Below are positions 1 to 64,000 of a stretch of DNA of 64,000 nt, one piece after another. A program made the translations under genes and the position numbers. Source of the DNA: Sphingomonas sp. SORGH_AS_0879 (GTDB taxonomy: Bacteria; Pseudomonadota; Alphaproteobacteria; Sphingomonadales; Sphingomonadaceae). Below the pieces are notes generated by a model. It had not been told where the DNA came from. It ran no database searches and worked only from the letters and a program-made list of their open reading frames with translations. Each line of letters opens with the position of its first letter. Position 1 is the first letter of the stretch. The stretch covers positions 1,436,001-1,500,000 of the forward strand of contig NZ_JAUTBJ010000002.1 in NCBI RefSeq assembly GCF_030819175.1. Direction: 5' to 3'.

Positions 1-54
1 GGCGTTCGGGAACCTCTGTGTCTTGGGATGGTGCGCTGGCCATGCGGCCGGTCG

Positions 55-210
55 TCAACCCAGCTTGCTGAGAAGGTCAAGCATCTCGTCAGGAATCTTT
101 TCGTCGACGGTCTTTTGATACGCCTGGCGAAGTGCCGAGCCCGCATCCTTCTCGCCACCCTTTTGAGGAGCGGATGACGGCGTCTTCTTCGTCTTGTTGC
201 CCAAACTCAA
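55..210 (-). CDS. nepR: Anti-sigma factor NepR (TTG start)
   Basis: A 51-residue protein with a basic N-terminus (NKTKKT) and the NepR core: LRQAY, then a spacer, then IPDEMLDLLSKLG at the C-terminus. In the general stress response of Alphaproteobacteria, NepR holds EcfG inactive until phosphorylated PhyR binds NepR by sigma-factor mimicry. There is no ATG. The TTG at 208-210 sits 5 bases after an AGGGGG ribosome binding site (216-221); a second in-frame TTG at 202-204 is less well spaced. The gene diverges from phyR, and ecfG lies downstream of phyR on the other strand, so nepR is not in the nepR-ecfG operon found in many relatives. Identity is from sequence pattern and context; I am confident. 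Confidence 0.88.
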   Translation of the reverse strand: MSLGNKTKKTPSSAPQKGGEKDAGSALRQAYQKTVDEKIPDEMLDLLSKLG

Positions 211-313
211 AATATCCCCCTGCAACGACCCACAAAGCGGGGCAACCGACGTGTCGACGCACCATGGCGCCGCCGGTCGGCGTTACGCCAGAGCCATAGT
301 TGATGTGGCGATG

Positions 314-339
314 AAACCAAATTCGATCTTGTTGGTTCC
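314..339 (-). promoter_or_regulatory. Candidate EcfG-type promoter of nepR
   Basis: Read on the minus strand, GGAAC (339-335) is followed after 16 bases by GGTT (318-315). The EcfG consensus is GGAAC, 16-17 bases, then CGTT, so there is one mismatch in the -10 element. This would give an untranslated leader of roughly 95 bases before nepR and make nepR part of its own regulon, the usual negative feedback. A weaker second GGAAC lies at about 368-372. Confidence 0.5.
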
Positions 340-473
340 CGATGCGATACGAAAAATCCGAAGGTCGGTTCCGTTCGCGGCTGCCAGAGGGGATTTCGGG
401 AAACGGCATTGAAAACCGGCGCGGCGGCCAGCACATGAGTCACCGCGAATATCTCAGGGAGTGATTATTACCC

Positions 474-1274
474 ATGTCGCTTGGACAGCAGCTTGCGCCC
501 CATCTTCCCTTCCTGCGGCGCTACGGCCGGGCCCTGACGGGCAGCCAGATGCACGGCGACAAATATGTTCGCGCCACGCTGGAGGCAATCGTGGCAGCCC
601 CCGACCAGTTCCCGCGCGACGTCGATCCGCGCCTGGGGCTGTACCGGATGTTCCAGGGCATCTGGTCGTCGGCCAATTACGACGAACTCGACAATGACGG
701 TGCGGATGCCGACGGCAATGAAGGGGTGGCGCGCGCGCGTCTCGCCCGCATGACCCCCTTGTCGCGTCAGGCGCTGTTGCTGACCGCGATGGAGGGTTTC
801 ACGCCCGAGGATGCGGCCTATCTGATCGATGTCGAGCCCAGCGAGGTCGAGGCGCTCGTGTCCGAAGCGCTGGCCGAGATCGAGCAGCAGACCCGTGCCC
901 GCGTGCTGATCATCGAGGACGAACCGATCATCGCGATGGATATCGAGACGATCGTGCGCGACCTGGGCCATGAGGTGACCGGCGTCGCCGTGACCCGCGA
1001 CGAGGCGGTCGCGCTGGCGATGGAGGATCGTCCGGGCCTCGTCCTGGCCGACATCCAGCTTGCCGACGACAGTTCGGGCATCGACGCGGTGAAGGACATT
1101 CTGGCCGAATTCGAGGTTCCGGTGATCTTCATCACCGCCTTCCCCGAACGGCTGCTGACCGGCGAGCGGCCGGAGCCGACCTTCCTGATCACCAAGCCCT
1201 TCCAGCGATCGACCGTGAAGGCGGCGATCAGTCAGGCGCTGTTCTTCGATCAGAGCACGGTCCCGGCCGAATAA
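474..1274 (+). CDS. phyR: PhyR, general stress response anti-anti-sigma regulator
   Basis: A 266-residue protein with an EcfG-like sigma domain (about residues 1-130, starting MSLGQQLAPHLPFLRRYGRAL) fused to a receiver domain (about 137-260). The receiver shows the acidic pocket IIEDE, the phospho-acceptor Asp193 in LVLADIQLAD, Thr in FITAFPE and Lys in ITKPF. When phosphorylated, the sigma-like domain is released and sequesters NepR, freeing EcfG. The ribosome binding site AGGGAG lies 12 bases upstream of the ATG, which is rather far. It diverges from nepR over about 260 bases. No cognate PhyK-type kinase gene is adjacent; the hybrid kinase at the right end is far away and of a different class. 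Confidence 0.95.
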   Translation: MSLGQQLAPHLPFLRRYGRALTGSQMHGDKYVRATLEAIVAAPDQFPRDVDPRLGLYRMFQGIWSSANYDELDNDGADADGNEGVARARLARMTPLSRQALLLTAMEGFTPEDAAYLIDVEPSEVEALVSEALAEIEQQTRARVLIIEDEPIIAMDIETIVRDLGHEVTGVAVTRDEAVALAMEDRPGLVLADIQLADDSSGIDAVKDILAEFEVPVIFITAFPERLLTGERPEPTFLITKPFQRSTVKAAISQALFFDQSTVPAE

Positions 1275-1347
1275 GACCGGGCGGGGTGTTCATGGGGAAA
1301 GATCGTCGGTTACGGACCCAAAACGGTTAACAAGCGTTGAGGTGGAC

Positions 1348-1485
1348 ATGGCTGATCCAGAACACCCCATTCATGTTTCCCGAGAGGATGCGCGGGCAGG
1401 ATCGACACCGCATGTCACGCGGTACATCCTGCCCATATCGCTGGCCCTGGTGATCGTGATCTTCGCCTATCTGGTGTTGCGCTGA
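1348..1485 (+). CDS. 45-residue single-span membrane peptide in the stress locus
   Basis: An ATG open frame encoding MADPEHPIHVSRED, a short polar stretch, then one hydrophobic span (YILPISLALVIVIFAYLVL) and a final Arg. GAGGTGG lies directly upstream with good spacing. It sits between phyR and ecfG on the same strand, filling a gap that would otherwise be 329 bases. The predicted topology is a soluble N-terminus of about 24 residues and one transmembrane helix. Function is unknown; the position suggests co-expression with phyR, but nothing in the sequence proves a role in signalling. Confidence 0.6.
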   Translation: MADPEHPIHVSREDARAGSTPHVTRYILPISLALVIVIFAYLVLR

Positions 1486-1603
1486 TCCGCGTGCGACGAC
1501 CGGACGGGGCTATTATGACCTTGGCAAGGCTGGCCTTTCCCGGCCGACAACCCTATATTCCGAAGCGGTCGTACCGTCGGCCGTTTCCGACGATCGGATT
1601 TTC

Positions 1604-2242
1604 ATGACGCAGCCACAGACGCGGGACGATATCGAGGCCGACGCACCCGTCGAGCACGTCGCCCTGCCCGATTCCGAATTCAAGGCCGAGCTGGCGCGTG
1701 TGATCCCGCATCTTCGCGCTTTCGGACGTTCGCTGTCCGGCAGCCGCGATCTGGCCGACGATCTGGTGCAGGAAACGCTGCTCAAGGCCTGGGCCGCGCG
1801 CCAGCGATTCCAGGCGGGCACGAATATGCGGGCCTGGACCTTCATCATCCTGCGCAACCTGTATCTGTCGCAGATGCGTCGTGCGCGCTTCAAGGGCGAG
1901 TGGGACGATCTGGTCGCCGACCGTATCCTGGCGGCTCCGGCCAGCCAGGACCGCCATGTCGAACTGGGCGATATGCAACGCGCGCTGATGCACCTGCCGC
2001 AGCCGCAGCGCGAAGCGCTGATCCTGGTCGGTGCGGGTGGCTTCGCCTATGAAGAGGCGGCGGAAATCTGCAACGTCGCGGTCGGCACGATCAAGAGCCG
2101 CGTCGCGCGTGGCCGCGTCGCGCTGGAGGCGATCCTGACCGAAGGCTCGCTGCCATCGCGTCGCCTGCACGAAACCGACAGCAGCAAGACCGCGCTCGAC
2201 ACGATCATGGGCGATGTCGACCAGTTGAGCGGCGGGCGGTAA
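1604..2242 (+). CDS. ecfG: ECF sigma factor EcfG (general stress response)
   Basis: A 212-residue ECF sigma factor. Region 2 is seen as RDLADDLVQETLLKAW and RAWTFIILRNLYL; region 4 as YEEAAEICNVAVGTIKSRVA with the helix-turn-helix and the ECF15-typical RVARGR ending. It has a longer N-terminus (about 25 residues before FKAELARVIPHLRAFGRSL) and a C-terminal tail of about 25 residues beyond the usual core, so the true start could be internal. EcfG directs core RNA polymerase to GGAAC/CGTT promoters when NepR is titrated by PhyR. Context with nepR and phyR makes the subtype assignment firm. A strong intrinsic terminator follows. Confidence 0.93.
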   Translation: MTQPQTRDDIEADAPVEHVALPDSEFKAELARVIPHLRAFGRSLSGSRDLADDLVQETLLKAWAARQRFQAGTNMRAWTFIILRNLYLSQMRRARFKGEWDDLVADRILAAPASQDRHVELGDMQRALMHLPQPQREALILVGAGGFAYEEAAEICNVAVGTIKSRVARGRVALEAILTEGSLPSRRLHETDSSKTALDTIMGDVDQLSGGR

Positions 2243-2262
2243 TTCCGCGTCCGATGATTTCG

Positions 2263-2298
2263 CGACCGCCTCGATCCATGGGTCAGGGCGGTCGTTTT
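2263..2298 (+). terminator. Intrinsic terminator of ecfG
   Basis: CGACCGCC (2263-2270) pairs perfectly with GGCGGTCG (2287-2294) and is followed by TTTT. It ends the phyR-ecfG unit and overlaps the first possible upstream start of the next frame, arguing that the next gene starts downstream. Confidence 0.85.
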
Positions 2299-2314
2299 GC
2301 GTCCGGTCCCGGCG

Positions 2315-2876
2315 GTGAGTGATCCCTCGCTGGGTTGGGAAGGGGTGGCGGAGCGGTTCGCCGCTCTCCGAACCGATATCGGCGTCGATGTCCTGCTTCG
2401 CTGGGCCGAACATGTCCGTCCCGGCGGCGCTATCGTGGATATCGGATGTGGGACCGGCCTTCCGATCGGGCGGGCGCTGAGCGATGCGGGCTTTCGCATG
2501 TTCGGGATCGATCCGTCGCCGCCATGTGCCAAGCGCGGTCACGGCGGAGGAAGGGGTCGAAGCCAGCCGCTTTTTCGACCGCCGATACGATGGCGCGGTC
2601 ATGGTCGGACTGCTCTTCCTGCTCAGCGAGGAGCGACAGCGCCAGGTCCTCGCCCGCATCGCCGACATTCTGCACCCCGGTGGGCATTTGCTGTTCAGCG
2701 CACCGGAACAGTCATGTCAGTGGACCGACAGCCTGACCGGCCAACTTTCCCGATCGCTCGGTCTTGCGGAGTATCGCCGCATTCTCAACGAGATCGGTTG
2801 CCCACTGGTCGAGTGCTATCGGGATGAGGGGGGCAACCATTATTGCTACGCCCGGCGGTCGGATTATCGAAGCTGA
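2315..2876 (+). pseudogene. Frameshifted class I SAM-dependent methyltransferase
   Basis: The first part, from a GTG at 2315, encodes the methyltransferase motif I region (IVDIGCGTGLPIG, then FRMFGIDPSP). At about 2520 the reading frame is lost and similarity continues in another frame: FFDRRYDGAVMVGLLFLL, then ILHPGGHLLFSAPEQ, ending GNHYCYARR. Relatives of this family usually have several residues (of the type TLVAAF) after IDxSP, so a short deletion with a frame change is the simplest explanation. Each half alone would not fold, so I call it a pseudogene, or an assembly error. The substrate is unknown. The last 13 bases overlap the 3' end of the minus-strand gene that follows. Confidence 0.72.
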
Positions 2877-3055
2877 TCCGACCGGGTGCCGGACACGCCG
2901 CGAATCCGGTCGAGGTGCGCCAGGAGCCGGACCCAGGGATCGGGTAGCCGCGACGGCTCCGAAAAGGCGGCGCGCAACGTCATGCCGATATCGTCCACGC
3001 GGCGCGGCGCGGGCACGATCCGGATATCGTTGGTCCAGGGGTCTGTAGTCGTCAT
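2864..3055 (-). CDS. Small protein resembling a divergent NepR
   Basis: A 63-residue protein. The N-terminus is MTTTDPWTNDIRIVPAPRRV; residues 21-53 read DDIGMTLRAAF, SEPSR, LPDPWVRLLAHLDRI. That order (IGxxLRxxF, then PD, then LLxxLD) matches the NepR helix pattern, with about two residues fewer in the linker than the nepR product at 55-210. It could be a NepR paralogue that binds EcfG or PhyR, or an unrelated small conserved protein. Supporting the link, its promoter region has an almost perfect EcfG-type site and it lies next to the stress locus. The ATG at 3055 is so close to the predicted -10 that the transcript may be leaderless. Confidence 0.55.
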   Translation of the reverse strand: MTTTDPWTNDIRIVPAPRRVDDIGMTLRAAFSEPSRLPDPWVRLLAHLDRIRGVSGTRSDQLR

Positions 3056-3063
3056 ACGATCAT

Positions 3064-3087
3064 AACGAACTTGGTCTTGACAAGTTC
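3064..3087 (-). promoter_or_regulatory. EcfG-like promoter overlapping a perfect inverted repeat
   Basis: On the minus strand TGAAC (3088-3084) is followed by 16 bases and CGTT (3067-3064): one mismatch to GGAAC-N16-CGTT. The same bases form a perfect 7-bp inverted repeat, GAACTTG (3067-3073) and CAAGTTC (3081-3087) with a 7-base spacer, which could be an operator. The predicted start point is within a few bases of the ATG at 3055. Confidence 0.45.
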
Positions 3088-3162
3088 AAAACATTATGAA
3101 GCGATTCTCGTCATCACATGGAAAGCCTTGGTCCATATGCCGCGTCGGGATAGACGGGACGC

Positions 3163-5853
3163 ATGAATGCGTTTCCGGCCAGCGGCCCGATCATGAGCCT
3201 GCCCGATGCGGTCGCCCGCGCGCGGCGGCATTCCTCCTTCCTGGCGATGCTGCTCGATCGGGAGCGGGGGATCGAGGCCAAGGCGCTGGACGGTATTCTG
3301 GCCGAGCCGAGCGCGCCCGACCCCGATCTATCGGTGGGAACGGCACTGCGGCGGCAGCGGCGCGCATTGGCTTTGACCGTGGCGCTGGGCGATCTGGCGG
3401 GGGTCTATGACCTGACCGAGGTGACGGGGCGGCTGACCGATTTTGCCGACCATGCGCTCGACCGTGCGATCCGGGCGGCGATTGAGGAGCGGACGCCGGG
3501 TGCCGAGCCCGTCGGCTTCGCCGCCATCGCCTTGGGCAAGCAGGGCAGCCGCGAACTCAACTATTCGTCCGACATCGACCCCATCCTGCTGTTCGACCCG
3601 AAGACCCTGCCGCATCGCCCGCGCGAGGAGCCGGAGGATGCGGCGGTCCGGATCGCCAAGCGGGTGGTCGAACTGCTCCAGGCGCGCGACGGCGAGGGCT
3701 ATGTGCTGCGCGTCGACCTGCGGCTGCGCCCCTCGCCCGAAGCGACACCGATCGCGATCCCGGTGGAGGGGGCGATCGCCTATTATGAAAGCCAGGCGCT
3801 GACCTGGGAGCGGGCGGCGTTCATCCGCGCCCGCGCGGCGGCGGGGGACATGGCGCTGGGACAGCGCTTCCTCGACGCGATCCGCCCGTTCGTCTGGCGG
3901 CGGGCGCTCGATTTCGGGGCGGTGGGCGAGATTCGCGACCTGACCCACCGCATCCGCGACCATCATGCGCAGGGGCAGGCGATGGGCCCCGGCTATGACC
4001 TCAAGCGCGGGCGTGGCGGCATTCGCGAGATCGAATTCTTCGCGCAAATCCATCAGTTGATCCACGGTGGCCGCGACCCCGCCCTTCGCGCGCCCGCCAC
4101 CCGCGACGCGCTGGCGCGGCTGGCGGAGGCCGGGCGGATCGATGCGGGAGAGGCGGCGGCGCTGTCCGATGCCTATGTCCTGCTGCGGACCATCGAGCAC
4201 CGGGTGCAGATGATCGACGATCGCCAGACCCATCAATTGCCGCTGGGCGATGGATTGGGGCGGGTGGCGCAACTGCACGGGCTGGCCGATGGCGAGGCGC
4301 TGGTCGCGATGCTGGCCCCGGTGACGGCAAAGGTCGGGCGGTTCTACGACGCGCTCGATGTCGATGAGCGGCCGCGCCTGCCGCATGATCCGGTGCTGCT
4401 CAACCAGCGGCTGGCGGCGGCGGGGCTGCGCGATATCGAGGCGGCGGCGCGGCGGATCGCGGCGTGGCGCGGCGGCGACTATGCCGCCTTGCGCAGTCCG
4501 GCGGCGCGTGAGGCGCTGGACGCGGTGCTGCCGACCCTGGTCGAGGCCTTGGGCGAGGCGCCGGACCCCGATGCGGCGCTGCTCAAGCTCGATTCGCTGT
4601 TCGAGCGGATGACCAGCGCGATCAACATCTTCCGCCTGCTGGAGGCGCGACCCGGCCTCGCCAGCCTGACAGTCGAGATCCTCAGCCATGCGGCGCCCCT
4701 GGCGGGCGAACTGGCCCGGCGTCCCGCGCTGCTCGACGGGTTGATCGACGCCTCCGCGTTCGAGCCGCTGCCCGCCGTCGAACATCTGGAACGCGCCATG
4801 CGTGGGGGTGAGGCGGGGCAGGATTATCAGGACAGGCTCGACCATGTCCGCCGGGTGGTCGGCGAATTGCGGTTCGCCTTGGGGGCGCAGATCGTGGCGG
4901 GGCGGGCCGATCCGCTGGAGGTGGCGGGCGGCTATGCGCGCGTCGCCGAGGCGGCGGTGGGGGTGCTGGCACAGGCGACGGTGGACGAATTCGTCACAGC
5001 GCATGGCCGGGTGCCCGATAGCGAACTCGTGATCCTGGCATTGGGCCGGATGGGCGGCGCGGCGCTGACCCATGCATCGGACCTCGACCTCGTCTATCTG
5101 TTCACCGGCGATTTCGCCGCCGAGTCCGATGGCCCCAAGCCGCTGGGGGCGACGCTTTACTATAACCGGCTGGCGCAGCGGGTGACGGCGGCGCTGTCGG
5201 TCCCGACCCAGGCGGGGCCGCTCTATCCGGTCGATACGCGACTGCGGCCCTCGGGTACGCAGGGGCCGCTGGTCGTCTCGGTGGAGAGTTTCGCGCGCTA
5301 TCAACGCGAGGATGCCTGGACCTGGGAGCATATGGCGCTGACCCGCGCCCGGCCCATCTATGGATCGGCGAAGGCGCGGAAGGCTGTCGCGTCCGTTATT
5401 GCCGACGTGCTGAACGGCAACCGCCCCCCGCGCGATGTGGCGGCGGAGGCGGGAGAGATGCGGACCGAGATGGCACGGCACAAGCCGCCGCAGGGACCGC
5501 TGGACGTGAAGCTGCTGCCAGGCGGGCTGGTGGATCTGGAATTCGCGGTGCACCGGACGCAACTGACCCGGCGGACCGGTTTCGACCCCGATCTGGGCCG
5601 GGCGATCGCGGCTCTGGTGGGGCAGGGGCTGATGCCCCCCGGCATGGCGACGGCGTATGACGTGCTGACCCGCGCACTCGTCGCCTTCCGCCTGCTGGTC
5701 CCCGATGGGCAGGAGCCGCCAGAGCCGACCCGCCCGCTGATCACACGCGCCATGGGGCTGGCCGACTGGGACATGGTGGTTGCCACGCTGGAGGCGACGC
5801 GGCAGGAGGTCGGCCAAGTCTGGCAAGAAGGAGTGGGCGATGGAACAGGGTGA
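3163..5853 (+). CDS. glnE: Bifunctional glutamine synthetase adenylyltransferase/deadenylylase
   Basis: An 896-residue protein, near the shorter length usual in sphingomonads (the E. coli protein has 946). It carries two nucleotidyltransferase domains: the N-terminal deadenylylase signature GSRELNYSSDIDPILLFD at about residues 127-144, and the C-terminal adenylylase signature GRMGGAALTHASDLDLVYLF at about 628. It adds or removes AMP on glutamine synthetase in response to PII and glutamine. The start chosen is the ATG at 3163; an internal ATG (MSLPDA, 3193) is an alternative. It overlaps bcp by 14 bases, so the two are likely co-transcribed. Confidence 0.95.
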   Translation: MNAFPASGPIMSLPDAVARARRHSSFLAMLLDRERGIEAKALDGILAEPSAPDPDLSVGTALRRQRRALALTVALGDLAGVYDLTEVTGRLTDFADHALDRAIRAAIEERTPGAEPVGFAAIALGKQGSRELNYSSDIDPILLFDPKTLPHRPREEPEDAAVRIAKRVVELLQARDGEGYVLRVDLRLRPSPEATPIAIPVEGAIAYYESQALTWERAAFIRARAAAGDMALGQRFLDAIRPFVWRRALDFGAVGEIRDLTHRIRDHHAQGQAMGPGYDLKRGRGGIREIEFFAQIHQLIHGGRDPALRAPATRDALARLAEAGRIDAGEAAALSDAYVLLRTIEHRVQMIDDRQTHQLPLGDGLGRVAQLHGLADGEALVAMLAPVTAKVGRFYDALDVDERPRLPHDPVLLNQRLAAAGLRDIEAAARRIAAWRGGDYAALRSPAAREALDAVLPTLVEALGEAPDPDAALLKLDSLFERMTSAINIFRLLEARPGLASLTVEILSHAAPLAGELARRPALLDGLIDASAFEPLPAVEHLERAMRGGEAGQDYQDRLDHVRRVVGELRFALGAQIVAGRADPLEVAGGYARVAEAAVGVLAQATVDEFVTAHGRVPDSELVILALGRMGGAALTHASDLDLVYLFTGDFAAESDGPKPLGATLYYNRLAQRVTAALSVPTQAGPLYPVDTRLRPSGTQGPLVVSVESFARYQREDAWTWEHMALTRARPIYGSAKARKAVASVIADVLNGNRPPRDVAAEAGEMRTEMARHKPPQGPLDVKLLPGGLVDLEFAVHRTQLTRRTGFDPDLGRAIAALVGQGLMPPGMATAYDVLTRALVAFRLLVPDGQEPPEPTRPLITRAMGLADWDMVVATLEATRQEVGQVWQEGVGDGTG

Positions 5854-6295
5854 TCCGATTCCGGCGGTGACGGTCGCGACGGCGGCGGGCGAGCCGCTGG
5901 CACTGGGCGAATTGGCCGGGCCGTTGGTCGTCTATTTCTATCCCAAGGACGACACCAGCGGCTGCACGCGCGAGGCGCAGGACTTCACCGCGCTGGCCGG
6001 GGCGTTCGCCGAGGCGGGCGTGCGGGTGCTTGGCATTTCCAAGGACAGCCCCGCCAAGCACCGCAAATTTGCCGAGAAGCACGCGCTGACCGTCGAACTG
6101 GCGAGCGATGAGGACGGCGCGGCCTGCGAAGCGTTCGGCGTCTGGGGCGAGAAGATGCTCTACGGCAAGGCCTATATGGGGATCGAGCGCGCGACCTTCC
6201 TGTTCGGTCGCGACGGGATGCTTGCGCGAAGCTGGCGCAAGGTGAAGGTGCCCGGCCATGCCGAGGCGGTGCTGGAGGCGGCGCGCGCGCTTTGA
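5840..6295 (+). CDS. bcp: Thioredoxin-dependent peroxiredoxin, Bcp/PrxQ type
   Basis: A 151-residue peroxiredoxin with the peroxidatic Cys42 in DDTSGCTREAQDF. The resolving Cys found five residues later in E. coli Bcp is absent (Gln here); Cys96 in GAACEAFGVWG, in the next helix, is a candidate resolving residue, as in atypical 2-Cys PrxQ. It reduces hydroperoxides in the cytoplasm. The start was chosen at 5840 because AAGAAGGAG lies just upstream and MEQGDPIP matches the family; it begins inside the end of glnE and its TGA overlaps the next start (TTGA). Confidence 0.93.
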   Translation: MEQGDPIPAVTVATAAGEPLALGELAGPLVVYFYPKDDTSGCTREAQDFTALAGAFAEAGVRVLGISKDSPAKHRKFAEKHALTVELASDEDGAACEAFGVWGEKMLYGKAYMGIERATFLFGRDGMLARSWRKVKVPGHAEAVLEAARAL

Positions 6296-7116
6296 CGACG
6301 ATCGCCGGACGGTGCGCGGCGGTGCTGCGCGAGAGCGAGCCGCTGGCCAAGGTACGGCTGGCGCGGCAGGTCGCGCGCGAGTGGCGGCGGGGGGCGCTGG
6401 CGCATCGTTTCGACATCGCCATGCCCGATGCGCCGGGGCGGCCCGACCGGCCCGAATTGCTGCCCCCCAATCGGATGCCCAAGCGCGGGCGCGGGGGTTC
6501 GGAAAAGGGGCGGATCGCGCTGCTCCACGCGCTGGCGCATATCGAGTTTTCGGCGATCGACCTGGCGTTCGACGCGGCGGGGCGGTTCGGCGGGCAATTC
6601 CCACGCAGCTTCGTCGACGACTGGATTTCGGTCGGCGCGGACGAGGCGATGCACTTCGCCGTGCTGCACCGGCGATTGCGCACCTTGGGTTCGGGCTATG
6701 GCGAATTGCCCGCCCATGCCGGATTGTGGGAGGCGGCCGAGGAAACCGCGCATGACGCGATGGCGCGCCTCGCCATCGTGCCGATGGTGCTGGAGGCACG
6801 CGGGCTCGACGTGACGCCGGAGACGGTGGCGCGGTTTCGCGGCGGCGGTGACGAGGCGTCGGCGCGCATCCTCCACCGCATCTATACCGATGAGATTCGC
6901 CATGTCGGTTTCGGCGCAAAATGGTTCGGCTATCTGGCCGCCGGGCATGACATCGAGCCCGCCGCGTACTGGCAGATGCTGGTCCGCCGCCATTTTCGGG
7001 GGGCGGTTAAGCCACCGTTCAACGTTTCGGCGCGCGAGTCAGCCGGTTTGACGCGGGATTTCTACGAACCACTTGCGGACATGGAACCCATGACGGCACA
7101 AGCTGACCGTCTGTAA
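6292..7116 (+). CDS. DUF455 ferritin-like protein
   Basis: A 274-residue helical protein of the DUF455 family, which has a ferritin-like di-iron fold related to MiaE. Visible metal-ligand candidates are Glu and His in LLHALAHIEFSAIDLAFD, in VGADEAMHFAVLHRRL, and in YTDEIRHVGFGAKWFG, together forming an EXXH-rich four-helix arrangement. The reaction is not established for the family. The start is a TTG that overlaps the bcp stop (TTGA), so the gene is translationally coupled to bcp. Co-location with a peroxiredoxin suggests, but does not show, a redox or hydroxylation role. Confidence 0.85.
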   Translation: MTTIAGRCAAVLRESEPLAKVRLARQVAREWRRGALAHRFDIAMPDAPGRPDRPELLPPNRMPKRGRGGSEKGRIALLHALAHIEFSAIDLAFDAAGRFGGQFPRSFVDDWISVGADEAMHFAVLHRRLRTLGSGYGELPAHAGLWEAAEETAHDAMARLAIVPMVLEARGLDVTPETVARFRGGGDEASARILHRIYTDEIRHVGFGAKWFGYLAAGHDIEPAAYWQMLVRRHFRGAVKPPFNVSARESAGLTRDFYEPLADMEPMTAQADRL

Positions 7117-7201
7117 CGCGGTGGGGCTGCGAAACAGCATTGGATGGACGAAGCCGGCAAACCCGCCATGGGGGTGTCTGGCGCAGAAGTGTCGGGGTTC
7201 G

Positions 7202-7948
7202 ATGACGCAGCTTCAGTTTACGGGTAAATCGATTGCGTCGCGCGTCCGATCGGCTCTGGGTGCCGCCGCCGTCATCGCACTGACCGGCAACGCCGCGATC
7301 GCAGCATCCTCCGCTCCCGTTGCACCCAAGGCGCCGCATCATGCGCCGACCGCCGTCGGCGGCGAGTTCATCCCGGCCAACAGCACCGAGGCTTCCGCCG
7401 ATATCCGCGCCGACCAGCAGTTCCGTACCCTGTTCCAGACCTGGAAGAAGATGGACACGGGGCAAAAGGGCGTGATCGCGATCCCCTCGGTCCATCCGGT
7501 CGAAAAGCTTCAGTTCACCAGCAATTTCGGCATCCGCTCCGACCCGTTCCGGGGCACCGCCGCGATGCATGCCGGGGTCGATATTCCGGGCCCCGTCGGC
7601 ACGCCGATCTACGCCACCGCCGACGGCATCGTCGATCATGCGGGCTGGCAGGGCGGTTACGGCAATCTGGTCGAGGTCAATCATGGCAAGGGCATCGCCA
7701 CCCGCTATGGCCATCTTTCCAAGATCCTCGTCGCCGATGGTGCCCGCGTGACGCGCGGCCAGTTGATCGCGCTGATGGGCTCGACCGGGCGTTCGACCGG
7801 CCCGCACCTTCATTATGAGGTCCGCATGGACGGTCACGCCGTCAACCCGGTCCCCTTCCTGACCACCGGCGATTATCTGACCGCGTCGCAGGATCATGCG
7901 ATCCACCAGATCCCCGTCTCCACCGACGGCCCCGCCGCGCAGGATTGA
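7202..7948 (+). CDS. Secreted M23 family peptidase
   Basis: A 248-residue protein with an N-terminal signal peptide (VRSALGAAAVIALTGNAAIAA, cut after AIA) and a C-terminal LytM/M23 domain. Zinc ligands are in MHAGVDIPG and HLHYE; the beta-rich core ATADGIVDHAGW and RYGHLSKILV is typical. It probably acts in the periplasm on peptidoglycan cross-links, or as a LytM regulator of amidases. The start at 7202 places the signal sequence correctly; upstream in-frame codons run into the end of the preceding gene. A repeat element follows the stop. Confidence 0.9.
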   Translation: MTQLQFTGKSIASRVRSALGAAAVIALTGNAAIAASSAPVAPKAPHHAPTAVGGEFIPANSTEASADIRADQQFRTLFQTWKKMDTGQKGVIAIPSVHPVEKLQFTSNFGIRSDPFRGTAAMHAGVDIPGPVGTPIYATADGIVDHAGWQGGYGNLVEVNHGKGIATRYGHLSKILVADGARVTRGQLIALMGSTGRSTGPHLHYEVRMDGHAVNPVPFLTTGDYLTASQDHAIHQIPVSTDGPAAQD

Positions 7949-7953
7949 CGAAT

Positions 7954-8270
7954 ATTCCTCCCCTATGAGGGGAGGGGGACCATGCGCAGCATGGTGGAGG
8001 GGTGTCGCCGCTCGCGATCCCTTTCCCGACGGACGGTGACACCCCTCCGTCAGGCCTGCGGCTTGCCACCTCCCCTTGCAGGATTCCTCTGCAAAGCTCC
8101 TGCCAGCACCATCCTGGCGAAGGCCGGGATCCAGTTGCGGGGTGATTATAAGTGCCTCTCATCGCTTCCAAACTGGACCCCGGCCTCCGCCGGGGTGGTC
8201 GATGTTCATGGGCGGCGTCCCGACTTTCGCAGAGGAATCCTTGCAGGGGAGGAAAGTCCCCTCGCTGGGA
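7954..8270. repeat. Nested intergenic inverted repeats (families A and B)
   Basis: This 357-base gap before erpA holds no gene. It starts with a family A element (TTCCTCCCC, GGGGAGGGGGACC, then GGTGGAGGGGTG and CACCCCTCC). Inside its right part, around 8099-8210, sits a family B element (GGCGAAGGCCGGGATCCAGT paired with ACTGGACCCCGGCCTCCGCC). The flanks of the inner element carry a further inverted pair, GCAGGATTCCTCTGC and GCAGAGGAATCCTTGC. The arrangement looks like one repeat inserted into another. Confidence 0.75.
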
Positions 8271-8305
8271 TTGCCCCACTCGCCCCCCACGCCTATCTGA
8301 ACGCG

Positions 8306-8644
8306 ATGGCCACCAGCATTTCCGAAATCGCGCTGACCCCGGCCGCTGCGTCTCGCGTCGCGGCGATCGCCGAGCGGCAGAACAAGCCCGCCATCCTGCG
8401 CCTGTCGGTAGAGGGCGGCGGCTGTTCGGGCTTCCAGTATAAGTTCGGGCTGGCCGATGGCCCGGCGGAGGACGATGTCATCGCCGAAACCGACGGCGTG
8501 CGTCTGGTCGTCGACAGCATCAGCCTGGACCTCGTGCGCGGTGCGGAGGTGGATTATGTCGAATCGCTCGGCGGCGCGGCATTCCGGGTGACCAATCCCA
8601 ACGCGGCCTCGGGCTGCGGCTGCGGCACCAGCTTCGCGGTCTGA
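8306..8644 (+). CDS. erpA: Iron-sulfur cluster insertion protein ErpA
   Basis: A 112-residue A-type carrier of the HesB/IscA family. The three cluster-binding cysteines are visible: one in GGGCSGFQY and two in GCGCGTSF near the C-terminus. It transfers Fe-S clusters to apo-proteins in the cytoplasm. An upstream in-frame extension exists but is encoded by the repeat region, so the ATG at 8306 (MATSISEIALTPAAASR) is chosen. It is followed one base after its stop by xth. Distinguishing ErpA from IscA relies on the A-type pattern only, so the symbol is likely rather than certain. Confidence 0.88.
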   Translation: MATSISEIALTPAAASRVAAIAERQNKPAILRLSVEGGGCSGFQYKFGLADGPAEDDVIAETDGVRLVVDSISLDLVRGAEVDYVESLGGAAFRVTNPNAASGCGCGTSFAV

Positions 8645-8645
8645 C

Positions 8646-9422
8646 GTGAAGATCACCACCTATAATGTCAACGGGATCAAGGCCCGTCTGCCGCGCCTGC
8701 TTGAATATCTTGGCGAGGCGGAGGCCGATATTGTCTGCCTTCAGGAATTGAAGGCCAGCGACGAAAGCTTCCCCATCGCCGAGATCGAGGCGGCGGGATA
8801 TGGCGCGGTCTGGCACGGGCAGAAGAGTTGGAACGGCGTCGCGATCCTGGCGCGCGGCACCCAGCCGGTCGAGCGGCAACGCGGACTGGCCGGCGAGCCG
8901 GACGACGAACAGAACCGCTATCTGGAATGCGACGTCGATGGGCTGGTGGTCGCTTCGCTCTATCTTCCCAACGGCAATCCGCAGCCGGGGCCGAAATTCG
9001 ATTACAAGCTGCGCTGGATGGAGCGACTGGCCGCGCGGGCGCGGGACTTGCTGGCGGAGGAGGTTCCGGCCGTGCTGGCCGGGGACTATAATGTCATCCC
9101 CAACGACGACGACACCTTCTCCGTCCCCGCCATGGCGAGCGACGCGCTGATGCAGCCGGAGAGCCGGGCCGCCTATCGTCGGTTGCTGGCGCAAGGCTGG
9201 ACGGACTCGCTGCGCACCCGGGCGCCCAAGGGCGGGGTGTGGACCTTCTGGGACTATCAGGCGGGCTCGTGGCAGCGTGACGCGGGCTTTCGCATCGACC
9301 ATCTGCTGCTTAGTCCGCAGGCCGCCGACCGGCTGGTCGATGCAGGTGTCGACAAAAGCTATCGCGGGCGGGAAAAGGCCAGCGATCATGCCCCGACCTG
9401 GGTGAGATTGCGGGCCGAGTAA
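8646..9422 (+). CDS. xth: Exodeoxyribonuclease III
   Basis: A 258-residue endonuclease/exonuclease/phosphatase-fold protein matching ExoIII: TYNVNGIKARL at the N-terminus, catalytic Glu in CLQELKA, the AGDYNVIP motif, WTFWDYQAGSW and the C-terminal SDHAP. It is an AP endonuclease and 3' exonuclease in base excision repair. The start is GTG at 8646, one base after the erpA stop, giving a standard length. It is probably expressed with erpA. Family A repeats follow. Confidence 0.94.
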   Translation: MKITTYNVNGIKARLPRLLEYLGEAEADIVCLQELKASDESFPIAEIEAAGYGAVWHGQKSWNGVAILARGTQPVERQRGLAGEPDDEQNRYLECDVDGLVVASLYLPNGNPQPGPKFDYKLRWMERLAARARDLLAEEVPAVLAGDYNVIPNDDDTFSVPAMASDALMQPESRAAYRRLLAQGWTDSLRTRAPKGGVWTFWDYQAGSWQRDAGFRIDHLLLSPQAADRLVDAGVDKSYRGREKASDHAPTWVRLRAE

Positions 9423-9431
9423 GCGGCGTAC

Positions 9432-9577
9432 CCATTCCTCCCCAAGCTATGCTTGGGGAGGGGGACCAGCGAAGCTGGTGGAGGGGCATGGGCGGACGTG
9501 AGTCATTCGCCCGCTAACGGTGACACCCCTCCGTCAGTCCTGCGGACTGCCACCTCCCCTTGCAGGGGAGGAATTCA
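9432..9577. repeat. Family A intergenic inverted repeat
   Basis: ATTCCTCCCCAAGC...GCTTGGGGAGGGGGACC at the left is mirrored by CACCCCTCCGTCAG...CTCCCCTTGCAGGGGAGGAAT at the right; the terminal GGGGAGGAAT/ATTCCTCCCC arms can pair over about 140 bases. It fills the gap between xth and the lipoprotein gene. Confidence 0.75.
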
Positions 9578-9620
9578 CGGGTTTATCCCGGCCCCAATCC
9601 GATACAGTCGAGACCCGCCC

Positions 9621-10055
9621 ATGCGCCGCGCCGCTGCCCTGATCCTTCTCACCCTGGCCCCGACCCTGACCCTGACCGCCTGTGACCAGCGCGGCAGTCC
9701 CGACGCGCGGGTCGCCGATGGGGACGCGCAGGAGCGGTCGCGCCAAGAAAAGGCGGCCAACGACATCGTCGGGCAGACCGAGGATCAGGTGCGGGTGAGG
9801 GTGCTGGAACAGCGTGTGGCGGCGCTGGAGGTGCAGGTCGCGGCGATGCAGGGCGATCGCAAGTTGCTCGACGCGCAACTGGTCGAGCAGCGGCTGAACC
9901 AGATCGAAGCGCGGAATGTCGGCGATACGGCGTCTTCGCCGATATCGAATGCGCAAGGCGACACCGTGTCGCCCGATCGGGCCGCGAAGACGCGGGCACC
10001 GGGCCCGTCCGCGACGCCCGCCGCGCGCAAACCGCTGGTCCTCGACCTGCGATAG
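9621..10055 (+). CDS. Small predicted lipoprotein with coiled coil
   Basis: A 144-residue protein with a signal peptide ending in a lipobox (LTLTACDQ), so Cys20 is the likely lipidated residue. Residues of about 50-95 form a heptad-like stretch (VRVLEQRVAALEVQVAAMQ) predicted to be coiled coil; the C-terminal third is Ser/Pro/Ala-rich and probably disordered. I do not recognise a family. The start at 9621 gives a proper signal peptide; the longer frame would read through the repeat. It is convergent with the SWIB gene across a shared hairpin. Confidence 0.7.
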   Translation: MRRAAALILLTLAPTLTLTACDQRGSPDARVADGDAQERSRQEKAANDIVGQTEDQVRVRVLEQRVAALEVQVAAMQGDRKLLDAQLVEQRLNQIEARNVGDTASSPISNAQGDTVSPDRAAKTRAPGPSATPAARKPLVLDLR

Positions 10056-10072
10056 CGGCGCGGCGGGGAAGG

Positions 10073-10099
10073 GCGCTCCGGCCCGACGGACCGGAGCGC
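10073..10099. terminator. Hairpin between convergent genes
   Basis: GCGCTCCGG (10073-10081) pairs perfectly with CCGGAGCGC (10091-10099). It lies between the ends of the lipoprotein gene and the SWIB gene and could end transcription from both sides; there is no T-run, so Rho-independence is uncertain. Confidence 0.5.
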
Positions 10100-10108
10100 G
10101 GTGAAGGC

Positions 10109-10369
10109 TTACTTCTTCAGGTGCGCCGAGATGAACTTGTTCATCTCGAACATGGTGCACTTGTCCTTGCCGAACACCTTCTTCAGCTTGTCGTCGGCCA
10201 GGATTTCCCGCTTGTTTTCCGGGTTCTGCAGGTTGTTGGCCTTGATATAGTCCCACACCTTGCTGATGACCTGGCTGCGCGGCAGCTTCTCGTTGCCGAC
10301 GATCGCGCCCAGTTCCTCGGACGGCTGGACCGGTGCGTGGATGCCGGTGCCCGTGGTTGCGGTGGCCAT
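10109..10369 (-). CDS. Stand-alone SWIB/MDM2 domain protein
   Basis: An 86-residue protein made almost entirely of a SWIB domain: ELGAIVGNEKLPRSQVISKV, WDYIKANNLQNPENK, then ADDKLKKVFGKDKCTMFEMN and KFISAHLKK. In eukaryotes this fold occurs in SWI/SNF complex subunits and MDM2; stand-alone versions occur in several bacteria, where their function is poorly defined. It is likely cytoplasmic and possibly nucleic-acid or protein binding. AAGGGAAGG lies upstream of the ATG. The next gene upstream on the same strand encodes a Tudor-like small protein. Confidence 0.88.
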   Translation of the reverse strand: MATATTGTGIHAPVQPSEELGAIVGNEKLPRSQVISKVWDYIKANNLQNPENKREILADDKLKKVFGKDKCTMFEMNKFISAHLKK

Positions 10370-10426
10370 GTGTTTCCTTCCCTTAATCCTTCTGCGTCCC
10401 GGCCTGGTCGGCGGGTCGCGCGTGAA

Positions 10427-10633
10427 TCACGCCTTCTTAAGCGCGTCCGCCTTGTGCGCTGCCTTTCCGCCGTTGTCACTCTCTACTATGTATTGCGGTG
10501 CATCCTTGGATGCGCGGACGGTGTGGCCCTTGATGGTCGTGTCGCTGGTCTGCTTCTTCACGACCTTGCCCTCGGCGGTGCCGCCATGGCTGTTCCATTC
10601 GACATGGTCGCCCTTCTTGAATTCGGTCATCAT
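10427..10633 (-). CDS. DUF2945 hypervirulence-associated Tudor-like protein
   Basis: A 68-residue protein, [20 protein letters not shown], then [10 protein letters not shown] and [17 protein letters not shown], which fits the HVA1/DUF2945 small beta-barrel (Tudor-like) family. There are two adjacent ATG codons (10633 and 10630); GGGAGAG upstream fits either. Members are small cytoplasmic proteins of unknown function, often found with stress genes. It sits upstream of the SWIB gene on the same strand, separated by 57 bases, so the two may be co-transcribed. Confidence 0.85.
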
Positions 10634-10737
10634 CGCTCTCCCGGGTTGTGATCCGCATCAATCCGCCGGGGTCATCCTTGGTTGCATGGGCGCGCGCGAC
10701 GCGGCATCAGGGCGGCCATCCAAGGAGACAGGAACCC

Positions 10738-11850
10738 ATGAAGACCCGCGCCGCCGTCGCCTTCGAAGCGAAGAAGCCGCTCGAAATCGTCGAACTCGAT
10801 CTGGAAGGCCCCAAGGCCGGTGAAGTCCTGGTCGAGATCATGGCGACCGGCATCTGCCACACCGACGCCTATACGCTGGACGGCCTCGACAGCGAGGGAC
10901 TGTTCCCCAGCGTGCTGGGCCATGAAGGCTGCGGCATCGTGCGCGAGGTCGGCGCGGGTGTCACATCCGTGGTGCCGGGCGATCACGTCATCCCGCTCTA
11001 CACGCCCGAATGCCGCCAGTGTAAGTCGTGCCTGTCGGGCAAGACCAACCTGTGCACCGCGATCCGCGCGACGCAAGGGAAAGGGCTGATGCCCGACGGC
11101 ACGACCCGCTTCAGCTACAAGGGGCAGCCGATCTTCCATTATATGGGCTGCTCCACCTTCTCGAACTTCACCGTCCTGCCGGAGATCGCGGTGGCGAAGA
11201 TCCGCGAGGACGCGCCGTTCGACACGAGCTGCTATATCGGCTGCGGCGTGACGACGGGCGTGGGTGCGGTGGTCAACACCGCCAAGGTTCAGCCGGGCGA
11301 GAATATCGTCGTCTTCGGGCTGGGCGGCATCGGCCTGAACGTCATCCAGGGGGCCAGGCTCGCCGGTGCGGGCCGGATCATCGGCGTCGACATCAATCCC
11401 GATCGCGAGGAATGGGGGCGGCGCTTCGGCATGACCCATTTCCTCAACTCCAAGGGGCTGAGCCGCGAGGAGACGATCGCCAAGATCCTCGAACTCACCG
11501 ATGGCGGCGCGGATTACAGCTTCGACGCGACCGGCAATACCGAGGTGATGCGCACCGCGCTGGAGGCGTGCCATCGCGGCTGGGGCACCTCGATCATCAT
11601 CGGCGTGGCCGAGGCGGGCAAGGAGATCAGCACGCGCCCGTTCCAACTGGTGACGGGGCGCAACTGGCGGGGCACCGCGTTCGGTGGCGCGCGCGGGCGG
11701 ACCGACACGCCCAAGATCGTCGACTGGTATATGAACGGCAAGATCGAGATCGACCCGATGATCACCCACCGGCTGACGCTGGAGGAGATCAACAAGGGCT
11801 TCGACCTGATGCACGCGGGCGAGAGCATCCGCAGCGTGGTGATCTTCTGA
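10738..11850 (+). CDS. frmA: S-(hydroxymethyl)glutathione dehydrogenase (class III ADH)
   Basis: A 370-residue zinc-dependent medium-chain dehydrogenase that oxidises the spontaneous formaldehyde-glutathione adduct to S-formylglutathione with NAD. Catalytic zinc ligands lie in [13 protein letters not shown] and [12 protein letters not shown]; structural zinc cysteines in [15 protein letters not shown]; the cofactor motif is [18 protein letters not shown] lies 10 bases before the ATG. Its TGA shares a base with the next ATG (TGATG), so it heads a coupled operon with two VOC genes, purU and fghA, a formaldehyde-to-formate pathway. Confidence 0.96.
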
Positions 11851-12236
11851 TGTTCAGCCATGTCGTGCTCGGGGCGAACGATATCGCCCAGGCCAAGCGC
11901 TTCTACGACGCGATCCTGGGCGCGATCGGCGTACCCGAGGGGGTGGTCGATCCGCTCGGGCGGCTGGTTTACAGCCATAAGGGCGGGCGCTTCCTGATTA
12001 CCCGTCCGCTGAACGGCGAGCCCGCGACCCATGCCAATGGCGGGACGCTGGGCTTTGCGGTGGGCTCGCCAGAACAGGCCGATGCCTGGTACGCGGCGGG
12101 GCTCGCGCATGGCGGCATGGCGATCGAGGACCCGCCGGGCTATCGCCATCCGCCGGTGGGCAAGGTCTATCTGGCTTATTTGCGCGATCCAGCCGGCAAC
12201 AAGCTGTGCGCACGGCATCTGGTGGAGGCGAACTGA
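11850..12236 (+). CDS. VOC family protein 1 in the formaldehyde operon
   Basis: A 128-residue glyoxalase/bleomycin-resistance (VOC) fold protein: [20 protein letters not shown] at the N-terminus and YLRDPAGNKLCARH at the C-terminus. The metal-ligand pattern is partial (His4 and residues near the C-terminal strand), so catalysis cannot be assigned. It resembles the next gene along its whole length (shared ITRPLNGEPATHANGG versus VTRPIDGQPATHANGG), showing tandem duplication. Both are translationally coupled by one-base overlaps. It could act on a glutathione adduct or another reactive aldehyde, but that is inference from position. Confidence 0.88.
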   Translation: MFSHVVLGANDIAQAKRFYDAILGAIGVPEGVVDPLGRLVYSHKGGRFLITRPLNGEPATHANGGTLGFAVGSPEQADAWYAAGLAHGGMAIEDPPGYRHPPVGKVYLAYLRDPAGNKLCARHLVEAN

Positions 12237-12625
12237 TGTACACCCATATCATGGTCGGATCGAACGACATTGCCCGGTCCAAGGTGTTTTACGACGCGCT
12301 GTTCACGGCGCTGGGCGGCCAGCCGGGGCGCCAGCATCCCGAGCTTGAGCGCGTCATGTATCTGCACAATGGGTCGATCTTCATCGTGACCCGCCCGATC
12401 GACGGACAGCCTGCCACCCACGCCAATGGTGGCACGATCGGCCTGGGCGCCGCCGATCCCGCACAGGTCGAAGCGGCCCATGCGGCGGGTGTGGCGCATG
12501 GCGGCACCGCGATCGAGGGGCCGGTCGGTGAGCGTGATACCGGCATGGGCAAGGCCCATCTCGGCTATCTGCGCGACCCGGACGGCAACAAGCTGTGCCT
12601 GGGTTGTCGCCTCCCTGCCGCATGA
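12236..12625 (+). CDS. VOC family protein 2 in the formaldehyde operon
   Basis: A 129-residue paralogue of the preceding gene: MYTHIMVGSNDIARSKVFYD, RVMYLHNGSIFIVTRPIDG and YLRDPDGNKLCLGCRLP. The start ATG shares its A with the upstream TGA, and its own stop overlaps the purU ATG (ATGA). The conserved THANGGT loop and C-terminal NKLC in both copies suggest a retained function after duplication; the cysteine-rich end (CLGC) is specific to this copy. Substrate unknown. Confidence 0.88.
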   Translation: MYTHIMVGSNDIARSKVFYDALFTALGGQPGRQHPELERVMYLHNGSIFIVTRPIDGQPATHANGGTIGLGAADPAQVEAAHAAGVAHGGTAIEGPVGERDTGMGKAHLGYLRDPDGNKLCLGCRLPAA

Positions 12626-13482
12626 GCGCCGACTATATCCTGACGCTGGCGTGCCAAGACCGGGTCGGCATCGTCGCCGCCGTGTCGGGTGCGCTGGCCG
12701 GGATCGACGGGTTCATCCTCGACAGCCAGCAATATGCCGATCTGGAGACGGGGCGCTTCTTCCTGCGCATCGTCTTCACCGGGCAGGGCGCGCGGTTCCC
12801 GGCCTCGGTCGAGGGGGTGAAGGCGGCGCTGGCCGAGCCCGCCGCGCGCTTCGGATTCGACTGGCACGTCGCCCCCGCGACCGAGCGGCCCCGGATGCTG
12901 ATCGCCGTGTCGAAGGGCTCGCACTGCCTGAACGACCTGCTGCATCGCTGGCGGACCAACACGCTGCCGGTCGAGATCGTCGGCGTGGTGTCCAACCATG
13001 ACAGCCTGCGTGGCTTGGTCGAGTGGCATGGCCTGCCCTGGCATTATTTGCCGGTCAGCGACCCCAATCGTGCCGAGCAGGAAGCGGCGATGCTGTCCCT
13101 GATGGACGAGACGCGGGCCGATTACCTCGTCCTCGCCCGTTACATGCAAGTGCTGGGCGAGCGGCTGGTCGCCGCGTTGCCGGGGCGGTGCATCAACATC
13201 CATCACAGCTTCCTGCCCGGCTTCAAGGGCGCACAGCCCTATCATCGCGCCCATGCCCGCGGGGTGAAGCTGATCGGCGCGACCGCGCATTTCGTGACGG
13301 CGGATCTCGACGAAGGGCCGATCATCGAACAGGCGGTGGAGCGTGTCGATCACCGCGCCAGTATCGACGACCTGATCCGCATCGGCCGCGATATCGAGGC
13401 ACAGGTGCTGGCCCGCGCGGTCGCCTGGGTGGGCGAGCGGCGGGTGTTTCTCAATGACAACCGGACGGTGGTGTTCCGATGA
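12622..13482 (+). CDS. purU: Formyltetrahydrofolate deformylase
   Basis: A 286-residue protein with an N-terminal ACT domain (YILTLACQDRVGIVAAVSGA) and a C-terminal formyltransferase-fold hydrolase domain. The catalytic region reads CINIHHSFLPGFKGAQPYHR, followed by GVKLIGATAHFVTADLDEGP; the key Asn, His and Asp of the family are present. It hydrolyses 10-formyl-THF to formate and THF. In the formaldehyde operon it links the glutathione route and folate C1 pool, both of which yield formate. ATGA overlaps join it to the upstream VOC gene and the downstream fghA. Confidence 0.94.
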   Translation: MSADYILTLACQDRVGIVAAVSGALAGIDGFILDSQQYADLETGRFFLRIVFTGQGARFPASVEGVKAALAEPAARFGFDWHVAPATERPRMLIAVSKGSHCLNDLLHRWRTNTLPVEIVGVVSNHDSLRGLVEWHGLPWHYLPVSDPNRAEQEAAMLSLMDETRADYLVLARYMQVLGERLVAALPGRCINIHHSFLPGFKGAQPYHRAHARGVKLIGATAHFVTADLDEGPIIEQAVERVDHRASIDDLIRIGRDIEAQVLARAVAWVGERRVFLNDNRTVVFR

Positions 13483-14323
13483 CGATCGAGACGATTTCGA
13501 CCTCCAAAGCGCATGGCGGCGTGCAGGGCGTCTATGCGCATGACAGCGCGGCGACGGGGACGCGGATGACCTTCTCGGTCTTCGTGCCCGCGCATGAAGA
13601 GGGGGAGAAACTGCCCGTCCTCTGGTATCTGTCGGGCCTGACCTGCACCCACGCCAATGTCACCGACAAGGGCGAATTCCGGGCACCGTGCGCCGAGCAC
13701 CGGGTGATCTTCATCGCGCCCGACACCTCGCCGCGTGGGGAGGGGGTCGCCGATGACGACGCCTATGACATGGGGCAGGGCGCGGGCTTCTATGTCGATG
13801 CGACGGAGGAGCCCTGGGCGGAGCATTTCCGCATGCGGACCTATATCGAACAGGAACTGCCCGCGCTGATCGCCGAGCATTTTCCGGTCGCCGATATGGG
13901 AGCACAAGCGATCACCGGCCATTCGATGGGAGGCCACGGCGCGCTGACCATCGGGCTGCGCAATCCCGATCGTTTTCGCAGCGTGTCGGCCTTTGCCCCC
14001 ATCGTCGCGCGCCGTCACAGGTGCCGTGGGGCGAGAAGGCGCTGGGCGGCTATCTTGGGCTGGAGCGGGAGGCATGGCGTCAGGCGGACGCGGTCGCGCT
14101 GATCGAGGACGGCGCGCGGCGGCCCGACCTTCTGGTCGATCAGGGCGATGCCGACCAGTTCCTGGCCGAGCAACTCCGCCCCGAACTGCTGGCCGAGGCG
14201 TGCGAAAAGGCCGGGATGGCCCTGACCCTGCGGATGCAGCCGGGATACGACCATAGCTACAACTTCATCTCGACCTTCATGGCCGACCATGTGGCCTGGG
14301 CGGCGGAGCGGTTGCGGCGCTAA
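13479..14323 (+). pseudogene. fghA: S-formylglutathione hydrolase with a 2-base frameshift
   Basis: The first 177 codons match S-formylglutathione hydrolase: LSGLTCTHANV, the nucleophile elbow GHSMGGHGAL and VSAFAPIVA. At 14006-14012 a CGCGCGC run has two more bases than needed: removing one CG restores VAPSQVPWGEKALGGYLG and the rest through LLVDQGDADQFL and PGYDHSYNFIS, which carry the catalytic Asp and His. As written, translation ends at 14102 and lacks them. This is either a true slippage mutation, a phase-variable CG tract, or a sequencing error. The enzyme would convert S-formylglutathione to formate and complete the frmA pathway. Confidence 0.85.
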
Positions 14324-14334
14324 ATCCCCAACCT

Positions 14335-14425
14335 CCGTTCAGCCTGAGCGAAGTCGAAGGCCAAGGGAAACCGTTCGGTTCAGGCGTTTTAGCATGGCCT
14401 TCGACTTCGCTCAGGCCGAACGGGC
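14335..14425. repeat. Family C inverted repeat (REPIN-like)
   Basis: GTTCAGCCTGAGCGAAGTCG at about 14337 continues into AAGGCCA and is mirrored by TGGCCTTCGACTTCGCTCAG (from about 14394) into GCCGAAC: a stem of about 27 bp with one mismatch and a loop near 30 bases. The same element recurs at 49661-49818. It lies between fghA and folE and could also work as a terminator. Confidence 0.8.
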
Positions 14426-14513
14426 GTGGGGTAGGGGTGGGGATGAAAGGACGCATCTTTGCACCCTCACAAACGATCCGCTATCGCACCCGCTTTGACG
14501 TGAAGGACGAGAT

Positions 14514-15140
14514 ATGAGTTGCGCCCATGGCGACCCGGAGGATGGCGACCTGATCGGTGAGGACGGCAAGATTGCCGTGCCGGATCATGTCGCCGACGCC
14601 ATCCGCACGCTGATCGCCTGGGCGGGCGACGACCCCACGCGCGAGGGGCTGGTCGATACGCCGAAGCGTGTCGCGCGGGCATGGGCCGAATATTGCGCGG
14701 GCTATGGCGACGACCCCGCCGTCCACCTGTCGCGGGTGTTCGAGGAGGTCGGCGGCTATGACGAGATCGTGCTGCTGAAGGATATCCCCTTCCAGTCGCA
14801 TTGCGAGCATCACATGGCCCCGATCATCGGTCGCGCGCATATCGCCTACCTCCCGCGCAATCATGTCGTCGGCATCTCCAAGCTCGCCCGCGTCCTTCAC
14901 GGTTTCGCGCGCCGCTTGCAGGTGCAGGAGCGGCTGACCGCCGAGGTCGCCGATTGTATATGGGAGAATCTGAAGCCTTTGGGCGTCGCGGTGGTGATCG
15001 AGGCGACCCATGCCTGCATGACCGCGCGCGGAGTCCGCACGCCGGGCGTGTCGATGGTGACCAGCCGGATGATGGGCGTGTTCCGCGACGACGATCGCAG
15101 CCGCAAGGAAGTCCTGTCGCTGATGGGGCTGGGCGGATGA
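14514..15140 (+). CDS. folE: GTP cyclohydrolase I
   Basis: A 208-residue FolE. Family motifs are DDPTREGLVDTPKRVARAW, the zinc and substrate site FQSHCEHHMAPIIGRAHIAY, ISKLARVLHGFARRLQVQE, and the zinc Cys region HACMTARGVRTPG. It makes 7,8-dihydroneopterin triphosphate from GTP, the first pterin step. GAAGGACGAG precedes the ATG. Its stop overlaps the next start by four bases (ATGA), placing it at the head of a three-gene pterin operon. Confidence 0.95.
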   Translation: MSCAHGDPEDGDLIGEDGKIAVPDHVADAIRTLIAWAGDDPTREGLVDTPKRVARAWAEYCAGYGDDPAVHLSRVFEEVGGYDEIVLLKDIPFQSHCEHHMAPIIGRAHIAYLPRNHVVGISKLARVLHGFARRLQVQERLTAEVADCIWENLKPLGVAVVIEATHACMTARGVRTPGVSMVTSRMMGVFRDDDRSRKEVLSLMGLGG

Positions 15141-15883
15141 GGAGCCGCACCGTCCTGGTGACCGGCGCGGCCAAAAGGCTGGGCGCGGCGATCGCGCGGC
15201 GGCTGGCGGCGGACGGGCATCGGGTGGTGATCCATTATAACGGCTCGGTCCATGAGGCGGCGGCGCTGGCGGTGGAGTTGGGCGCGGTGGCCGTACAGGG
15301 CGACCTGTCCGACCTCGACGGCATCGATGCGCTGTTCTGCCGCGCAAGGGACGCGGCGGGCGGCCCGATCGACGGACTGGTCAACAGCGCCTCCGCCTTC
15401 GTCTTCGATCGACCGCCGGAGCCGGACGCGACCCTGATGGCGAAGCTCTACGCGATCAACGCCGCCGCCCCCGCGCTGCTCGCGTCGGCGCTGGCGCGGC
15501 AGGACGATGTGACGGACGGCGCGGTGGTCGATATCCTCGACCAGAAGCTGGCCAATCCCAACCCCGATTTCTTCGCCTATAGCTGCGCCAAGTTCGCGCT
15601 GGCGGGGGCGAACACGATGCTCGCCCAGGCGCTGGGGTCGCGCATCGCGGTCAACGCCGTCGCCCCCGGCCTGACCCTGCAAAGCGGCGACCAGAGCGAT
15701 GCGGAATTCGCGGCGGCCTCGGCCAAGAACCTGCTCGGTCGTCCCATCGGCGCAGGCGCCGTGGCGGAGGCGGTGTCCTTCCTGCTGACCGCCAGCGGCA
15801 TTCGCGGCCAGACGCTGTACGTCGATTGCGGCCAGCGCTTCTGCCGCCGCGACGGCGACGTGATGTTCGAGGGGCGGGTATGA
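15137..15883 (+). CDS. FolM/pteridine-reductase-like SDR
   Basis: A 248-residue short-chain dehydrogenase. The cofactor motif is TGAAKRLGAAIARRL; the FolM/PTR1-type pattern ILDQKLANPNPDFFAYSCAK provides the catalytic Tyr and Lys with the DQK signature typical of dihydromonapterin or pteridine reductases. It ends with the family YVDCGQRF. Between folE and folB and overlapping both by four bases, it most likely reduces a pterin such as dihydromonapterin or dihydrobiopterin, or provides backup dihydrofolate reductase activity. The exact substrate is not readable from sequence. Confidence 0.85.
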   Translation: MRSRTVLVTGAAKRLGAAIARRLAADGHRVVIHYNGSVHEAAALAVELGAVAVQGDLSDLDGIDALFCRARDAAGGPIDGLVNSASAFVFDRPPEPDATLMAKLYAINAAAPALLASALARQDDVTDGAVVDILDQKLANPNPDFFAYSCAKFALAGANTMLAQALGSRIAVNAVAPGLTLQSGDQSDAEFAAASAKNLLGRPIGAGAVAEAVSFLLTASGIRGQTLYVDCGQRFCRRDGDVMFEGRV

Positions 15884-16233
15884 GCGCGACCTATACCATC
15901 CTGCTCGACGAACTGCGGGTCGCGATGCGGCTGGGCATCCACCCGCACGAGGCCGAGCCGCAGCCGGTCACCCTGTGGGTCGCCATGACCGTCACCTATC
16001 CCGCCGCCCCCGGCACCGACCGGATCGAGGAGGTGCTGGACTATGATTTCCTGCGCGAGGGCATCGTGGCGATGGCGGACGGTCCGGGCTTTGCATTGCA
16101 GGAAAGCCTGTGCGAGTCGATCGCGACGCTCTGTCTGGCCGATGCGCGCGTCACGGCGGTCAGGGTCCGGTCGATGAAGACCGGCATCTATCCCGATGCG
16201 CGCGTGGGGTGTGAGATCGAGCGGACGCGCTGA
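15880..16233 (+). CDS. folB: Dihydroneopterin aldolase
   Basis: A 117-residue FolB-type protein: LLDELRVAMRLGIHPHEAEP at the N-terminus (canonical family has GI.p.E with the binding Glu), EEVLDYDFLREGI in the middle and SLCESIATLCLADARVTAV with the usual helix, then VRSMKTGIYPDA containing the catalytic Lys region. It cleaves dihydroneopterin to 6-hydroxymethyldihydropterin and glycolaldehyde for folate synthesis. It overlaps the SDR stop by four bases. Confidence 0.88.
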   Translation: MSATYTILLDELRVAMRLGIHPHEAEPQPVTLWVAMTVTYPAAPGTDRIEEVLDYDFLREGIVAMADGPGFALQESLCESIATLCLADARVTAVRVRSMKTGIYPDARVGCEIERTR

Positions 16234-16243
16234 TGCGCTGACG

Positions 16244-16283
16244 CTGTCACGGAAATATCACTGGACTGTCATCAATCTGTTGC
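16244..16283 (+). promoter_or_regulatory. PHO box (PhoB operator), four half-sites
   Basis: Four 7-mers stand at exact 11-base steps: CTGTCAC (16244), ATATCAC (16255), CTGTCAT (16266) and CTGTTGC (16277). The PHO box consensus is CTGTCAT repeated with a 4-base AT-rich spacer, and the third is a perfect match. It lies about 57 bases upstream of the phosphate-porin start, so the porin should be induced by PhoB under phosphate starvation. Confidence 0.85.
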
Positions 16284-16339
16284 GAAAGGGGCCGGAGCCG
16301 TCCTAAGCCGCCGCCGCAAACAGGGCGGAAAGCAGCACG

Positions 16340-17800
16340 GTGATCAAGTCGAGACCCCAGCGGACCCTTTACCGGGTTGCCGTAGCGATGCTGTTGGCGA
16401 GTTGCCCTATGCCCGCATTCGCGCAGACGGTGCAGGAATTGCAGCGTCAGATCGATGAACTCAAAGCCCAGATCAAGGCGCTGACCGATGCGCAAAAAGG
16501 TATGGCGGCCTCCGCCGCCCCGGCATCGCCGGTCCCACCCGCGCCCCGTATCGCCTCGGCCGAAACGCTCGCCCCCATGGCTGCCGTACCCGCGGCCGCT
16601 CCGGCCTCCCAACGCGTCGCGAGCATCGCCAGGCCGCCATCCAACCGCGCGCCCTGGTATGAGCGGATGCGCCTGCGTGGCTATACGCAGCTTCGCTACA
16701 ATGCGGTGCTGGATGAGCATGAGCCGCTGTCCGCCACCGGTTCGCGGCTGCGTTCGGTTCACGACACGTCGATCAACGACGATGGCGGCTTCCTGCTCCG
16801 CCGGGTGCGGCTGGTGTTACAGGGGGACATCACCGACCGGCTGCAACTCTATTTCCAGCATGATTTCGGCGCGGCGGTGAACAACCAGTCGAGCACCGAG
16901 CGGCGTGAGAATTTCGGGCAGTTGCGTGATGTCTATGTGGACTGGTTCCTCGATCCCGAACGCCGCCTGCGGCTGCGCTTCGGCCAGTCCAAGGTGCCGT
17001 TCGGATGGGAAAATCTGCAATCCTCGTCCAACCGCCTGCCGCTTGACCGGTCGGATGCGATCAACAGCGGGGTGCCGGGCGAGCGCGATGTCGGGGTCAA
17101 CGCCTATTACACGCCTGCTCCGGTCCAGGCGATCTGGGACCGGCTGACCAGGAACAAGCAGAAGCTGTTCGGCAATTACGGCGCGTTCGGCGTCGCGCTC
17201 TATAACGGGCAGGGGACCAACCGGACCGAGCGCAACGGCAACCTGATGAAGGTCGCGATGGCGACCTGGCCCTTCGCGCTCGACGGGCTGGGGCCGTTGT
17301 TCCGGGGACAGGTTCTGGAGGTCGGCGGATCGGCGATGTTCAACCGTTTCCGGCCGGAGATACGCAGCGGCGGCGTCAGTCCGATCGACTATCGCGAGGA
17401 CCGGGTGGCGTTCCACGCCATCCTCTATCCCCAGCCCTTCGGCATCCAGACCGAATGGACGACCGGCTGGGCGCCGCAATATGACAGCGACCTGCGCACC
17501 ATTCGCACCAGCCGGGCGGGCGGCGGCTACGTCCAGTTGATGGTGGATGCGGGCCGGACCCCGGCCGGCCGGATGATCCCCTATGCCCGCTGGCAACGCT
17601 ATCGCGGCGGGTGGAAGGCCAATGTCGATGCGCCGCGTCTGGAAACGGACGAGTGGGAATTGGGCAGCGAGATCCAGTTGGTCGAGGCGCTGGAACTGAC
17701 CATCGCCTATGCCCGGATGGAACGGCGCGAGGCGGATTCTCGGCGCGTAGGTCGCGCGACGGGCGACCTGATCCGCACCCAGTTGCAATTCACCTATTGA
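16340..17800 (+). CDS. Phosphate-selective porin (OprO/OprP family)
   Basis: A 486-residue outer-membrane protein with a signal peptide (VAVAMLLASCPMPAFAQ, cut after AFA), a short trimerising coiled coil (VQELQRQIDELKAQIKAL), an Ala/Pro linker, then a beta-barrel. The barrel shows the family features FLLRRVRLVLQGDITDRLQ and LRLRFGQSKVPFGWENLQSS and ends in a C-terminal aromatic-type strand (TQLQFTY). It would take up phosphate or polyphosphate. The PHO box upstream supports the assignment. It is convergent with the TonB-like gene, with only 3 bases between. Confidence 0.92.
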   Translation: MIKSRPQRTLYRVAVAMLLASCPMPAFAQTVQELQRQIDELKAQIKALTDAQKGMAASAAPASPVPPAPRIASAETLAPMAAVPAAAPASQRVASIARPPSNRAPWYERMRLRGYTQLRYNAVLDEHEPLSATGSRLRSVHDTSINDDGGFLLRRVRLVLQGDITDRLQLYFQHDFGAAVNNQSSTERRENFGQLRDVYVDWFLDPERRLRLRFGQSKVPFGWENLQSSSNRLPLDRSDAINSGVPGERDVGVNAYYTPAPVQAIWDRLTRNKQKLFGNYGAFGVALYNGQGTNRTERNGNLMKVAMATWPFALDGLGPLFRGQVLEVGGSAMFNRFRPEIRSGGVSPIDYREDRVAFHAILYPQPFGIQTEWTTGWAPQYDSDLRTIRTSRAGGGYVQLMVDAGRTPAGRMIPYARWQRYRGGWKANVDAPRLETDEWELGSEIQLVEALELTIAYARMERREADSRRVGRATGDLIRTQLQFTY

Positions 17801-17803
17801 CGG

Positions 17804-18655
17804 TCAGTCTCCGCCCGTCGTCGTGAAGTCTATGCGGATACGCACCCATTCGCCGACCATCACCTTGCCGCCGACGCGCGGTGCGCGGACACGGAATTGC
17901 CACGCCGCTTCGCGCATCGCGCGGGCCAGGCCGGAGCCGCGCGGGGATTCGCCCAGGATCTGGCAATTCTCGACCCGATAGTCGGGGATCGTCCGGCACG
18001 CGATCAGCGCCCAGCTACCCGGTGGCGGTGCGCTGTGCAGATAGCCGTTGAGTTCGGCATTGGTGGGGCGGCGCGGATACCATTCGGCATTGAAGAGCCT
18101 CTGCCCGCCCGGCCCTTCGCCGGGACCATAGGCCGAGGCGCTATCCTGTCCGCGATCGTCGCCGTCGCTCGATCCCACGCCTTTGCCCGAACCCTTGGGC
18201 AGGGCGGCGATGTCGCCCGCGTCGAACATCGACTTGTCCCCCCATTGCCACGGCGTCGGGGCGGAGGCGTCGGCCTTCTTCTCGGCGGGCGGGTTGGGGG
18301 TGTCGGGCTGTTTGGGGGTGACGGGGGCCTTGGATCCCCCCGCCGCCGCCGGTTTGCGCGTCGTGGTGCGCGTCTCCGGGACCGGCGCGCCTGCATCCTT
18401 GTCGGAGGGTGAAAGGGAGAAGGTGCTGAGCGACGAGGATTTCTCCGGTTCGATCAGCTTGGGCGCGAGGTGGAAGAGCAGCCAGGCGAGCAGCAGATGC
18501 GCGAGCACCGTCAGCGTGATCGACGCACCCCGCTCGCGCAGCTTTTCCCGGTAGCGTTCGGGGATGAAAGCCCATGGCACCCCTCTGTCGGACCTTCGGC
18601 CCGCCACCTCCTCTTGCAGGGGAGGAATGGGAGAGGGTTCGACCGCCGCCATCAT
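17804..18655 (-). CDS. TonB-like membrane protein with repeat-derived N-terminus
   Basis: A 283-residue protein: one transmembrane span (ITLTVLAHLLLAWLLFHLAP) near residue 50, a Pro/Lys/Ala-rich periplasmic region (TPKQPDTPNPPAEKKADAS), and a C-terminal domain including LIACRTIPDYRVENCQILGE and WVRIRIDFTTTGGD, like a TonB C-terminal fold. It may be an energy transducer or an uncharacterised envelope protein. The first 30 codons lie in a family A repeat: either the ATG at 18655 is used and the repeat is translated, or a GTG at 18580 starts at VPWAFIPERYREKL, which matches where homologous sequence would begin. It lies 30 bases after leuA and is probably read from it. Confidence 0.65.
   Translation of the reverse strand: MMAAVEPSPIPPLQEEVAGRRSDRGVPWAFIPERYREKLRERGASITLTVLAHLLLAWLLFHLAPKLIEPEKSSSLSTFSLSPSDKDAGAPVPETRTTTRKPAAAGGSKAPVTPKQPDTPNPPAEKKADASAPTPWQWGDKSMFDAGDIAALPKGSGKGVGSSDGDDRGQDSASAYGPGEGPGGQRLFNAEWYPRRPTNAELNGYLHSAPPPGSWALIACRTIPDYRVENCQILGESPRGSGLARAMREAAWQFRVRAPRVGGKVMVGEWVRIRIDFTTTGGD
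18571..18632. repeat. Family A repeat fragment inside a coding frame
   Basis: GGCACCCCTCTGTCGGACC and CACCTCCTCTTGCAGGGGAG with ATTCCTCCCC in the reverse sense match the right half of the family A element. It overlaps the 5' end of the TonB-like gene and reads in frame through it. Confidence 0.7.
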
Positions 18656-18685
18656 CCTAGCCGAGAAGGGCGGCGGTCGGGCGCA

Positions 18686-20365
18686 TCAGGCCCGGTTGGC
18701 GGCGGACAGCACCGCGCGGACGCTGGCGGTGGCGATGTCGGTGTCCAACCCGACGCCGAACACGATCCGGCCATCGGCGGTCCGCGCCTCGACATAGGCG
18801 GCGGCCTGCGCATCCGCGCCGTGGCCGATCGCGTGTTCGTTATAGTCGATGACTTCGAGGTTCGGGCCGGTGGTATCGGCCAGCGCCGCGATCACGCTGG
18901 AGATCAGGCCGTTGCCGCGCCCGGCGATCGACCGTTCCTCGCCATCCACCAGCACGCGCCCGATAAAGGTCCGCTGTCCCGCCGAGCCGCTTTCCTCATA
19001 GTCGCGCAGCACGAACCGGTCGCCTTCGCGCGGCAGATAGGTCGCCTCGAACCCCGCCCAGATATCGGCGGCGTTGAGTTCGCGGCTGGTCGCGTCGGCC
19101 AGCGCCTGGACATGGCGGCTGAAATCCGCCTGGAGCCGCTTGGGCAGTTTCAGCCCCTTGTCCTGCTCGATCACCCAGGCGACGCCGCCCTTGCCCGACT
19201 GCGAATTGACGCGGATCACCGCCTCGTAGCTGCGGCCCAGGTCGGCGGGATCGATCGGCAGATAGGGGACTTCCCACAGATCGTCGTTGCGCTGGCCTTG
19301 CGCCGCAAAGCCCTTCTTGATCGCGTCCTGATGGCTGCCCGAAAAGGCGGTGAAGACCAACTCGCCCGCATAGGGGGTGCGCGGATGGACGGGCAGGTTG
19401 GTGCAGTAGTTGACCGTGTTCACCACCTCGTCGATGTCCGACAGGTCGAGGCCGGGGTTCACCCCTTGCGTATACATGTTGAGCGCGACGGTCACGAGAT
19501 CGCAATTGCCGGTCCGCTCGCCATTGCCGAGCAAACAGCCCTCGACCCGGTCCGCGCCTGCCATCACGCCCAGTTCGGCGGCGGCGACGCCGGTGCCGCG
19601 ATCGTTATGCGTATGCAGCGAGATGACCACCGAATCGCGGTTGGGGATGTTGCGCCCGAACCATTCGATCTGGTCGGCATAGACATTGGGCGTCGCGCAC
19701 TCGACCGTGGCGGGCAGGTTCAGGATCAGCGGATGGTCGGGCGTCGGCTTCAGCACGTCCATGACGGCGGCGCAGACCTCGACCGAGAAATCCAGCTCGG
19801 CGGTCGAGAAGGTTTCCGGGCTATATTCGAAGAACCAGTCGGTGTTCGGGCGCTTGGCCGCCTCGTCGCGCAGGATCTTCGCGCCCTCGACCGCGATCTG
19901 CCGGACCTCGTCGCGGGTCATGCCGAACACGATCTTGCGCCAGGCCGGGCTGACCGCATTGTAGAGATGGACGATCGCGGTGCGCGCGCCCTCCAGGCTC
20001 TCGAAGCTACGCTCGATCAGGTCGCGGCGCGACTGGGTGAGGACCTGGATTGTCACGTCCTCGGGGATGCGATCGTCGCGGATCAGGCCGGAGATGAAGT
20101 CGAACTCGGTCGCGCCAGCGCTCGGAAAGCCGACTTCGATCTCCTTGAGGCCGACCTTCACGAGCAGGTCGAACATCCGCGTCTTCTTCTCGGCGTCCAT
20201 CGGATCGATCAGCGCCTGGTTGCCGTCGCGCAAATCCGTCGACAGCCAGCGCGGCGCCTGGGTGATCGTGCGGTTCGGCCATTGCCGGTCGGGCAAGGCG
20301 ATCGTGGGGAAGGGGCGGTATTTGGTCGAAGGGTCGCGCAACATGATCGTCGGGTCTTCCAGCAT
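18686..20365 (-). CDS. leuA: 2-isopropylmalate synthase
   Basis: A 559-residue LeuA of the longer, LeuA2-type form. The catalytic TIM barrel shows [34 protein letters not shown] and the [16 protein letters not shown] metal site; the C-terminal regulatory domain ends [19 protein letters not shown] and should bind leucine. It condenses acetyl-CoA with 2-ketoisovalerate, the first committed step of leucine synthesis. The start is the ATG at 20365; a second ATG (MLRDPSTKY) is 7 codons in. A candidate leader peptide and hairpin lie upstream. Confidence 0.95.
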
Positions 20366-20419
20366 TCTCGGCCGCGTCTGGCCAGAGGCACGGCGGGGAC
20401 AGGCTTATCGGTTCATTCA

Positions 20420-20466
20420 GCCCTTAGGGAAGTCGCGCATGGCCACGCCGATCCTCCCCTAAGGGC
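20420..20466 (-). promoter_or_regulatory. Leader hairpin upstream of leuA
   Basis: GCCCTTAGGG (20420-20429) and CCCTAAGGGC (20457-20466) are perfect 10-bp arms with a 27-base loop. The distal arm overlaps the end of the small Leu-containing frame at 20459-20506, so ribosome position could control the hairpin. No T-run follows, so it is not a standard intrinsic terminator. Confidence 0.45.
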
Positions 20467-20506
20467 GGATAAGTCGAAGCGAACGGAGCAGCGGCGCGGC
20501 GATCAT
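20459..20506 (-). CDS. Candidate leucine leader peptide of leuA
   Basis: A 15-codon minus-strand frame, MIAAPLLRSLRLIRP, ending about 94 bases before leuA. Four of its residues are Leu (CTG, CTC, CTT, CTT) and two are Ile. Its stop codon TAG lies inside the arm of a perfect 10-bp hairpin. This is what a transcription- or translation-attenuation leader of a leucine operon looks like. No convincing ribosome binding site is visible, and in-frame upstream starts exist (MDKPRST at about 20545), so it is only a candidate. Confidence 0.35.
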   Translation of the reverse strand: MIAAPLLRSLRLIRP

Positions 20507-20590
20507 GGTGCGCGGTTCATGCCGTGTCGAACGCGGCTTGTCCATATCGAGAATGATGACGGGCGGCTGACGCGAGTGGCACGAAACGAC

Positions 20591-20618
20591 AAGGCCGCCC
20601 CCAATGGGGAGCGGCCTT
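20591..20618 (-). terminator. Strong GC hairpin between yceI and leuA leader
   Basis: AAGGCCGC (20591-20598) pairs with GCGGCCTT (20611-20618) and the stem extends through CCCC/GGGG with an ATT-type loop. In the minus direction it is followed by GTCGTTTCG, only moderately T-rich. It would end yceI transcripts before the leuA leader. Confidence 0.65.
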
Positions 20619-20653
20619 GCGATATCGGCACCGGTGCACGAACGGGATTTCCA

Positions 20654-20770
20654 CGCCCGCCTTGGCTCCACCCCGGCGGAGGCCGGGGTCCAGTTACGGA
20701 AGGATGGGAGTGGCTTACCCGCGCTCCCCACCCAACTGGATCCCGGCCTTCGCCGGGATGGTGTTCTGGG
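20654..20770. repeat. Family B intergenic inverted repeat
   Basis: GGCTCCACCCCGGCGGAGGC and CGGGGTCCAGTT on the left are mirrored by AACTGGATCCCGGCCTTCGC and CGGGATGGTG on the right. Together with the hairpin and leader it fills the 418-base gap between yceI and leuA; no other gene is seen there. Confidence 0.75.
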
Positions 20771-20783
20771 TTCGGGGCGGGAC

Positions 20784-21398
20784 TTACTGCGCCGAGAAGG
20801 CCGCGTTGATCGTCAGATCGACCTCGTCACCCACGACCGGCACATAGGCGCCGACGCCGAAGTCCGAACGCTTGATCTTGCCCGTGGCGCGGAAGCCGAT
20901 GTTCAGCTTCTTCGACATCGGGTTGGTGCCTGCACCGAAGAAGGTGGCGTTCAGCGTCACCGGCTTGGTCTGGTCCTTGATGGTCAGGTTGCCGGTGATG
21001 ACCGCCTTGGTGCCCATGACCTTCACGCCCGTCGAGACGAAGCGCGCGGTCGGATAGGTCGCGGCGTCGAAGAAGTCCTTCGACTTCAGGTGATGGGCGA
21101 AGGGCGCGGCGGTGACCGAAAGGTTGTCGATGTTGAAGGTCACGTCGACCTTGGCGGCCTGTGGGCGGGCCGGATCGAGGGTCAGCGAGCCCTCGGACGC
21201 GCCGAACTGCCCCTCAAGCGTCGAGAAGCCCATATGGTTCAGCGACCAGGTCACCTGGGTATGGGCGGGGTCGACGGCATAGGTGCCCGCGACGACGCGC
21301 GAGGCGACGGGCGCGCCGGGCGTGCCCTGCGGCGCGGTCTGGGCGATGGCGGGGGCGGCGAGGACGAGCGCCAGAGCGGCGGGAAGGACGAAACGCAT
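20784..21398 (-). CDS. YceI family secreted protein
   Basis: A 204-residue protein with a signal peptide (MRFVLPAALALVLAAPAIAQ) and a YceI lipocalin-like barrel: YAVDPAHTQVTWSLNHMGFS, DFFDAATYPTARFVS and ITGNLTIKDQTKPVTLNATF. YceI proteins bind isoprenoid or other amphiphilic ligands in the periplasm; the physiological ligand is usually unknown. The start at 21398 was chosen because it begins the signal peptide and GGGAGT lies upstream; a longer frame adds 21 non-signal residues. Confidence 0.9.
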   Translation of the reverse strand: MRFVLPAALALVLAAPAIAQTAPQGTPGAPVASRVVAGTYAVDPAHTQVTWSLNHMGFSTLEGQFGASEGSLTLDPARPQAAKVDVTFNIDNLSVTAAPFAHHLKSKDFFDAATYPTARFVSTGVKVMGTKAVITGNLTIKDQTKPVTLNATFFGAGTNPMSKKLNIGFRATGKIKRSDFGVGAYVPVVGDEVDLTINAAFSAQ

Positions 21399-21518
21399 GG
21401 GTATACTCCCTGTTGAACCAGCCCTTTCTGGTCGGTGCGCATAACGCACGTCAAAGGCCAAGGTCGCAACGATGCGTTTCCGGGTTGGGGTGGAGGGTGG
21501 TCTCTGCGAGGCACCTTT

Positions 21519-21690
21519 CCCTCCCCCATCCCCTCCCGCTTGCGGGAGGGGAGCGTCACTGGGCAGCCGTTATGAATAACCGCTAGCTATCGGCAAATTG
21601 TTAAGTTTGTCAGCGCGCTTACCGTAGCCGCAAGCACGCCCCTCCCGCAGGCGGGAGGGGATGGGGGAGGGCAACGGTGTCTCACCGAGC
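21519..21690. repeat. Family D repeats, inverted pair
   Basis: CTCCCCCATCCCCTCCCGC (21521 on) with its TTGCGGGAGGGG partner, then a second copy in the opposite sense (CCCCTCCCGCAGGCGGGAGG into GGATGGGGGAGGGCAACG, about 21639-21675). Between them are about 85 AT-richer bases with no gene. It occupies the 308-base gap between ilvC and yceI. Confidence 0.7.
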
Positions 21691-21706
21691 CCACCCCCGA
21701 GAACAA

Positions 21707-22864
<1,158 letters not shown>

Positions 22865-23380
22865 CTAGGCGGCCTCGGCCCCGCGCGAAATGGCGGCGAT
22901 GCCGGTGCGGGCGACCTCGACCAGGCCGACTTCGCCCATCAGTTCGACGAACTTGTCGATCTTGGCGATGGTGCCGGTGACCTCGAACACGAAGCTGGAA
23001 ATCGTCGCATCGACCACGCGGGCGCGATAGACTTCGGCCAGGCGAAGCGCCTCGATCCGGCGGTCGCCGGTGCCCGCCACCTTCACCAGCGCCAGTTCGC
23101 GCTCGACATGGTCGCCCAGCACGGTCAGGTCGGCCACCTTGTGGACGGGGACCAGCCGGTCGAGTTGGGCGATGATCTGCTCCATTACCGGCGGCGAGGC
23201 GCTGGTAACGATGGTGATGCGACTGACCGCCTTGTCGGCGGTGATCTCCGACACGGTCAGGCTCTCGATATTATAGCCGCGCGCGGTGAACAGCCCCGCG
23301 ATCCGGGCGAGAATGCCCGGTTCGTTGTCCACGATCACCGCCAGCGTGTGGCGTTCCACCTGTTCGGTCTTGATGTGCAT
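22865..23380 (-). CDS. ilvN: Acetolactate synthase small (regulatory) subunit
   Basis: A 171-residue subunit with an N-terminal ACT domain (HTLAVIVDNEPGILARIAGL, then FTARGYNIESLTV) that should bind valine and feedback-regulate the enzyme, and a C-terminal domain (LALVKVAGTGDRRIEALRL). ATG at 23380 gives the family length; the longer upstream frame reads through the family A repeat and is not used. The 148-base gap to ilvB is filled by that repeat, which may weaken coupling between the two subunits. Confidence 0.94.
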   Translation of the reverse strand: MHIKTEQVERHTLAVIVDNEPGILARIAGLFTARGYNIESLTVSEITADKAVSRITIVTSASPPVMEQIIAQLDRLVPVHKVADLTVLGDHVERELALVKVAGTGDRRIEALRLAEVYRARVVDATISSFVFEVTGTIAKIDKFVELMGEVGLVEVARTGIAAISRGAEAA

Positions 23381-23384
23381 ATTC

Positions 23385-23525
23385 AATTCCTCCCCGGAAC
23401 GGGGAGGGGGACCATGCGGAGCATGGTGGAGGGGGCCCTCCACCCATGCTGTCCTACGCGGTGATCCCCCTCCACCGTGCCGCTTCGCGTCACGGTCCCC
23501 CTCCCCGTGCCGGGGAGGATCTCGA
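23385..23525. repeat. Family A repeat between ilvB and ilvN
   Basis: AATTCCTCCCCGGAACGGGG, then AGGGGGACCATGCGGAGC, and the mirrored right half ending CCCCGTGCCGGGGAGGAT. It splits two genes that are normally adjacent. Confidence 0.75.
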
Positions 23526-23528
23526 AGG

Positions 23529-25286
23529 TCAGACCAGTGCCTTGGCCTCGTCGTCCATGGTGCCCGATACCTCATTGGCCTGAAGGATCATGTCGGTATG
23601 GGCCGCACCACTCGGGATCATCGGGAAGCAGTTGGCAAGCTTGGCGACGCGGCAATCGACGATCACCGGTCCGTCATGGTCCAGCATCGCGGCGATGCCG
23701 TCCTCAAGCTGGTCGCGATGCTCGATCAGGATGCCCTTCCAGCCGTACGCCTCGCCCAGCTTCACGAAATCGGGCAGCGAGTCCGAATAGCTCTCCGCAT
23801 AGCGGCTCTCATAGGTGAGTTCCTGCCACTGGCGGACCATGCCCATATATTCGTTGTTCAGGATGAATATCTTGACCGGCAGGCGGTATTGCGTCGCCGT
23901 CGCCAGTTCCTGGATGTTCATCTGGATCGAGGCTTCACCGGCAATGTCGATCACCAGCGCACCCGGATTGCCCAGTTGCGCCCCGATCGCGGCGGGCAGG
24001 CCATAGCCCATGGTGCCCAGACCGCCCGACGTCAGCCACTTGTTGGGCTTCTCGAAGCCGAAATGCTGGGCGGCCCACATCTGGTGCTGGCCGACTTCGG
24101 TGGTGATGATCGGCTGGCGCGCCTTTGTCGCGTCGTACAGCGCGCGGATCGCCCGCTGCGGCATGATCGCGTCGCCATTCTCCGGGAAGGAGAGACAGCC
24201 GACCGCGCGCCAGCCCGCGATGCGGTGCTGCCACTCGCTGGTGTCGGGCTTGGGATGCTGGCGCGACTTCCAGATGCGGACCGCATCCTCCAGCGCGTGG
24301 CCGACATCGGCAATGATGGCCAGGTCGACGCGGACATTCTTGTTCACGCTCGACCGGTCGATATCGACATGGACCTTGCGGCTGTTGGGGCTGAACGCGT
24401 CCAGACGGCCGGTCACGCGGTCGTCGAACCGGCTGCCCAGCGCCACCACCAGGTCGGCCTGGTTCATCGCCATATTGGCTTCGTAGGTGCCGTGCATCCC
24501 CAGCATGCCCAGCCATTGCGGATCGCTGGCCGGGAAGGCGCCCAGGCCCATCAGGGTCGAGGTCACGGGTGCGCCGGTGATGCGGGCCAGTTCGCGTAAG
24601 AGTTGCGACGCGGCCGAGCCCGAATTGATGATGCCGCCGCCGGTATAGAGGATCGGGCGTTCGGCGGCCGCCAGCATGTCGACCAGTTGTTCGATCTGCG
24701 TCTGGTCGGCCTTCACCTGCGGGCGATAGGTCTTGTGACGGATCGGACCCGGCTTCTGATAGCGGGCGGTGGCGACCTGCACGTCCTTGGGGATGTCGAT
24801 CACCACCGGACCGGGGCGGCCCGAGGTCGCGATGTGGAACGCCTCATGGATCACTTCGCCCAGCCGCGCGGGGTCCTTCACCAGATAATTATGCTTGGAA
24901 CAGTGGCGGGTGATGCCGACCGTGTCCGCTTCCTGAAACGCATCGGTGCCGATCAGCGCTGTCGGCACCTGGCCGGTGATGACCACCATCGGGATCGAAT
25001 CGAGCAGCGCGTCGGTGATGCCGGTGACCGCATTGGTCGCGCCCGGCCCGGAGGTGACGAGCACCACGCCGGGCTTGCCGGTGGAGCGCGCATAGCCCTC
25101 CGCCGCATGGGTCGCCGCCTGTTCGTGGCGGACCAGAATGTGGCGGATGCGCCCTCCGTTCTTGCCGCTGCGAAACAGCGCGTCATAGATCGGCAGCACC
25201 GCACCACCCGGATAGCCGAAGACGACCTCCACGCCGAGATCGCACAGCGCCTCGACCAGGATATCGGCTCCGCTTTTCTCGGTCAT
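23529..25286 (-). CDS. ilvB: Acetolactate synthase large subunit
   Basis: A 585-residue ThDP enzyme. Visible are the catalytic Glu region FGYPGGAVLPIYDAL, RHEQAATHAAEGYARSTGKP, and the ThDP-Mg segment VIDIAGEASIQMNIQEL followed by ILNNEYMGMVRQW. The usual GDG or GDA start of that motif is GEA here, an Asp-to-Glu change at a metal ligand that I believe is shared by relatives. It makes acetolactate and acetohydroxybutyrate. A good promoter lies upstream, giving a short leader of about 55 bases without room for an attenuator. Confidence 0.95.
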   Translation of the reverse strand: MTEKSGADILVEALCDLGVEVVFGYPGGAVLPIYDALFRSGKNGGRIRHILVRHEQAATHAAEGYARSTGKPGVVLVTSGPGATNAVTGITDALLDSIPMVVITGQVPTALIGTDAFQEADTVGITRHCSKHNYLVKDPARLGEVIHEAFHIATSGRPGPVVIDIPKDVQVATARYQKPGPIRHKTYRPQVKADQTQIEQLVDMLAAAERPILYTGGGIINSGSAASQLLRELARITGAPVTSTLMGLGAFPASDPQWLGMLGMHGTYEANMAMNQADLVVALGSRFDDRVTGRLDAFSPNSRKVHVDIDRSSVNKNVRVDLAIIADVGHALEDAVRIWKSRQHPKPDTSEWQHRIAGWRAVGCLSFPENGDAIMPQRAIRALYDATKARQPIITTEVGQHQMWAAQHFGFEKPNKWLTSGGLGTMGYGLPAAIGAQLGNPGALVIDIAGEASIQMNIQELATATQYRLPVKIFILNNEYMGMVRQWQELTYESRYAESYSDSLPDFVKLGEAYGWKGILIEHRDQLEDGIAAMLDHDGPVIVDCRVAKLANCFPMIPSGAAHTDMILQANEVSGTMDDEAKALV

Positions 25287-25347
25287 CGTCTTCGTCCTTC
25301 TGCGTCCGTGCCCACTGACGGGGCTTGTCGGGAGAGGCGCGGCTACA

Positions 25348-25375
25348 AGTTTAAAAAGTGCGCGTCAACCGTCAA
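25348..25375 (-). promoter_or_regulatory. Sigma-70 type promoter of ilvB
   Basis: On the minus strand TTGACG (25375-25370), 16 bases, then TAAACT (25353-25348). It overlaps the 3' end of miaA. The expected start point is near 25341, about 55 bases before the ilvB ATG. Confidence 0.5.
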
Positions 25376-26304
25376 TCGCGCAATAAAGTTTCTATTATGT
25401 TGCGGCGCACATGGGGGGCCGTGTCGGTAATCACGGCCCAATCGGGGCCGGGCTGGTGACGGAACCAGGTAAATTGCCTTTTGGCGTAACGCCTTGTCGC
25501 GAGAGCGCCCGCCGCTTCGGCCTCCGGGCGGGTCATGGTGCCCGCCAGCAGCGCGGCGGCCTCGGGGACGCCGATCGCGCGGCGGATCGGGGCGTCGGCG
25601 GGCAGGTCGGGGCGGGCAAGGAGCGCGGCGGCTTCGTCCAGTCCTTCGTCTAGCATCTCGCCGAAGCGCCGGTCGATCCGCGCGTTCAGCCATTCACGGT
25701 CGGGCAGCAGGATCACGGCGGACAGCTTTATGCGCTCACCGATCCCGCCTTGCCTTTGCGCCTGCCATTCGTGGAGCGGTCGCCCGGTCGAGCGCACCAC
25801 CTCCAACGCGCGGGCGACGCGGGTGGTGTCGGCGGGGTTGAGCCGCAGGGCGGCTTGAGGGTCTTCGTGCGACAGGGCGGCGTGCGCGTCGGCGACGGGC
25901 AGGGCACGAACCTCGGCGCGGATGGCGGGGTCGATCTCGGGCACCGGTGCGATGCCGTCCAGCAGGGTGCGCATATAAAGGCCGGTGCCGCCGACCAGAA
26001 TGGGGAGCGATCCCGCCGCCACGCTGTCTTCGATCGCCACCCGCGCCTCCGCCGCCCAGCGCGCCGCCGAATAGCCGGTGTCCGCCCCGTCGACATGACC
26101 GAACAGCCGGTGCTGCGCCTGGGCTTCCTCTTCGCGCGAGGGGCGGGCGGTCAGGATCGAAAGGTCGCGATAGACCTGCGCCGAATCGGCATTGATGATC
26201 GTGCCCCCGGTCGCCTTCGCCAGATCCAGCGCCAATGCGGACTTGCCGCTGGCGGTCGGCCCTGCGATGAGCGCGACCCTGGGTCGGTCAGAGGAGTTCG
26301 CCAT
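25372..26304 (-). CDS. miaA: tRNA dimethylallyltransferase
   Basis: A 310-residue MiaA with P-loop [28 protein letters not shown] (catalytic Asp and substrate-tRNA contacts), [13 protein letters not shown] and the C-terminal [12 protein letters not shown]. It isopentenylates A37 of tRNAs reading UNN codons. The start codon at 26304-26302 overlaps the serB start (they share a CATG palindrome); an alternative ATG two codons upstream (26310) lies wholly inside serB. There is no clear ribosome binding site for either, unlike serB. Confidence 0.94.
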
Positions 26305-27187
26305 GTTCATCGCCACGCTGATAGCAGCCAAGGGCCGACTGGCCGATGCGGATTTGTCGTCCGCGCAGGGGAAACTGGCGGCGGCGGGCTGCACCGTCTC
26401 GGCGACTCGCTGGATCGACACTGGCATTGCCGTCGATTTCGACTTCACCGGCGATCCGCTGGCGGCGCGCGAAGCGCTGGAGGGTAAATTCGACGCGACC
26501 GACGTGATCGTGCAGGCTGCCGAGGGGCGTGAGAAACGGCTGCTGGTCGCCGACATGGACTCCACGATGATTACCGTCGAGTGCATCGACGAACTGGCCG
26601 ACTATGCCGGGATCAAGGCGCAGGTCGCCGAGGTGACCGAGCGGGCGATGCGCGGCGAACTCGACTTCGCCGCCGCGCTGGATGCGCGGGTCGCGCTGCT
26701 CGAAGGACTGGATGAGGCGGTCATCGAACAGTGTCTGGCCGAGCGCGTCACCCTGATGGCGGGCGCGCGGACGCTGATCCGTACGATGAAGGCGCGCGGT
26801 GGCCATGCGATCCTGGTGTCGGGCGGCTTCACCCGCTTCGCCGAGCCGGTCGCGGCGGAGATCGGCTTCGACCGCGCCATCGCCAATGTGCTGGAGATCG
26901 CGCACGGCAAGCTGACCGGCACGGTGCGCAAGCCGATCGTGGGTTCGGACACCAAGGAAAAGACGCTGGTCGAAGCGCTGGCCGATCTGGGGCTCGATAC
27001 ATCGGCCAGCATGGCGGTGGGCGACGGGGCGAACGACCTGGCGATGATCCGCCGCGCCGGCTTGGGTGTCGCATACCGCGCCAAGCCGATCGTCGCGGGC
27101 GCGGCGGCGGCGCGCGTCGATTATAACGACCTGACCGCGCTGCTCTATGCCCAGGGGATTCCGAGCGCGGAGTGGGTCACGGCGTAA
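26303..27187 (+). CDS. serB: Phosphoserine phosphatase
   Basis: A 294-residue SerB: an N-terminal ACT-like region (about 1-75), then the HAD domain with the nucleophile motif [17 protein letters not shown], motif II in [20 protein letters not shown] and motif III/IV in [17 protein letters not shown]. It makes serine from phosphoserine in the last step of the phosphorylated pathway. GAGGAG (26291-26296) is well placed before the ATG at 26303. The start overlaps the divergent miaA start. It is convergent with the SPOR gene downstream, 12 bases apart. Confidence 0.95.
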
Positions 27188-27199
27188 TCGAACGTCCCG

Positions 27200-28276
27200 T
27201 TACGGCGCCACCACCATACAGGACTGGCCGGAACGGCTGCACGCGGCCTGTGCCTCGCCGCGACCGGCATAGCCGCCCGCCTGCAACCGGGTGACGCCGC
27301 CTGCCGTGACATAGAAGGGCTCCGCGCCGCCGAGACGCGCGCGAAGCTTCTGCCACAGGCTGCTGGCGTTTTCCTTGTCGCGGAAGGCACCGAGCTGGAT
27401 ACGCCATGCGCCGCCGCTCTTGCGGGCCGGGGTCGGTTTCGCCGGAGCCTTGGCGACGCTGCGCGGGGTGGTGGCGCGGGGGGCGGCGGCTTTCGGAACC
27501 TCGGGAACGCGATCCGGGGCCACCGCCGCCGCGCCCGGAACGGGGTAGCTCGCCCCCGGCGCGACGGGACGCGAAGGCGCGACGGGGACCGGCTGGACCG
27601 CCGGACGCGCGGCGGCGACGGGCGTGCCGGTCGCGCGAGGCGGTTCGCCACCCACCACCACCCGGGTCGGCCCACCGGGAGCCGGGGCGGGCGTCGCGGC
27701 CAGCCTTGCGCTATAGTCCTGCACCAGTTGCGTGCCCCGCTGCCGGTCGGCGGGGGTGATATACTGGTCCATCTGCGCCAGCGTCTCGGATGCGGACTGC
27801 AACCCGGCCTGCGACGCCAGCGTCATCAGCGCATAGGCGCGCGGATAGTCGCGGGTCACGCCGTCGCCGTTGAACAGCATCGTGCCCAGCACCAGTTCGG
27901 CACGCGGCTCGCCCCGCGCCACCGACTTTTCGAGCCAGGGCAGCGCTTCGGCCCGCTTGCCCGCCTGGAACAGCGCCAGGCCGTAATTGTCGGCCGCCGG
28001 GACATGCCCCTGCATCGCGGCCTTGCGGAACCAGCTTTCGGCCAGTGCGGGGTCGAGCGGCACGCCGCGCCCCAGCTTATAGGCCTGGGCCAGGTTGAAT
28101 TGCGCATCGGCCTCGCCCGCGACGGCGGGGCCGCGCCATTCCTCGACCGCCTGGCGATAATCGCCGCGCGCCCAGGCATCGACGCCTGCCTTCACATCGG
28201 CCAGGGCGGGGGAGGCGGCAAGACAGACGACAATGGCGGTCATTCCTGCGCCGATGACCGGGAATTTGCGCATCAT
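27200..28276 (-). CDS. Secreted Sel1-repeat protein with SPOR domain
   Basis: A 358-residue protein: signal peptide (IVVCLAASPALA), Sel1/TPR-like repeats (ADAQFNLAQAYKLGRGVPLD, AESWFRKAAMQGHVPAADN, AELVLGTMLFNGDGVTRDY), a long Pro/Ala/Val linker and a C-terminal SPOR domain (WRIQLGAFRDKENASSLWQ). SPOR domains bind denuded peptidoglycan at division sites, so a role in septal envelope work is likely. The start chosen (MMRKFPVIGAG, 28276) begins the signal peptide. It diverges from another SPOR protein at 28440. Confidence 0.87.
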   Translation of the reverse strand: MMRKFPVIGAGMTAIVVCLAASPALADVKAGVDAWARGDYRQAVEEWRGPAVAGEADAQFNLAQAYKLGRGVPLDPALAESWFRKAAMQGHVPAADNYGLALFQAGKRAEALPWLEKSVARGEPRAELVLGTMLFNGDGVTRDYPRAYALMTLASQAGLQSASETLAQMDQYITPADRQRGTQLVQDYSARLAATPAPAPGGPTRVVVGGEPPRATGTPVAAARPAVQPVPVAPSRPVAPGASYPVPGAAAVAPDRVPEVPKAAAPRATTPRSVAKAPAKPTPARKSGGAWRIQLGAFRDKENASSLWQKLRARLGGAEPFYVTAGGVTRLQAGGYAGRGEAQAACSRSGQSCMVVAP

Positions 28277-28439
28277 CCTTCGTCCTTCCCGCAAAGATGG
28301 TTTCCGCCATCCATGCCCCGGCCCCGGTCGCGGGTAAAGCGGTCGGGCGGATTTAACATTTCCTTAGACCGTTCAGGCTTAGCGTCCGTCCGAAATGGGC
28401 AGGATGGGGCAGGGGCATGCCATCCGCCGGGCATGACGG

Positions 28440-29801
28440 ATGACCAGAATGACGACGATCCGCACTTTCATCACCTGTAGCGTCGGCGCGCTGATCGTCG
28501 GCGGTGCCCTGACCGGGTGTGCGGCGACCGGCTCGCGGACCGCGCGGCTGAGCGATCGGGCGGGGGACGCGCGGGCGAACGCGAAGCTGGCCGACCAGAC
28601 CCGGCGCGTGCTCGCCCAGCATGACGGGGACGGCGCGGTGGCGCTGGCCGAACGGCTGGTCGCCGCCGAGCCGCATCGGGCGGCGTATCGCGCGCTGCTC
28701 GGGCAAAGCTATCTCCAGGCCGGGCGCTTCGCCTCCGCGCGACAGGCTTTTACCGATGCGCTGCAACTCGATCCGGCGGATGGCCGCTCGGTGCTGAACC
28801 TGTCGCTGGCGATGATCGCGGGCGGCCATGGCGAGGGCGCGCGGGCCTTGCTGGCGCGCCATGCGGCGATGATCCCGGCGGCGGACCTTGGGCTGGCCAT
28901 GGCGCTGGCCGGGGCGCCGGCGGACGGGGTTCGCATCCTGACCGCCGCCGCGCGCGAACAGGGGGCGACCGTCAAGACGCGGCAGAATCTCGCTCTCTCG
29001 CTGGCGCTGTCGGGGCAATGGAACATGGCGCGCATGGCCGCCTCCGCCGACATGGCGCCCGCCGATGTCGAGGTGCGGATGCAGGAATGGGCCGCGTTCG
29101 CCGCCGCCACCAATCCGGGGGATCAGGTCGCCTCGCTGCTGGGCATCCGGCGTGCGTCCGATGGGGGGCAACCGCTGACCCTGGCGCTCAACGCCGCGCC
29201 CTCCGCCGCGGTGGTGCAGGACATGGTGCAGGCATTGCCGCAGCCGGTCGAGGCGCAGGCCGCCACCGCGCCGCAGGCTCCGGCTGACGCGCCGATCCTC
29301 TTCGCCGCCCGGCGCGAAGTGGTGCAGCCGCTGCCCATGACCGCCGAACCGTCATCGGCCCGCACCGCGCCCGGCATGATGCTGGCACAGGCCGAAGACG
29401 CCCCCGCCACCCCCGCAACGCGCGTCGCGCGCCTCGCCCCCGGCCTGGTCACCACGCCCGCGCTGCTGCGTCGTGCGGAGGAACGCCGCCAACTCGCCCG
29501 CCCCAAGGGCGACTGGAACGTCCAGATCGGCGCGTTCGGCAAGGAGGACGGCGCGCAAAAGGCATGGGCGCAACTGACCCGTCGCTTTACCGACCTGTCG
29601 GACTATATTCCCCAGAGCGGAACGGTGCGGGGACCCGGCGGCAATCTTTTTCGCCTGTCGGTCGGCGGCCTGGCGCGAGCGGAGGCCGACACGTTGTGCC
29701 AGCGTTACCGCGAGGCGGGCGGTGCCTGTTTCGTGCGGCGACAGGCCGACGACCGCATGGCGCATTGGGCGCGTCCCGGCATGGGGCTGGCCGCGCTATA
29801 A
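28440..29801 (+). CDS. TPR-containing lipoprotein with SPOR domain
   Basis: A 453-residue protein with a lipobox (IVGGALTGCAATG, lipidated Cys near residue 27), TPR-like helices (YRALLGQSYLQAGRFASARQ followed by AFTDALQLDPADGRS), an Ala/Pro-rich middle and a C-terminal SPOR domain (WNVQIGAFGKEDGAQKAWAQ). The architecture parallels the divergent neighbour at 27200-28276: N-terminal repeats, then linker, then SPOR. It is probably an outer-membrane-anchored peptidoglycan-binding protein. Two close ATG starts (28440, 28449) are possible. Confidence 0.87.
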   Translation: MTRMTTIRTFITCSVGALIVGGALTGCAATGSRTARLSDRAGDARANAKLADQTRRVLAQHDGDGAVALAERLVAAEPHRAAYRALLGQSYLQAGRFASARQAFTDALQLDPADGRSVLNLSLAMIAGGHGEGARALLARHAAMIPAADLGLAMALAGAPADGVRILTAAAREQGATVKTRQNLALSLALSGQWNMARMAASADMAPADVEVRMQEWAAFAAATNPGDQVASLLGIRRASDGGQPLTLALNAAPSAAVVQDMVQALPQPVEAQAATAPQAPADAPILFAARREVVQPLPMTAEPSSARTAPGMMLAQAEDAPATPATRVARLAPGLVTTPALLRRAEERRQLARPKGDWNVQIGAFGKEDGAQKAWAQLTRRFTDLSDYIPQSGTVRGPGGNLFRLSVGGLARAEADTLCQRYREAGGACFVRRQADDRMAHWARPGMGLAAL

Positions 29802-29804
29802 GGC

Positions 29805-30992
29805 TTAGACGGCCTCGCCCGCCGCGCGTCCGCTGGCCCAGGCCCATTGGAAATTATAGCCGCCCAGCCAGCCGGTCACGTCCACCGCCTCGCCGACGAA
29901 ATGCAGGCCCGGAACTGCCTTGGCCTTCATATCGCGCGAGGAAAGCCCGGCGGTCGAAACGCCGCCGACCGTCACCTCGGCCTTGGCATAGCCTTCGCTG
30001 CCATTGGGGTGGAAGGGCCAGTCGGCCAGCCGGGCTTGCGCCGCCGCCAACATCTTGTCGGTCGCCGCGCCCAGTTCGGGCGGCAGGGCCAGCCGCTCGG
30101 CGAGCGTTTCGGCCAGTCGGTCGGGCAGATGCTGCCCTAGTGCGCGCCGGGGGGAGGTGCGGGGAGCGGCGCGCTTGGCGGCGATCAGCCAGTCCGCCGC
30201 GCAATCGGGCAGGAAGTCGATCCCGATCGGCTCGCCATGCCGCCAATAGGACGAGATTTGCAGGATGGCGGGGCCCGACAGCCCGCGATGGGTGAACAGC
30301 GCCGCCTCGCGGAACCGGGTCTTGGCGATCCGCGCGATCACCTCCGACGCGACACCGGAGAGCGAGCGGAACAACGTCTCCTCGCCGCCCAATGTCAGGG
30401 GGACGAGGGCGGGGCGGGGCTCGACCACCTTCAACCCGAACTGCCGGGCCAGGTCATAGGCAAAGCCGGTCGCACCCATCTTCGGAATGCTCGGTCCGCC
30501 GGTCGCGACGATCAGGCGGGGGGTGGTGAACGGCTTGCCGCCGCGCGTGACGCGGAACTGGCTTCCGTCATGCGTGACAGCGTCGATCGGCTGGCCCAGG
30601 GCGATATCCACCGCGCCGCCAGACCGGGCGGCCTTGTCGCATTCATCGAGAAGCATCGCCACGATCTGCCGCGCCGATCCGTCGCAGAAGAGTTGCCCCA
30701 GCGTCTTCTCATGCCAGGCGATGCCATGCGCCTCGACCAGCGCCAGGAAATCGGTGGGAGTGTAGCGGCCCAGTGCCGATTTGGCGAAATGCGGGTTGGC
30801 GGACAGGAAGCGATCGGGCGCGGTGCCGATATTGGTGAAGTTGCAGCGTCCGCCGCCCGAGATGAGGATCTTCTTCCCCGGCGCCTCGGCATGGTCGAGG
30901 ACGAGCACGCGCCGCCCGCGCTGCCCGGCGGTCGCGGCGGCCATGAGCCCCGCCGCGCCCGCGCCCAGGATGATCGCGTCATAGGATTGCAT
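29805..30992 (-). CDS. BaiN/HI0933-like FAD-dependent flavoprotein
   Basis: A 395-residue flavoprotein: FAD motif DAIILGAGAAGLMAAATAG, the family signature GKKILISGGGRCNFTN, IVATGGPSIPKMGATGFAYD and the C-terminal GEAVDVTGWLGGYNFQWAWA. HI0933/YhiN-family proteins resemble BaiN and are putative reductases; the physiological reaction is unknown. It is convergent with the SPOR lipoprotein gene (3 bases between). Family D repeats lie upstream, so no promoter is obvious. Confidence 0.88.
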   Translation of the reverse strand: MQSYDAIILGAGAAGLMAAATAGQRGRRVLVLDHAEAPGKKILISGGGRCNFTNIGTAPDRFLSANPHFAKSALGRYTPTDFLALVEAHGIAWHEKTLGQLFCDGSARQIVAMLLDECDKAARSGGAVDIALGQPIDAVTHDGSQFRVTRGGKPFTTPRLIVATGGPSIPKMGATGFAYDLARQFGLKVVEPRPALVPLTLGGEETLFRSLSGVASEVIARIAKTRFREAALFTHRGLSGPAILQISSYWRHGEPIGIDFLPDCAADWLIAAKRAAPRTSPRRALGQHLPDRLAETLAERLALPPELGAATDKMLAAAQARLADWPFHPNGSEGYAKAEVTVGGVSTAGLSSRDMKAKAVPGLHFVGEAVDVTGWLGGYNFQWAWASGRAAGEAV

Positions 30993-31069
30993 GGGGGGGC
31001 TTTAGGGGGGATCGGGTTGGGGGGATAGGGGCGGGTTTCGTCTTGATCGTCCGTCTCGGTGAGACCCCT

Positions 31070-31275
31070 TTGCCCTCCCCCATCCCCTCCCGCCTGCGGG
31101 AGGGGCGTGCCTGTGGCGACGACGCGGACGGTTACGATGGCGCATGACCTGGCCGCGATACGCTCCCCTCCCGCCTGCGGGAGGGGATGGGGGAGGGCAG
31201 GCCACGGGCGGTGGTCTCGGTGAGACTTCTTTCCCTCCCCTCGCTCCCCTCCCGCCTGCGGGAGGGGAGGAAGAA
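31070..31275. repeat. Three family D repeats in a row
   Basis: Three copies of CCTCCCGCCTGCGGGAGGGG, the second and third with flanking GATGGGGGAGGGC or AGGAAG, at about 31086, 31165 and 31244. They fill the 294-base gap before the GreA/B-like gene, which holds no gene. Confidence 0.75.
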
Positions 31276-31286
31276 GACCGTGTGCC

Positions 31287-31742
31287 CTACCGAACGTCCA
31301 CGACCGCCACCGCGTCCGCTTTCCCGCCGAACGCCACCGTCTCGCCGGCCATCGCACCCATCAGCGCGCGGGCCAGCGGTGCGGCATAGCCGATCCGGTC
31401 GTGCGCCGGATCGGCTTCGTCATGGCCGACGATGGTCAGCGTGCGGGGCTGGCCGTTCAACCGGATCGTCACCACGCTGCCGATGCCGACCTCATCCTCG
31501 GCAGGCGCGGGCGCGGGTTCGGCGGTGGCGGCGCGGGTATGCCAGTAGCGGAGTTCGCGTTGCAGCCGCGTCCGCTCCTCTTCCTCCGACGCGGCGGCCA
31601 GCGCGGCCTCCACCTCGGCGACCTTGGCGCGCGTCAGTTCGGCTCCGCGCGGGGTGACCCAATTGGGGCCGGGCGGGATGGGCAGTTCGAACTTGGGTTC
31701 GAGATGCTCCTCATCGGATTCGCGGCGAAAGGCGACACTCAT
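31287..31742 (-). CDS. GreA/GreB family protein
   Basis: A 151-residue protein with a charged N-terminal helical region (AKVAEVEAALAAASEEEERT and LQRELRYWHTRA), a linker, and a C-terminal FKBP-like domain (VGIGSVVTIRLNGQ, IGYAAPLARALMGAMAGET). This matches transcript cleavage factor relatives, but the acidic tip residues of GreA/GreB at the coiled-coil loop are not clear, so it may be a Gre-like RNA polymerase secondary-channel factor rather than a true GreB. The stop to start distance to the divergent helicase gene is about 210 bases. Confidence 0.8.
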   Translation of the reverse strand: MSVAFRRESDEEHLEPKFELPIPPGPNWVTPRGAELTRAKVAEVEAALAAASEEEERTRLQRELRYWHTRAATAEPAPAPAEDEVGIGSVVTIRLNGQPRTLTIVGHDEADPAHDRIGYAAPLARALMGAMAGETVAFGGKADAVAVVDVR

Positions 31743-31809
31743 CGGGGATCAACGTTCATGGACATGGTGCGGGTCCATGACGGGCGGTGCGGTTCGCCGC
31801 AAGCACGGC

Positions 31810-31837
31810 TTGAGTTTTCCCCCAGTTGGTGTAAAGG
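31810..31837 (+). promoter_or_regulatory. Candidate promoter and leader of the DEAD-box gene
   Basis: TTGAGT (31810-31815), 16 bases, then TAAAGG (31832-31837). About 110 bases of untranslated leader follow, including a CACCC...GGGTG hairpin near 31867-31887. The gap 31743-31952 otherwise holds nothing recognisable. Confidence 0.35.
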
Positions 31838-31952
31838 GCCACGCTTTCACGGAACGCAAATATTCACCCGTGCCGCATGGGTGTATCCGCCAGCCGAGAG
31901 GGATGGGTCCCTTGGTTCGGCGGTACGCGCTCCTTTTTCTGTTGGAGTCCCC

Positions 31953-33695
31953 ATGCCTTTTTCTGCCTTGCCGCCGGTCCTGTCGGCTGCTCTCTCCGCG
32001 CGTGGCTATAGCGCGCCCACCCCCGTCCAGGCCGCCGTCATCGAGGATGACGCGCAGGGCCGCGACCTGATCGTGTCCGCCCAGACCGGCTCGGGCAAGA
32101 CCGTCGCCTTCGGCCTCGCCATGGCGAGCGAATTGCTCAGCGGCGGCGATCACCTGCCCCAGCCGGGTGCGCCCATGGCGCTGGTCATCGCACCGACCCG
32201 CGAACTGGCATTGCAGGTCAGCCGCGAACTGGAATGGCTCTATGCCGGTGCCCGTGCCCGCATCGCCACCTGCGTCGGCGGCATGGACGCCTCGCGCGAA
32301 CGCCGCGCGCTCAGCCATGGCACGCACATCGTCGTCGGTACGCCGGGCCGTCTGCGCGACCATCTGGAGCGCGGCGCGCTCGACCTGTCGTCGCTGAAGT
32401 TCGTCGTGCTCGACGAGGCGGACGAGATGCTCGACATGGGTTTCCGCGAAGACCTGGAGCAGATTCTCGACGGCACGCCCTCCGAGCGTCGCACCTTGCT
32501 GTTCTCGGCGACCATGCCGCGCCCGATCGTGCAGCTTGCCAAGCGTTACCAGACCAACGCCAAGCGGATCGAGACGATCAGCGAGGACAAGGGCCATGCC
32601 GACATCGCCTATCAGGCGGTGACGGTCGCGCCTGCCGATATCGAGGCGGCGGTGGTCAACCTGCTGCGCCTGCACGAAGCCGAAGTGGCGATCCTGTTCT
32701 GTGCCACCCGCGACAATGTCCGTCACCTCCACGCCAGCCTGGTCGAGCGCGGCTTTTCGGCGGTGGCGCTGTCGGGCGAGCATTCGCAGAATGAGCGGAA
32801 CCATGCGCTCCAGGCGCTGCGGGACGGCCGCGCGCGCGTCTGCGTCGCGACCGACGTGGCGGCGCGCGGTATCGATCTGCCCGGCCTGACGCTGGTCATC
32901 CATGTCGAAATCCCGCGCGATGCCGAGGCGCTCCAGCACCGCTCGGGCCGTACCGGCCGCGCGGGCCGCAAGGGCACCGCGATCCTGATCGTGCCATACC
33001 CGCGCCGTCGCCGTGTCGAGGGGATGCTGCGTGGCGCGCGGATCGATGCCGAGTGGCGTCGCGCGCCGACGCTGGAGGAAATCCGCGAGCAGGACCGCGA
33101 GCGCCTGCTCGCCGCGCTGCTCGCCCCGGTCGAGGTGGACGAGGGCGATCGCGAACTGGCGACCCGTTTGCTCGCCGAAAAATCCCCCGAGGATATCGCG
33201 GCGGCGTTGGTCCGTTCGCACCGCGCCGCGCTGCCCCAGGCCGAGGAACTGGTCGAGGGCGATGCTCCGGCCCCGCGTGAGCGTCGCGAAGGCTTTGACG
33301 ACACCGCCTGGTTCCGCATGAGCGTGGGCCGCAGCCAGAATGCCGATCCGCGCTGGCTGTTGCCGCTGATCTGTCGTCGCGGTCACATCACCCGCAACGA
33401 GATCGGCGCGATCCGCATCCAGCCGAACGAGACGCTGTTCGAAATCCCCTCTGCGCTGGCGTCGCGCTTCGCGGCCGCGCTGAAGCGGACCGAGGCGGAT
33501 CATGCCGAGGACGATATCGCGATCGAGCAGGCCGACGGCCCGCCCGCCGGTGGTTCGGGTCATGGTGGTCCGCGTCGTGGTCCGGGCGGTGGCAATCGTC
33601 CGATGGGCGGTCGCCCGGCGGGCGGCCCCGGCGGCCAGCGCCGCTATTCGCCGCGCCCCACCCAGGGCGGCCCGCGCGGTCCGCGTCGCGGCTAA
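31953..33695 (+). CDS. DEAD-box RNA helicase with DbpA-like C-terminus
   Basis: A 580-residue helicase. Motifs: Q-motif region TPVQAAVIEDDAQGRDLIV, I AQTGSGKT, Ia APTRELA, II VLDEADEMLDMGF, III SATMPRPI, V VATDVAARGIDLPG and VI HRSGRTGRAGR. After the helicase core it has a DbpA-type RNA-binding region (WFRMSVGRSQNADPRWLLP, then IGAIRIQPNETLFEIPSAL) and a Gly/Arg/Pro-rich tail, which should give broad RNA contacts. It probably acts in ribosome assembly or cold adaptation. The start at 31953 follows GTTGGAG. Confidence 0.92.
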   Translation: MPFSALPPVLSAALSARGYSAPTPVQAAVIEDDAQGRDLIVSAQTGSGKTVAFGLAMASELLSGGDHLPQPGAPMALVIAPTRELALQVSRELEWLYAGARARIATCVGGMDASRERRALSHGTHIVVGTPGRLRDHLERGALDLSSLKFVVLDEADEMLDMGFREDLEQILDGTPSERRTLLFSATMPRPIVQLAKRYQTNAKRIETISEDKGHADIAYQAVTVAPADIEAAVVNLLRLHEAEVAILFCATRDNVRHLHASLVERGFSAVALSGEHSQNERNHALQALRDGRARVCVATDVAARGIDLPGLTLVIHVEIPRDAEALQHRSGRTGRAGRKGTAILIVPYPRRRRVEGMLRGARIDAEWRRAPTLEEIREQDRERLLAALLAPVEVDEGDRELATRLLAEKSPEDIAAALVRSHRAALPQAEELVEGDAPAPRERREGFDDTAWFRMSVGRSQNADPRWLLPLICRRGHITRNEIGAIRIQPNETLFEIPSALASRFAAALKRTEADHAEDDIAIEQADGPPAGGSGHGGPRRGPGGGNRPMGGRPAGGPGGQRRYSPRPTQGGPRGPRRG

Positions 33696-33701
33696 CCCTT
33701 A

Positions 33702-33850
33702 ATTCCTCCCCAAGCGCAGCTTGGGGAGGGGGACCGCCGGGCGTCAGCCCGGTGGTGGAGGGGCGGGGGCCTATCGCTGGCGTTGCCCGCCCCTCCACCA
33801 CGCCCTGGCGGGCGCGGTCCCCCTCCCCATCAATAGATGGGGAGGATTTT
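33702..33850. repeat. Family A repeat
   Basis: AATTCCTCCCCAAGCGCAGC, GGGGAGGGGGACCGCCGGGC and the mirrored right half with CGGTCCCCCTCCCCATC and GGGGAGGATT. It separates the convergent helicase and pyrC' genes. Confidence 0.75.
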
Positions 33851-35067
33851 TAGTGGATCTCTCGCCCGGCCTTCCACAGCCGCAGCGCGCGGCCTTGGAC
33901 GGGGAAGCCGTCGAACGGCGTATTCCCCGCCGAGGCGAAGGCGTCACCGGACACCATCCACGGCTTTTCGGCATCGAACAGCATCAGGTCGGCGGGCTTG
34001 CCCGACTCCAGCGTACCGGTGTCGAGGCCCAGCACCTTCGCAGGATTGCTCGCCAGCAGCGTGAACAGCCGGGGCAGGGTGATCCGCTCGTCGCGCACCA
34101 GCATCAGCGCGAGCGGCAGCAGCGTCTCCGCCCCCGCCATGCCCGCTTCGGCATCGACGAAGGGCAGGCGCTTGGCTTCCGGTCCATGCGGATCATGGCC
34201 CGATCCGATCACATCGACCGTCCCGTCCGCGATGGCGGCCAGCGCCGCCTGCCGGTCGCTCTCGTCACGCAAGGGCGGGGAGAGGCGGGCGAAGGTGCGG
34301 AAATCGGTGATCGCGATGTCGGACAGGTGGAGATGCGCGGGCGTGATCCCGCACGTCACCTTCACGCCGCGCCGCTTGGCCGCGCGGATCAGGTCGAAGC
34401 CCGCCGCCGTCGTCACCTGCCGGATATGCAGCGTCGCGCCGGTCTCCTCCGCCAGCATCAGGTCGCGGGCGATGGCGAGCGACTCGGCGATGGCGGGGGC
34501 CGATGGCAGGCCCAGGCGGCTGGCCGTCTCGCCCTCGGTCGCGACCGCATCGGCGGCAAGGCCACCATCCTCGGCATGGGAAATGACGGTCAGGCCCAGA
34601 TCGCCCGCATAGGCCAGGACGCGGTGCATCACGCCTGAGTCGGCGATCCAGCCGCGCCCGGTGCCGACCGCCTTGGCTCCCGCCGAGACGCACACCGCCA
34701 TTTCGGCGAGGTCCGTGCCTGCCAGTGATCGGGTCGCCGCCGCGATGGGGTGAATCCACAGGTCCGGCCGCCCGATCAGCGCGGCGCGCTGCACCACGCC
34801 CGGATCGTCCAGCACCGGCGACTGGTCGGGCATCAGGCCGATGCGCACGATCCCGCCCGCGCGACAGGCGGCCCGGTCGACCTGGAACACGCCCAGATCG
34901 ACGATGCCGGGGGCCAGCATCTTGCCGCCGCAGTCGATGACCGTCGCGCCCTCAGGGGCTTCGCCGGTGCCGGTGATGACGCCGTCCTCGACCAGCAAGG
35001 TCTGGCCCGTGATCTCGCCACCGACCGGGCAGATCAGCGTGGCACCCGTAAAGGCGGTGATGCTCAT
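33850..35067 (-). CDS. pyrC': Dihydroorotase-like protein, probably inactive (PyrC'/PyrX)
   Basis: A 405-residue amidohydrolase-fold protein related to type I dihydroorotase. The zinc-binding HXH after the first strand is missing: [14 protein letters not shown] replaces the usual DxHxH. The expected metal His after beta-5 is in HIRQ rather than HxxH, and the usual DHAPH is GHDPH. Some ligands remain (HAED, HLHLSD). Such PyrC' proteins in pseudomonads are non-catalytic and support the assembly of aspartate transcarbamylase; I infer the same here. It overlaps pyrB by four bases (ATGA). Confidence 0.85.
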
Positions 35068-36047
35068 GCCCAACCCTCCAGCTTGCGGGCTCTGCGGGTC
35101 AATACGTCCAGACACGCCATACGCACCGCGACGCCCATCGCGACCTGCTCGGTGATCGCCGATTGCGGGCCGTCGGCCACGTCCGAGTCGATCTCGACCC
35201 CCCGGTTCATCGGGCCGGGATGCATGACCAGTGCGCCGGGCTTGGCGCGCTTCAACCGTTCGGCGGTAAGTCCATAGCGCATCCGATATTCGCGCGTGGA
35301 GGGGATATAGCCGCCCGCCATCCGCTCATTCTGGACGCGCAGCATCATGACCACATCGGCATCCTCGATGGCTTCGTCGAAATCGGTGAAGGGGGTGACG
35401 AACATCCGCTCGATCCCCTTGGGCATCAGCGTCGAGGGCGCGCAGACCCGCACCTCTGCGGCCAGCGCGGTGAGGGCGAGAATGTCCGACCGCGCGACCC
35501 TGCTGTGCAGGATGTCGCCGCAGATGACGACCTTCTGCCCCGCGACGCTGCCCCGGCGGCGGCGGATGGTCAGCATGTCGAGCAGCGCCTGCGTCGGATG
35601 CTCGTGCCGCCCGTCGCCCGCGTTCAGGACCGGGCAGTCGACCTTGTCGGCGATCAGGCGGACCGCGCCGCTCGCCATGTGGCGGATCACGATCACATCG
35701 GCGCGCATCGCGTTCAGCGTCATCGCCGTGTCGATCAGCGTCTCGCCTTTCTTCACGCTCGACTGCGCCGCGTGCATGTTGACCACGTCGGCACCAAGGC
35801 GCTTGCCCGCGATCTCGAAGGACAACAGCGTCCGGGTCGAGTTCTCGAAAAAGGCGTTGATCTGGGTCAGGCCCGCCAGCCGCGTGTCGGGCGTGTCGGT
35901 CGCGCCGCGATCGAGCCAATGTTCCGCCTCGTCGAGCAGGAACATGATCTCATGCGGTTGAAGGCCGTCGATACCGGTCAGATGCCGGTGCGGGAAAACG
36001 GCGCCACCCTGAATGAGCGTGCCGGGGCGATGATCCGAGGTCTGCAT
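35064..36047 (-). CDS. pyrB: Aspartate carbamoyltransferase catalytic subunit
   Basis: A 327-residue ATCase: carbamoyl-phosphate site [20 protein letters not shown], the [14 protein letters not shown] region and [14 protein letters not shown]. It makes carbamoyl aspartate in pyrimidine synthesis. No PyrI regulatory subunit is nearby, fitting a pyrB-pyrC' complex. The ATG at 36047 (MQTSDHRPG) is chosen over a longer frame that runs into upstream repeat-adjacent sequence. A genuine pyrC for the next step must lie elsewhere. Confidence 0.95.
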
Positions 36048-36090
36048 TAAAGCCGCCGGGTAGCGAGCGGAAGGAGAGTCGGCAACCCAA

Positions 36091-36233
36091 TTCCTCCCCA
36101 AGCTTGCTTGGGGAGGGGGACCGCCGGGCGATAGCCCGGTGGTGGAGGGGCGAGGGGCTTGGCGAGCGTTGTCTGCCCCTCCACCGTCGCTGGCGCGACG
36201 GTCCCCCTCCCCATCGGAGATGGGGAGGAATGG
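36091..36233. repeat. Family A repeat
   Basis: AATTCCTCCCCAAGCTTGCT, GGGGAGGGGGACCGCCGGGC and a mirrored right half with GGTCCCCCTCCCCATCGG and GGGGAGGAAT. It lies between ruvX and pyrB. Confidence 0.75.
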
Positions 36234-36237
36234 GAGG

Positions 36238-36702
36238 TCAGGCCATCACCAGCGCGTCGATGGCGGCTTGCAGGATGTGCGCGGCGGCGAGGTTGTCGAT
36301 GCGTTCGGCGCGTTTGGCGCGGCTCATATCCTGTTCGATCATCGTGCGCTCGACCGCGACCGTGGACCAGCGCTCGTCCCAGAGCAGGATCGGCCCTAAG
36401 TCCGCACAGTTGCGCGCGAAGGCCCTGGTCGATTGCGAGCGCGGGCTCTCGCTGCCGTCGAGGTTCAGGGGCAGGCCGATGACCAGCCCCTTCACCCCCT
36501 GTTGCGCGATCATCGCGATCAGTTGTTCCTTGTCGTGCGTAAACTTGGTCCGGCGGATCAGCGTGGCGGGGCTGGCGAAGCTCCACCCGGCATCGCACAA
36601 GGCGGTGCCCACGGTCTTGGTCCCGACGTCCAGCCCGATCAGCCGCCCGCCGGAGGGGAGGGCGGTGCGGAATTCGCTACGGTCGGTGGTGATCAGGCTC
36701 AT
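36238..36702 (-). CDS. ruvX: Putative pre-16S rRNA nuclease / Holliday junction resolvase YqgF
   Basis: A 154-residue RNase H-like protein: [19 protein letters not shown] with the first catalytic Asp, [19 protein letters not shown], and [16 protein letters not shown] with the second acidic pair, ending with the family [11 protein letters not shown]. YqgF proteins trim 16S rRNA 5' ends; the Holliday resolvase activity is less certain. Overlap of four bases (ATGA) with the downstream DUF3089 gene's end indicates co-transcription. Confidence 0.92.
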
Positions 36703-37805
36703 CGAAAGGCTTTCAAACGGCGTTCCGCATCGGCGCGGACATTCGCCCAGAACAGGCTATAGTCATAGACGTGGTAATTGTTGCCGGGCAGCACATAGGG
36801 CCCGACATTGGGTCCTTCGCCGATGGTCAGGATACCGCGACCTTCGCATTTGGCGGGGACCTTGCCCGCGACGATCGCGGCCGTCTTGAGATCGGCGGAG
36901 GGGAAGAGCGTGCCCAGATTGGCGGTCACGGGGGCCTCGCCGTCCGGCATGCCGGTCAGCGGGTTGGTGCACAGCATCGCGCTGTCCTTACGGGGCGCGC
37001 CGGTATAGCCGTTGGTCTTGTCGAACACGTCGAGGATCAGCGACGGGTCGGCGGGCTCGCCGAAGCTCTGCCAACTGAGGATGCAGCCGGTCTGGTCCGC
37101 GCGCTCGCAGGCGGGGAGCCCCATGGCGGGCAGGTCGGCGGTCATCGAGATCGGCCAGCCGACGACATAGGCCGCGACGATCCGCCGCTTGAGGCCGGCG
37201 TCCTTGGCCACCCGGTCGGTCAGCAGCCGCGACAGGTGCAGCGCGCCCTGGCTGTGCCCGGCCAGGATCAGCGGGCGTTTGGGATCGACCTGCGCCAGAA
37301 AGGCGGTGAAGGCCGCATCCACGTCGCGATACGCCAGGTCGAGCGCGCGCTCGGCGTCCGCCACGCTGGTCAGGAACGCGCCGAACGTCGCCTGGCGATA
37401 GCGCGGCGCCCAGATGTCGCCCGCCCCGTTGAACGCGCTCGCCTGGCCGCGCAGGAACAGTTCGGCGCGGGCATTGGTGTCGGGATCGTCGATCGGCGCG
37501 TTCCAATGCGCCTTGTTGATGTAGGAGGTCGGGTGGATGAAGAAGACCGCCGCCCCCTGGCCGGGCTGGCCGGGCGTATAGCTGGTCGGGGTCCACAGCG
37601 CGGGATTGCCGGGCAGGTCGGGCCGCGCCAGCCACATCACGCGCCGCTTGTACAGCTCGGCCGGGGGCGCGGCCTGTTCGCGGAACGACTCGGACGGCAC
37701 CGTCGACCAGCGGAGCAACTGGTTGCCGAACAGCCGATAGGCAAAGGCCGCCGCGATCGTCAGCACGATGAGCGCCGCCACGACATAAAGGAATTTGCGC
37801 GCCAA
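36699..37805 (-). CDS. DUF3089 alpha/beta-hydrolase-like membrane protein
   Basis: A 368-residue protein with one N-terminal transmembrane span ([20 protein letters not shown]) and a DUF3089 lipase-like domain with nucleophile elbow [17 protein letters not shown], plus [17 protein letters not shown] and the family C-terminal [14 protein letters not shown]. Substrate unknown; it is probably periplasmic and membrane-tethered. The TTG at 37805 has CGGAGTG seven bases upstream and starts right at the membrane span; an ATG at 37850 would add 15 residues without a ribosome binding site. It diverges from gatC. Confidence 0.82.
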
Positions 37806-37943
37806 ATCATCACTCCGTTGTGCGGTGCAGCAAAATGGAGAAGCCCGCAATTGCTATCCATGATGCTCCACTTGCCCCCATTGCAATCGCCCGGACGGCA
37901 AAAGCGTTGCGCGAAGCCGCGCGGCGATGCTAGCCGCAAATCC

Positions 37944-38231
37944 ATGTCCGTAGATACCGCAACCGTGAAGAAGATCGCGAGCCTGGCCCGCATCGCGATC
38001 ACCGAGGAGGACGCGACGCGCCTCGCCCCCGAACTCGGCAACATCCTGGGCTGGATCGAGCAACTGGGCGAGGTCGACACCCAAGGGGTCGAGCCGATGA
38101 CCGCGGTGATCCCGAACCAGCTTCGCCTGCGCGACGACGTCGTCAATGACGGCGGCATCCGCGACCTCCTCATGCAGAATGCGCCGCAGGCCGAACATGG
38201 CTTCTTCACGGTGCCCAAGGTGATCGAATAA
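37944..38231 (+). CDS. gatC: Glutamyl/aspartyl-tRNA amidotransferase subunit C
   Basis: A 95-residue Gat[40 protein letters not shown] and VPKVIE at the end. It stabilises GatA-GatB. Its TAA shares a base with the gatA ATG (TAATG). It heads gatC-gatA-orf-gatB. Confidence 0.94.
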
Positions 38232-39712
38232 TGACCGACCTGACAACGCTCGGCATCGCCGCCATCCGCGACGGCGTGCGCGACGGCCAGTTCAAGGCGC
38301 GCGAAGTCGCCGAGGCCTTCAATGCCAAGGTCGCGGGCGCGCGGGCGCTCAACGCTTTCCTGGTCGAGACGCCCGAGCACGCGCTCGCCGCCGCCGACGC
38401 GGCGGACGCGGCGCGTGCGGCGGGTGAAACCCTCAAGCCGCTGGCGGGCGTGCCGATCGGCATGAAGGACCTGTTCGCGACCAAGGGCGTTGCGACCACC
38501 GCCGCCAGCAAGATTCTGGAAGGCTTCGTGCCGCCCTACGAATCGACGGTTTCGCAGAATCTGTGGAACGCCGGTGCGGGGATGCTCGGCAAGCTGAACC
38601 TCGACCAGTTCGCCATGGGCTCGTCCAACGAGACGAGCGCGTTCGGCAATGTCATCTCGCCCTGGCGGCGTCCGAACGACACGGCGGCGCTCGCCCCCGG
38701 CGGGTCGTCGGGCGGTTCCTCGACGGCGGTGTCGGCGGGGCTGGCTCCCGGCGCGACCGGCACAGACACGGGCGGCTCGATCCGCCAGCCCGCCGCCTTT
38801 ACCGGCATTTCGGGCATCAAGCCGACCTATGGCCGCTGCTCGCGCTGGGGCACGATCGCCTTCGCCTCCTCGCTCGACCAGGCGGGGCCGATGGCGCGCG
38901 ACGTGCGCGACTGCGCGATCATGCTGGAGGCGATGGCGGGCTTCGACGCCAAGGACGCGACCTCGCTCAAGCTCGACGTGCCGAACTGGGAAGCCGCGCT
39001 GTCGGCGGACCTGAAGGGCAAGCGCGTCGGTGTGCCCAAGGAATATCGCGTCGACGGCATGCCCGCCGAGATCGAGTCGCTGTGGCAGCAGGGCATCGAC
39101 TGGCTGCGCGATGCGGGGGCGGAGATCGTCGAGGTTTCGCTTCCCCACACCAAATACGCGCTTCCGGCCTATTACATCATCGCGCCCGCCGAGGCGTCGT
39201 CCAACCTCGCCCGCTATGACGGCGTGCGCTACGGCCTGCGCGACCTGCCCGAAGGGGCGGGGTTGCAGGACATGTACGCCGCGACCCGCGCCGCCGGGTT
39301 CGGCGACGAGGTGAAGCGCCGCATCCTGATCGGCACCTATGTCCTGTCGGCGGGCTTTTACGACGCCTATTACACCCAGGCGCAGAAGGTCCGCACGCTG
39401 ATCGCCCGCGATTTCGAGCGGGCGTTCGGTGAGTGTGACGTGCTCCTCACCCCGACCGCGCCCTCGGCGGCGTTCGCGCTGGGCGAGAAGCAGGCCGATC
39501 CGCTGGCCATGTACCTCAACGACGTGTTCACGGTCCCCGCCTCGCTGGCCGGGTTGCCCGCCATGTCGGTGCCGGGCGGGCTGGACAAGGACGGGTTGCC
39601 GCTCGGCCTCCAGATCATCGGCAAGCCGCTGGACGAGCAGGGCGTTCTCAACGCCGGGCTCGCCATCGAGCATCGCGCGGGCTTCACCGCCCGTCCGCAG
39701 GCCTGGTGGTAA
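38231..39712 (+). CDS. gatA: Glutamyl/aspartyl-tRNA amidotransferase subunit A
   Basis: A 493-residue amidase: catalytic Lys in [14 protein letters not shown], and the Ser-cisSer-Lys site region [16 protein letters not shown] with [13 protein letters not shown]. It releases ammonia from glutamine for transamidation of Glu-tRNA(Gln) or Asp-tRNA(Asn), bound to GatB and GatC. It overlaps gatC by one base and the downstream membrane-protein gene by seven bases. Confidence 0.96.
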
Positions 39713-40122
39713 GCGACCGCGTCTTTGCAACCCGCAACATCGCCGTGTTGCGGGAGGCGCAGGGTGCCCTGAACGTCGCGTTCGGGGCGATCCTCAGCGC
39801 CTATGTCGGCGTGTCCCTGAGCAATATCGACAATCACCCCTTCGACCATCACATGCTGGCGCGGTTCTTCCTGGGCGTGGCGGGCTTCATCCTGTGCCTG
39901 TGCGTGGGCAACAGCGTGATCCTGCGCGGTGAGTTTCGGCTCGGCATCGCCTTTCTGATGCTGGGCGCGGGGGCGGCCTATATCGGGCTGATGGAGGCGC
40001 GGCATCTCGGCTTCGAAACCGCGATCCTGCGCATCCTGTCGACTTGCTGGATCGTCGCGCTGCTGGGCAGCAACGCCGTTCTGACGGCGATCAACTATCT
40101 TCATCATCGAGATCGAACATGA
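39706..40122 (+). CDS. Four-span membrane protein between gatA and gatB
   Basis: A 138-residue hydrophobic protein starting GTG inside the end of gatA and ending ATGA across the gatB start, so it is translationally coupled to both. It has about four membrane spans: [57 protein letters not shown] and [20 protein letters not shown] do not recognise a family. Nothing in it suggests a transamidation function; the position may be a lineage-specific insertion. It must be real to keep such exact overlaps, or the operon has drifted recently. Confidence 0.72.
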
Positions 40123-41600
40123 GCGAATATCGCATCCAGGGCGCGACGGGGGAATGGGAGGTCGTGATCGGCCTGGAAGTCCACGCCCAGGTCACCACCA
40201 ACGCCAAGCTGTTCTCCGGCGCGGCGACCGCGTTCGGTGCGGAGCCCAACACGCAGGTGTCGCTGGTCGATGCCGCGATGCCCGGCATGCTGCCCGTACC
40301 CAACATGGAATGTATCCGCCAGGCGGTGCGAACCGGCATGGCGATCGACGCGCAGATCAACACATGGTCGCGCTTCGACCGGAAGAATTATTTCTACGCC
40401 GATCTGCCGCAGGGCTATCAGATCAGCCAGCTCTACCACCCGCTGGTGGGTGAGGGCGCGATCGAGATCAGCCTGGACGAGAAGGACCCCGACGGCCCCA
40501 CCAAGTCGATCGGCGTCGAGCGTATCCATGTCGAGCAGGATGCGGGCAAGCTGATGCACGATCAGCATCCGACGCGCTCCTATGTCGATCTCAACCGCTC
40601 GGGCGTGGCGCTGATGGAGATCGTCAGCCGCCCCGACATGCGTTCGCCCGCCGAAGCCGGGGCTTATCTGCGCAAGCTGCGCGCGATCCTGCGCTATGTC
40701 GGGTCGTGCGACGGCAATATGGAAGAAGGCTCGATGCGCGCCGACGTGAACGTGTCGGTGCGCAAGCCCGGCGCCGAGTTCGGCACGCGGACCGAGACGA
40801 AGAACGTCAACTCGGTCCGCTTCGTGATGGCCGCGATCGAATATGAGGCCAAGCGCCAGGTCGCGGTGCTGGAGGATGGCGGCAAGATCGTCCAGGAAAC
40901 GCGCCTCTTCAACGTCGAGAGCGGCACCACGCGGTCGATGCGGTCGAAGGAGGATGCGCATGATTACCGCTACTTCCCCGATCCCGACCTGTTGCCGCTG
41001 GAACTGACCGACGCCTTTCTCGAGGAATGCCGCGCCAGCCTGCCCGAACTGCCCGATGCCAAGCGGCGGCGGTACGAAGCGCTGGGCCTGACACCCTATA
41101 ATGCGGGCGTCCTGACCGCCGAGGTCGAGACGGCGCGCTGGTTCGACGGTCTGCTGGAGGCGCTTGAGGGCACCAGCGCCAAGCCCGCACAGGCGGCCAA
41201 TTGGGTGGCGGCGGAACTGTTCGGCGCGCTGAACCGGCTGGGCAAGGACATCACCGAGAGCCCGGTGTCGCCCGCGCAGGCGGCCGAACTGCTGGCGCTG
41301 GTCGCGGACGGCACGTTGTCGGGGAGCCTGTCGAAGCAGGTGTTCGAGATCATGCTGGAAACCGGCGACGGTCCGAACAAGATCGTCGAGGAGCGCGGGC
41401 TCAAGCAGACCAGCGATACGGCTGCGATCGAGGCGGTGATCGCCGAGGTTCTGGAGAAGAACCCCAACCAGCTCGGCCAGTATCGCGGCGGCAAGGAAGC
41501 GTTGTTCGGCTTCTTCGTCGGTCAGACGATGAAGGCGATGGGCGGCAAGGCCAATCCGGCGGTGGTCAACGACCTGTTGAAGAAGGCATTGGCGGGCTGA
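40119..41600 (+). CDS. gatB: Glutamyl/aspartyl-tRNA amidotransferase subunit B
   Basis: A 493-residue Gat[21 protein letters not shown], the kinase/tRNA-binding cradle with [38 protein letters not shown], and the C-terminal YqeY-like tail ending [17 protein letters not shown]. It activates the tRNA-bound glutamate or aspartate for amidation. ATG at 40119 overlaps the membrane-protein stop. Confidence 0.96.
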
Positions 41601-41741
41601 TCCAGCGCCACTCCCCCTTCCGCAGGCGAGTTTCAGGTCGGTCCTGCCCCCGGCATGACCTAAATAATGCGGGGCATCGTCTACCAGAAACTGGGGTCGG
41701 GGGGACGGCAGGGTGTCTCGCAGAGGGCGTGGTCTGTGGCG

Positions 41742-41912
41742 TTCCCTCCCCCATCCCCTCCCGCCTGCGGGAGGGGCGTGCTTGGGACGAGCGATTGACG
41801 CCTTGGTGAGCTTTTGCCTGGGGCTACGAGCGGCCTGCGGTAATCTTCACGCCTCACCCCATGCATCTCCCCTCCCGCAGGCGGGAGGGGATGGGGGAGG
41901 GCAACGGTGTCT
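41742..41912. repeat. Family D repeats after gatB
   Basis: CCCTCCCCCATCCCCTCCCG, CCTGCGGGAGGGGCGTGC and, about 100 bases on, a mirrored copy (CTCCCCTCCCGCAGGCGGGA into GGGATGGGGGAGGGCAACG). The 338-base gap 41601-41938 holds these and nothing else that I recognise. Confidence 0.72.
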
Positions 41913-41938
41913 CACCGAGCCCAACCCGTGATCAAACC

Positions 41939-42181
41939 CTATTGCGCATCCAGATCCTGGTTGCGCACCACGCCGCCGGTCCCGCCGACGCCGTCATGCT
42001 CACCGGTATCGGTAAACGTCACCGGCTCTTCGCCGCCCTCGCCACGCTTTACCGCGTCGGAGCGCGCCTCCACCGCCTGTTCGATATCGCTGCGCTCGTC
42101 CTCGCGCGGCGGGCTGTCCGGATTGGTTTCCGGTGCCTCGACCGGCGGGCTGTCGGGATGGTTTTCGGGATTGGTCGCCAT
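41939..42181 (-). CDS. Small acidic disordered protein 1
   Basis: An 80-residue protein, MATNPENHPDSPPVEAPETN, PDSPPREDERSDIEQAVEA, then GEEPVTFTDTGEHDGVGG, ending VVRNQDLDAQ. The N-terminal half contains a repeated NPDSPP motif and lacks hydrophobic core, so it is likely disordered. GAGAGGAG precedes the ATG. It lies 11 bases after the next small gene on the same strand, which has a related N-terminus (MATxP), and the two look like a tandem pair. No family recognised. Confidence 0.6.
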   Translation of the reverse strand: MATNPENHPDSPPVEAPETNPDSPPREDERSDIEQAVEARSDAVKRGEGGEEPVTFTDTGEHDGVGGTGGVVRNQDLDAQ

Positions 42182-42192
42182 GATGGCTCCTC

Positions 42193-42351
42193 TCAAATCT
42201 GAAGCGGCTGCTGCGTGCCGGGGTCGCCCGGGCCCACGCCGGGGGCGGGCTGGTCGATGTCGGGGCCGGGCGGCACGATTTCGGGCGGGGGCGTATCGGG
42301 CTGCGCGGGCTGGGTCGGCTGCGGGCTTTCGGGCGGGGGCTGGGTCGCCAT
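42193..42351 (-). CDS. Small proline-rich protein 2
   Basis: A 52-residue protein starting MATQPPPESPQPTQPAQPDT, with poly-Pro/Gln stretches and PAPGVGPGDPGTQQPLQI at the C-terminus. GGAGAG lies upstream of the ATG. It is probably unstructured. It is the first of two same-strand small genes running away from the tRNA-Leu gene. Function unknown. Confidence 0.5.
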   Translation of the reverse strand: MATQPPPESPQPTQPAQPDTPPPEIVPPGPDIDQPAPGVGPGDPGTQQPLQI

Positions 42352-42473
42352 TCTCGCTCTCCAAATCATGCTGGGGAGGGGATAAACGCATGGGCGCGAG
42401 CGATGTTGCCTGTTGTCCCTTGCCGAAGCCGCCCATGGTGATATAGACGCGCGCCCATCGGCGGTGTCCTCGT

Positions 42474-42558
42474 GCGGGCGTGGCGGAACTGGTAGACGCG
42501 CTGGATTTAGGTTCCAGTATCGTAAGATGTGGGGGTTCGAGTCCCTTCGCCCGCACCA
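42474..42558 (+). tRNA. tRNA-Leu (anticodon TAG)
   Basis: An 85-base class II tRNA. The acceptor GCGGGCG pairs with CGCCCGC (42548-42554), followed by A and an encoded CCA. The anticodon stem-loop is CTGGA, TTTAGGT, TCCAG, giving anticodon TAG (leucine CUA codons), and a long variable arm is present. T-loop GGTTCGAGTCC is standard. Confidence 0.97.
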
Positions 42559-42618
42559 GTCCCCGGTCAGGAACGGGGCGACAGCCACACGGAATTTCTC
42601 CAGATTGAAGGCCTTTAG

Positions 42619-44280
42619 ATGCAGACTGTCGAGACGCTGAACGAGGGGCTGAAGCGCGCCTACACGCTCACCATCACCGCCCAGGATATCGAGGGCAAGG
42701 TCGATGCCGAACTGAAGCGCATCGCGCCGCAGATGAAGATGCCCGGCTTCCGCCCCGGCAAGGTGCCCGCGAACCTGGTTCGCAAGATGCACGGCCCGGC
42801 GCTCCTTCAGGACGCGCTGAACACCGCGCTGCAGGAAGGCGTGCAGTCGCTGATCGCCGAGAAGAATCTGCGCCCCGCGATGCAGCCCCAGGTCGAGCTG
42901 GTCGGCGACTATGAAGCAGGCAAGGACGCGACGCTGAACGTCACGCTCGAGGTTCTGCCGACCGTCCCGACGCCTGCGATCGACGCGCTGAAGCTCGACC
43001 GCCTGACCGTGCCGGTCGCCGACGAGGCGGTGGACGAGCAGCTCCAGAAGTTCGCCGACCAGCAGAAGCGTTGGGACGATGCGGGCGACAAGGCCGCCGC
43101 CGAAGGCGATCAGGTCACTGTCGACTTCGTCGGCAAGACCGCCGACGGCGTCGCGTTCGAGGGCGGCTCGGGCGAGGACATGGCGGTCGAGATCGGCGGC
43201 GGTCGCCTGATCCCCGGTTTTGAGGACCAGCTGGTCGGTGTGAAGGCCGGTGAAGAGAAGCAGATCTCGGTCACCTTCCCCGAGGACTATCCCGCCAAGG
43301 ATCTGGCCGGTCAGCCCGCGACCTTCGACCTGACGATCAAGTCGGTGAAGACCGCTGGCGAAGCCAAGATCGACGACGAGATGGCGAAGAATCTGGGCCT
43401 CGAGAGCCTGGAGCAGCTGCGCGGTCTGCTGAAGGGGCAGATCGAGCAGGAGCATAACGGCCTGACCCGCACCTATATGAAGCGCAAGCTGCTCGACCAG
43501 TTGGCCGATGGTCACGACTTCGAAGTGCCGCCGTCGATGGTCGAGGCCGAGTTCTCGCAGATCTGGGCGCAGCTCGAGCATGAAGCGACCCATGAGGAAG
43601 ACCCCGAGGCCGCCATGGCCGAGATGGAGAAGGAGCGCGACGATTATAAGAAGATCGCCGAGCGCCGCGTCCGTCTGGGCCTGCTCCTCTCGGAAATCGG
43701 TCAGGCGAACGGCGTCGAAGTGACCGCGCAGGAAATGAACCGCCTGATCGCGCAGGCCGCGCAGCAGTACGGCCCGGAAGATCGCCAGCGCTTCATCCAA
43801 TATGTCCAGCAGGAGCCGATGGCCGCCGCGCAGCTTCGCGCGCCGCTCTATGAGGACAAGGTCGTCGACTTCCTGTTCGGCAAGGCCGAGATCACGGACC
43901 GCGAGACGACCCGTGAGGAGCTGGAAGCCGCGATCGAGAGCGAGGACGGCTTCGCGACCGGCACGCACGTCCACAATCATGATCACGACCACGATCATGA
44001 CCACGGCGCGAAGAAGCCCGCCAAGGCGAAGGCCAAGAAGGCCGACGTGACCGAGGAAGCGGCTTCGGACGCCGCCGCCGAGGACGCGCCGAAGAAGGCG
44101 ACCCGCGCCAAGAAGGCGGCTCCGGCTGAAGCGGAAGCGCCTGTCGAAGCGACCGAGGAAGCCGCTCCGGCCAAGAAGCCGCGCGCCAAGAAGGCTGCCG
44201 CTCCGGCGGAAGGCGAAGCCGAGACGGCCGAAGCCCCCGCGAAGAAGCCGCGCGCGAAGAAGGCCGCTCCGACCGAATAA
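42619..44280 (+). CDS. tig: Trigger factor with His/Asp-rich and H1-like tail
   Basis: A 553-residue trigger factor; usual length is about 430-450. The ribosome-binding N-terminus with MKMPGFRPGKVPANLVRKM (the signature FRxGxxP loop), the FKBP PPIase domain (GDQVTVDFVGKTADGVAFEG) and the C-terminal chaperone domain to about residue 435 are normal. From His450 a tail begins with HVHNHDHDHDHDHG, then a run of KKPAKAKAKKA and repeated PAKKPRAKKA blocks, like the C-terminus of histone H1. The tail could bind metal and nucleic acid or rRNA. ATG start; GAAGG upstream. Confidence 0.94.
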   Translation: MQTVETLNEGLKRAYTLTITAQDIEGKVDAELKRIAPQMKMPGFRPGKVPANLVRKMHGPALLQDALNTALQEGVQSLIAEKNLRPAMQPQVELVGDYEAGKDATLNVTLEVLPTVPTPAIDALKLDRLTVPVADEAVDEQLQKFADQQKRWDDAGDKAAAEGDQVTVDFVGKTADGVAFEGGSGEDMAVEIGGGRLIPGFEDQLVGVKAGEEKQISVTFPEDYPAKDLAGQPATFDLTIKSVKTAGEAKIDDEMAKNLGLESLEQLRGLLKGQIEQEHNGLTRTYMKRKLLDQLADGHDFEVPPSMVEAEFSQIWAQLEHEATHEEDPEAAMAEMEKERDDYKKIAERRVRLGLLLSEIGQANGVEVTAQEMNRLIAQAAQQYGPEDRQRFIQYVQQEPMAAAQLRAPLYEDKVVDFLFGKAEITDRETTREELEAAIESEDGFATGTHVHNHDHDHDHDHGAKKPAKAKAKKADVTEEAASDAAAEDAPKKATRAKKAAPAEAEAPVEATEEAAPAKKPRAKKAAAPAEGEAETAEAPAKKPRAKKAAPTE

Positions 44281-44313
44281 GGCCGGTGCCGGACTTTGGT
44301 TCGTGACGAACAG

Positions 44314-44345
44314 GGAAGGGCGGTCGCGCGAGCGGTCGCCCTTCC
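44314..44345 (+). terminator. Terminator of tig
   Basis: GGAAGGGCG (44314-44322) pairs with CGCCCTTCC (44337-44345), with inner partial pairing (GTCGC, GCG, AGCGGT), followed by TTCGTTAA. Confidence 0.65.
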
Positions 44346-44362
44346 TTCGTTAATGCACATCA

Positions 44363-44490
44363 TCCCCGATACGGGAAGGGGGACCGCCGCGAAGCGGGGG
44401 TGGAGGGGGTGTGCGGCAAGGGGGCTCCCGTGGGGCGCTCCCCCTCCACCATCCTGCGGATGGTCCCCCTCCCCGTGCCGGGGAGGATAG
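44363..44490. repeat. Family A repeat after tig
   Basis: ATCATCCCCGATACGGGAAG and GGGGACC at the left mirror GGTCCCCCTCCCCGTGCCGG at the right. No other gene is seen in 44346-44576. Confidence 0.7.
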
Positions 44491-44576
44491 GGCTGTCCCG
44501 CCCGGCCATGGTGGCGCATAGGGAATTTGGGTTGTGACGGGGGGCCGGATCGCCCGCCTTTGGACGAGGATAGGTT

Positions 44577-45509
44577 GTGAACGAACCCCGGATCGCGGTG
44601 CTGTTGCCCTGCTATAATGAAGAGGCCGCGATCGCGCAGACCATTGCGGGGTTCCGCGCCGCGCTGCCCTCCGCCACCATCTATGTCTATGACAATAACA
44701 GCCGCGATCGCACGGTAGACGTGGCGCGGACGGCAGGCGCCATCGTCCGGTCGGAGCGCATCCAGGGCAAGGGCGCGGTGGTCCGCCGCATGTTCGCCGA
44801 TATCGATGCCGATATCTATGTGATGGCGGATGGCGACGCGACCTATGACGCCGCCTCCGCGCCCGATCTGGTGCGGCGGGTGATCGAGGAGCAACTCGAC
44901 ATGGTGGTCGGCCAGCGGATCAGCGAGGCCGAACTCGCCTATCGCCGTGGTCACCGCTTCGGCAATGCCATGCTGACGGGGATGCTCGCCAAGCTGTTCG
45001 GGCGCAGCTTCACCGATATCCTGTCGGGTTACCGCGTCTTTTCGCGCCGCTTCGTCAAGAGTTTCCCGGTCCTGTCGGTCGGCTTCGAGATCGAGACCGA
45101 GATCAGCGTCCATGCGCTGGAACTCAAAATGCCCTGTGCGGAGATCGCCACCCCCTATTATGCGCGGCCGGAGGGCTCGGCGTCGAAGCTGTCCACCTAT
45201 TCGGATGGATGGCGTATCCTGCGCACCATCCTGAAACTCTATCGGATCGAGCGGCCGATGTGGTTCTTCGGAGCGATCGCCGTGCTGTTCGCCGCGCTGG
45301 CGGTGCTGCTGGCGGTCCCGCTGATCCTGACCTATCTCGACACGCACCAGGTGCCGCGCTTCCCGACCGCGATCCTGTCGACCGGGCTCATGCTGCTGGC
45401 GGGGCTCAATCTTTTCACGGGCCTGATCCTCGATACCGTGGTGCGGGGACGGCAGGAGGTACGGCGGCTGGCCTATCTTGCGCTCCCCGCGCCGGGCAAC
45501 GGCCGCTGA
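44577..45509 (+). CDS. Family 2 glycosyltransferase (polyprenyl-phosphate type)
   Basis: A 310-residue protein: a GT2 catalytic domain ([51 protein letters not shown], the last with the DXD-type motif) followed by two or three C-terminal transmembrane spans ([40 protein letters not shown]). The layout matches polyprenyl-phosphate sugar transferases such as dolichol-phosphate mannosyltransferase or undecaprenyl-phosphate synthases. Sugar and acceptor are not readable. The start is GTG, with GAGG upstream. Confidence 0.88.
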
Positions 45510-45631
45510 CCGGATTTTCGCGGCGGAAAGCCATATTCGCTGCACGGCACCATCCTGGGGTGTCACCGGGGCTTGAATATGCGCGGCCATCACGCGACAT
45601 AGGGGCTCTTCTGGGCATAAGAGAGATTTCC

Positions 45632-46321
45632 ATGCACAATCCGTTCGAGACCGGCGATTTCGCGAGCCCGCTGGCACATGCTGGCGTCGGGCTGCGGCAG
45701 ACGCAGGCCGGGCTGGTTCCGATCGTCATCGAACAGTCGAACCGCGGCGAACGGTCGTTCGATATCTTCAGCCGCCTGCTTCGCGAGCGCATCATCTTCG
45801 TCACCGGCGGTGTCGAGGACGGCATGGCCTCGCTGATCTGCGCGCAGTTGCTGTTCCTCGAGTCGGAAAATCCGAAGAAGGACATCTATATGTACATCAA
45901 CTCGCCGGGCGGTGTCGTTACGGCGGGCATGGCGATCCATGACACGATGCAGTATATCCGTCCGCGCGTCGGCACGCTGTGCATCGGCCAGGCCGCCTCG
46001 ATGGGCAGCTTCCTGCTCGCCGCCGGTGAGCCGGGGATGCGCGTGGCGACGACGAACAGCCGCATCATGATCCACCAGCCTTCGGGCGGGGCGCAGGGAA
46101 TGGCGGCGGATATCGAAATCCAGGCGCGCGAAATCCTGCGGATGCGGCATTTCCTGAACACGCTGTACGCCAAGTACACCGGCAAGCCGCTCGAGGAGAT
46201 CGAGCGCGCGATGGACCGCGACAAGTTCATGAGCTCCGAGGAAGCCAAGGAGTTCGGCCTGATCGACCAGGTGTTCGACAAGCGTCCGACCCCGGCCGAC
46301 GACGCATCGGCCGCCGCATAA
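45632..46321 (+). CDS. clpP: ATP-dependent Clp protease proteolytic subunit
   Basis: A 229-residue Clp[41 protein letters not shown], catalytic Ser123 in [14 protein letters not shown], His148 in [16 protein letters not shown], and Asp further on. It forms the 14-subunit chamber that works with ClpX. The start at 45632 follows GAGAG. clpX follows with its own start. A possible heat-shock -35 lies upstream but the -10 does not match, so I do not call a promoter. Confidence 0.96.
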
Positions 46322-46432
46322 GACGGGTCGTTCAGCATGAACGGTTTATTTCGATTGTGACTTTATAGGGGTGCGGTACGATGCGCACCCCGGCAACGGT
46401 AGCGCACTATTATCGGGTGCGAGAGGTGATTG

Positions 46433-47704
<1,272 letters not shown>

Positions 47705-47731
47705 TCGCCTTCGTGATCCGGTATCCGCAAG

Positions 47732-47763
47732 ACGGGCGTTCCCCATGGGGAGCGCCCGTTTTT
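47732..47763 (+). terminator. Intrinsic terminator of clpX
   Basis: ACGGGCG (47732-47738) extends through TTCCCC, ATGG and GGGGAG to CGCCCGT, giving a near-perfect 14-bp stem, followed by TTTTTC. Confidence 0.9.
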
Positions 47764-47797
47764 CGTGGAAGTGCTTTTCGGGTGAAAGGATGGGCGC

Positions 47798-48394
47798 ATG
47801 GTGACGATCCGCGATGCGGTGAACGACGACCGGGCGGCGGTCGCGGCGATGCTGGGCCGTGCTTTCGCCGATGATCCGGCCATGTCCTATATCTTCCCCG
47901 ATCCGGTCGAGCGGGCACGGCGCTTGCCGCGCCTGTTCGCGCTGCTGTTCGACGGCGATGGGGTGGGGATGCGGTTGATCGGCGGGGCGGCGGAGGCAGG
48001 CACTTTCTGGCGTCCGCCCGGACAGGCCGAGGTGCCGATGACCGTGATGCTTCGACAGTCGCTCCCGATGCTCGCCGCCTTGGGCATGGCGTTGCCGCGG
48101 GCGTTGCGGCTTGCCCATGCGATCGAGGCGCATTTCCCGAGCGAGCCCTTTTGGTATCTCCACATCGCCGGGGTCGATCCGGCGCGTCAGGGGCAGGGGC
48201 TGGGGGGCGCATCGATCCGCGCTGGGCTCGCCCGGTGCGATGCGTCGGGATTTCCGGTCTATCTGGAGACGGCGACCCAGAGCAATGTCGGGCTGTACGC
48301 GCGATTGGGTTTCGAACTGATCGGCGGGTGGTCGGTGCCCAAGGGCGGGCCGCGCTTCTGGTCGATGATCCGCCCGGTAGGTCGGCAAGGATGA
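47798..48394 (+). CDS. GNAT family N-acetyltransferase
   Basis: A 198-residue acetyltransferase: N-terminal VTIRDAVNDDRAAVAAMLGR, the acetyl-CoA loop IAGVDPARQGQGLGGASIRA (Q/RxxGxG/A variant RQGQGLGG), and YLETATQSNVGLYARLGFEL. Substrate unknown. It has its own start 34 bases after the clpX terminator, so it is transcribed separately. No ribosome binding site other than GTGAAAGGATG is seen; the region upstream ends with AAAGGATGGGCGC. Confidence 0.87.
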   Translation: MVTIRDAVNDDRAAVAAMLGRAFADDPAMSYIFPDPVERARRLPRLFALLFDGDGVGMRLIGGAAEAGTFWRPPGQAEVPMTVMLRQSLPMLAALGMALPRALRLAHAIEAHFPSEPFWYLHIAGVDPARQGQGLGGASIRAGLARCDASGFPVYLETATQSNVGLYARLGFELIGGWSVPKGGPRFWSMIRPVGRQG

Positions 48395-48521
48395 AGGGAG
48401 CGGCGATGTTGCCGAACCGCAACGAATTTCGATCGGCGAGGGAGCCAATGGCGTGTCTGACGCATTGGCATAGCGGGAGCGTCACCGCCCCCATTTCACG
48501 ACAAGGGAGGCCCGATCAGCA

Positions 48522-49649
48522 ATGAGCGAACCCGACGCCATCGTCACCCCCGGACAAAAGCGCGCCCTGCTCCAGCGTCTTTTGATGCCCTGGTGGACCC
48601 TGGTGTTTCCCGTACTGGGGCTGCTTGCCATCGCGATATCGCTCTACAAGATGGGCACCGTCGGGGTCGTCGTCGCCGCCATCATCCTGTTCGGATGCGT
48701 GCTGTCGGCGGTCCATCAGGCCGAGGTCGTCGCTCACCGTGTGGGCGAACCCTTCGGCACGCTGGTCCTCGCGGTCGCGGTGACGGTGATCGAGGTGTCG
48801 CTGATCGTCAGCCTGATGCTGTCGGATGCGGGCGACGCCTCCAGCCTGGCGCGGGATACGGTGTTCGCGGCGATCATGATCATCCTCAACGGGATCGTCG
48901 GCCTTTGCCTGCTGGCGGGTGGGGTGCATCATGGCGAGCAGCGCTTCTCGCTGCGGGGCGCGAGCGCGTCGCTCAATGTGCTGACCGCGATGGTGGTGCT
49001 GTCGCTGGTGCTGCCCAATTACGTCTCGTCCGCGCCGGGGCCGACCTATGCCATGTCGCAACTGATCTTCGTCGCGATCGTCAGCATCATCCTCTACGGC
49101 ACCTTCGTCATGGTGCAGACGGTGCGCCACCGCGAATATTTCCTGCCCGCCGATGAGGATCTGCCCGCCGATGCCCATGCGGAGCCGCCGACCAATGCGG
49201 CGGCCTGGACCGCGTTGGGGATGTTGCTCGTTGCGCTGGTGGGGGTGGTGCTGCTTGCCAAGGGATTGTCGGGGATCGTCGAGGCGGCGATCCTGAACGC
49301 CGGGTTGCCGCTCGCCATCGTCGGCGTGGTGATCGCGGCGCTCGTCCTCGCGCCGGAAAGCCTGGCGGCCTATCGCGCGGCGAAGCGGAACCGGTTGCAG
49401 ACCAGCCTCAACCTAGCATTGGGATCGGCGCTGGCGACGATCGGGTTGACCATTCCGGCGGTAGCCATCGTGTCGCTGACTTTGGGCCTGCCGCTGGCGC
49501 TGGGGATCGGCGCGAAGCAGATGATCCTGCTGGTCCTGTCGCTGTTCACGATCACACTGACCCTGGGCAATGGGCGGACAACCGTGCTGGGCGGCGCGGT
49601 GCATCTGGTGATCTTCGCGGCGTATCTGTTCGTGACGGTGGTGCCGTGA
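48522..49649 (+). CDS. Ca2+/H+ or Na+/Ca2+ antiporter-like (ChaA family)
   Basis: A 375-residue polytopic protein with about ten spans. The paired alpha repeats carry the conserved acidic residues: the segment AVHQAEVVAHRVGEPFG, then LAVAVTVIEVSLIVSLM, and in the second half VLAPESLAAYRAAKRNRLQ. This matches the CaCA/ChaA cation exchanger family that exports calcium or sodium against protons. GGGAGG precedes the ATG. Ion specificity is inferred from family only. Confidence 0.86.
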   Translation: MSEPDAIVTPGQKRALLQRLLMPWWTLVFPVLGLLAIAISLYKMGTVGVVVAAIILFGCVLSAVHQAEVVAHRVGEPFGTLVLAVAVTVIEVSLIVSLMLSDAGDASSLARDTVFAAIMIILNGIVGLCLLAGGVHHGEQRFSLRGASASLNVLTAMVVLSLVLPNYVSSAPGPTYAMSQLIFVAIVSIILYGTFVMVQTVRHREYFLPADEDLPADAHAEPPTNAAAWTALGMLLVALVGVVLLAKGLSGIVEAAILNAGLPLAIVGVVIAALVLAPESLAAYRAAKRNRLQTSLNLALGSALATIGLTIPAVAIVSLTLGLPLALGIGAKQMILLVLSLFTITLTLGNGRTTVLGGAVHLVIFAAYLFVTVVP

Positions 49650-49660
49650 TTCCTTCGCCC

Positions 49661-49818
49661 CGTTCAGCCTGAGCGCAGTCGAAGGCCACGCTGCGGCGGT
49701 GGCCATCGGGCGCTTTGGCAAAGGAACGTCCTTGGCCTTCGACTTCGCTCAGGCTGAACGGGGCGGGGGCGATATCCCAGCCTCCGTTCGCGCTGAGCGA
49801 AGTCGAAGCGCACGGGAT
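49661..49818. repeat. Family C inverted repeats, second site
   Basis: GTTCAGCCTGAGCGCAGTCG into AAGGCCAC and a mirrored TTGGCCTTCGACTTCGCTCA into GGCTGAACGG, then a third partial copy (CGCGCTGAGCGAAGTCGAAG). The match with the site at 14335-14425 is clear. It lies between convergent genes. Confidence 0.78.
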
Positions 49819-49827
49819 GCCCGCGCC

Positions 49828-51585
49828 TCAGTTTGCCTTCTTCTTCGCCGCCTGTTCCGCCTTCCAGGCCTGGACCTGCTCGATCGCGACCGAGCGCTTC
49901 AGGATCTTCGACCAGGGATCGATGACGACATGCGCGCCCTCGGGCACCGTCAGCGTGCCGGTGCCGTTCGACATCGGCAGCGTCTCGATCCGGTCACCGA
50001 CCATCACCTCGACCGGCAGGGGGAACGGCCCGCCGCCCGGCACCTTCCAGGTCAGGGTCAACCGGTCGCCCGCCCGCGTCTCCACGATCTCGGGCAGCGC
50101 CGCCTGGCGGAGATAGACGTCGAAGAACCAGCCATAGTCCTTGCCCGTGACCTGCCGGACGAACCCTTCATATTCCCTGGTCGACCCATAGCGTGGGCTG
50201 AAATTCCCAGGCTTGGGATCGGTGCGGCCATAGACGGCGAGGCGGGTGACGTCCCAGAACGCCTTGTCCCCGATCAGGTTGTGCAAGGTGTGGAGCATCC
50301 ACGACCCCTTCATATAGATGTCCAGTCCCGGCCCGCCCTTGGCCGGTTCATAGACATCCTGCTCGGTCATGCTGCGATCATGGACGATGGGGGACTTGTT
50401 CGCGATCTGCCCGCGCTGTGCATCCATCATCACCGCATAGCGCGCCTCGCCCTCGCGCCAGCGACCGTAAGAGGGCTGCATATAGCTGCCATAGCCCTCG
50501 TGCAGCCAGAAATCGTCCCAGTCGGCATTGGTCAACTGGTTGCCGAACCATTCATGGCTGAACTCATGCTGGAACAGCCAGTCGAAGCCCTCGGGCGCCT
50601 TGGCATAGTCATTGCCATAGGCGTTGATCGTCTGGTGCTCCATGCCCTTGTGCGGGGTTTCGACCACGCCCAGCTTCTCGTCGCCGAAGGGGAAGGGGCC
50701 GATGGTCGACTCGAAGAAATCCAGCGTCGGCGCGAATTCGGCGAACAGCGCCTCGGCCTTCGCCTTCTCGCCCGGCAGATACCAGTAGAACATCGGGATC
50801 GTGTTGCCGAAGCGGCTCTTATACGATCCCTCGACCACGTCATAAGGCCCGACATTCAGCGCGATGGCATAGGTGTTGGGATGCCTGGTCCGCCAGTTCC
50901 AGCGCGTCCGCCCATCGGGCAGCGTATCGACGCCCAGCAGCACGCCGTTGGACGGGGCCTTCAACCCCTTGGGCACGGTGATGTGCAGCGTCACCACGCC
51001 CGGCTCGCCCATCGGATAGTCGAGGCAGGGCCAGAACAGGTCGCAGCCATAGCCCTGTGTCGTGGTGGCGAACCAGGGGCGACCATCGGGTGTCCTGGCC
51101 CAGACGACGCCCGTGTCCCAGGGCGCACGGACCGCGACATGGGGCGTGCCGCCATAGGTGATCTTGGCACTCACCCTTTGCCCCGCGCGAAGCGGGCGGA
51201 GCAGGGTGATGACCAACTTTCCTTCGGGGTTGCTCCACTGGGCGGGCTTCAGCGCCTTGCCGTCGATCAGTATCGCCTTGACCGGCAGATTCTTGTCGAG
51301 ATCGATCACCAGTCGCGCGAGCGGAGCCTTGGCGGTGAAACCCAGCACCGCGACGCCGTTCAACTCCTGCGTATCGGGCAGCACCTCGAACGACAGGTCG
51401 GCGCGGTCGAAGCGCATGGCGAGTTGTTCGGGCGGGCGCACGCCGCCCGACACCATCGTCTGCGCGGTCAGCGGCGGTTCGCCCTTGCCGGGTAAGGCCT
51501 TGCCATTTTGGGCGTTCGCCGGCGCGAGGGCGCAAAGTGCGGTGGCGGCAAGCAGGGCGGCGGCGACATTCCGTATACGATTCAT
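49828..51585 (-). CDS. Secreted M1 family metallopeptidase
   Basis: A 585-residue protein with a signal peptide ([21 protein letters not shown]) and an M1 peptidase. The zinc site is [19 protein letters not shown], with a Glu ligand downstream in [12 protein letters not shown]. The exopeptidase motif usually GXMEN is [13 protein letters not shown], with His instead of Asn, as in some M1 subfamilies. The start at 51585 ([11 protein letters not shown]) gives the signal peptide. It diverges from lon over a 135-base shared intergenic region. Confidence 0.9.
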
Positions 51586-51651
51586 CGCCAATGTGTCGCG
51601 CAACGGCTCGGGCTTGGCAAGCGCTCGGGTGTCGGCTTGTCGCAGCGGGAA

Positions 51652-51680
51652 TTGATGGATCGGCAACCCTCCCCATATAT
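51652..51680 (+). promoter_or_regulatory. Candidate heat-shock (sigma-32) promoter of lon
   Basis: CCCCATATAT (51671-51680) fits the sigma-32 -10 (CCCCATnT) exactly; TTGATG at 51652-51657 with 13 bases between is a partial -35 (consensus CTTGAA). The ATG of lon is at 51721, about 34 bases after the expected start point. Confidence 0.5.
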
Positions 51681-51720
51681 AGTCCTGAAGAGGCCCCGAT
51701 CAGGGCCGACCGGAGTTTGC

Positions 51721-54150
<2,430 letters not shown>

Positions 54151-54163
54151 TCGTCGCGAGGGC

Positions 54164-54194
54164 AGGGCCATCCGGCGTAAAGGCGGATGGCCCT
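54164..54194 (+). terminator. Terminator of lon
   Basis: AGGGCCATCCG (54164-54174) pairs perfectly with CGGATGGCCCT (54184-54194) around a 9-base loop. The T-run is poor. Confidence 0.7.
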
Positions 54195-54202
54195 GTCGGC
54201 GA

Positions 54203-54220
54203 TTGTCACACGATTGTCAC
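54203..54220 (+). promoter_or_regulatory. PHO-box-like direct repeat upstream of hup
   Basis: TTGTCAC (54203) is repeated exactly 11 bases on (54214), with ACGA between; this resembles one PHO-box unit (CTGTCAT-N4-CTGTCAT). It lies about 45 bases upstream of the hup -35 candidate. Confidence 0.35.
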
Positions 54221-54264
54221 GGTCGGGCGCTTAGCGGGTGTTTCGTGCCGGGCACGACAACAGT

Positions 54265-54293
54265 TTGACAGCGGACGCAACAACGGCATTATC
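54265..54293 (+). promoter_or_regulatory. Candidate sigma-70 promoter of hup
   Basis: TTGACA (54265-54270), 17 bases, then ATTATC (54288-54293). The -35 is a perfect match and the -10 is weak. The expected leader is about 60 bases before the hup ATG. Confidence 0.5.
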
Positions 54294-54361
54294 GATCCTT
54301 TAAGGTTTGAGCGGCAACCGAGTCCGTCTGACTAATCTTTGGGTTCACAGGGGGTTATGGA

Positions 54362-54634
54362 ATGAACAAGCAGGAGCTGATCGCTACCGTCGCCGATTCT
54401 TCGGGCCTCGCGCGTGGGGATGCGATCAAGGCTGTGGAGGCCGTGTTTGAGTCGATCACCGCCGCGCTCAAGAAGGGCGACGAGGTTCGCCTGGTCGGCT
54501 TCGGCACCTTCTCGGTATCCCAGCGCAAGGCCTCGACCGGTCGCAATCCCCGGACCGGCGAACCGATGACCATCAAGGCGTCGTCGCAGCCCAAGTTCAA
54601 GCCGGGCAAGCTGTTGAAGGACTCGGTCAACTAA
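54362..54634 (+). CDS. hup: DNA-binding protein HU
   Basis: A 90-residue HU-type protein: MNKQELIATVADSSGLARGD, VRLVGFGTFSVSQRKASTGR containing the beta-arm start, then NPRTGEPMTIKASSQPKFKP and GKLLKDSV. The conserved RNPRTGE arm bends DNA non-specifically and compacts the nucleoid. GGGGGTTATGGA precedes the ATG. HU or its beta subunit cannot be told apart here. Confidence 0.95.
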   Translation: MNKQELIATVADSSGLARGDAIKAVEAVFESITAALKKGDEVRLVGFGTFSVSQRKASTGRNPRTGEPMTIKASSQPKFKPGKLLKDSVN

Positions 54635-54695
54635 TGTGATTTTTTGGGCTGGACAGGCGGCGACACGCCGCCTAAAGGCCCGTCCTCCGGTTACC

Positions 54696-54770
54696 GGGCG
54701 CGTAGCTCAGCGGTAGAGCACACCCTTCACACGGGTGGGGTCACAGGTTCAATCCCTGTCGCGCCCACCA
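54696..54770 (+). tRNA. tRNA-Val (anticodon CAC)
   Basis: A 75-base tRNA. Acceptor GGGCGCG pairs with CGCGCCC (54760-54766) and an encoded CCA follows. The anticodon stem-loop CACCC, TTCACAC, GGGTG gives CAC (valine GUG codons). D-loop AGCGGTAGAGC and T-loop GGTTCAATCCC are standard. Confidence 0.97.
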
Positions 54771-54917
54771 TCCTTTCTCGCCGATCGGGCGATGACATGA
54801 GGATGGTGATCAGGTCGTTTTCATCGCTATCGGCGGTATGTGAGGTAGGGCAACCTTGCCCCTATGGCGTCCATGCCATCCCCCCGTCAGACAAGGGGGA
54901 GAGCGGATCAATATTCG

Positions 54918-55057
54918 TTTTCGCGCAGAGGCGCGGAGGACGCAGAGAGATATTGCTCACGCGGCAGCGCGTCTCATTGACTCCTGGATAGCGAAGAACA
55001 AGCCGCTGTTGCCTCAGGCGCACCCCCTCTGCGTCCTCCGCGCCTCTGCGCGCAAAA
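54918..55057. repeat. Family E long inverted repeat
   Basis: TTTTCGCGCAGAGGCGCGGA continuing to GGACGCAGAG (to 54947) is mirrored by CTCTGCGTCCTCCGCGCCTC continuing to TGCGCGCAAAA (55027-55057): about 26 perfect bases plus one inserted base. The loop is about 80 bases. It lies in the 516-base gap between tRNA-Val and the cytochrome operon, which has no gene that I can support. Confidence 0.75.
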
Positions 55058-55106
55058 GAAGTGGGCCGGCGTCTTCGCTTGAACCGCCAGGTCCGTTCGA
55101 CATTCC

Positions 55107-55233
55107 CTCATTCCTCCCCTGCAAGGGGAGGTGGCAGGTCGAAGGCCTGACGGAGGGGTATCGCCCTTCCGATAGCGGAACACTCTCCACCATGCTCGGC
55201 GTGGTCTCCCTCCCCTTACATGGGAGGAGTGAA
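55107..55233. repeat. Family A repeat
   Basis: CATTCCTCCCCTGCAAGGGG, AGGTGGCAGGTC and CACCATGCTCGG with CCTCCCCTTACATGGGAGGA at the right. It is the right part of the same 516-base gap. Confidence 0.68.
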
Positions 55234-55286
55234 GCCCGTTCTGCCTGGACGCAGGTCCGCGATCGGCTCCCCGCCAAAAACCGCGC

Positions 55287-56324
55287 TTACATCCTGGCGT
55301 CGGTATCCCCAGCCAGAGAGCGTGCGATCGGGTCGATCATGTCCTTCGGTATGCGGCGGGCGATGACGGGCATGGTCGCGTGGCTCTTGCGCGCGTCCAC
55401 CACATTCTTGTCGCCCTGCCAGTGGCGCAGCCGCGCGGCGATATAGTCCGCGCGCTGACCGGCCAGGACGGGATAGGGCTTGCCGGGCGTGTGACAGCTG
55501 ACACAGGCGGGCAGTTGCTTGTCCGGCAGCCCCCGCTCGACGATCCGCGCCGCCGCCGGGTCGCCCGAGGGGGCGCCTCCCAGGCCCGGCATCGCGGCGA
55601 AGCGGCGTGCGGCGGCCTCCATCCGTGCCGCCTCCATCCGCATGGCCACCTGCTGCATCACCGCGCTCGACCGGCGCCCATCGGCATAGCCACGCAGCGC
55701 CGCCAGCAGATATTCGGGGCTCTGTCCGCCCAGGATCGGAATGTCGGGCGCGCCGCGGCCGCGTCCGTCGGTGCCATGGCATCCGGTGCAATTGTCCGGA
55801 TCGACCGCGGGCGAGGCTTCGGCGACCAGCGCCCGGTACTGAGCCGGGGTCATGCCGGGCAGGCGACGGACGAACGCGACCATGCGGCGTACCTCGTCGG
55901 GGCGGTCCTGCACGGCCCAGGCGGGCATGCCGGTATATTTGACGCCGTGCTGGATGATCCAGAACAGCTGCTTGTCGGTCCATTGGCGCGCATTGATCGC
56001 CAGATCGGGCGCGGGCGGGGTCGCGGCCTGCATCACCGGCGCGGGCTTCTGGCCGGGCGCACCGTGGCAGACCGCGCAGGCATTGGCGAAATGGCCCGCG
56101 GCGCTGACTAGGCCGCTGCGGTCGGCGGGGTCGTTGGGCGCGGTCAAGGCGGCATGGGTCCGCACCGAATTGCGCATCGCCCAGTGCAGGAACCAGTCGG
56201 TGATCGCCCAATGCCCGCTCGACGCGGCAAGGCTGATCACGCCCGACCAGGCGACCGCCATACCCAGCGTGGCCAGGCCCAGGATGGTGGCGATCACGCG
56301 CTTCCAGGTGATACGGATGGTCAT
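55287..56324 (-). CDS. Triheme cytochrome c of the oxidase operon
   Basis: A 345-residue secreted or membrane-anchored c-type cytochrome with an N-terminal span (VIATILGLATLGMAVAW) and three CXXCH heme motifs: CAVCH, CTGCH and CVSCH. The first domain resembles cytochrome c of the alcohol-dehydrogenase/c551 style; the latter two resemble cytochrome c4 (YLLAALRGYADGRR, YIAARLRHWQG). It is the last gene of the five-gene oxidase operon, its start overlapping the ctaG stop (ATGA). It could pass electrons to the oxidase or be part of an alternative dehydrogenase chain. Confidence 0.88.
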   Translation of the reverse strand: MTIRITWKRVIATILGLATLGMAVAWSGVISLAASSGHWAITDWFLHWAMRNSVRTHAALTAPNDPADRSGLVSAAGHFANACAVCHGAPGQKPAPVMQAATPPAPDLAINARQWTDKQLFWIIQHGVKYTGMPAWAVQDRPDEVRRMVAFVRRLPGMTPAQYRALVAEASPAVDPDNCTGCHGTDGRGRGAPDIPILGGQSPEYLLAALRGYADGRRSSAVMQQVAMRMEAARMEAAARRFAAMPGLGGAPSGDPAAARIVERGLPDKQLPACVSCHTPGKPYPVLAGQRADYIAARLRHWQGDKNVVDARKSHATMPVIARRIPKDMIDPIARSLAGDTDARM

Positions 56325-56899
56325 GCGCGCGCCTCCGGTCGGGTTTGGAGCAGGCGGCCGAGCATCGCCAGCCCGCCGCACAGATAGGCGATGCCGCCGA
56401 CCAGCAGCATGACCACGCCCGCAATCTGCTGGTCCTGCAACGCGCCCGCGCCGTGATGGCTGTAGAGCGGACGCGGGGCGAGGCCGATCAGCGCGCCGAG
56501 CAGGGTCATATGCATCGATGTGACCAGCAGTGCCGCCACCCCCGCCGCCCGGTGCCGGGGCGCGAGCACCGCCGACCAGAGCAGCAGCCCGGCGACAAGG
56601 AAACTGGCCTGCTCGACCACCAGCCACAGCGGCGCATGATCGGCCAGCCGCCGCAGCGCGGGGACGTGCCAGCCCCAGACGATCACCGCCTCCACCAAAG
56701 CGGCAGCCATCGGCGTGGCGAGGCGTGGCCAGCGACGGGCGGGGTCGAGGCGGCTGTCCTGGATCGCCAGCGCGAGCAGCGGCGCGGCCACCGCCACCGC
56801 GATCATGTGCGCGACCATATGGCCGGTCATGCCTTGGCCGCTCAGTGCCCAGCCAAAGGCGAGCAGGGTCAGGCCCGCGAGGAGATAAGCCCGCTTCAC
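56321..56899 (-). CDS. ctaG: CtaG-type caa3 oxidase assembly membrane protein
   Basis: A 192-residue polytopic protein with about six spans, of the cytochrome c oxidase caa3-type assembly factor (CtaG/DUF1404-like) family. Histidines are placed as in that family: MTGHMVAHMIAVAVAAPLLA, VWGWHVPALRRLADHAPLW, LVTSMHMTLLGALIGLA and PLYSHHG. It probably inserts copper or assembles subunit I. The GTG at 56899 overlaps the preceding stop (GTGA); an upstream TTG at 56905 is also possible. Confidence 0.84.
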   Translation of the reverse strand: MKRAYLLAGLTLLAFGWALSGQGMTGHMVAHMIAVAVAAPLLALAIQDSRLDPARRWPRLATPMAAALVEAVIVWGWHVPALRRLADHAPLWLVVEQASFLVAGLLLWSAVLAPRHRAAGVAALLVTSMHMTLLGALIGLAPRPLYSHHGAGALQDQQIAGVVMLLVGGIAYLCGGLAMLGRLLQTRPEARA

Positions 56900-57273
56900 C
56901 GGCAATCGCCCAGCACCAGGACCGGCATCGCGGTGAATATGACCGCGACGAAGCTCAATCCCGCGAGAAGGAAGGTCGAATAGGCGAGGAAGCGCAGCCG
57001 ATCGACATCGGTGCCCTCATTATGCGGTGGCGGGTCGCCGGGGCCGCGCGATTGCTGCCACGCGATCACGCCCGAGGCGACGATCACGACCAGCGCGACG
57101 ACCGTCCCGATGGCGAAGGCGGTGGGGAAGAGCGCCCATTCGCCGATCCGCTCGCACGAGATCGCCGCCCACAGATAGGAGAAGAGAAAATGCACCGCCC
57201 AGGTCGTCGGCGGCACGATCAGCGTCCATAGCGTGACCCGCAGCCGGTGGGCGCCTTTCAACCAGCGCTTCAT
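56896..57273 (-). CDS. Small membrane protein in oxidase operon
   Basis: A 125-residue protein with three predicted spans: IVPPTTWAVHFLFSYLWAAI, ALFPTAFAIGTVVALVVIVA and AYSTFLLAGLSFVAVIFTAM. The first loop holds a Cys pair-free polar segment (SCERIGEW). Its ATG overlaps the coxAC stop by four bases. I do not recognise a family beyond its constant position in such operons; a subunit IV-like accessory role is inference. Confidence 0.65.
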   Translation of the reverse strand: MKRWLKGAHRLRVTLWTLIVPPTTWAVHFLFSYLWAAISCERIGEWALFPTAFAIGTVVALVVIVASGVIAWQQSRGPGDPPPHNEGTDVDRLRFLAYSTFLLAGLSFVAVIFTAMPVLVLGDCR

Positions 57274-59780
57274 AGCCCCGTCTCCGGAAACAGGCCGACG
57301 GTCAGATAGGCTACGACAGCGGTCAGCGCGAAGAAGTGCAGATAGACGGTGATGTTGCGGATGTCGGCGTCATGGCTCGGCGTCATCCTGCCCGCGATGC
57401 TTCGGGCCAGCGTATAAAGCTGCATGATCGCGGCGACGGCGGCATGGACCACGGTCCAGACGACCAGCACCCAGACGATTGCCGGATAGACATTGGCCTT
57501 CGGATCGAGCCCTTCCAGACAGGCGAGCCCCGCGAACAGGCTGGCGATCGCCATGCCCGCCCCGAGCAGCAGCAGCGCGCGGGCCGCCATCATCCCGCCG
57601 CGACGATGGACCTCGCGCGCCGCCAGCGTCGCCGCCCAACTCGCCAGCGACAGGGCCAGGGCGAGGAGCGGGCCGCCGCTGCCCGGTCCGTCGAACCCGG
57701 CGCCGAAATCGGGATGGATCGTCCAGTAGAAATAATAGCCGAAGACGAGGCCGGAAAAGGCCGTCGCGTCGGCCATCATCGTGATGAACATCGCCCACCA
57801 GCCCGGCGCGGCGGGCCCGGAGATATAGAGCGGCAGGCGCATGCCATGACCGATCGGCTTTTCGGGTTTCTCGGGGATTTCCGCGGTGTCCCACAACCAC
57901 CAGAGGATGCAGGCCAAGGTCACCACGCCGCCCAGGGCCGCGATCAGATAGAGGTGATAGGTGGTCAGGATGAAGACGCTGCCCAGCGCGACGGCGGTCA
58001 GCATCGGCTTGACGCTGGGCGTGCCAAGCCGGATCACCGAGACGGGCTTGCCGTCGAGGACCGAGGTGATGATCGTCTCGCGGCGACCTTCCTCGGCGTC
58101 GGCGAGGAAGAAGCGGCCCTCATCGACCTTGGCGACGAAATCCTTCTGGTCCCAGATCGGATAGCGGCTCTCGACCAAAGGCACCGAGCGGATGCCCCAA
58201 TCCTCATCATCCGGCTTGGCCAGCCATTCGAGCGTGCCCGCATTCCACGGATTGCGCGGCGCCTTGGTACGGGTCGGCGACAGGGCGAGGTCGATGACCA
58301 GCACGGCGACGCCCGCCGCGAACATGTAGGAGCCCAGCGTAGAGGCCAGGTTGAGCCAGCCGATGTTCAAATCGGCGGGATAGGTGAAGACGCGACGCGG
58401 CATCCCCTCCAGTCCCGACAGATGCATCGGGAAGAAGGTCAGGTTGACGCCGACGAACATGATCCAGAAGGCGGTTCGCCCCATCCGATCAGACAGCTTC
58501 TTGCCGGTGATGAGCGGCCAGTAATAATAAAGCCCGCCGAACAGCGGCAGCAATGTGCCGCCGATCAGCACATAATGGAGGTGCGCGACGATGAAATAAG
58601 TGTCGTGTGCCTGCCAGTCGAAGGGCGCCACCGCGACCATCACGCCGGTCAGCCCGCCGATGACGAAGATGGCCAGGCTTCCGCTCGCATAGAGCAAGGG
58701 CGTCGACCATTTCACCTTGCCAGCCCACAGCGTGGCGATGAAGGCGAAGATCTGGACCCCGGTCGGGATGGCGACGGCCTCTGATGCGGCGGAGAAGAAG
58801 GCGAGGCTGATCTTCGGCAGGCCAGTCGCGAACATATGGTGCACCCACAGCCCGAACGACAGGAAGGCGGTGCCCACGGCCGCGAGCACGATCCATGGAT
58901 AACCCAGCAGGTGCCGCTGCGCGAAGGTCGGGATCAGCATCGCGAACAGGGCGATCGAGGGCAGGAAGACGATATAGACCTCCGGATGGCCGAAGATCCA
59001 GAACAGGTGCTGCCACAACAGCGGATCGCCCCCGCGCGCGGCGTCGAAGAAGGGCCAGTCGAGCAGCCGCTCCATCTCGAACAACAGGTCGCCCGCGATC
59101 AGAGGCGGAAAGGCGAACAGGATCATCACCGCCACGACCAGGATATACCAGGCATAGAGCGGCATCAGGTTCAGCCGCATCCCCGGCGGGCGGCATTTGA
59201 GCACACCGACGATCAACTCGACGGCGGCGGCGACCGACGACACCTCGATGAAGGAAAGCCCCAGCATCCAGATATCGGCGCCCAGGCCCGACAAATCGGT
59301 GCGGGTGGTCAGCGGCGGATACATGAACCAGCCGCCATCGGGCGCGGCGTTGAAGAAGATCGAGCCGCCGACGAACACGCCGCCGATCAGGAAGCTCCAA
59401 TATCCGAAGGCCGACAGGCGCGGGAAGGGCAGGTCGCGTGCGCCGAGAAGTTGCGGCAGCAGGATGATCGACACTGCCTCGAACATCGGGACGGCGAACA
59501 GGAACATCATCATCGAGCCGTGCAGCGTGAACAGCTGGTTGAAGGTGTTCGCCGACACCAGGTCATTGTCGGGCACAGCCAATTGGGTGCGCATGATCAG
59601 CGCCAGCGCGCCGGCGAACAGCATGAAGCCGAACGCGGTCAGCGTGTACCAGACGCCGACCCGGTTGTTGTTGACGTCCGTCCAGCGCAGGAACAGCCCG
59701 CTGGGCGGCTTCCAGACGGCGCGCAGCCGCTCTTCCTGGGCGGCGCGAAGGGCAGGGTCGTCCTGGGCGTGGAGGCTCAT
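57270..59780 (-). CDS. coxAC: Cytochrome c oxidase subunit I/III fusion
   Basis: An 836-residue fusion. Residues 1-560 are subunit I: heme ligand His in FTLHGSMMMFLF, CuB/Tyr site LFWIFGHPEVYIVFLP, HHMF, and HDTYFIVAHLHYVLIGG with two more metal or heme histidines. After a linker with ETIITSVLDGKPVSVIRLG, residues about 640-836 are subunit III (PGWWAMFITMMADATAFSGL, REVHRRGGMMAARALLLLG). It reduces oxygen and pumps protons. Its ATG overlaps the coxB stop (ATGA). Confidence 0.95.
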   Translation of the reverse strand: MSLHAQDDPALRAAQEERLRAVWKPPSGLFLRWTDVNNNRVGVWYTLTAFGFMLFAGALALIMRTQLAVPDNDLVSANTFNQLFTLHGSMMMFLFAVPMFEAVSIILLPQLLGARDLPFPRLSAFGYWSFLIGGVFVGGSIFFNAAPDGGWFMYPPLTTRTDLSGLGADIWMLGLSFIEVSSVAAAVELIVGVLKCRPPGMRLNLMPLYAWYILVVAVMILFAFPPLIAGDLLFEMERLLDWPFFDAARGGDPLLWQHLFWIFGHPEVYIVFLPSIALFAMLIPTFAQRHLLGYPWIVLAAVGTAFLSFGLWVHHMFATGLPKISLAFFSAASEAVAIPTGVQIFAFIATLWAGKVKWSTPLLYASGSLAIFVIGGLTGVMVAVAPFDWQAHDTYFIVAHLHYVLIGGTLLPLFGGLYYYWPLITGKKLSDRMGRTAFWIMFVGVNLTFFPMHLSGLEGMPRRVFTYPADLNIGWLNLASTLGSYMFAAGVAVLVIDLALSPTRTKAPRNPWNAGTLEWLAKPDDEDWGIRSVPLVESRYPIWDQKDFVAKVDEGRFFLADAEEGRRETIITSVLDGKPVSVIRLGTPSVKPMLTAVALGSVFILTTYHLYLIAALGGVVTLACILWWLWDTAEIPEKPEKPIGHGMRLPLYISGPAAPGWWAMFITMMADATAFSGLVFGYYFYWTIHPDFGAGFDGPGSGGPLLALALSLASWAATLAAREVHRRGGMMAARALLLLGAGMAIASLFAGLACLEGLDPKANVYPAIVWVLVVWTVVHAAVAAIMQLYTLARSIAGRMTPSHDADIRNITVYLHFFALTAVVAYLTVGLFPETGL

Positions 59781-60745
59781 TTCAGACCCTGAAGATAGCG
59801 GGCGAGGGCCAGCGCCTCGTCATCCGACAATTGGGGGAAAGAGGGCATGCGCACGCCCGGCTTGGTCTTTTCGGGATGACGGATGAAGTTCGCGACGTTG
59901 GCCTCCGTCATCGGCAGGATGCCCGCCGCCAGCGTCCGGCGCGATCCGAAATGGGTGAGGTCGGGGCCGATCCGGGTGGGCGGCGTCACTCCGGCGATGG
60001 CATGGCACCCGGAACAGCCATTGGCCGCGAAGAGCCGGGTTCCGGCACTGTCGACGGCCCGGGCGGGACGCGCCTGCTGGGCCAGCCATGCATCGAAGGC
60101 GGCGGGCGGCATGGCGATGACGTCGAACGCCATCAGGGCGTGGGACAATCCGCAGAACTCGGCGCATTGGCCGCGATAGCGACCGGGCTTGTCGGCGCGG
60201 ACGACCAGGCTGTTGATGCGGCCGGGGATCATGTCCATCTTGCCCGCCAGCCCCGGTATCCAGAAGCTGTGCACCACATCGCCCGCGCCCAGGCGAAAGG
60301 CGACCGTACGACCGGTCGGGATACGAATCTCATTCGCACCCAGGACGGGAGCGCGACCCGGTGCCTGATAGGCGACGCGCCACCAGAATTGCTCGCCATC
60401 GACCGCGACCTTCAGGTCGGCGGGCGCGACCGGCCGGGGCCGCATATAGGGTAGCGAATAGGCGAGCAGTCCCAGCAGCACGATCGTCGGTATGACCCCG
60501 CCCAGCCACAGGACCAGGCGCATGCCCTTCTCATGTCCGATCGCCCCTTCGGGCGCACGGACGGCATGGCGCATCAGCAACGCGACCGCCCCCGCGATCA
60601 CCACCGCGCCGACCAGCATGATGATGAAAAGGTGGCGAATATCCGCCGCATCCGCCCCGAACGGGGCCAGGGTCGATTGATGCGTGTTGCATCCCGCCAA
60701 CAAGGCGGCCGTCCCGACGACGATGGCTGTGCTCATCCCCCGCAT
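59777..60745 (-). CDS. coxB: Cytochrome c oxidase subunit II with C-terminal cytochrome c
   Basis: A 322-residue caa3-type subunit II: a lipobox-like N-terminus (TAALLAGCNTHQ), two spans (RHLFIIMLVGAVVIAGAVAL, RLVLWLGGVIPTIVLLGLL), the CuA cupredoxin domain with CAEFCGLSHALM and SFWIPGLAGKMDMIP, and a C-terminal cytochrome c domain with the CSGCH motif and methionine near MPSFPQL. It accepts electrons from cytochrome c and passes them to CuA. The first gene of the operon; start position between 60745 and 60736 is uncertain. Confidence 0.93.
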   Translation of the reverse strand: MRGMSTAIVVGTAALLAGCNTHQSTLAPFGADAADIRHLFIIMLVGAVVIAGAVALLMRHAVRAPEGAIGHEKGMRLVLWLGGVIPTIVLLGLLAYSLPYMRPRPVAPADLKVAVDGEQFWWRVAYQAPGRAPVLGANEIRIPTGRTVAFRLGAGDVVHSFWIPGLAGKMDMIPGRINSLVVRADKPGRYRGQCAEFCGLSHALMAFDVIAMPPAAFDAWLAQQARPARAVDSAGTRLFAANGCSGCHAIAGVTPPTRIGPDLTHFGSRRTLAAGILPMTEANVANFIRHPEKTKPGVRMPSFPQLSDDEALALARYLQGLK

Positions 60746-60816
60746 GGCCAACAAACGTTGCCATGGTGGAATGGTTCACCTTCCCTTCATCGGAAATTCA
60801 TGTCCGAAACAAAATG

Positions 60817-61329
60817 TCACGTTTGCGGATTGCGCCGCCAGACCTCACCCGCGAGCACCGTGGCGAAGCCCAGCCAGGCGGCCAGAGGCACGACGCTGAG
60901 GGCGGCGGGACGGTCGATCTTCCAGGCGGTGGCCGCCAGCGCGGCGGTACCGGCGGCCATCGTCCCGGCGGCGGCGGTGCTGGTGCCGATCCGTCGTTCG
61001 CGGAAGAACAACTCGGTCCATCCGCCGATCATCGCGCTGTTGCCGAGCCAGAGCGCGACCGCCGTATCGCGCCGGGGCGAGGAGGGCTGGCGAAGCAGTC
61101 GGTAGCCGCCGACCGCCGCCAGGCTTTCGAGCACCGGCCAGACCGCACCGAATACCTTGTCTGGCGGGGTGAAGCCAGGCTTGTCGAGCCGTCTGTACCA
61201 ATGCCGGATGCGTGGGTGAGACGGATCGGGCACATTGCGCCGCCCGACCAGTGCACTCAACCCCAGCACCGCCGCCGCCACGCCGCCCGCCATCCATGGC
61301 GACAACCCCGTCTTCGTCTTGCCGTTCAT
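60817..61329 (-). CDS. TspO/MBR-family membrane protein
   Basis: A 170-residue polytopic protein with the TspO signature region: HWYRRLDKPGFTPPDKVFGA (canonical W-aromatic-P-x-W pattern weakly kept), VWPVLESLAAVGGYRLLR, LWLGNSAMIGGWTELFFRER and a C-terminal PLAAWLGFATVLAGEVWRRN. Members bind tetrapyrroles or act as oxygen or redox sensors in bacteria. The ATG at 61329 follows GAGGG and gives the family length; a longer frame exists upstream. It is read in the same direction as the oxidase operon but 71 bases upstream of it. Confidence 0.8.
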   Translation of the reverse strand: MNGKTKTGLSPWMAGGVAAAVLGLSALVGRRNVPDPSHPRIRHWYRRLDKPGFTPPDKVFGAVWPVLESLAAVGGYRLLRQPSSPRRDTAVALWLGNSAMIGGWTELFFRERRIGTSTAAAGTMAAGTAALAATAWKIDRPAALSVVPLAAWLGFATVLAGEVWRRNPQT

Positions 61330-61587
61330 CGCGAACCCTCTCGATTGCGAGGGGGATAACGGTTCGGCCTCATCCCTGTTCAGCGGCGGCGCGATTTGTC
61401 GGCATTGGCATCGGCGGATCGAGCGCCGCGATCGCCAGCAACGACAGGCCCAATATGCGTCGGTTTCGCCGGGCGATTTGCTATCCTGGATCAAGGCCAT
61501 TTGGCCGATTTACCTGCTATCCGTACTTTTGCGGTAGGATGGCGACCGCTGGCGCGTGGCCGCGCCTTGTTGCAGAAATGGACGATA

Positions 61588-64000
61588 GTGGACTCCTCCG
61601 CATTTGAATTCCTGAAAGGCGTTTCGGGACAGGTGGTCGATGAGATCATCGCGTTCGACTGGGCGGCGACCTCGCTGGGCGCGCCGGGGCAGTGGCCGGT
61701 CGCGCTGCGGTGCCAGGTGGCGACGATGCTCGCCTGTCCCGCGCCCATGTATCTGGTCTGGGGCCCGGATCTGATCTCCTTCTACAACGATGCCTATCGG
61801 CCGATCCTGGGTTATCGCGCGGCGACCGCGATGGGCACGCCGTTCCGCATCCTGTGGGGCAGCATCTGGGACGAGATCGCGCCTTTGGTCGACCAGGCGC
61901 TATCGGGCGGCGTCGCGCGGGTCACGGACATGCGGCTGGACCTGGCGCGCGAGGGGAAGCCCGAGGAAAGCTACTGGACCTTTTCCTATTCGCCGGTCTT
62001 CGACGATCGCGGCGACATCGCGGGCATGATCTGCGTCACCGGCGAGACGACTGCGCGCGTGCTGGCCGAACGACGCCAGCAGGAGGCGGACGAACGGCTC
62101 GACCTGGCGCTCAGTTCGGGCGCGCATGTCGGCATGTGGGACTGGGACGTGGTCAACGACTCGGTGCGCTCCGATGGGCGCTTCGCGGCGATGTACGGCG
62201 TCGACCCGGTCGCCGCCGAGGCGGGCATGCCGATCGCCGAGTTCTTCCAGGGTATCCATCCCGAAGACCGCGCGCGGGTGGAGGCGGAGATCGGGGCCGT
62301 CCTCGCGGGGGCGGGCGATGCGAGCGAGGGGGCGGGGCGCTTCGTCTCCGAATATCGGCTGGTCCAGTCCGATGGCTCGGTCCACTGGGTATCCGCGCGG
62401 GGACGGTGCATCGTCGATGGGACCGGGCGCTGCGTGCGCTTCCCCGGCGTCAGCTTCGATATCACCGACCGGGTCTGTGTCGAGCTTCAGTTGCGCGAGA
62501 GCGAGGCTCGCGCGCGTCTGAATGCCGAGCGGGTGCAGCTCGCGCTGGAGGCGGGGGCGATCATCGGCACCTGGCTATGGGACCTGCCGAACGATCGCTT
62601 CACGGTGGACGAGCCGTTCGCCCGTAATTTCGGGCTCGACCCCGCTCTGGGGCATGAGGGGCTGAGCCTGGCGCAGGTGGTCGAGACGGTCCATCCCGAC
62701 GATCAGGCCGGCCTTGCCGAGGCGATCGCCGAGGCGATCGCGCGCGGCGGTCCCTATGCCCATCAGTATCGCACGCGGCGTCATGACGGTCGCTATCACT
62801 GGCTGGAGGCGAATGGCCGGGTCGATCACGCGCCCGACGGCACGCCGCTGCACTTTCCCGGCGTGCTGATCGATGTCGGCGCCCGCCGCGCGCTGGAGGC
62901 CGAGCGCGACCATGCCATCGCCGAACTCCGCGCGCTGACCGACCAGTTGGAACAGCGCGTCGCCGACCGCACCGCCGAGTTGATGCGTGCAGAGGAAGCG
63001 TTGCGGCAAAGCCAGAAGATGGAGGCGGTGGGCCAGTTGACCGGTGGGTTGGCCCATGATTTCAACAATCTGCTGGCGGGTATTTCCGGCTCGCTGGAAC
63101 TTATGGCGCTGCGCCTGTCGCAGGGGCGGACGGGGGAGCTCGACCGCTATATGGACGCGGCGCAGGGGGCGACGCGGCGGGCGGCGGCGCTGACCCACCG
63201 GCTGCTGGCCTTTTCGCGGCGGCAGACGCTGGCCCCGCGCGCGACCGATATCGGCGCGCTGGTCGCGGGCATGACCGACCTGATCCGCCGCACCGTGGGG
63301 CCGGGCATCACGCTGGAGACGAAGGGCGGGGACGATCTGTGGACCGTGCTGGTCGATGCGCCGCAGCTGGAGAATGCGCTCCTCAACCTGTGCATCAACG
63401 CGCGCGATGCGATGCCGGACGGCGGGCGCATCACGATCGAGATGGTGAACCGGCGGCTGATCGGCGACAATGCGCGGTTCGGCGATATACCGGACGGCGA
63501 GTATCTGGCGTTGTGCGTGACCGATATCGGCATCGGCATGACCCCCGACGTAATAGAAAAGGCGTTCGACCCCTTCTTCACCACCAAGCCGCTGGGGCAG
63601 GGGACCGGGCTGGGGTTGAGCATGATCTATGGCTTCGCCAAACAGTCGGGCGGGCAGGTCCGCATCCATTCGACGCCCGGCATGGGGACGACCGTGTTCC
63701 TCTATCTGCCCCGCCACGACGGACCGGCGGAGCAGGAGGACACCGGCACGACCACCGCGCTCGACGGTCCCGCCGGGTCGGGCGAGACAGTGCTGGTCGT
63801 CGATGACGAGGCGACCGTTCGCCTGATGATCGTCGATGTGCTGCGCGACATGGGCTATCAGGTGATCGAGGCGGCGGACAGCGCGGAAGGGCTGGCGATC
63901 CTGCGATCGTCGGTGCGGATCGATCTGCTCGTCACCGATGTCGGCCTGCCCGGCGGGATGAACGGACGCCAACTGGCCGAAGCGGCGCGGGAATTGCGAC
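61588..64000 (+). CDS. PAS-domain hybrid histidine kinase (partial, runs off the window)
   Basis: At least 804 residues, open to the right edge. It contains three PAS-like domains (about residues 50-165, 175-300 and 310-430; one includes [19 protein letters not shown], another [19 protein letters not shown]), a coiled linker, a HisKA domain with phospho-acceptor His490 in [19 protein letters not shown], a HATPase domain ([38 protein letters not shown]) and the start of a receiver with Asp784 in [11 protein letters not shown]. No membrane span is visible, so it is probably cytoplasmic. The start GTG at 61588 is a choice; in-frame TTG codons precede it. Confidence 0.9.

Follow-up and report, generated by a model that had tools for sequence, protein, structure and literature searches.

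A probable nepR2 gene next to ecfG in Sphingomonas sp. SORGH_AS_0879: a further example of a known regulator, conserved across the genus at a fixed distance from its promoter

The window, i.e., the whole stretch of 64,000 nucleotides of Sphingomonas sp. SORGH_AS_0879 DNA that was analyzed, carries a 63-codon ORF on its minus strand (2864–3055) which, judged by its sequence conservation, is a genuine conserved gene. Very probably, it is nepR2, the orthologue of the gene for NepR2 of Sphingomonas melonis Fr1, and would encode an EcfG-induced, PhyR-binding feedback brake on the EcfG response. The kind is already known from the published NepR2, and the window gene is a further example of it. New here are the near-universal conservation of nepR2 in the genus and the fixed distance between its promoter and its start codon. 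Neither was found in print in the searches made of open-licence literature, including a word search of the accessible text of PMC6599016. Thus, one published protein of one strain becomes a family present in nearly all sampled Sphingomonas genomes and missed by annotation.

The stress response locus and the coding status of nepR2

At its start, the window holds the general stress response genes in the Sphingomonas arrangement, made up of nepR, phyR, an ORF of 47 amino acids, ecfG, a methyltransferase-like stretch, nepR2 and glnE (Table 1).

Table 1. Coordinates of genes and promoter elements at the start of the window.
Feature	Position	Strand	Basis or remark
nepR, canonical anti-sigma factor	55–225	minus	PF18557, 33.8 bits
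EcfG-type promoter-like site of nepR, GGAAC-N16-GGTT	315–339	minus	89 nt 5' of the TTG start at 225; cf. Fr1 #1444 (PMC6599016, Table 1)
phyR, response regulator anti-anti-sigma factor	474–1274	plus	domain searches
EcfG-type promoter-like site of the 47-aa ORF, GGACC-N16-CGTT	1314–1338	plus	cf. Fr1 #1446
ORF of 47 aa with one hydrophobic stretch (by eye)	1342–1485	plus	position and promoter string; occupies the place of Fr1 #1446
ecfG, stress sigma factor	1604–2242	plus	named from sigma-70 regions and place beside phyR
nepR2 ORF	2864–3055	minus	63 aa, ATG start; core DDIGMTLRAAFSEPSRLPDPWVRLLAHLD; NepR homology, dN/dS
EcfG-type -10 box CGTT	3064–3067	minus	8 nt before ATG
EcfG-type -35 box TGAAC	3084–3088	minus	N16 spacer to -10 box
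Perfect 7-bp inverted repeat GAACTTG-N7-CAAGTTC	3067–3087		sequence
glnE, divergent neighbour of nepR2	3163–5853	plus	domain searches

Three features of the surroundings were observed in addition. The promoter-like site of the 47-aa ORF ends 9 nt before an ATG at 1348, and the published listing of Fr1 #1446 gives a promoter distance of 2 nt, which suggests that the start codon of #1446 was called too early. A 533-aa ORF beside nepR, just outside the window, contains a VHHRVKNNLQVISSLI stretch and occupies the position of Fr1 phyT; its position and motif suggest a phyT counterpart. The methyltransferase-like sequence (window 2297–2876) is split over two reading frames and looks frameshifted. 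It shares its 3'-terminal 13 bp with nepR2, and among the 30 loci derived from tblastn a homologue was matched in L001–L003 only.

The preliminary description of this DNA had read the NepR order IGxxLRxxF, PD, LLxxLD in the 63-residue protein, and the elements IGMTLRAAF, LPDP and LLAHLD were indeed all located within the product of the ORF. Its dN/dS was 0.21–0.52 in comparison with L002–L009 (49 codons). A control with the other reading frames covered L002 and L003. The comparison with L002 says nothing, since only 6 changes underlie dN/dS there and three other frames gave 0.26–0.64. With L003, four other frames gave values of about 1.85 to 4.98 and one reverse frame 0.33.

Searched alone, the window protein had no Pfam or NCBIfam match at E 10, and among 5.8 billion proteins two relatives were found by a word-based search. 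The lack of a family match for the single protein would fit a chance ORF with a chance motif, in which only the intergenic DNA is conserved, for example as the divergent glnE promoter; so would the undistinguished dN/dS of the ORF against L002 and the promoter match, which by itself is at chance level in the window. This explanation is hardly credible, and it was rejected on the grounds of conservation at the protein level in 58 of 60 genomes, the dN/dS values against eight relatives and the profile homology to NepR described below.

Membership of the NepR superfamily and distribution in the genus

Profile homology over the NepR core supports that the family belongs to the NepR superfamily. 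Profile A1 was derived from 25 family members with no NepR included. Its best PDB match was chain 2lfw_B (NepR anti sigma factor) with an E value of 9e-4, the runner-up having an E value of 1.7, and it recovered the canonical nepR in all five searched stretches that hold this gene (E 1.5e-5 to 8.4e-5). In hhalign, the family profile matched a set of 17 NepR sequences, none of them from the window's family, at 93.0% probability (score 37.6) and the set with sphingomonad NepR added at 95.6% (score 44.8). The maximum for 200 column-shuffled controls against the latter set was 15.1%, and their maximum score was 19.5. L154 and L157 had been dropped from the NepR sets, since no NepR core was recovered from them.

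The Pfam profile itself gave a divided result. PF18557 (cut-off 25.7 bits) did not match the window protein at E 10, nor is the protein among the three PF18557 matches of its own genome, whereas 26 of 87 relatives matched weakly at E up to 1, the best at 1.6e-4 (set A3, available family sequences hand-picked for spread). The PF18557 search proposed as a check in the preliminary description thus fails on the single sequence. A separate observation concerns locus L032, in which a 231-aa anti-sigma-like ORF (1009–1704, minus) follows a gene for an ECF sigma factor (41% to EcfG). This ORF carries LKARLASAYAPVADEPVPDRLAAIL, which resembles the NepR core, and scored 21.1 bits with PF18557, i.e., under the cut-off.

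About 30 residues make up the core shared with NepR, and NepR2 would have a two-helix fold. The column of L27 is L in 112 of 115 family sequences, and that of F31 is F or Y in all 115. The linker has 6 residues in 85 of the 115 sequences (5–7 in 114), compared with 8 in two NepR sequences; hence, the earlier remark that it is two residues shorter than in nepR was right and applies family-wide. A stretch V-x-x-P-R-x-x-D is conserved before the first helix (V in 100, P in 114, R in 79 and D in 100 of the 115 sequences).

When 151 genomes of the genus were searched by tblastn with the window protein, 9 matches with E below 1e-15 were obtained, the window's own included, followed by a long weak tail. 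Two larger tallies were not taken as gene counts: 144 of 151 genomes at E up to 1, for which the threshold is too loose, and 105 of 298, which includes canonical nepR. In all 30 loci fetched after tblastn, a family ORF was present beside glnE, and ecfG was located in the stretch in 29 of them. For a further sample, 60 Sphingomonas genomes were drawn by handle number (G002–G075 without an earlier locus, which leaves out the best-matching genomes; G013 was omitted, its glnE place not being listed). Since the draw followed handle numbers and the region upstream of glnE was inspected, there was no choosing by score. A family member was located upstream of glnE in 58 of the 60 genomes, the weakest at 30.8 bits, and ecfG lay within the fetched stretch in 53 of these 58. 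In G014 and G036 (L166 and L167), nepR, phyR, ecfG and glnE followed in order and no nepR2 was found. These two are apparently natural losses, and nepR2, being absent from both, would be dispensable there.

Outside the genus, 21 of the 24 top-scoring loci (L040–L063) had the gene beside glnE, 16 of those with ecfG in the stretch, while L060 and L063 are canonical nepR. In other genera (L041, L050, L052, L058 and L061), nepR2 was seen beside glnE with no ecfG within the 1.5 kb fetched. An order-wide draw yielded matches at E up to 1e-4 in at least 9 of 118 genomes, all within the same taxonomic family; two of the nine cover the NepR core only and may be canonical nepR. Among the 120 relatives listed, none had a precomputed Pfam domain, and the only descriptive names were hypothetical or uncharacterized protein.

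Promoter geometry and the predicted start of the message

The EcfG-type promoter claimed for the gene, TGAAC-N16-CGTT with one mismatch to the consensus, is present 8 nt before the ATG. Alone, this match is not above chance, with 15 one-mismatch EcfG sites in the window compared with 12.2 expected and with 26 of 100 shuffles reaching 15; it gains weight because it is conserved across loci. Of 118 loci, 113 were examined after leaving out L087 and L108 (no family ORF), L055 (unassigned), L060 (canonical nepR) and L036 (repeats L023), and 109 were scored, since no site was obtained for L048, L052, L062 and L099. The -35 box was GCAAC in 75 loci, GAAAC in 25 and another sequence in 9; the -10 box was CGTT in 94 and another sequence in 15, and the spacer was 16 nt long in 105.

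The first in-frame start codon followed the -10 box at 8 or 9 nt in 106 of the 109 loci (97 ATG and 9 GTG), counts that are biased towards finding a site, as the survey accepted only -10 boxes containing GTT and favoured start codons close to a good site. Since the survey sought the best site near the start, shuffling provides the fairer test. The strict promoter pattern at 8–9 nt was present in 101 of the 109 loci, in comparison with a mean of 0.01 and a maximum of 1 when these upstream stretches were shuffled base by base 200 times, the starts chosen by the survey being kept. Not every promoter-like site of the locus is this close to its gene, since that of nepR sits 89 nt before the start taken for nepR.

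Because of the fixed 8–9 nt from the -10 box to the start codon, the nepR2 message is predicted to be leaderless or near-leaderless, its first nucleotide probably being the A of the AUG or lying only a few nt away from it. The leaderless message proposed in the preliminary description thus fits the conserved geometry, the leaderless start itself being a prediction. For Caulobacter, a SigT motif is reported at -34 of one mapped start (PMC4287350). Provided that -34 denotes the motif's first base, transcription of nepR2 would begin with the A of the ATG or a directly neighbouring base. The SigT promoter passages of PMC5869019 give no start distance. In vitro transcription from EcfG promoters with GCAAC and CGTT is described for Sphingopyxis (PMC7083833). 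A literature search for NepR or EcfG together with leaderless found no paper linking the two, as judged from titles for NepR and from passages of a paper on transcription starts for EcfG.

A more far-reaching reading is that nepR2 is a deeply conserved leaderless gene. In all of Sphingomonas and in further genera of the same family, EcfG would start its transcription exactly at the AUG, which would make it an off-switch independent of a ribosome binding site. As a whole, this reading is speculative and rather doubtful. If it is true, the off-switch of the stress response would be translated by a leaderless route and would still work when stress impairs ordinary initiation. Because the spacing is fixed at 8–9 nt, it can be tested directly whether a stress-response brake is expressed from a leaderless message.

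The perfect 7-bp inverted repeat was present and overlaps the promoter as had been described, but it is not conserved. It was found in L002 and is absent already in L003 and L004; therefore, it is probably incidental and was rejected as a meaningful element.

Relation to NepR2 of S. melonis Fr1, proposed action and comparison with known systems

NepR2 of S. melonis Fr1 is encoded by gene #1448, which adjoins ecfG (#1447), and was described in 2019 as a member of the EcfG regulon and a negative feedback regulator (PMC6599016). According to that paper, knockout of nepR2 gave a higher and overexpression a lower stress response, as monitored with an EcfG-dependent reporter, and PhyR co-immunoprecipitated with NepR2. 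L31 and F35 of NepR2 were needed, R32 and M46 were not. On co-expression of NepR2 with EcfG both proteins were unstable, unlike NepR with EcfG, so that this experiment did not decide whether NepR2 binds EcfG (PMC6599016).

Two genomes, G098 and G147, matched 50 of 50 searched NepR residues of chain 2lfw_B (100%). The 2lfw structure presumably comes from strain Fr1. The promoter strings that PMC6599016 gives for Fr1 #1444 and #1446 occur letter for letter in both genomes; the #1444 string was also present in L162, and the strings of #1442 and #1462 were absent from the stretches searched. In the nepR2 position, L165 encodes L31, R32, F35 and M46, and L164 encodes L31, R32 and F35. G098 and G147 (L164 and L165) would therefore be S. 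melonis or very near kin. Their gene layout is that of the window, with nepR2 next to ecfG and divergent from glnE, and their nepR2 promoter is GCAAC-N16-CGTT. The proteins of the window and of L165 share 39% over 38 aa (E 2e-6, three-sequence comparison), and L27 and F31 of the window protein align with L31 and F35 of the Fr1 type. The profile alignment pairs NepR M48 with F44 of L165 and W41 of the window protein, not with M46, which suggests that the residue mutated in Fr1, M46, is perhaps not the counterpart of NepR M48 and that F44 is.

Because of synteny and residue numbering, the window gene is most likely the orthologue of Fr1 NepR2. The earlier proposal, that the nepR-phyR-ecfG locus is flanked by a gene for another NepR-like protein with an EcfG-type promoter, is borne out by profile evidence, synteny and the published protein, and its wording as a paralogous or decoy regulator fits the PhyR binding published for Fr1. 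By analogy to Fr1, stress would release EcfG, and RNA polymerase with EcfG would transcribe nepR2 from the promoter of the GNAAC-N16-CGTT type. NepR2 would then bind PhyR via its LR-x-x-F/Y helix. With PhyR occupied by NepR2, NepR would be displaced and free to recapture EcfG, so that the response would be limited and switched off. Both the Fr1-like action in the window strain and NepR displacement as the mechanism of NepR2 are what we infer.

Alternatively, NepR2 could act chiefly on EcfG, which it would bind directly as NepR does, and not as an antagonist of PhyR; it would then be a second anti-sigma factor. It has the same core as NepR and lies adjacent to ecfG, and the knockout and overexpression effects published for Fr1 fit either route (PMC6599016). 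However, the instability of NepR2 co-expressed with EcfG, the pull-down of PhyR by NepR2 (PMC6599016) and a linker two residues shorter than that of NepR may argue against direct binding, as may the description that PhyR-binding NepR homologues of Methylobacterium extorquens were not seen to bind any EcfG (PMC4814048). Such a role is thus unlikely. It is far less probable still that NepR2 has some other sigma factor as its partner, a possibility that the preliminary description had raised in view of the shorter linker. Another ECF sigma factor does exist in the genome (L032, the one with 41% to EcfG), but the presence of ecfG in 53 of the 58 gene-bearing fetched stretches, the EcfG-type promoter and, in Fr1, PhyR binding and the effect on the EcfG-dependent reporter (PMC6599016) oppose it, and the proposal gained no support.

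Action on PhyR is thus the preferred reading, and NepR2 can be placed among the known systems as follows. Among open-licence papers, the search for sphingomonad NepR paralogues returned work on S. granuli only. The "nepR2" of Sphingopyxis granuli TFA shares the name and an EcfG-type promoter, but is described as a gene that precedes and overlaps ecfG1 within a single operon (PMC7083833); because of this position, it was set apart as a different gene under the same name. Canonical NepR (PF18557; chains 2lfw_B and 3t0y_B) has the G-x-x-LR-x-x-F/Y, P-D, LL-x-x-L core in common with NepR2, whereas the shorter linker and the V-x-x-P-R-x-x-D stretch are features of NepR2, the window protein is without a PF18557 match, and NepR2 is encoded on the far side of ecfG. 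A comparable protein of M. extorquens, MexAM1_META2p0735, is described as homologous to NepR. Its gene has an EcfG-type promoter, PhyR co-precipitates with the protein, and its overexpression makes cells more sensitive to stress (PMC4814048); organism and locus differ, and the likeness is drawn from the published description. Closest is Fr1 NepR2, which has the same place next to ecfG, a NepR-like core, the L31/R32/F35/M46 numbering retained in L165 and a dependence on EcfG that was described in Fr1 and is matched by the EcfG-type promoter of the Fr1-type genomes, the window protein having diverged from it (39% over 38 aa) and having a longer C-terminal tail.
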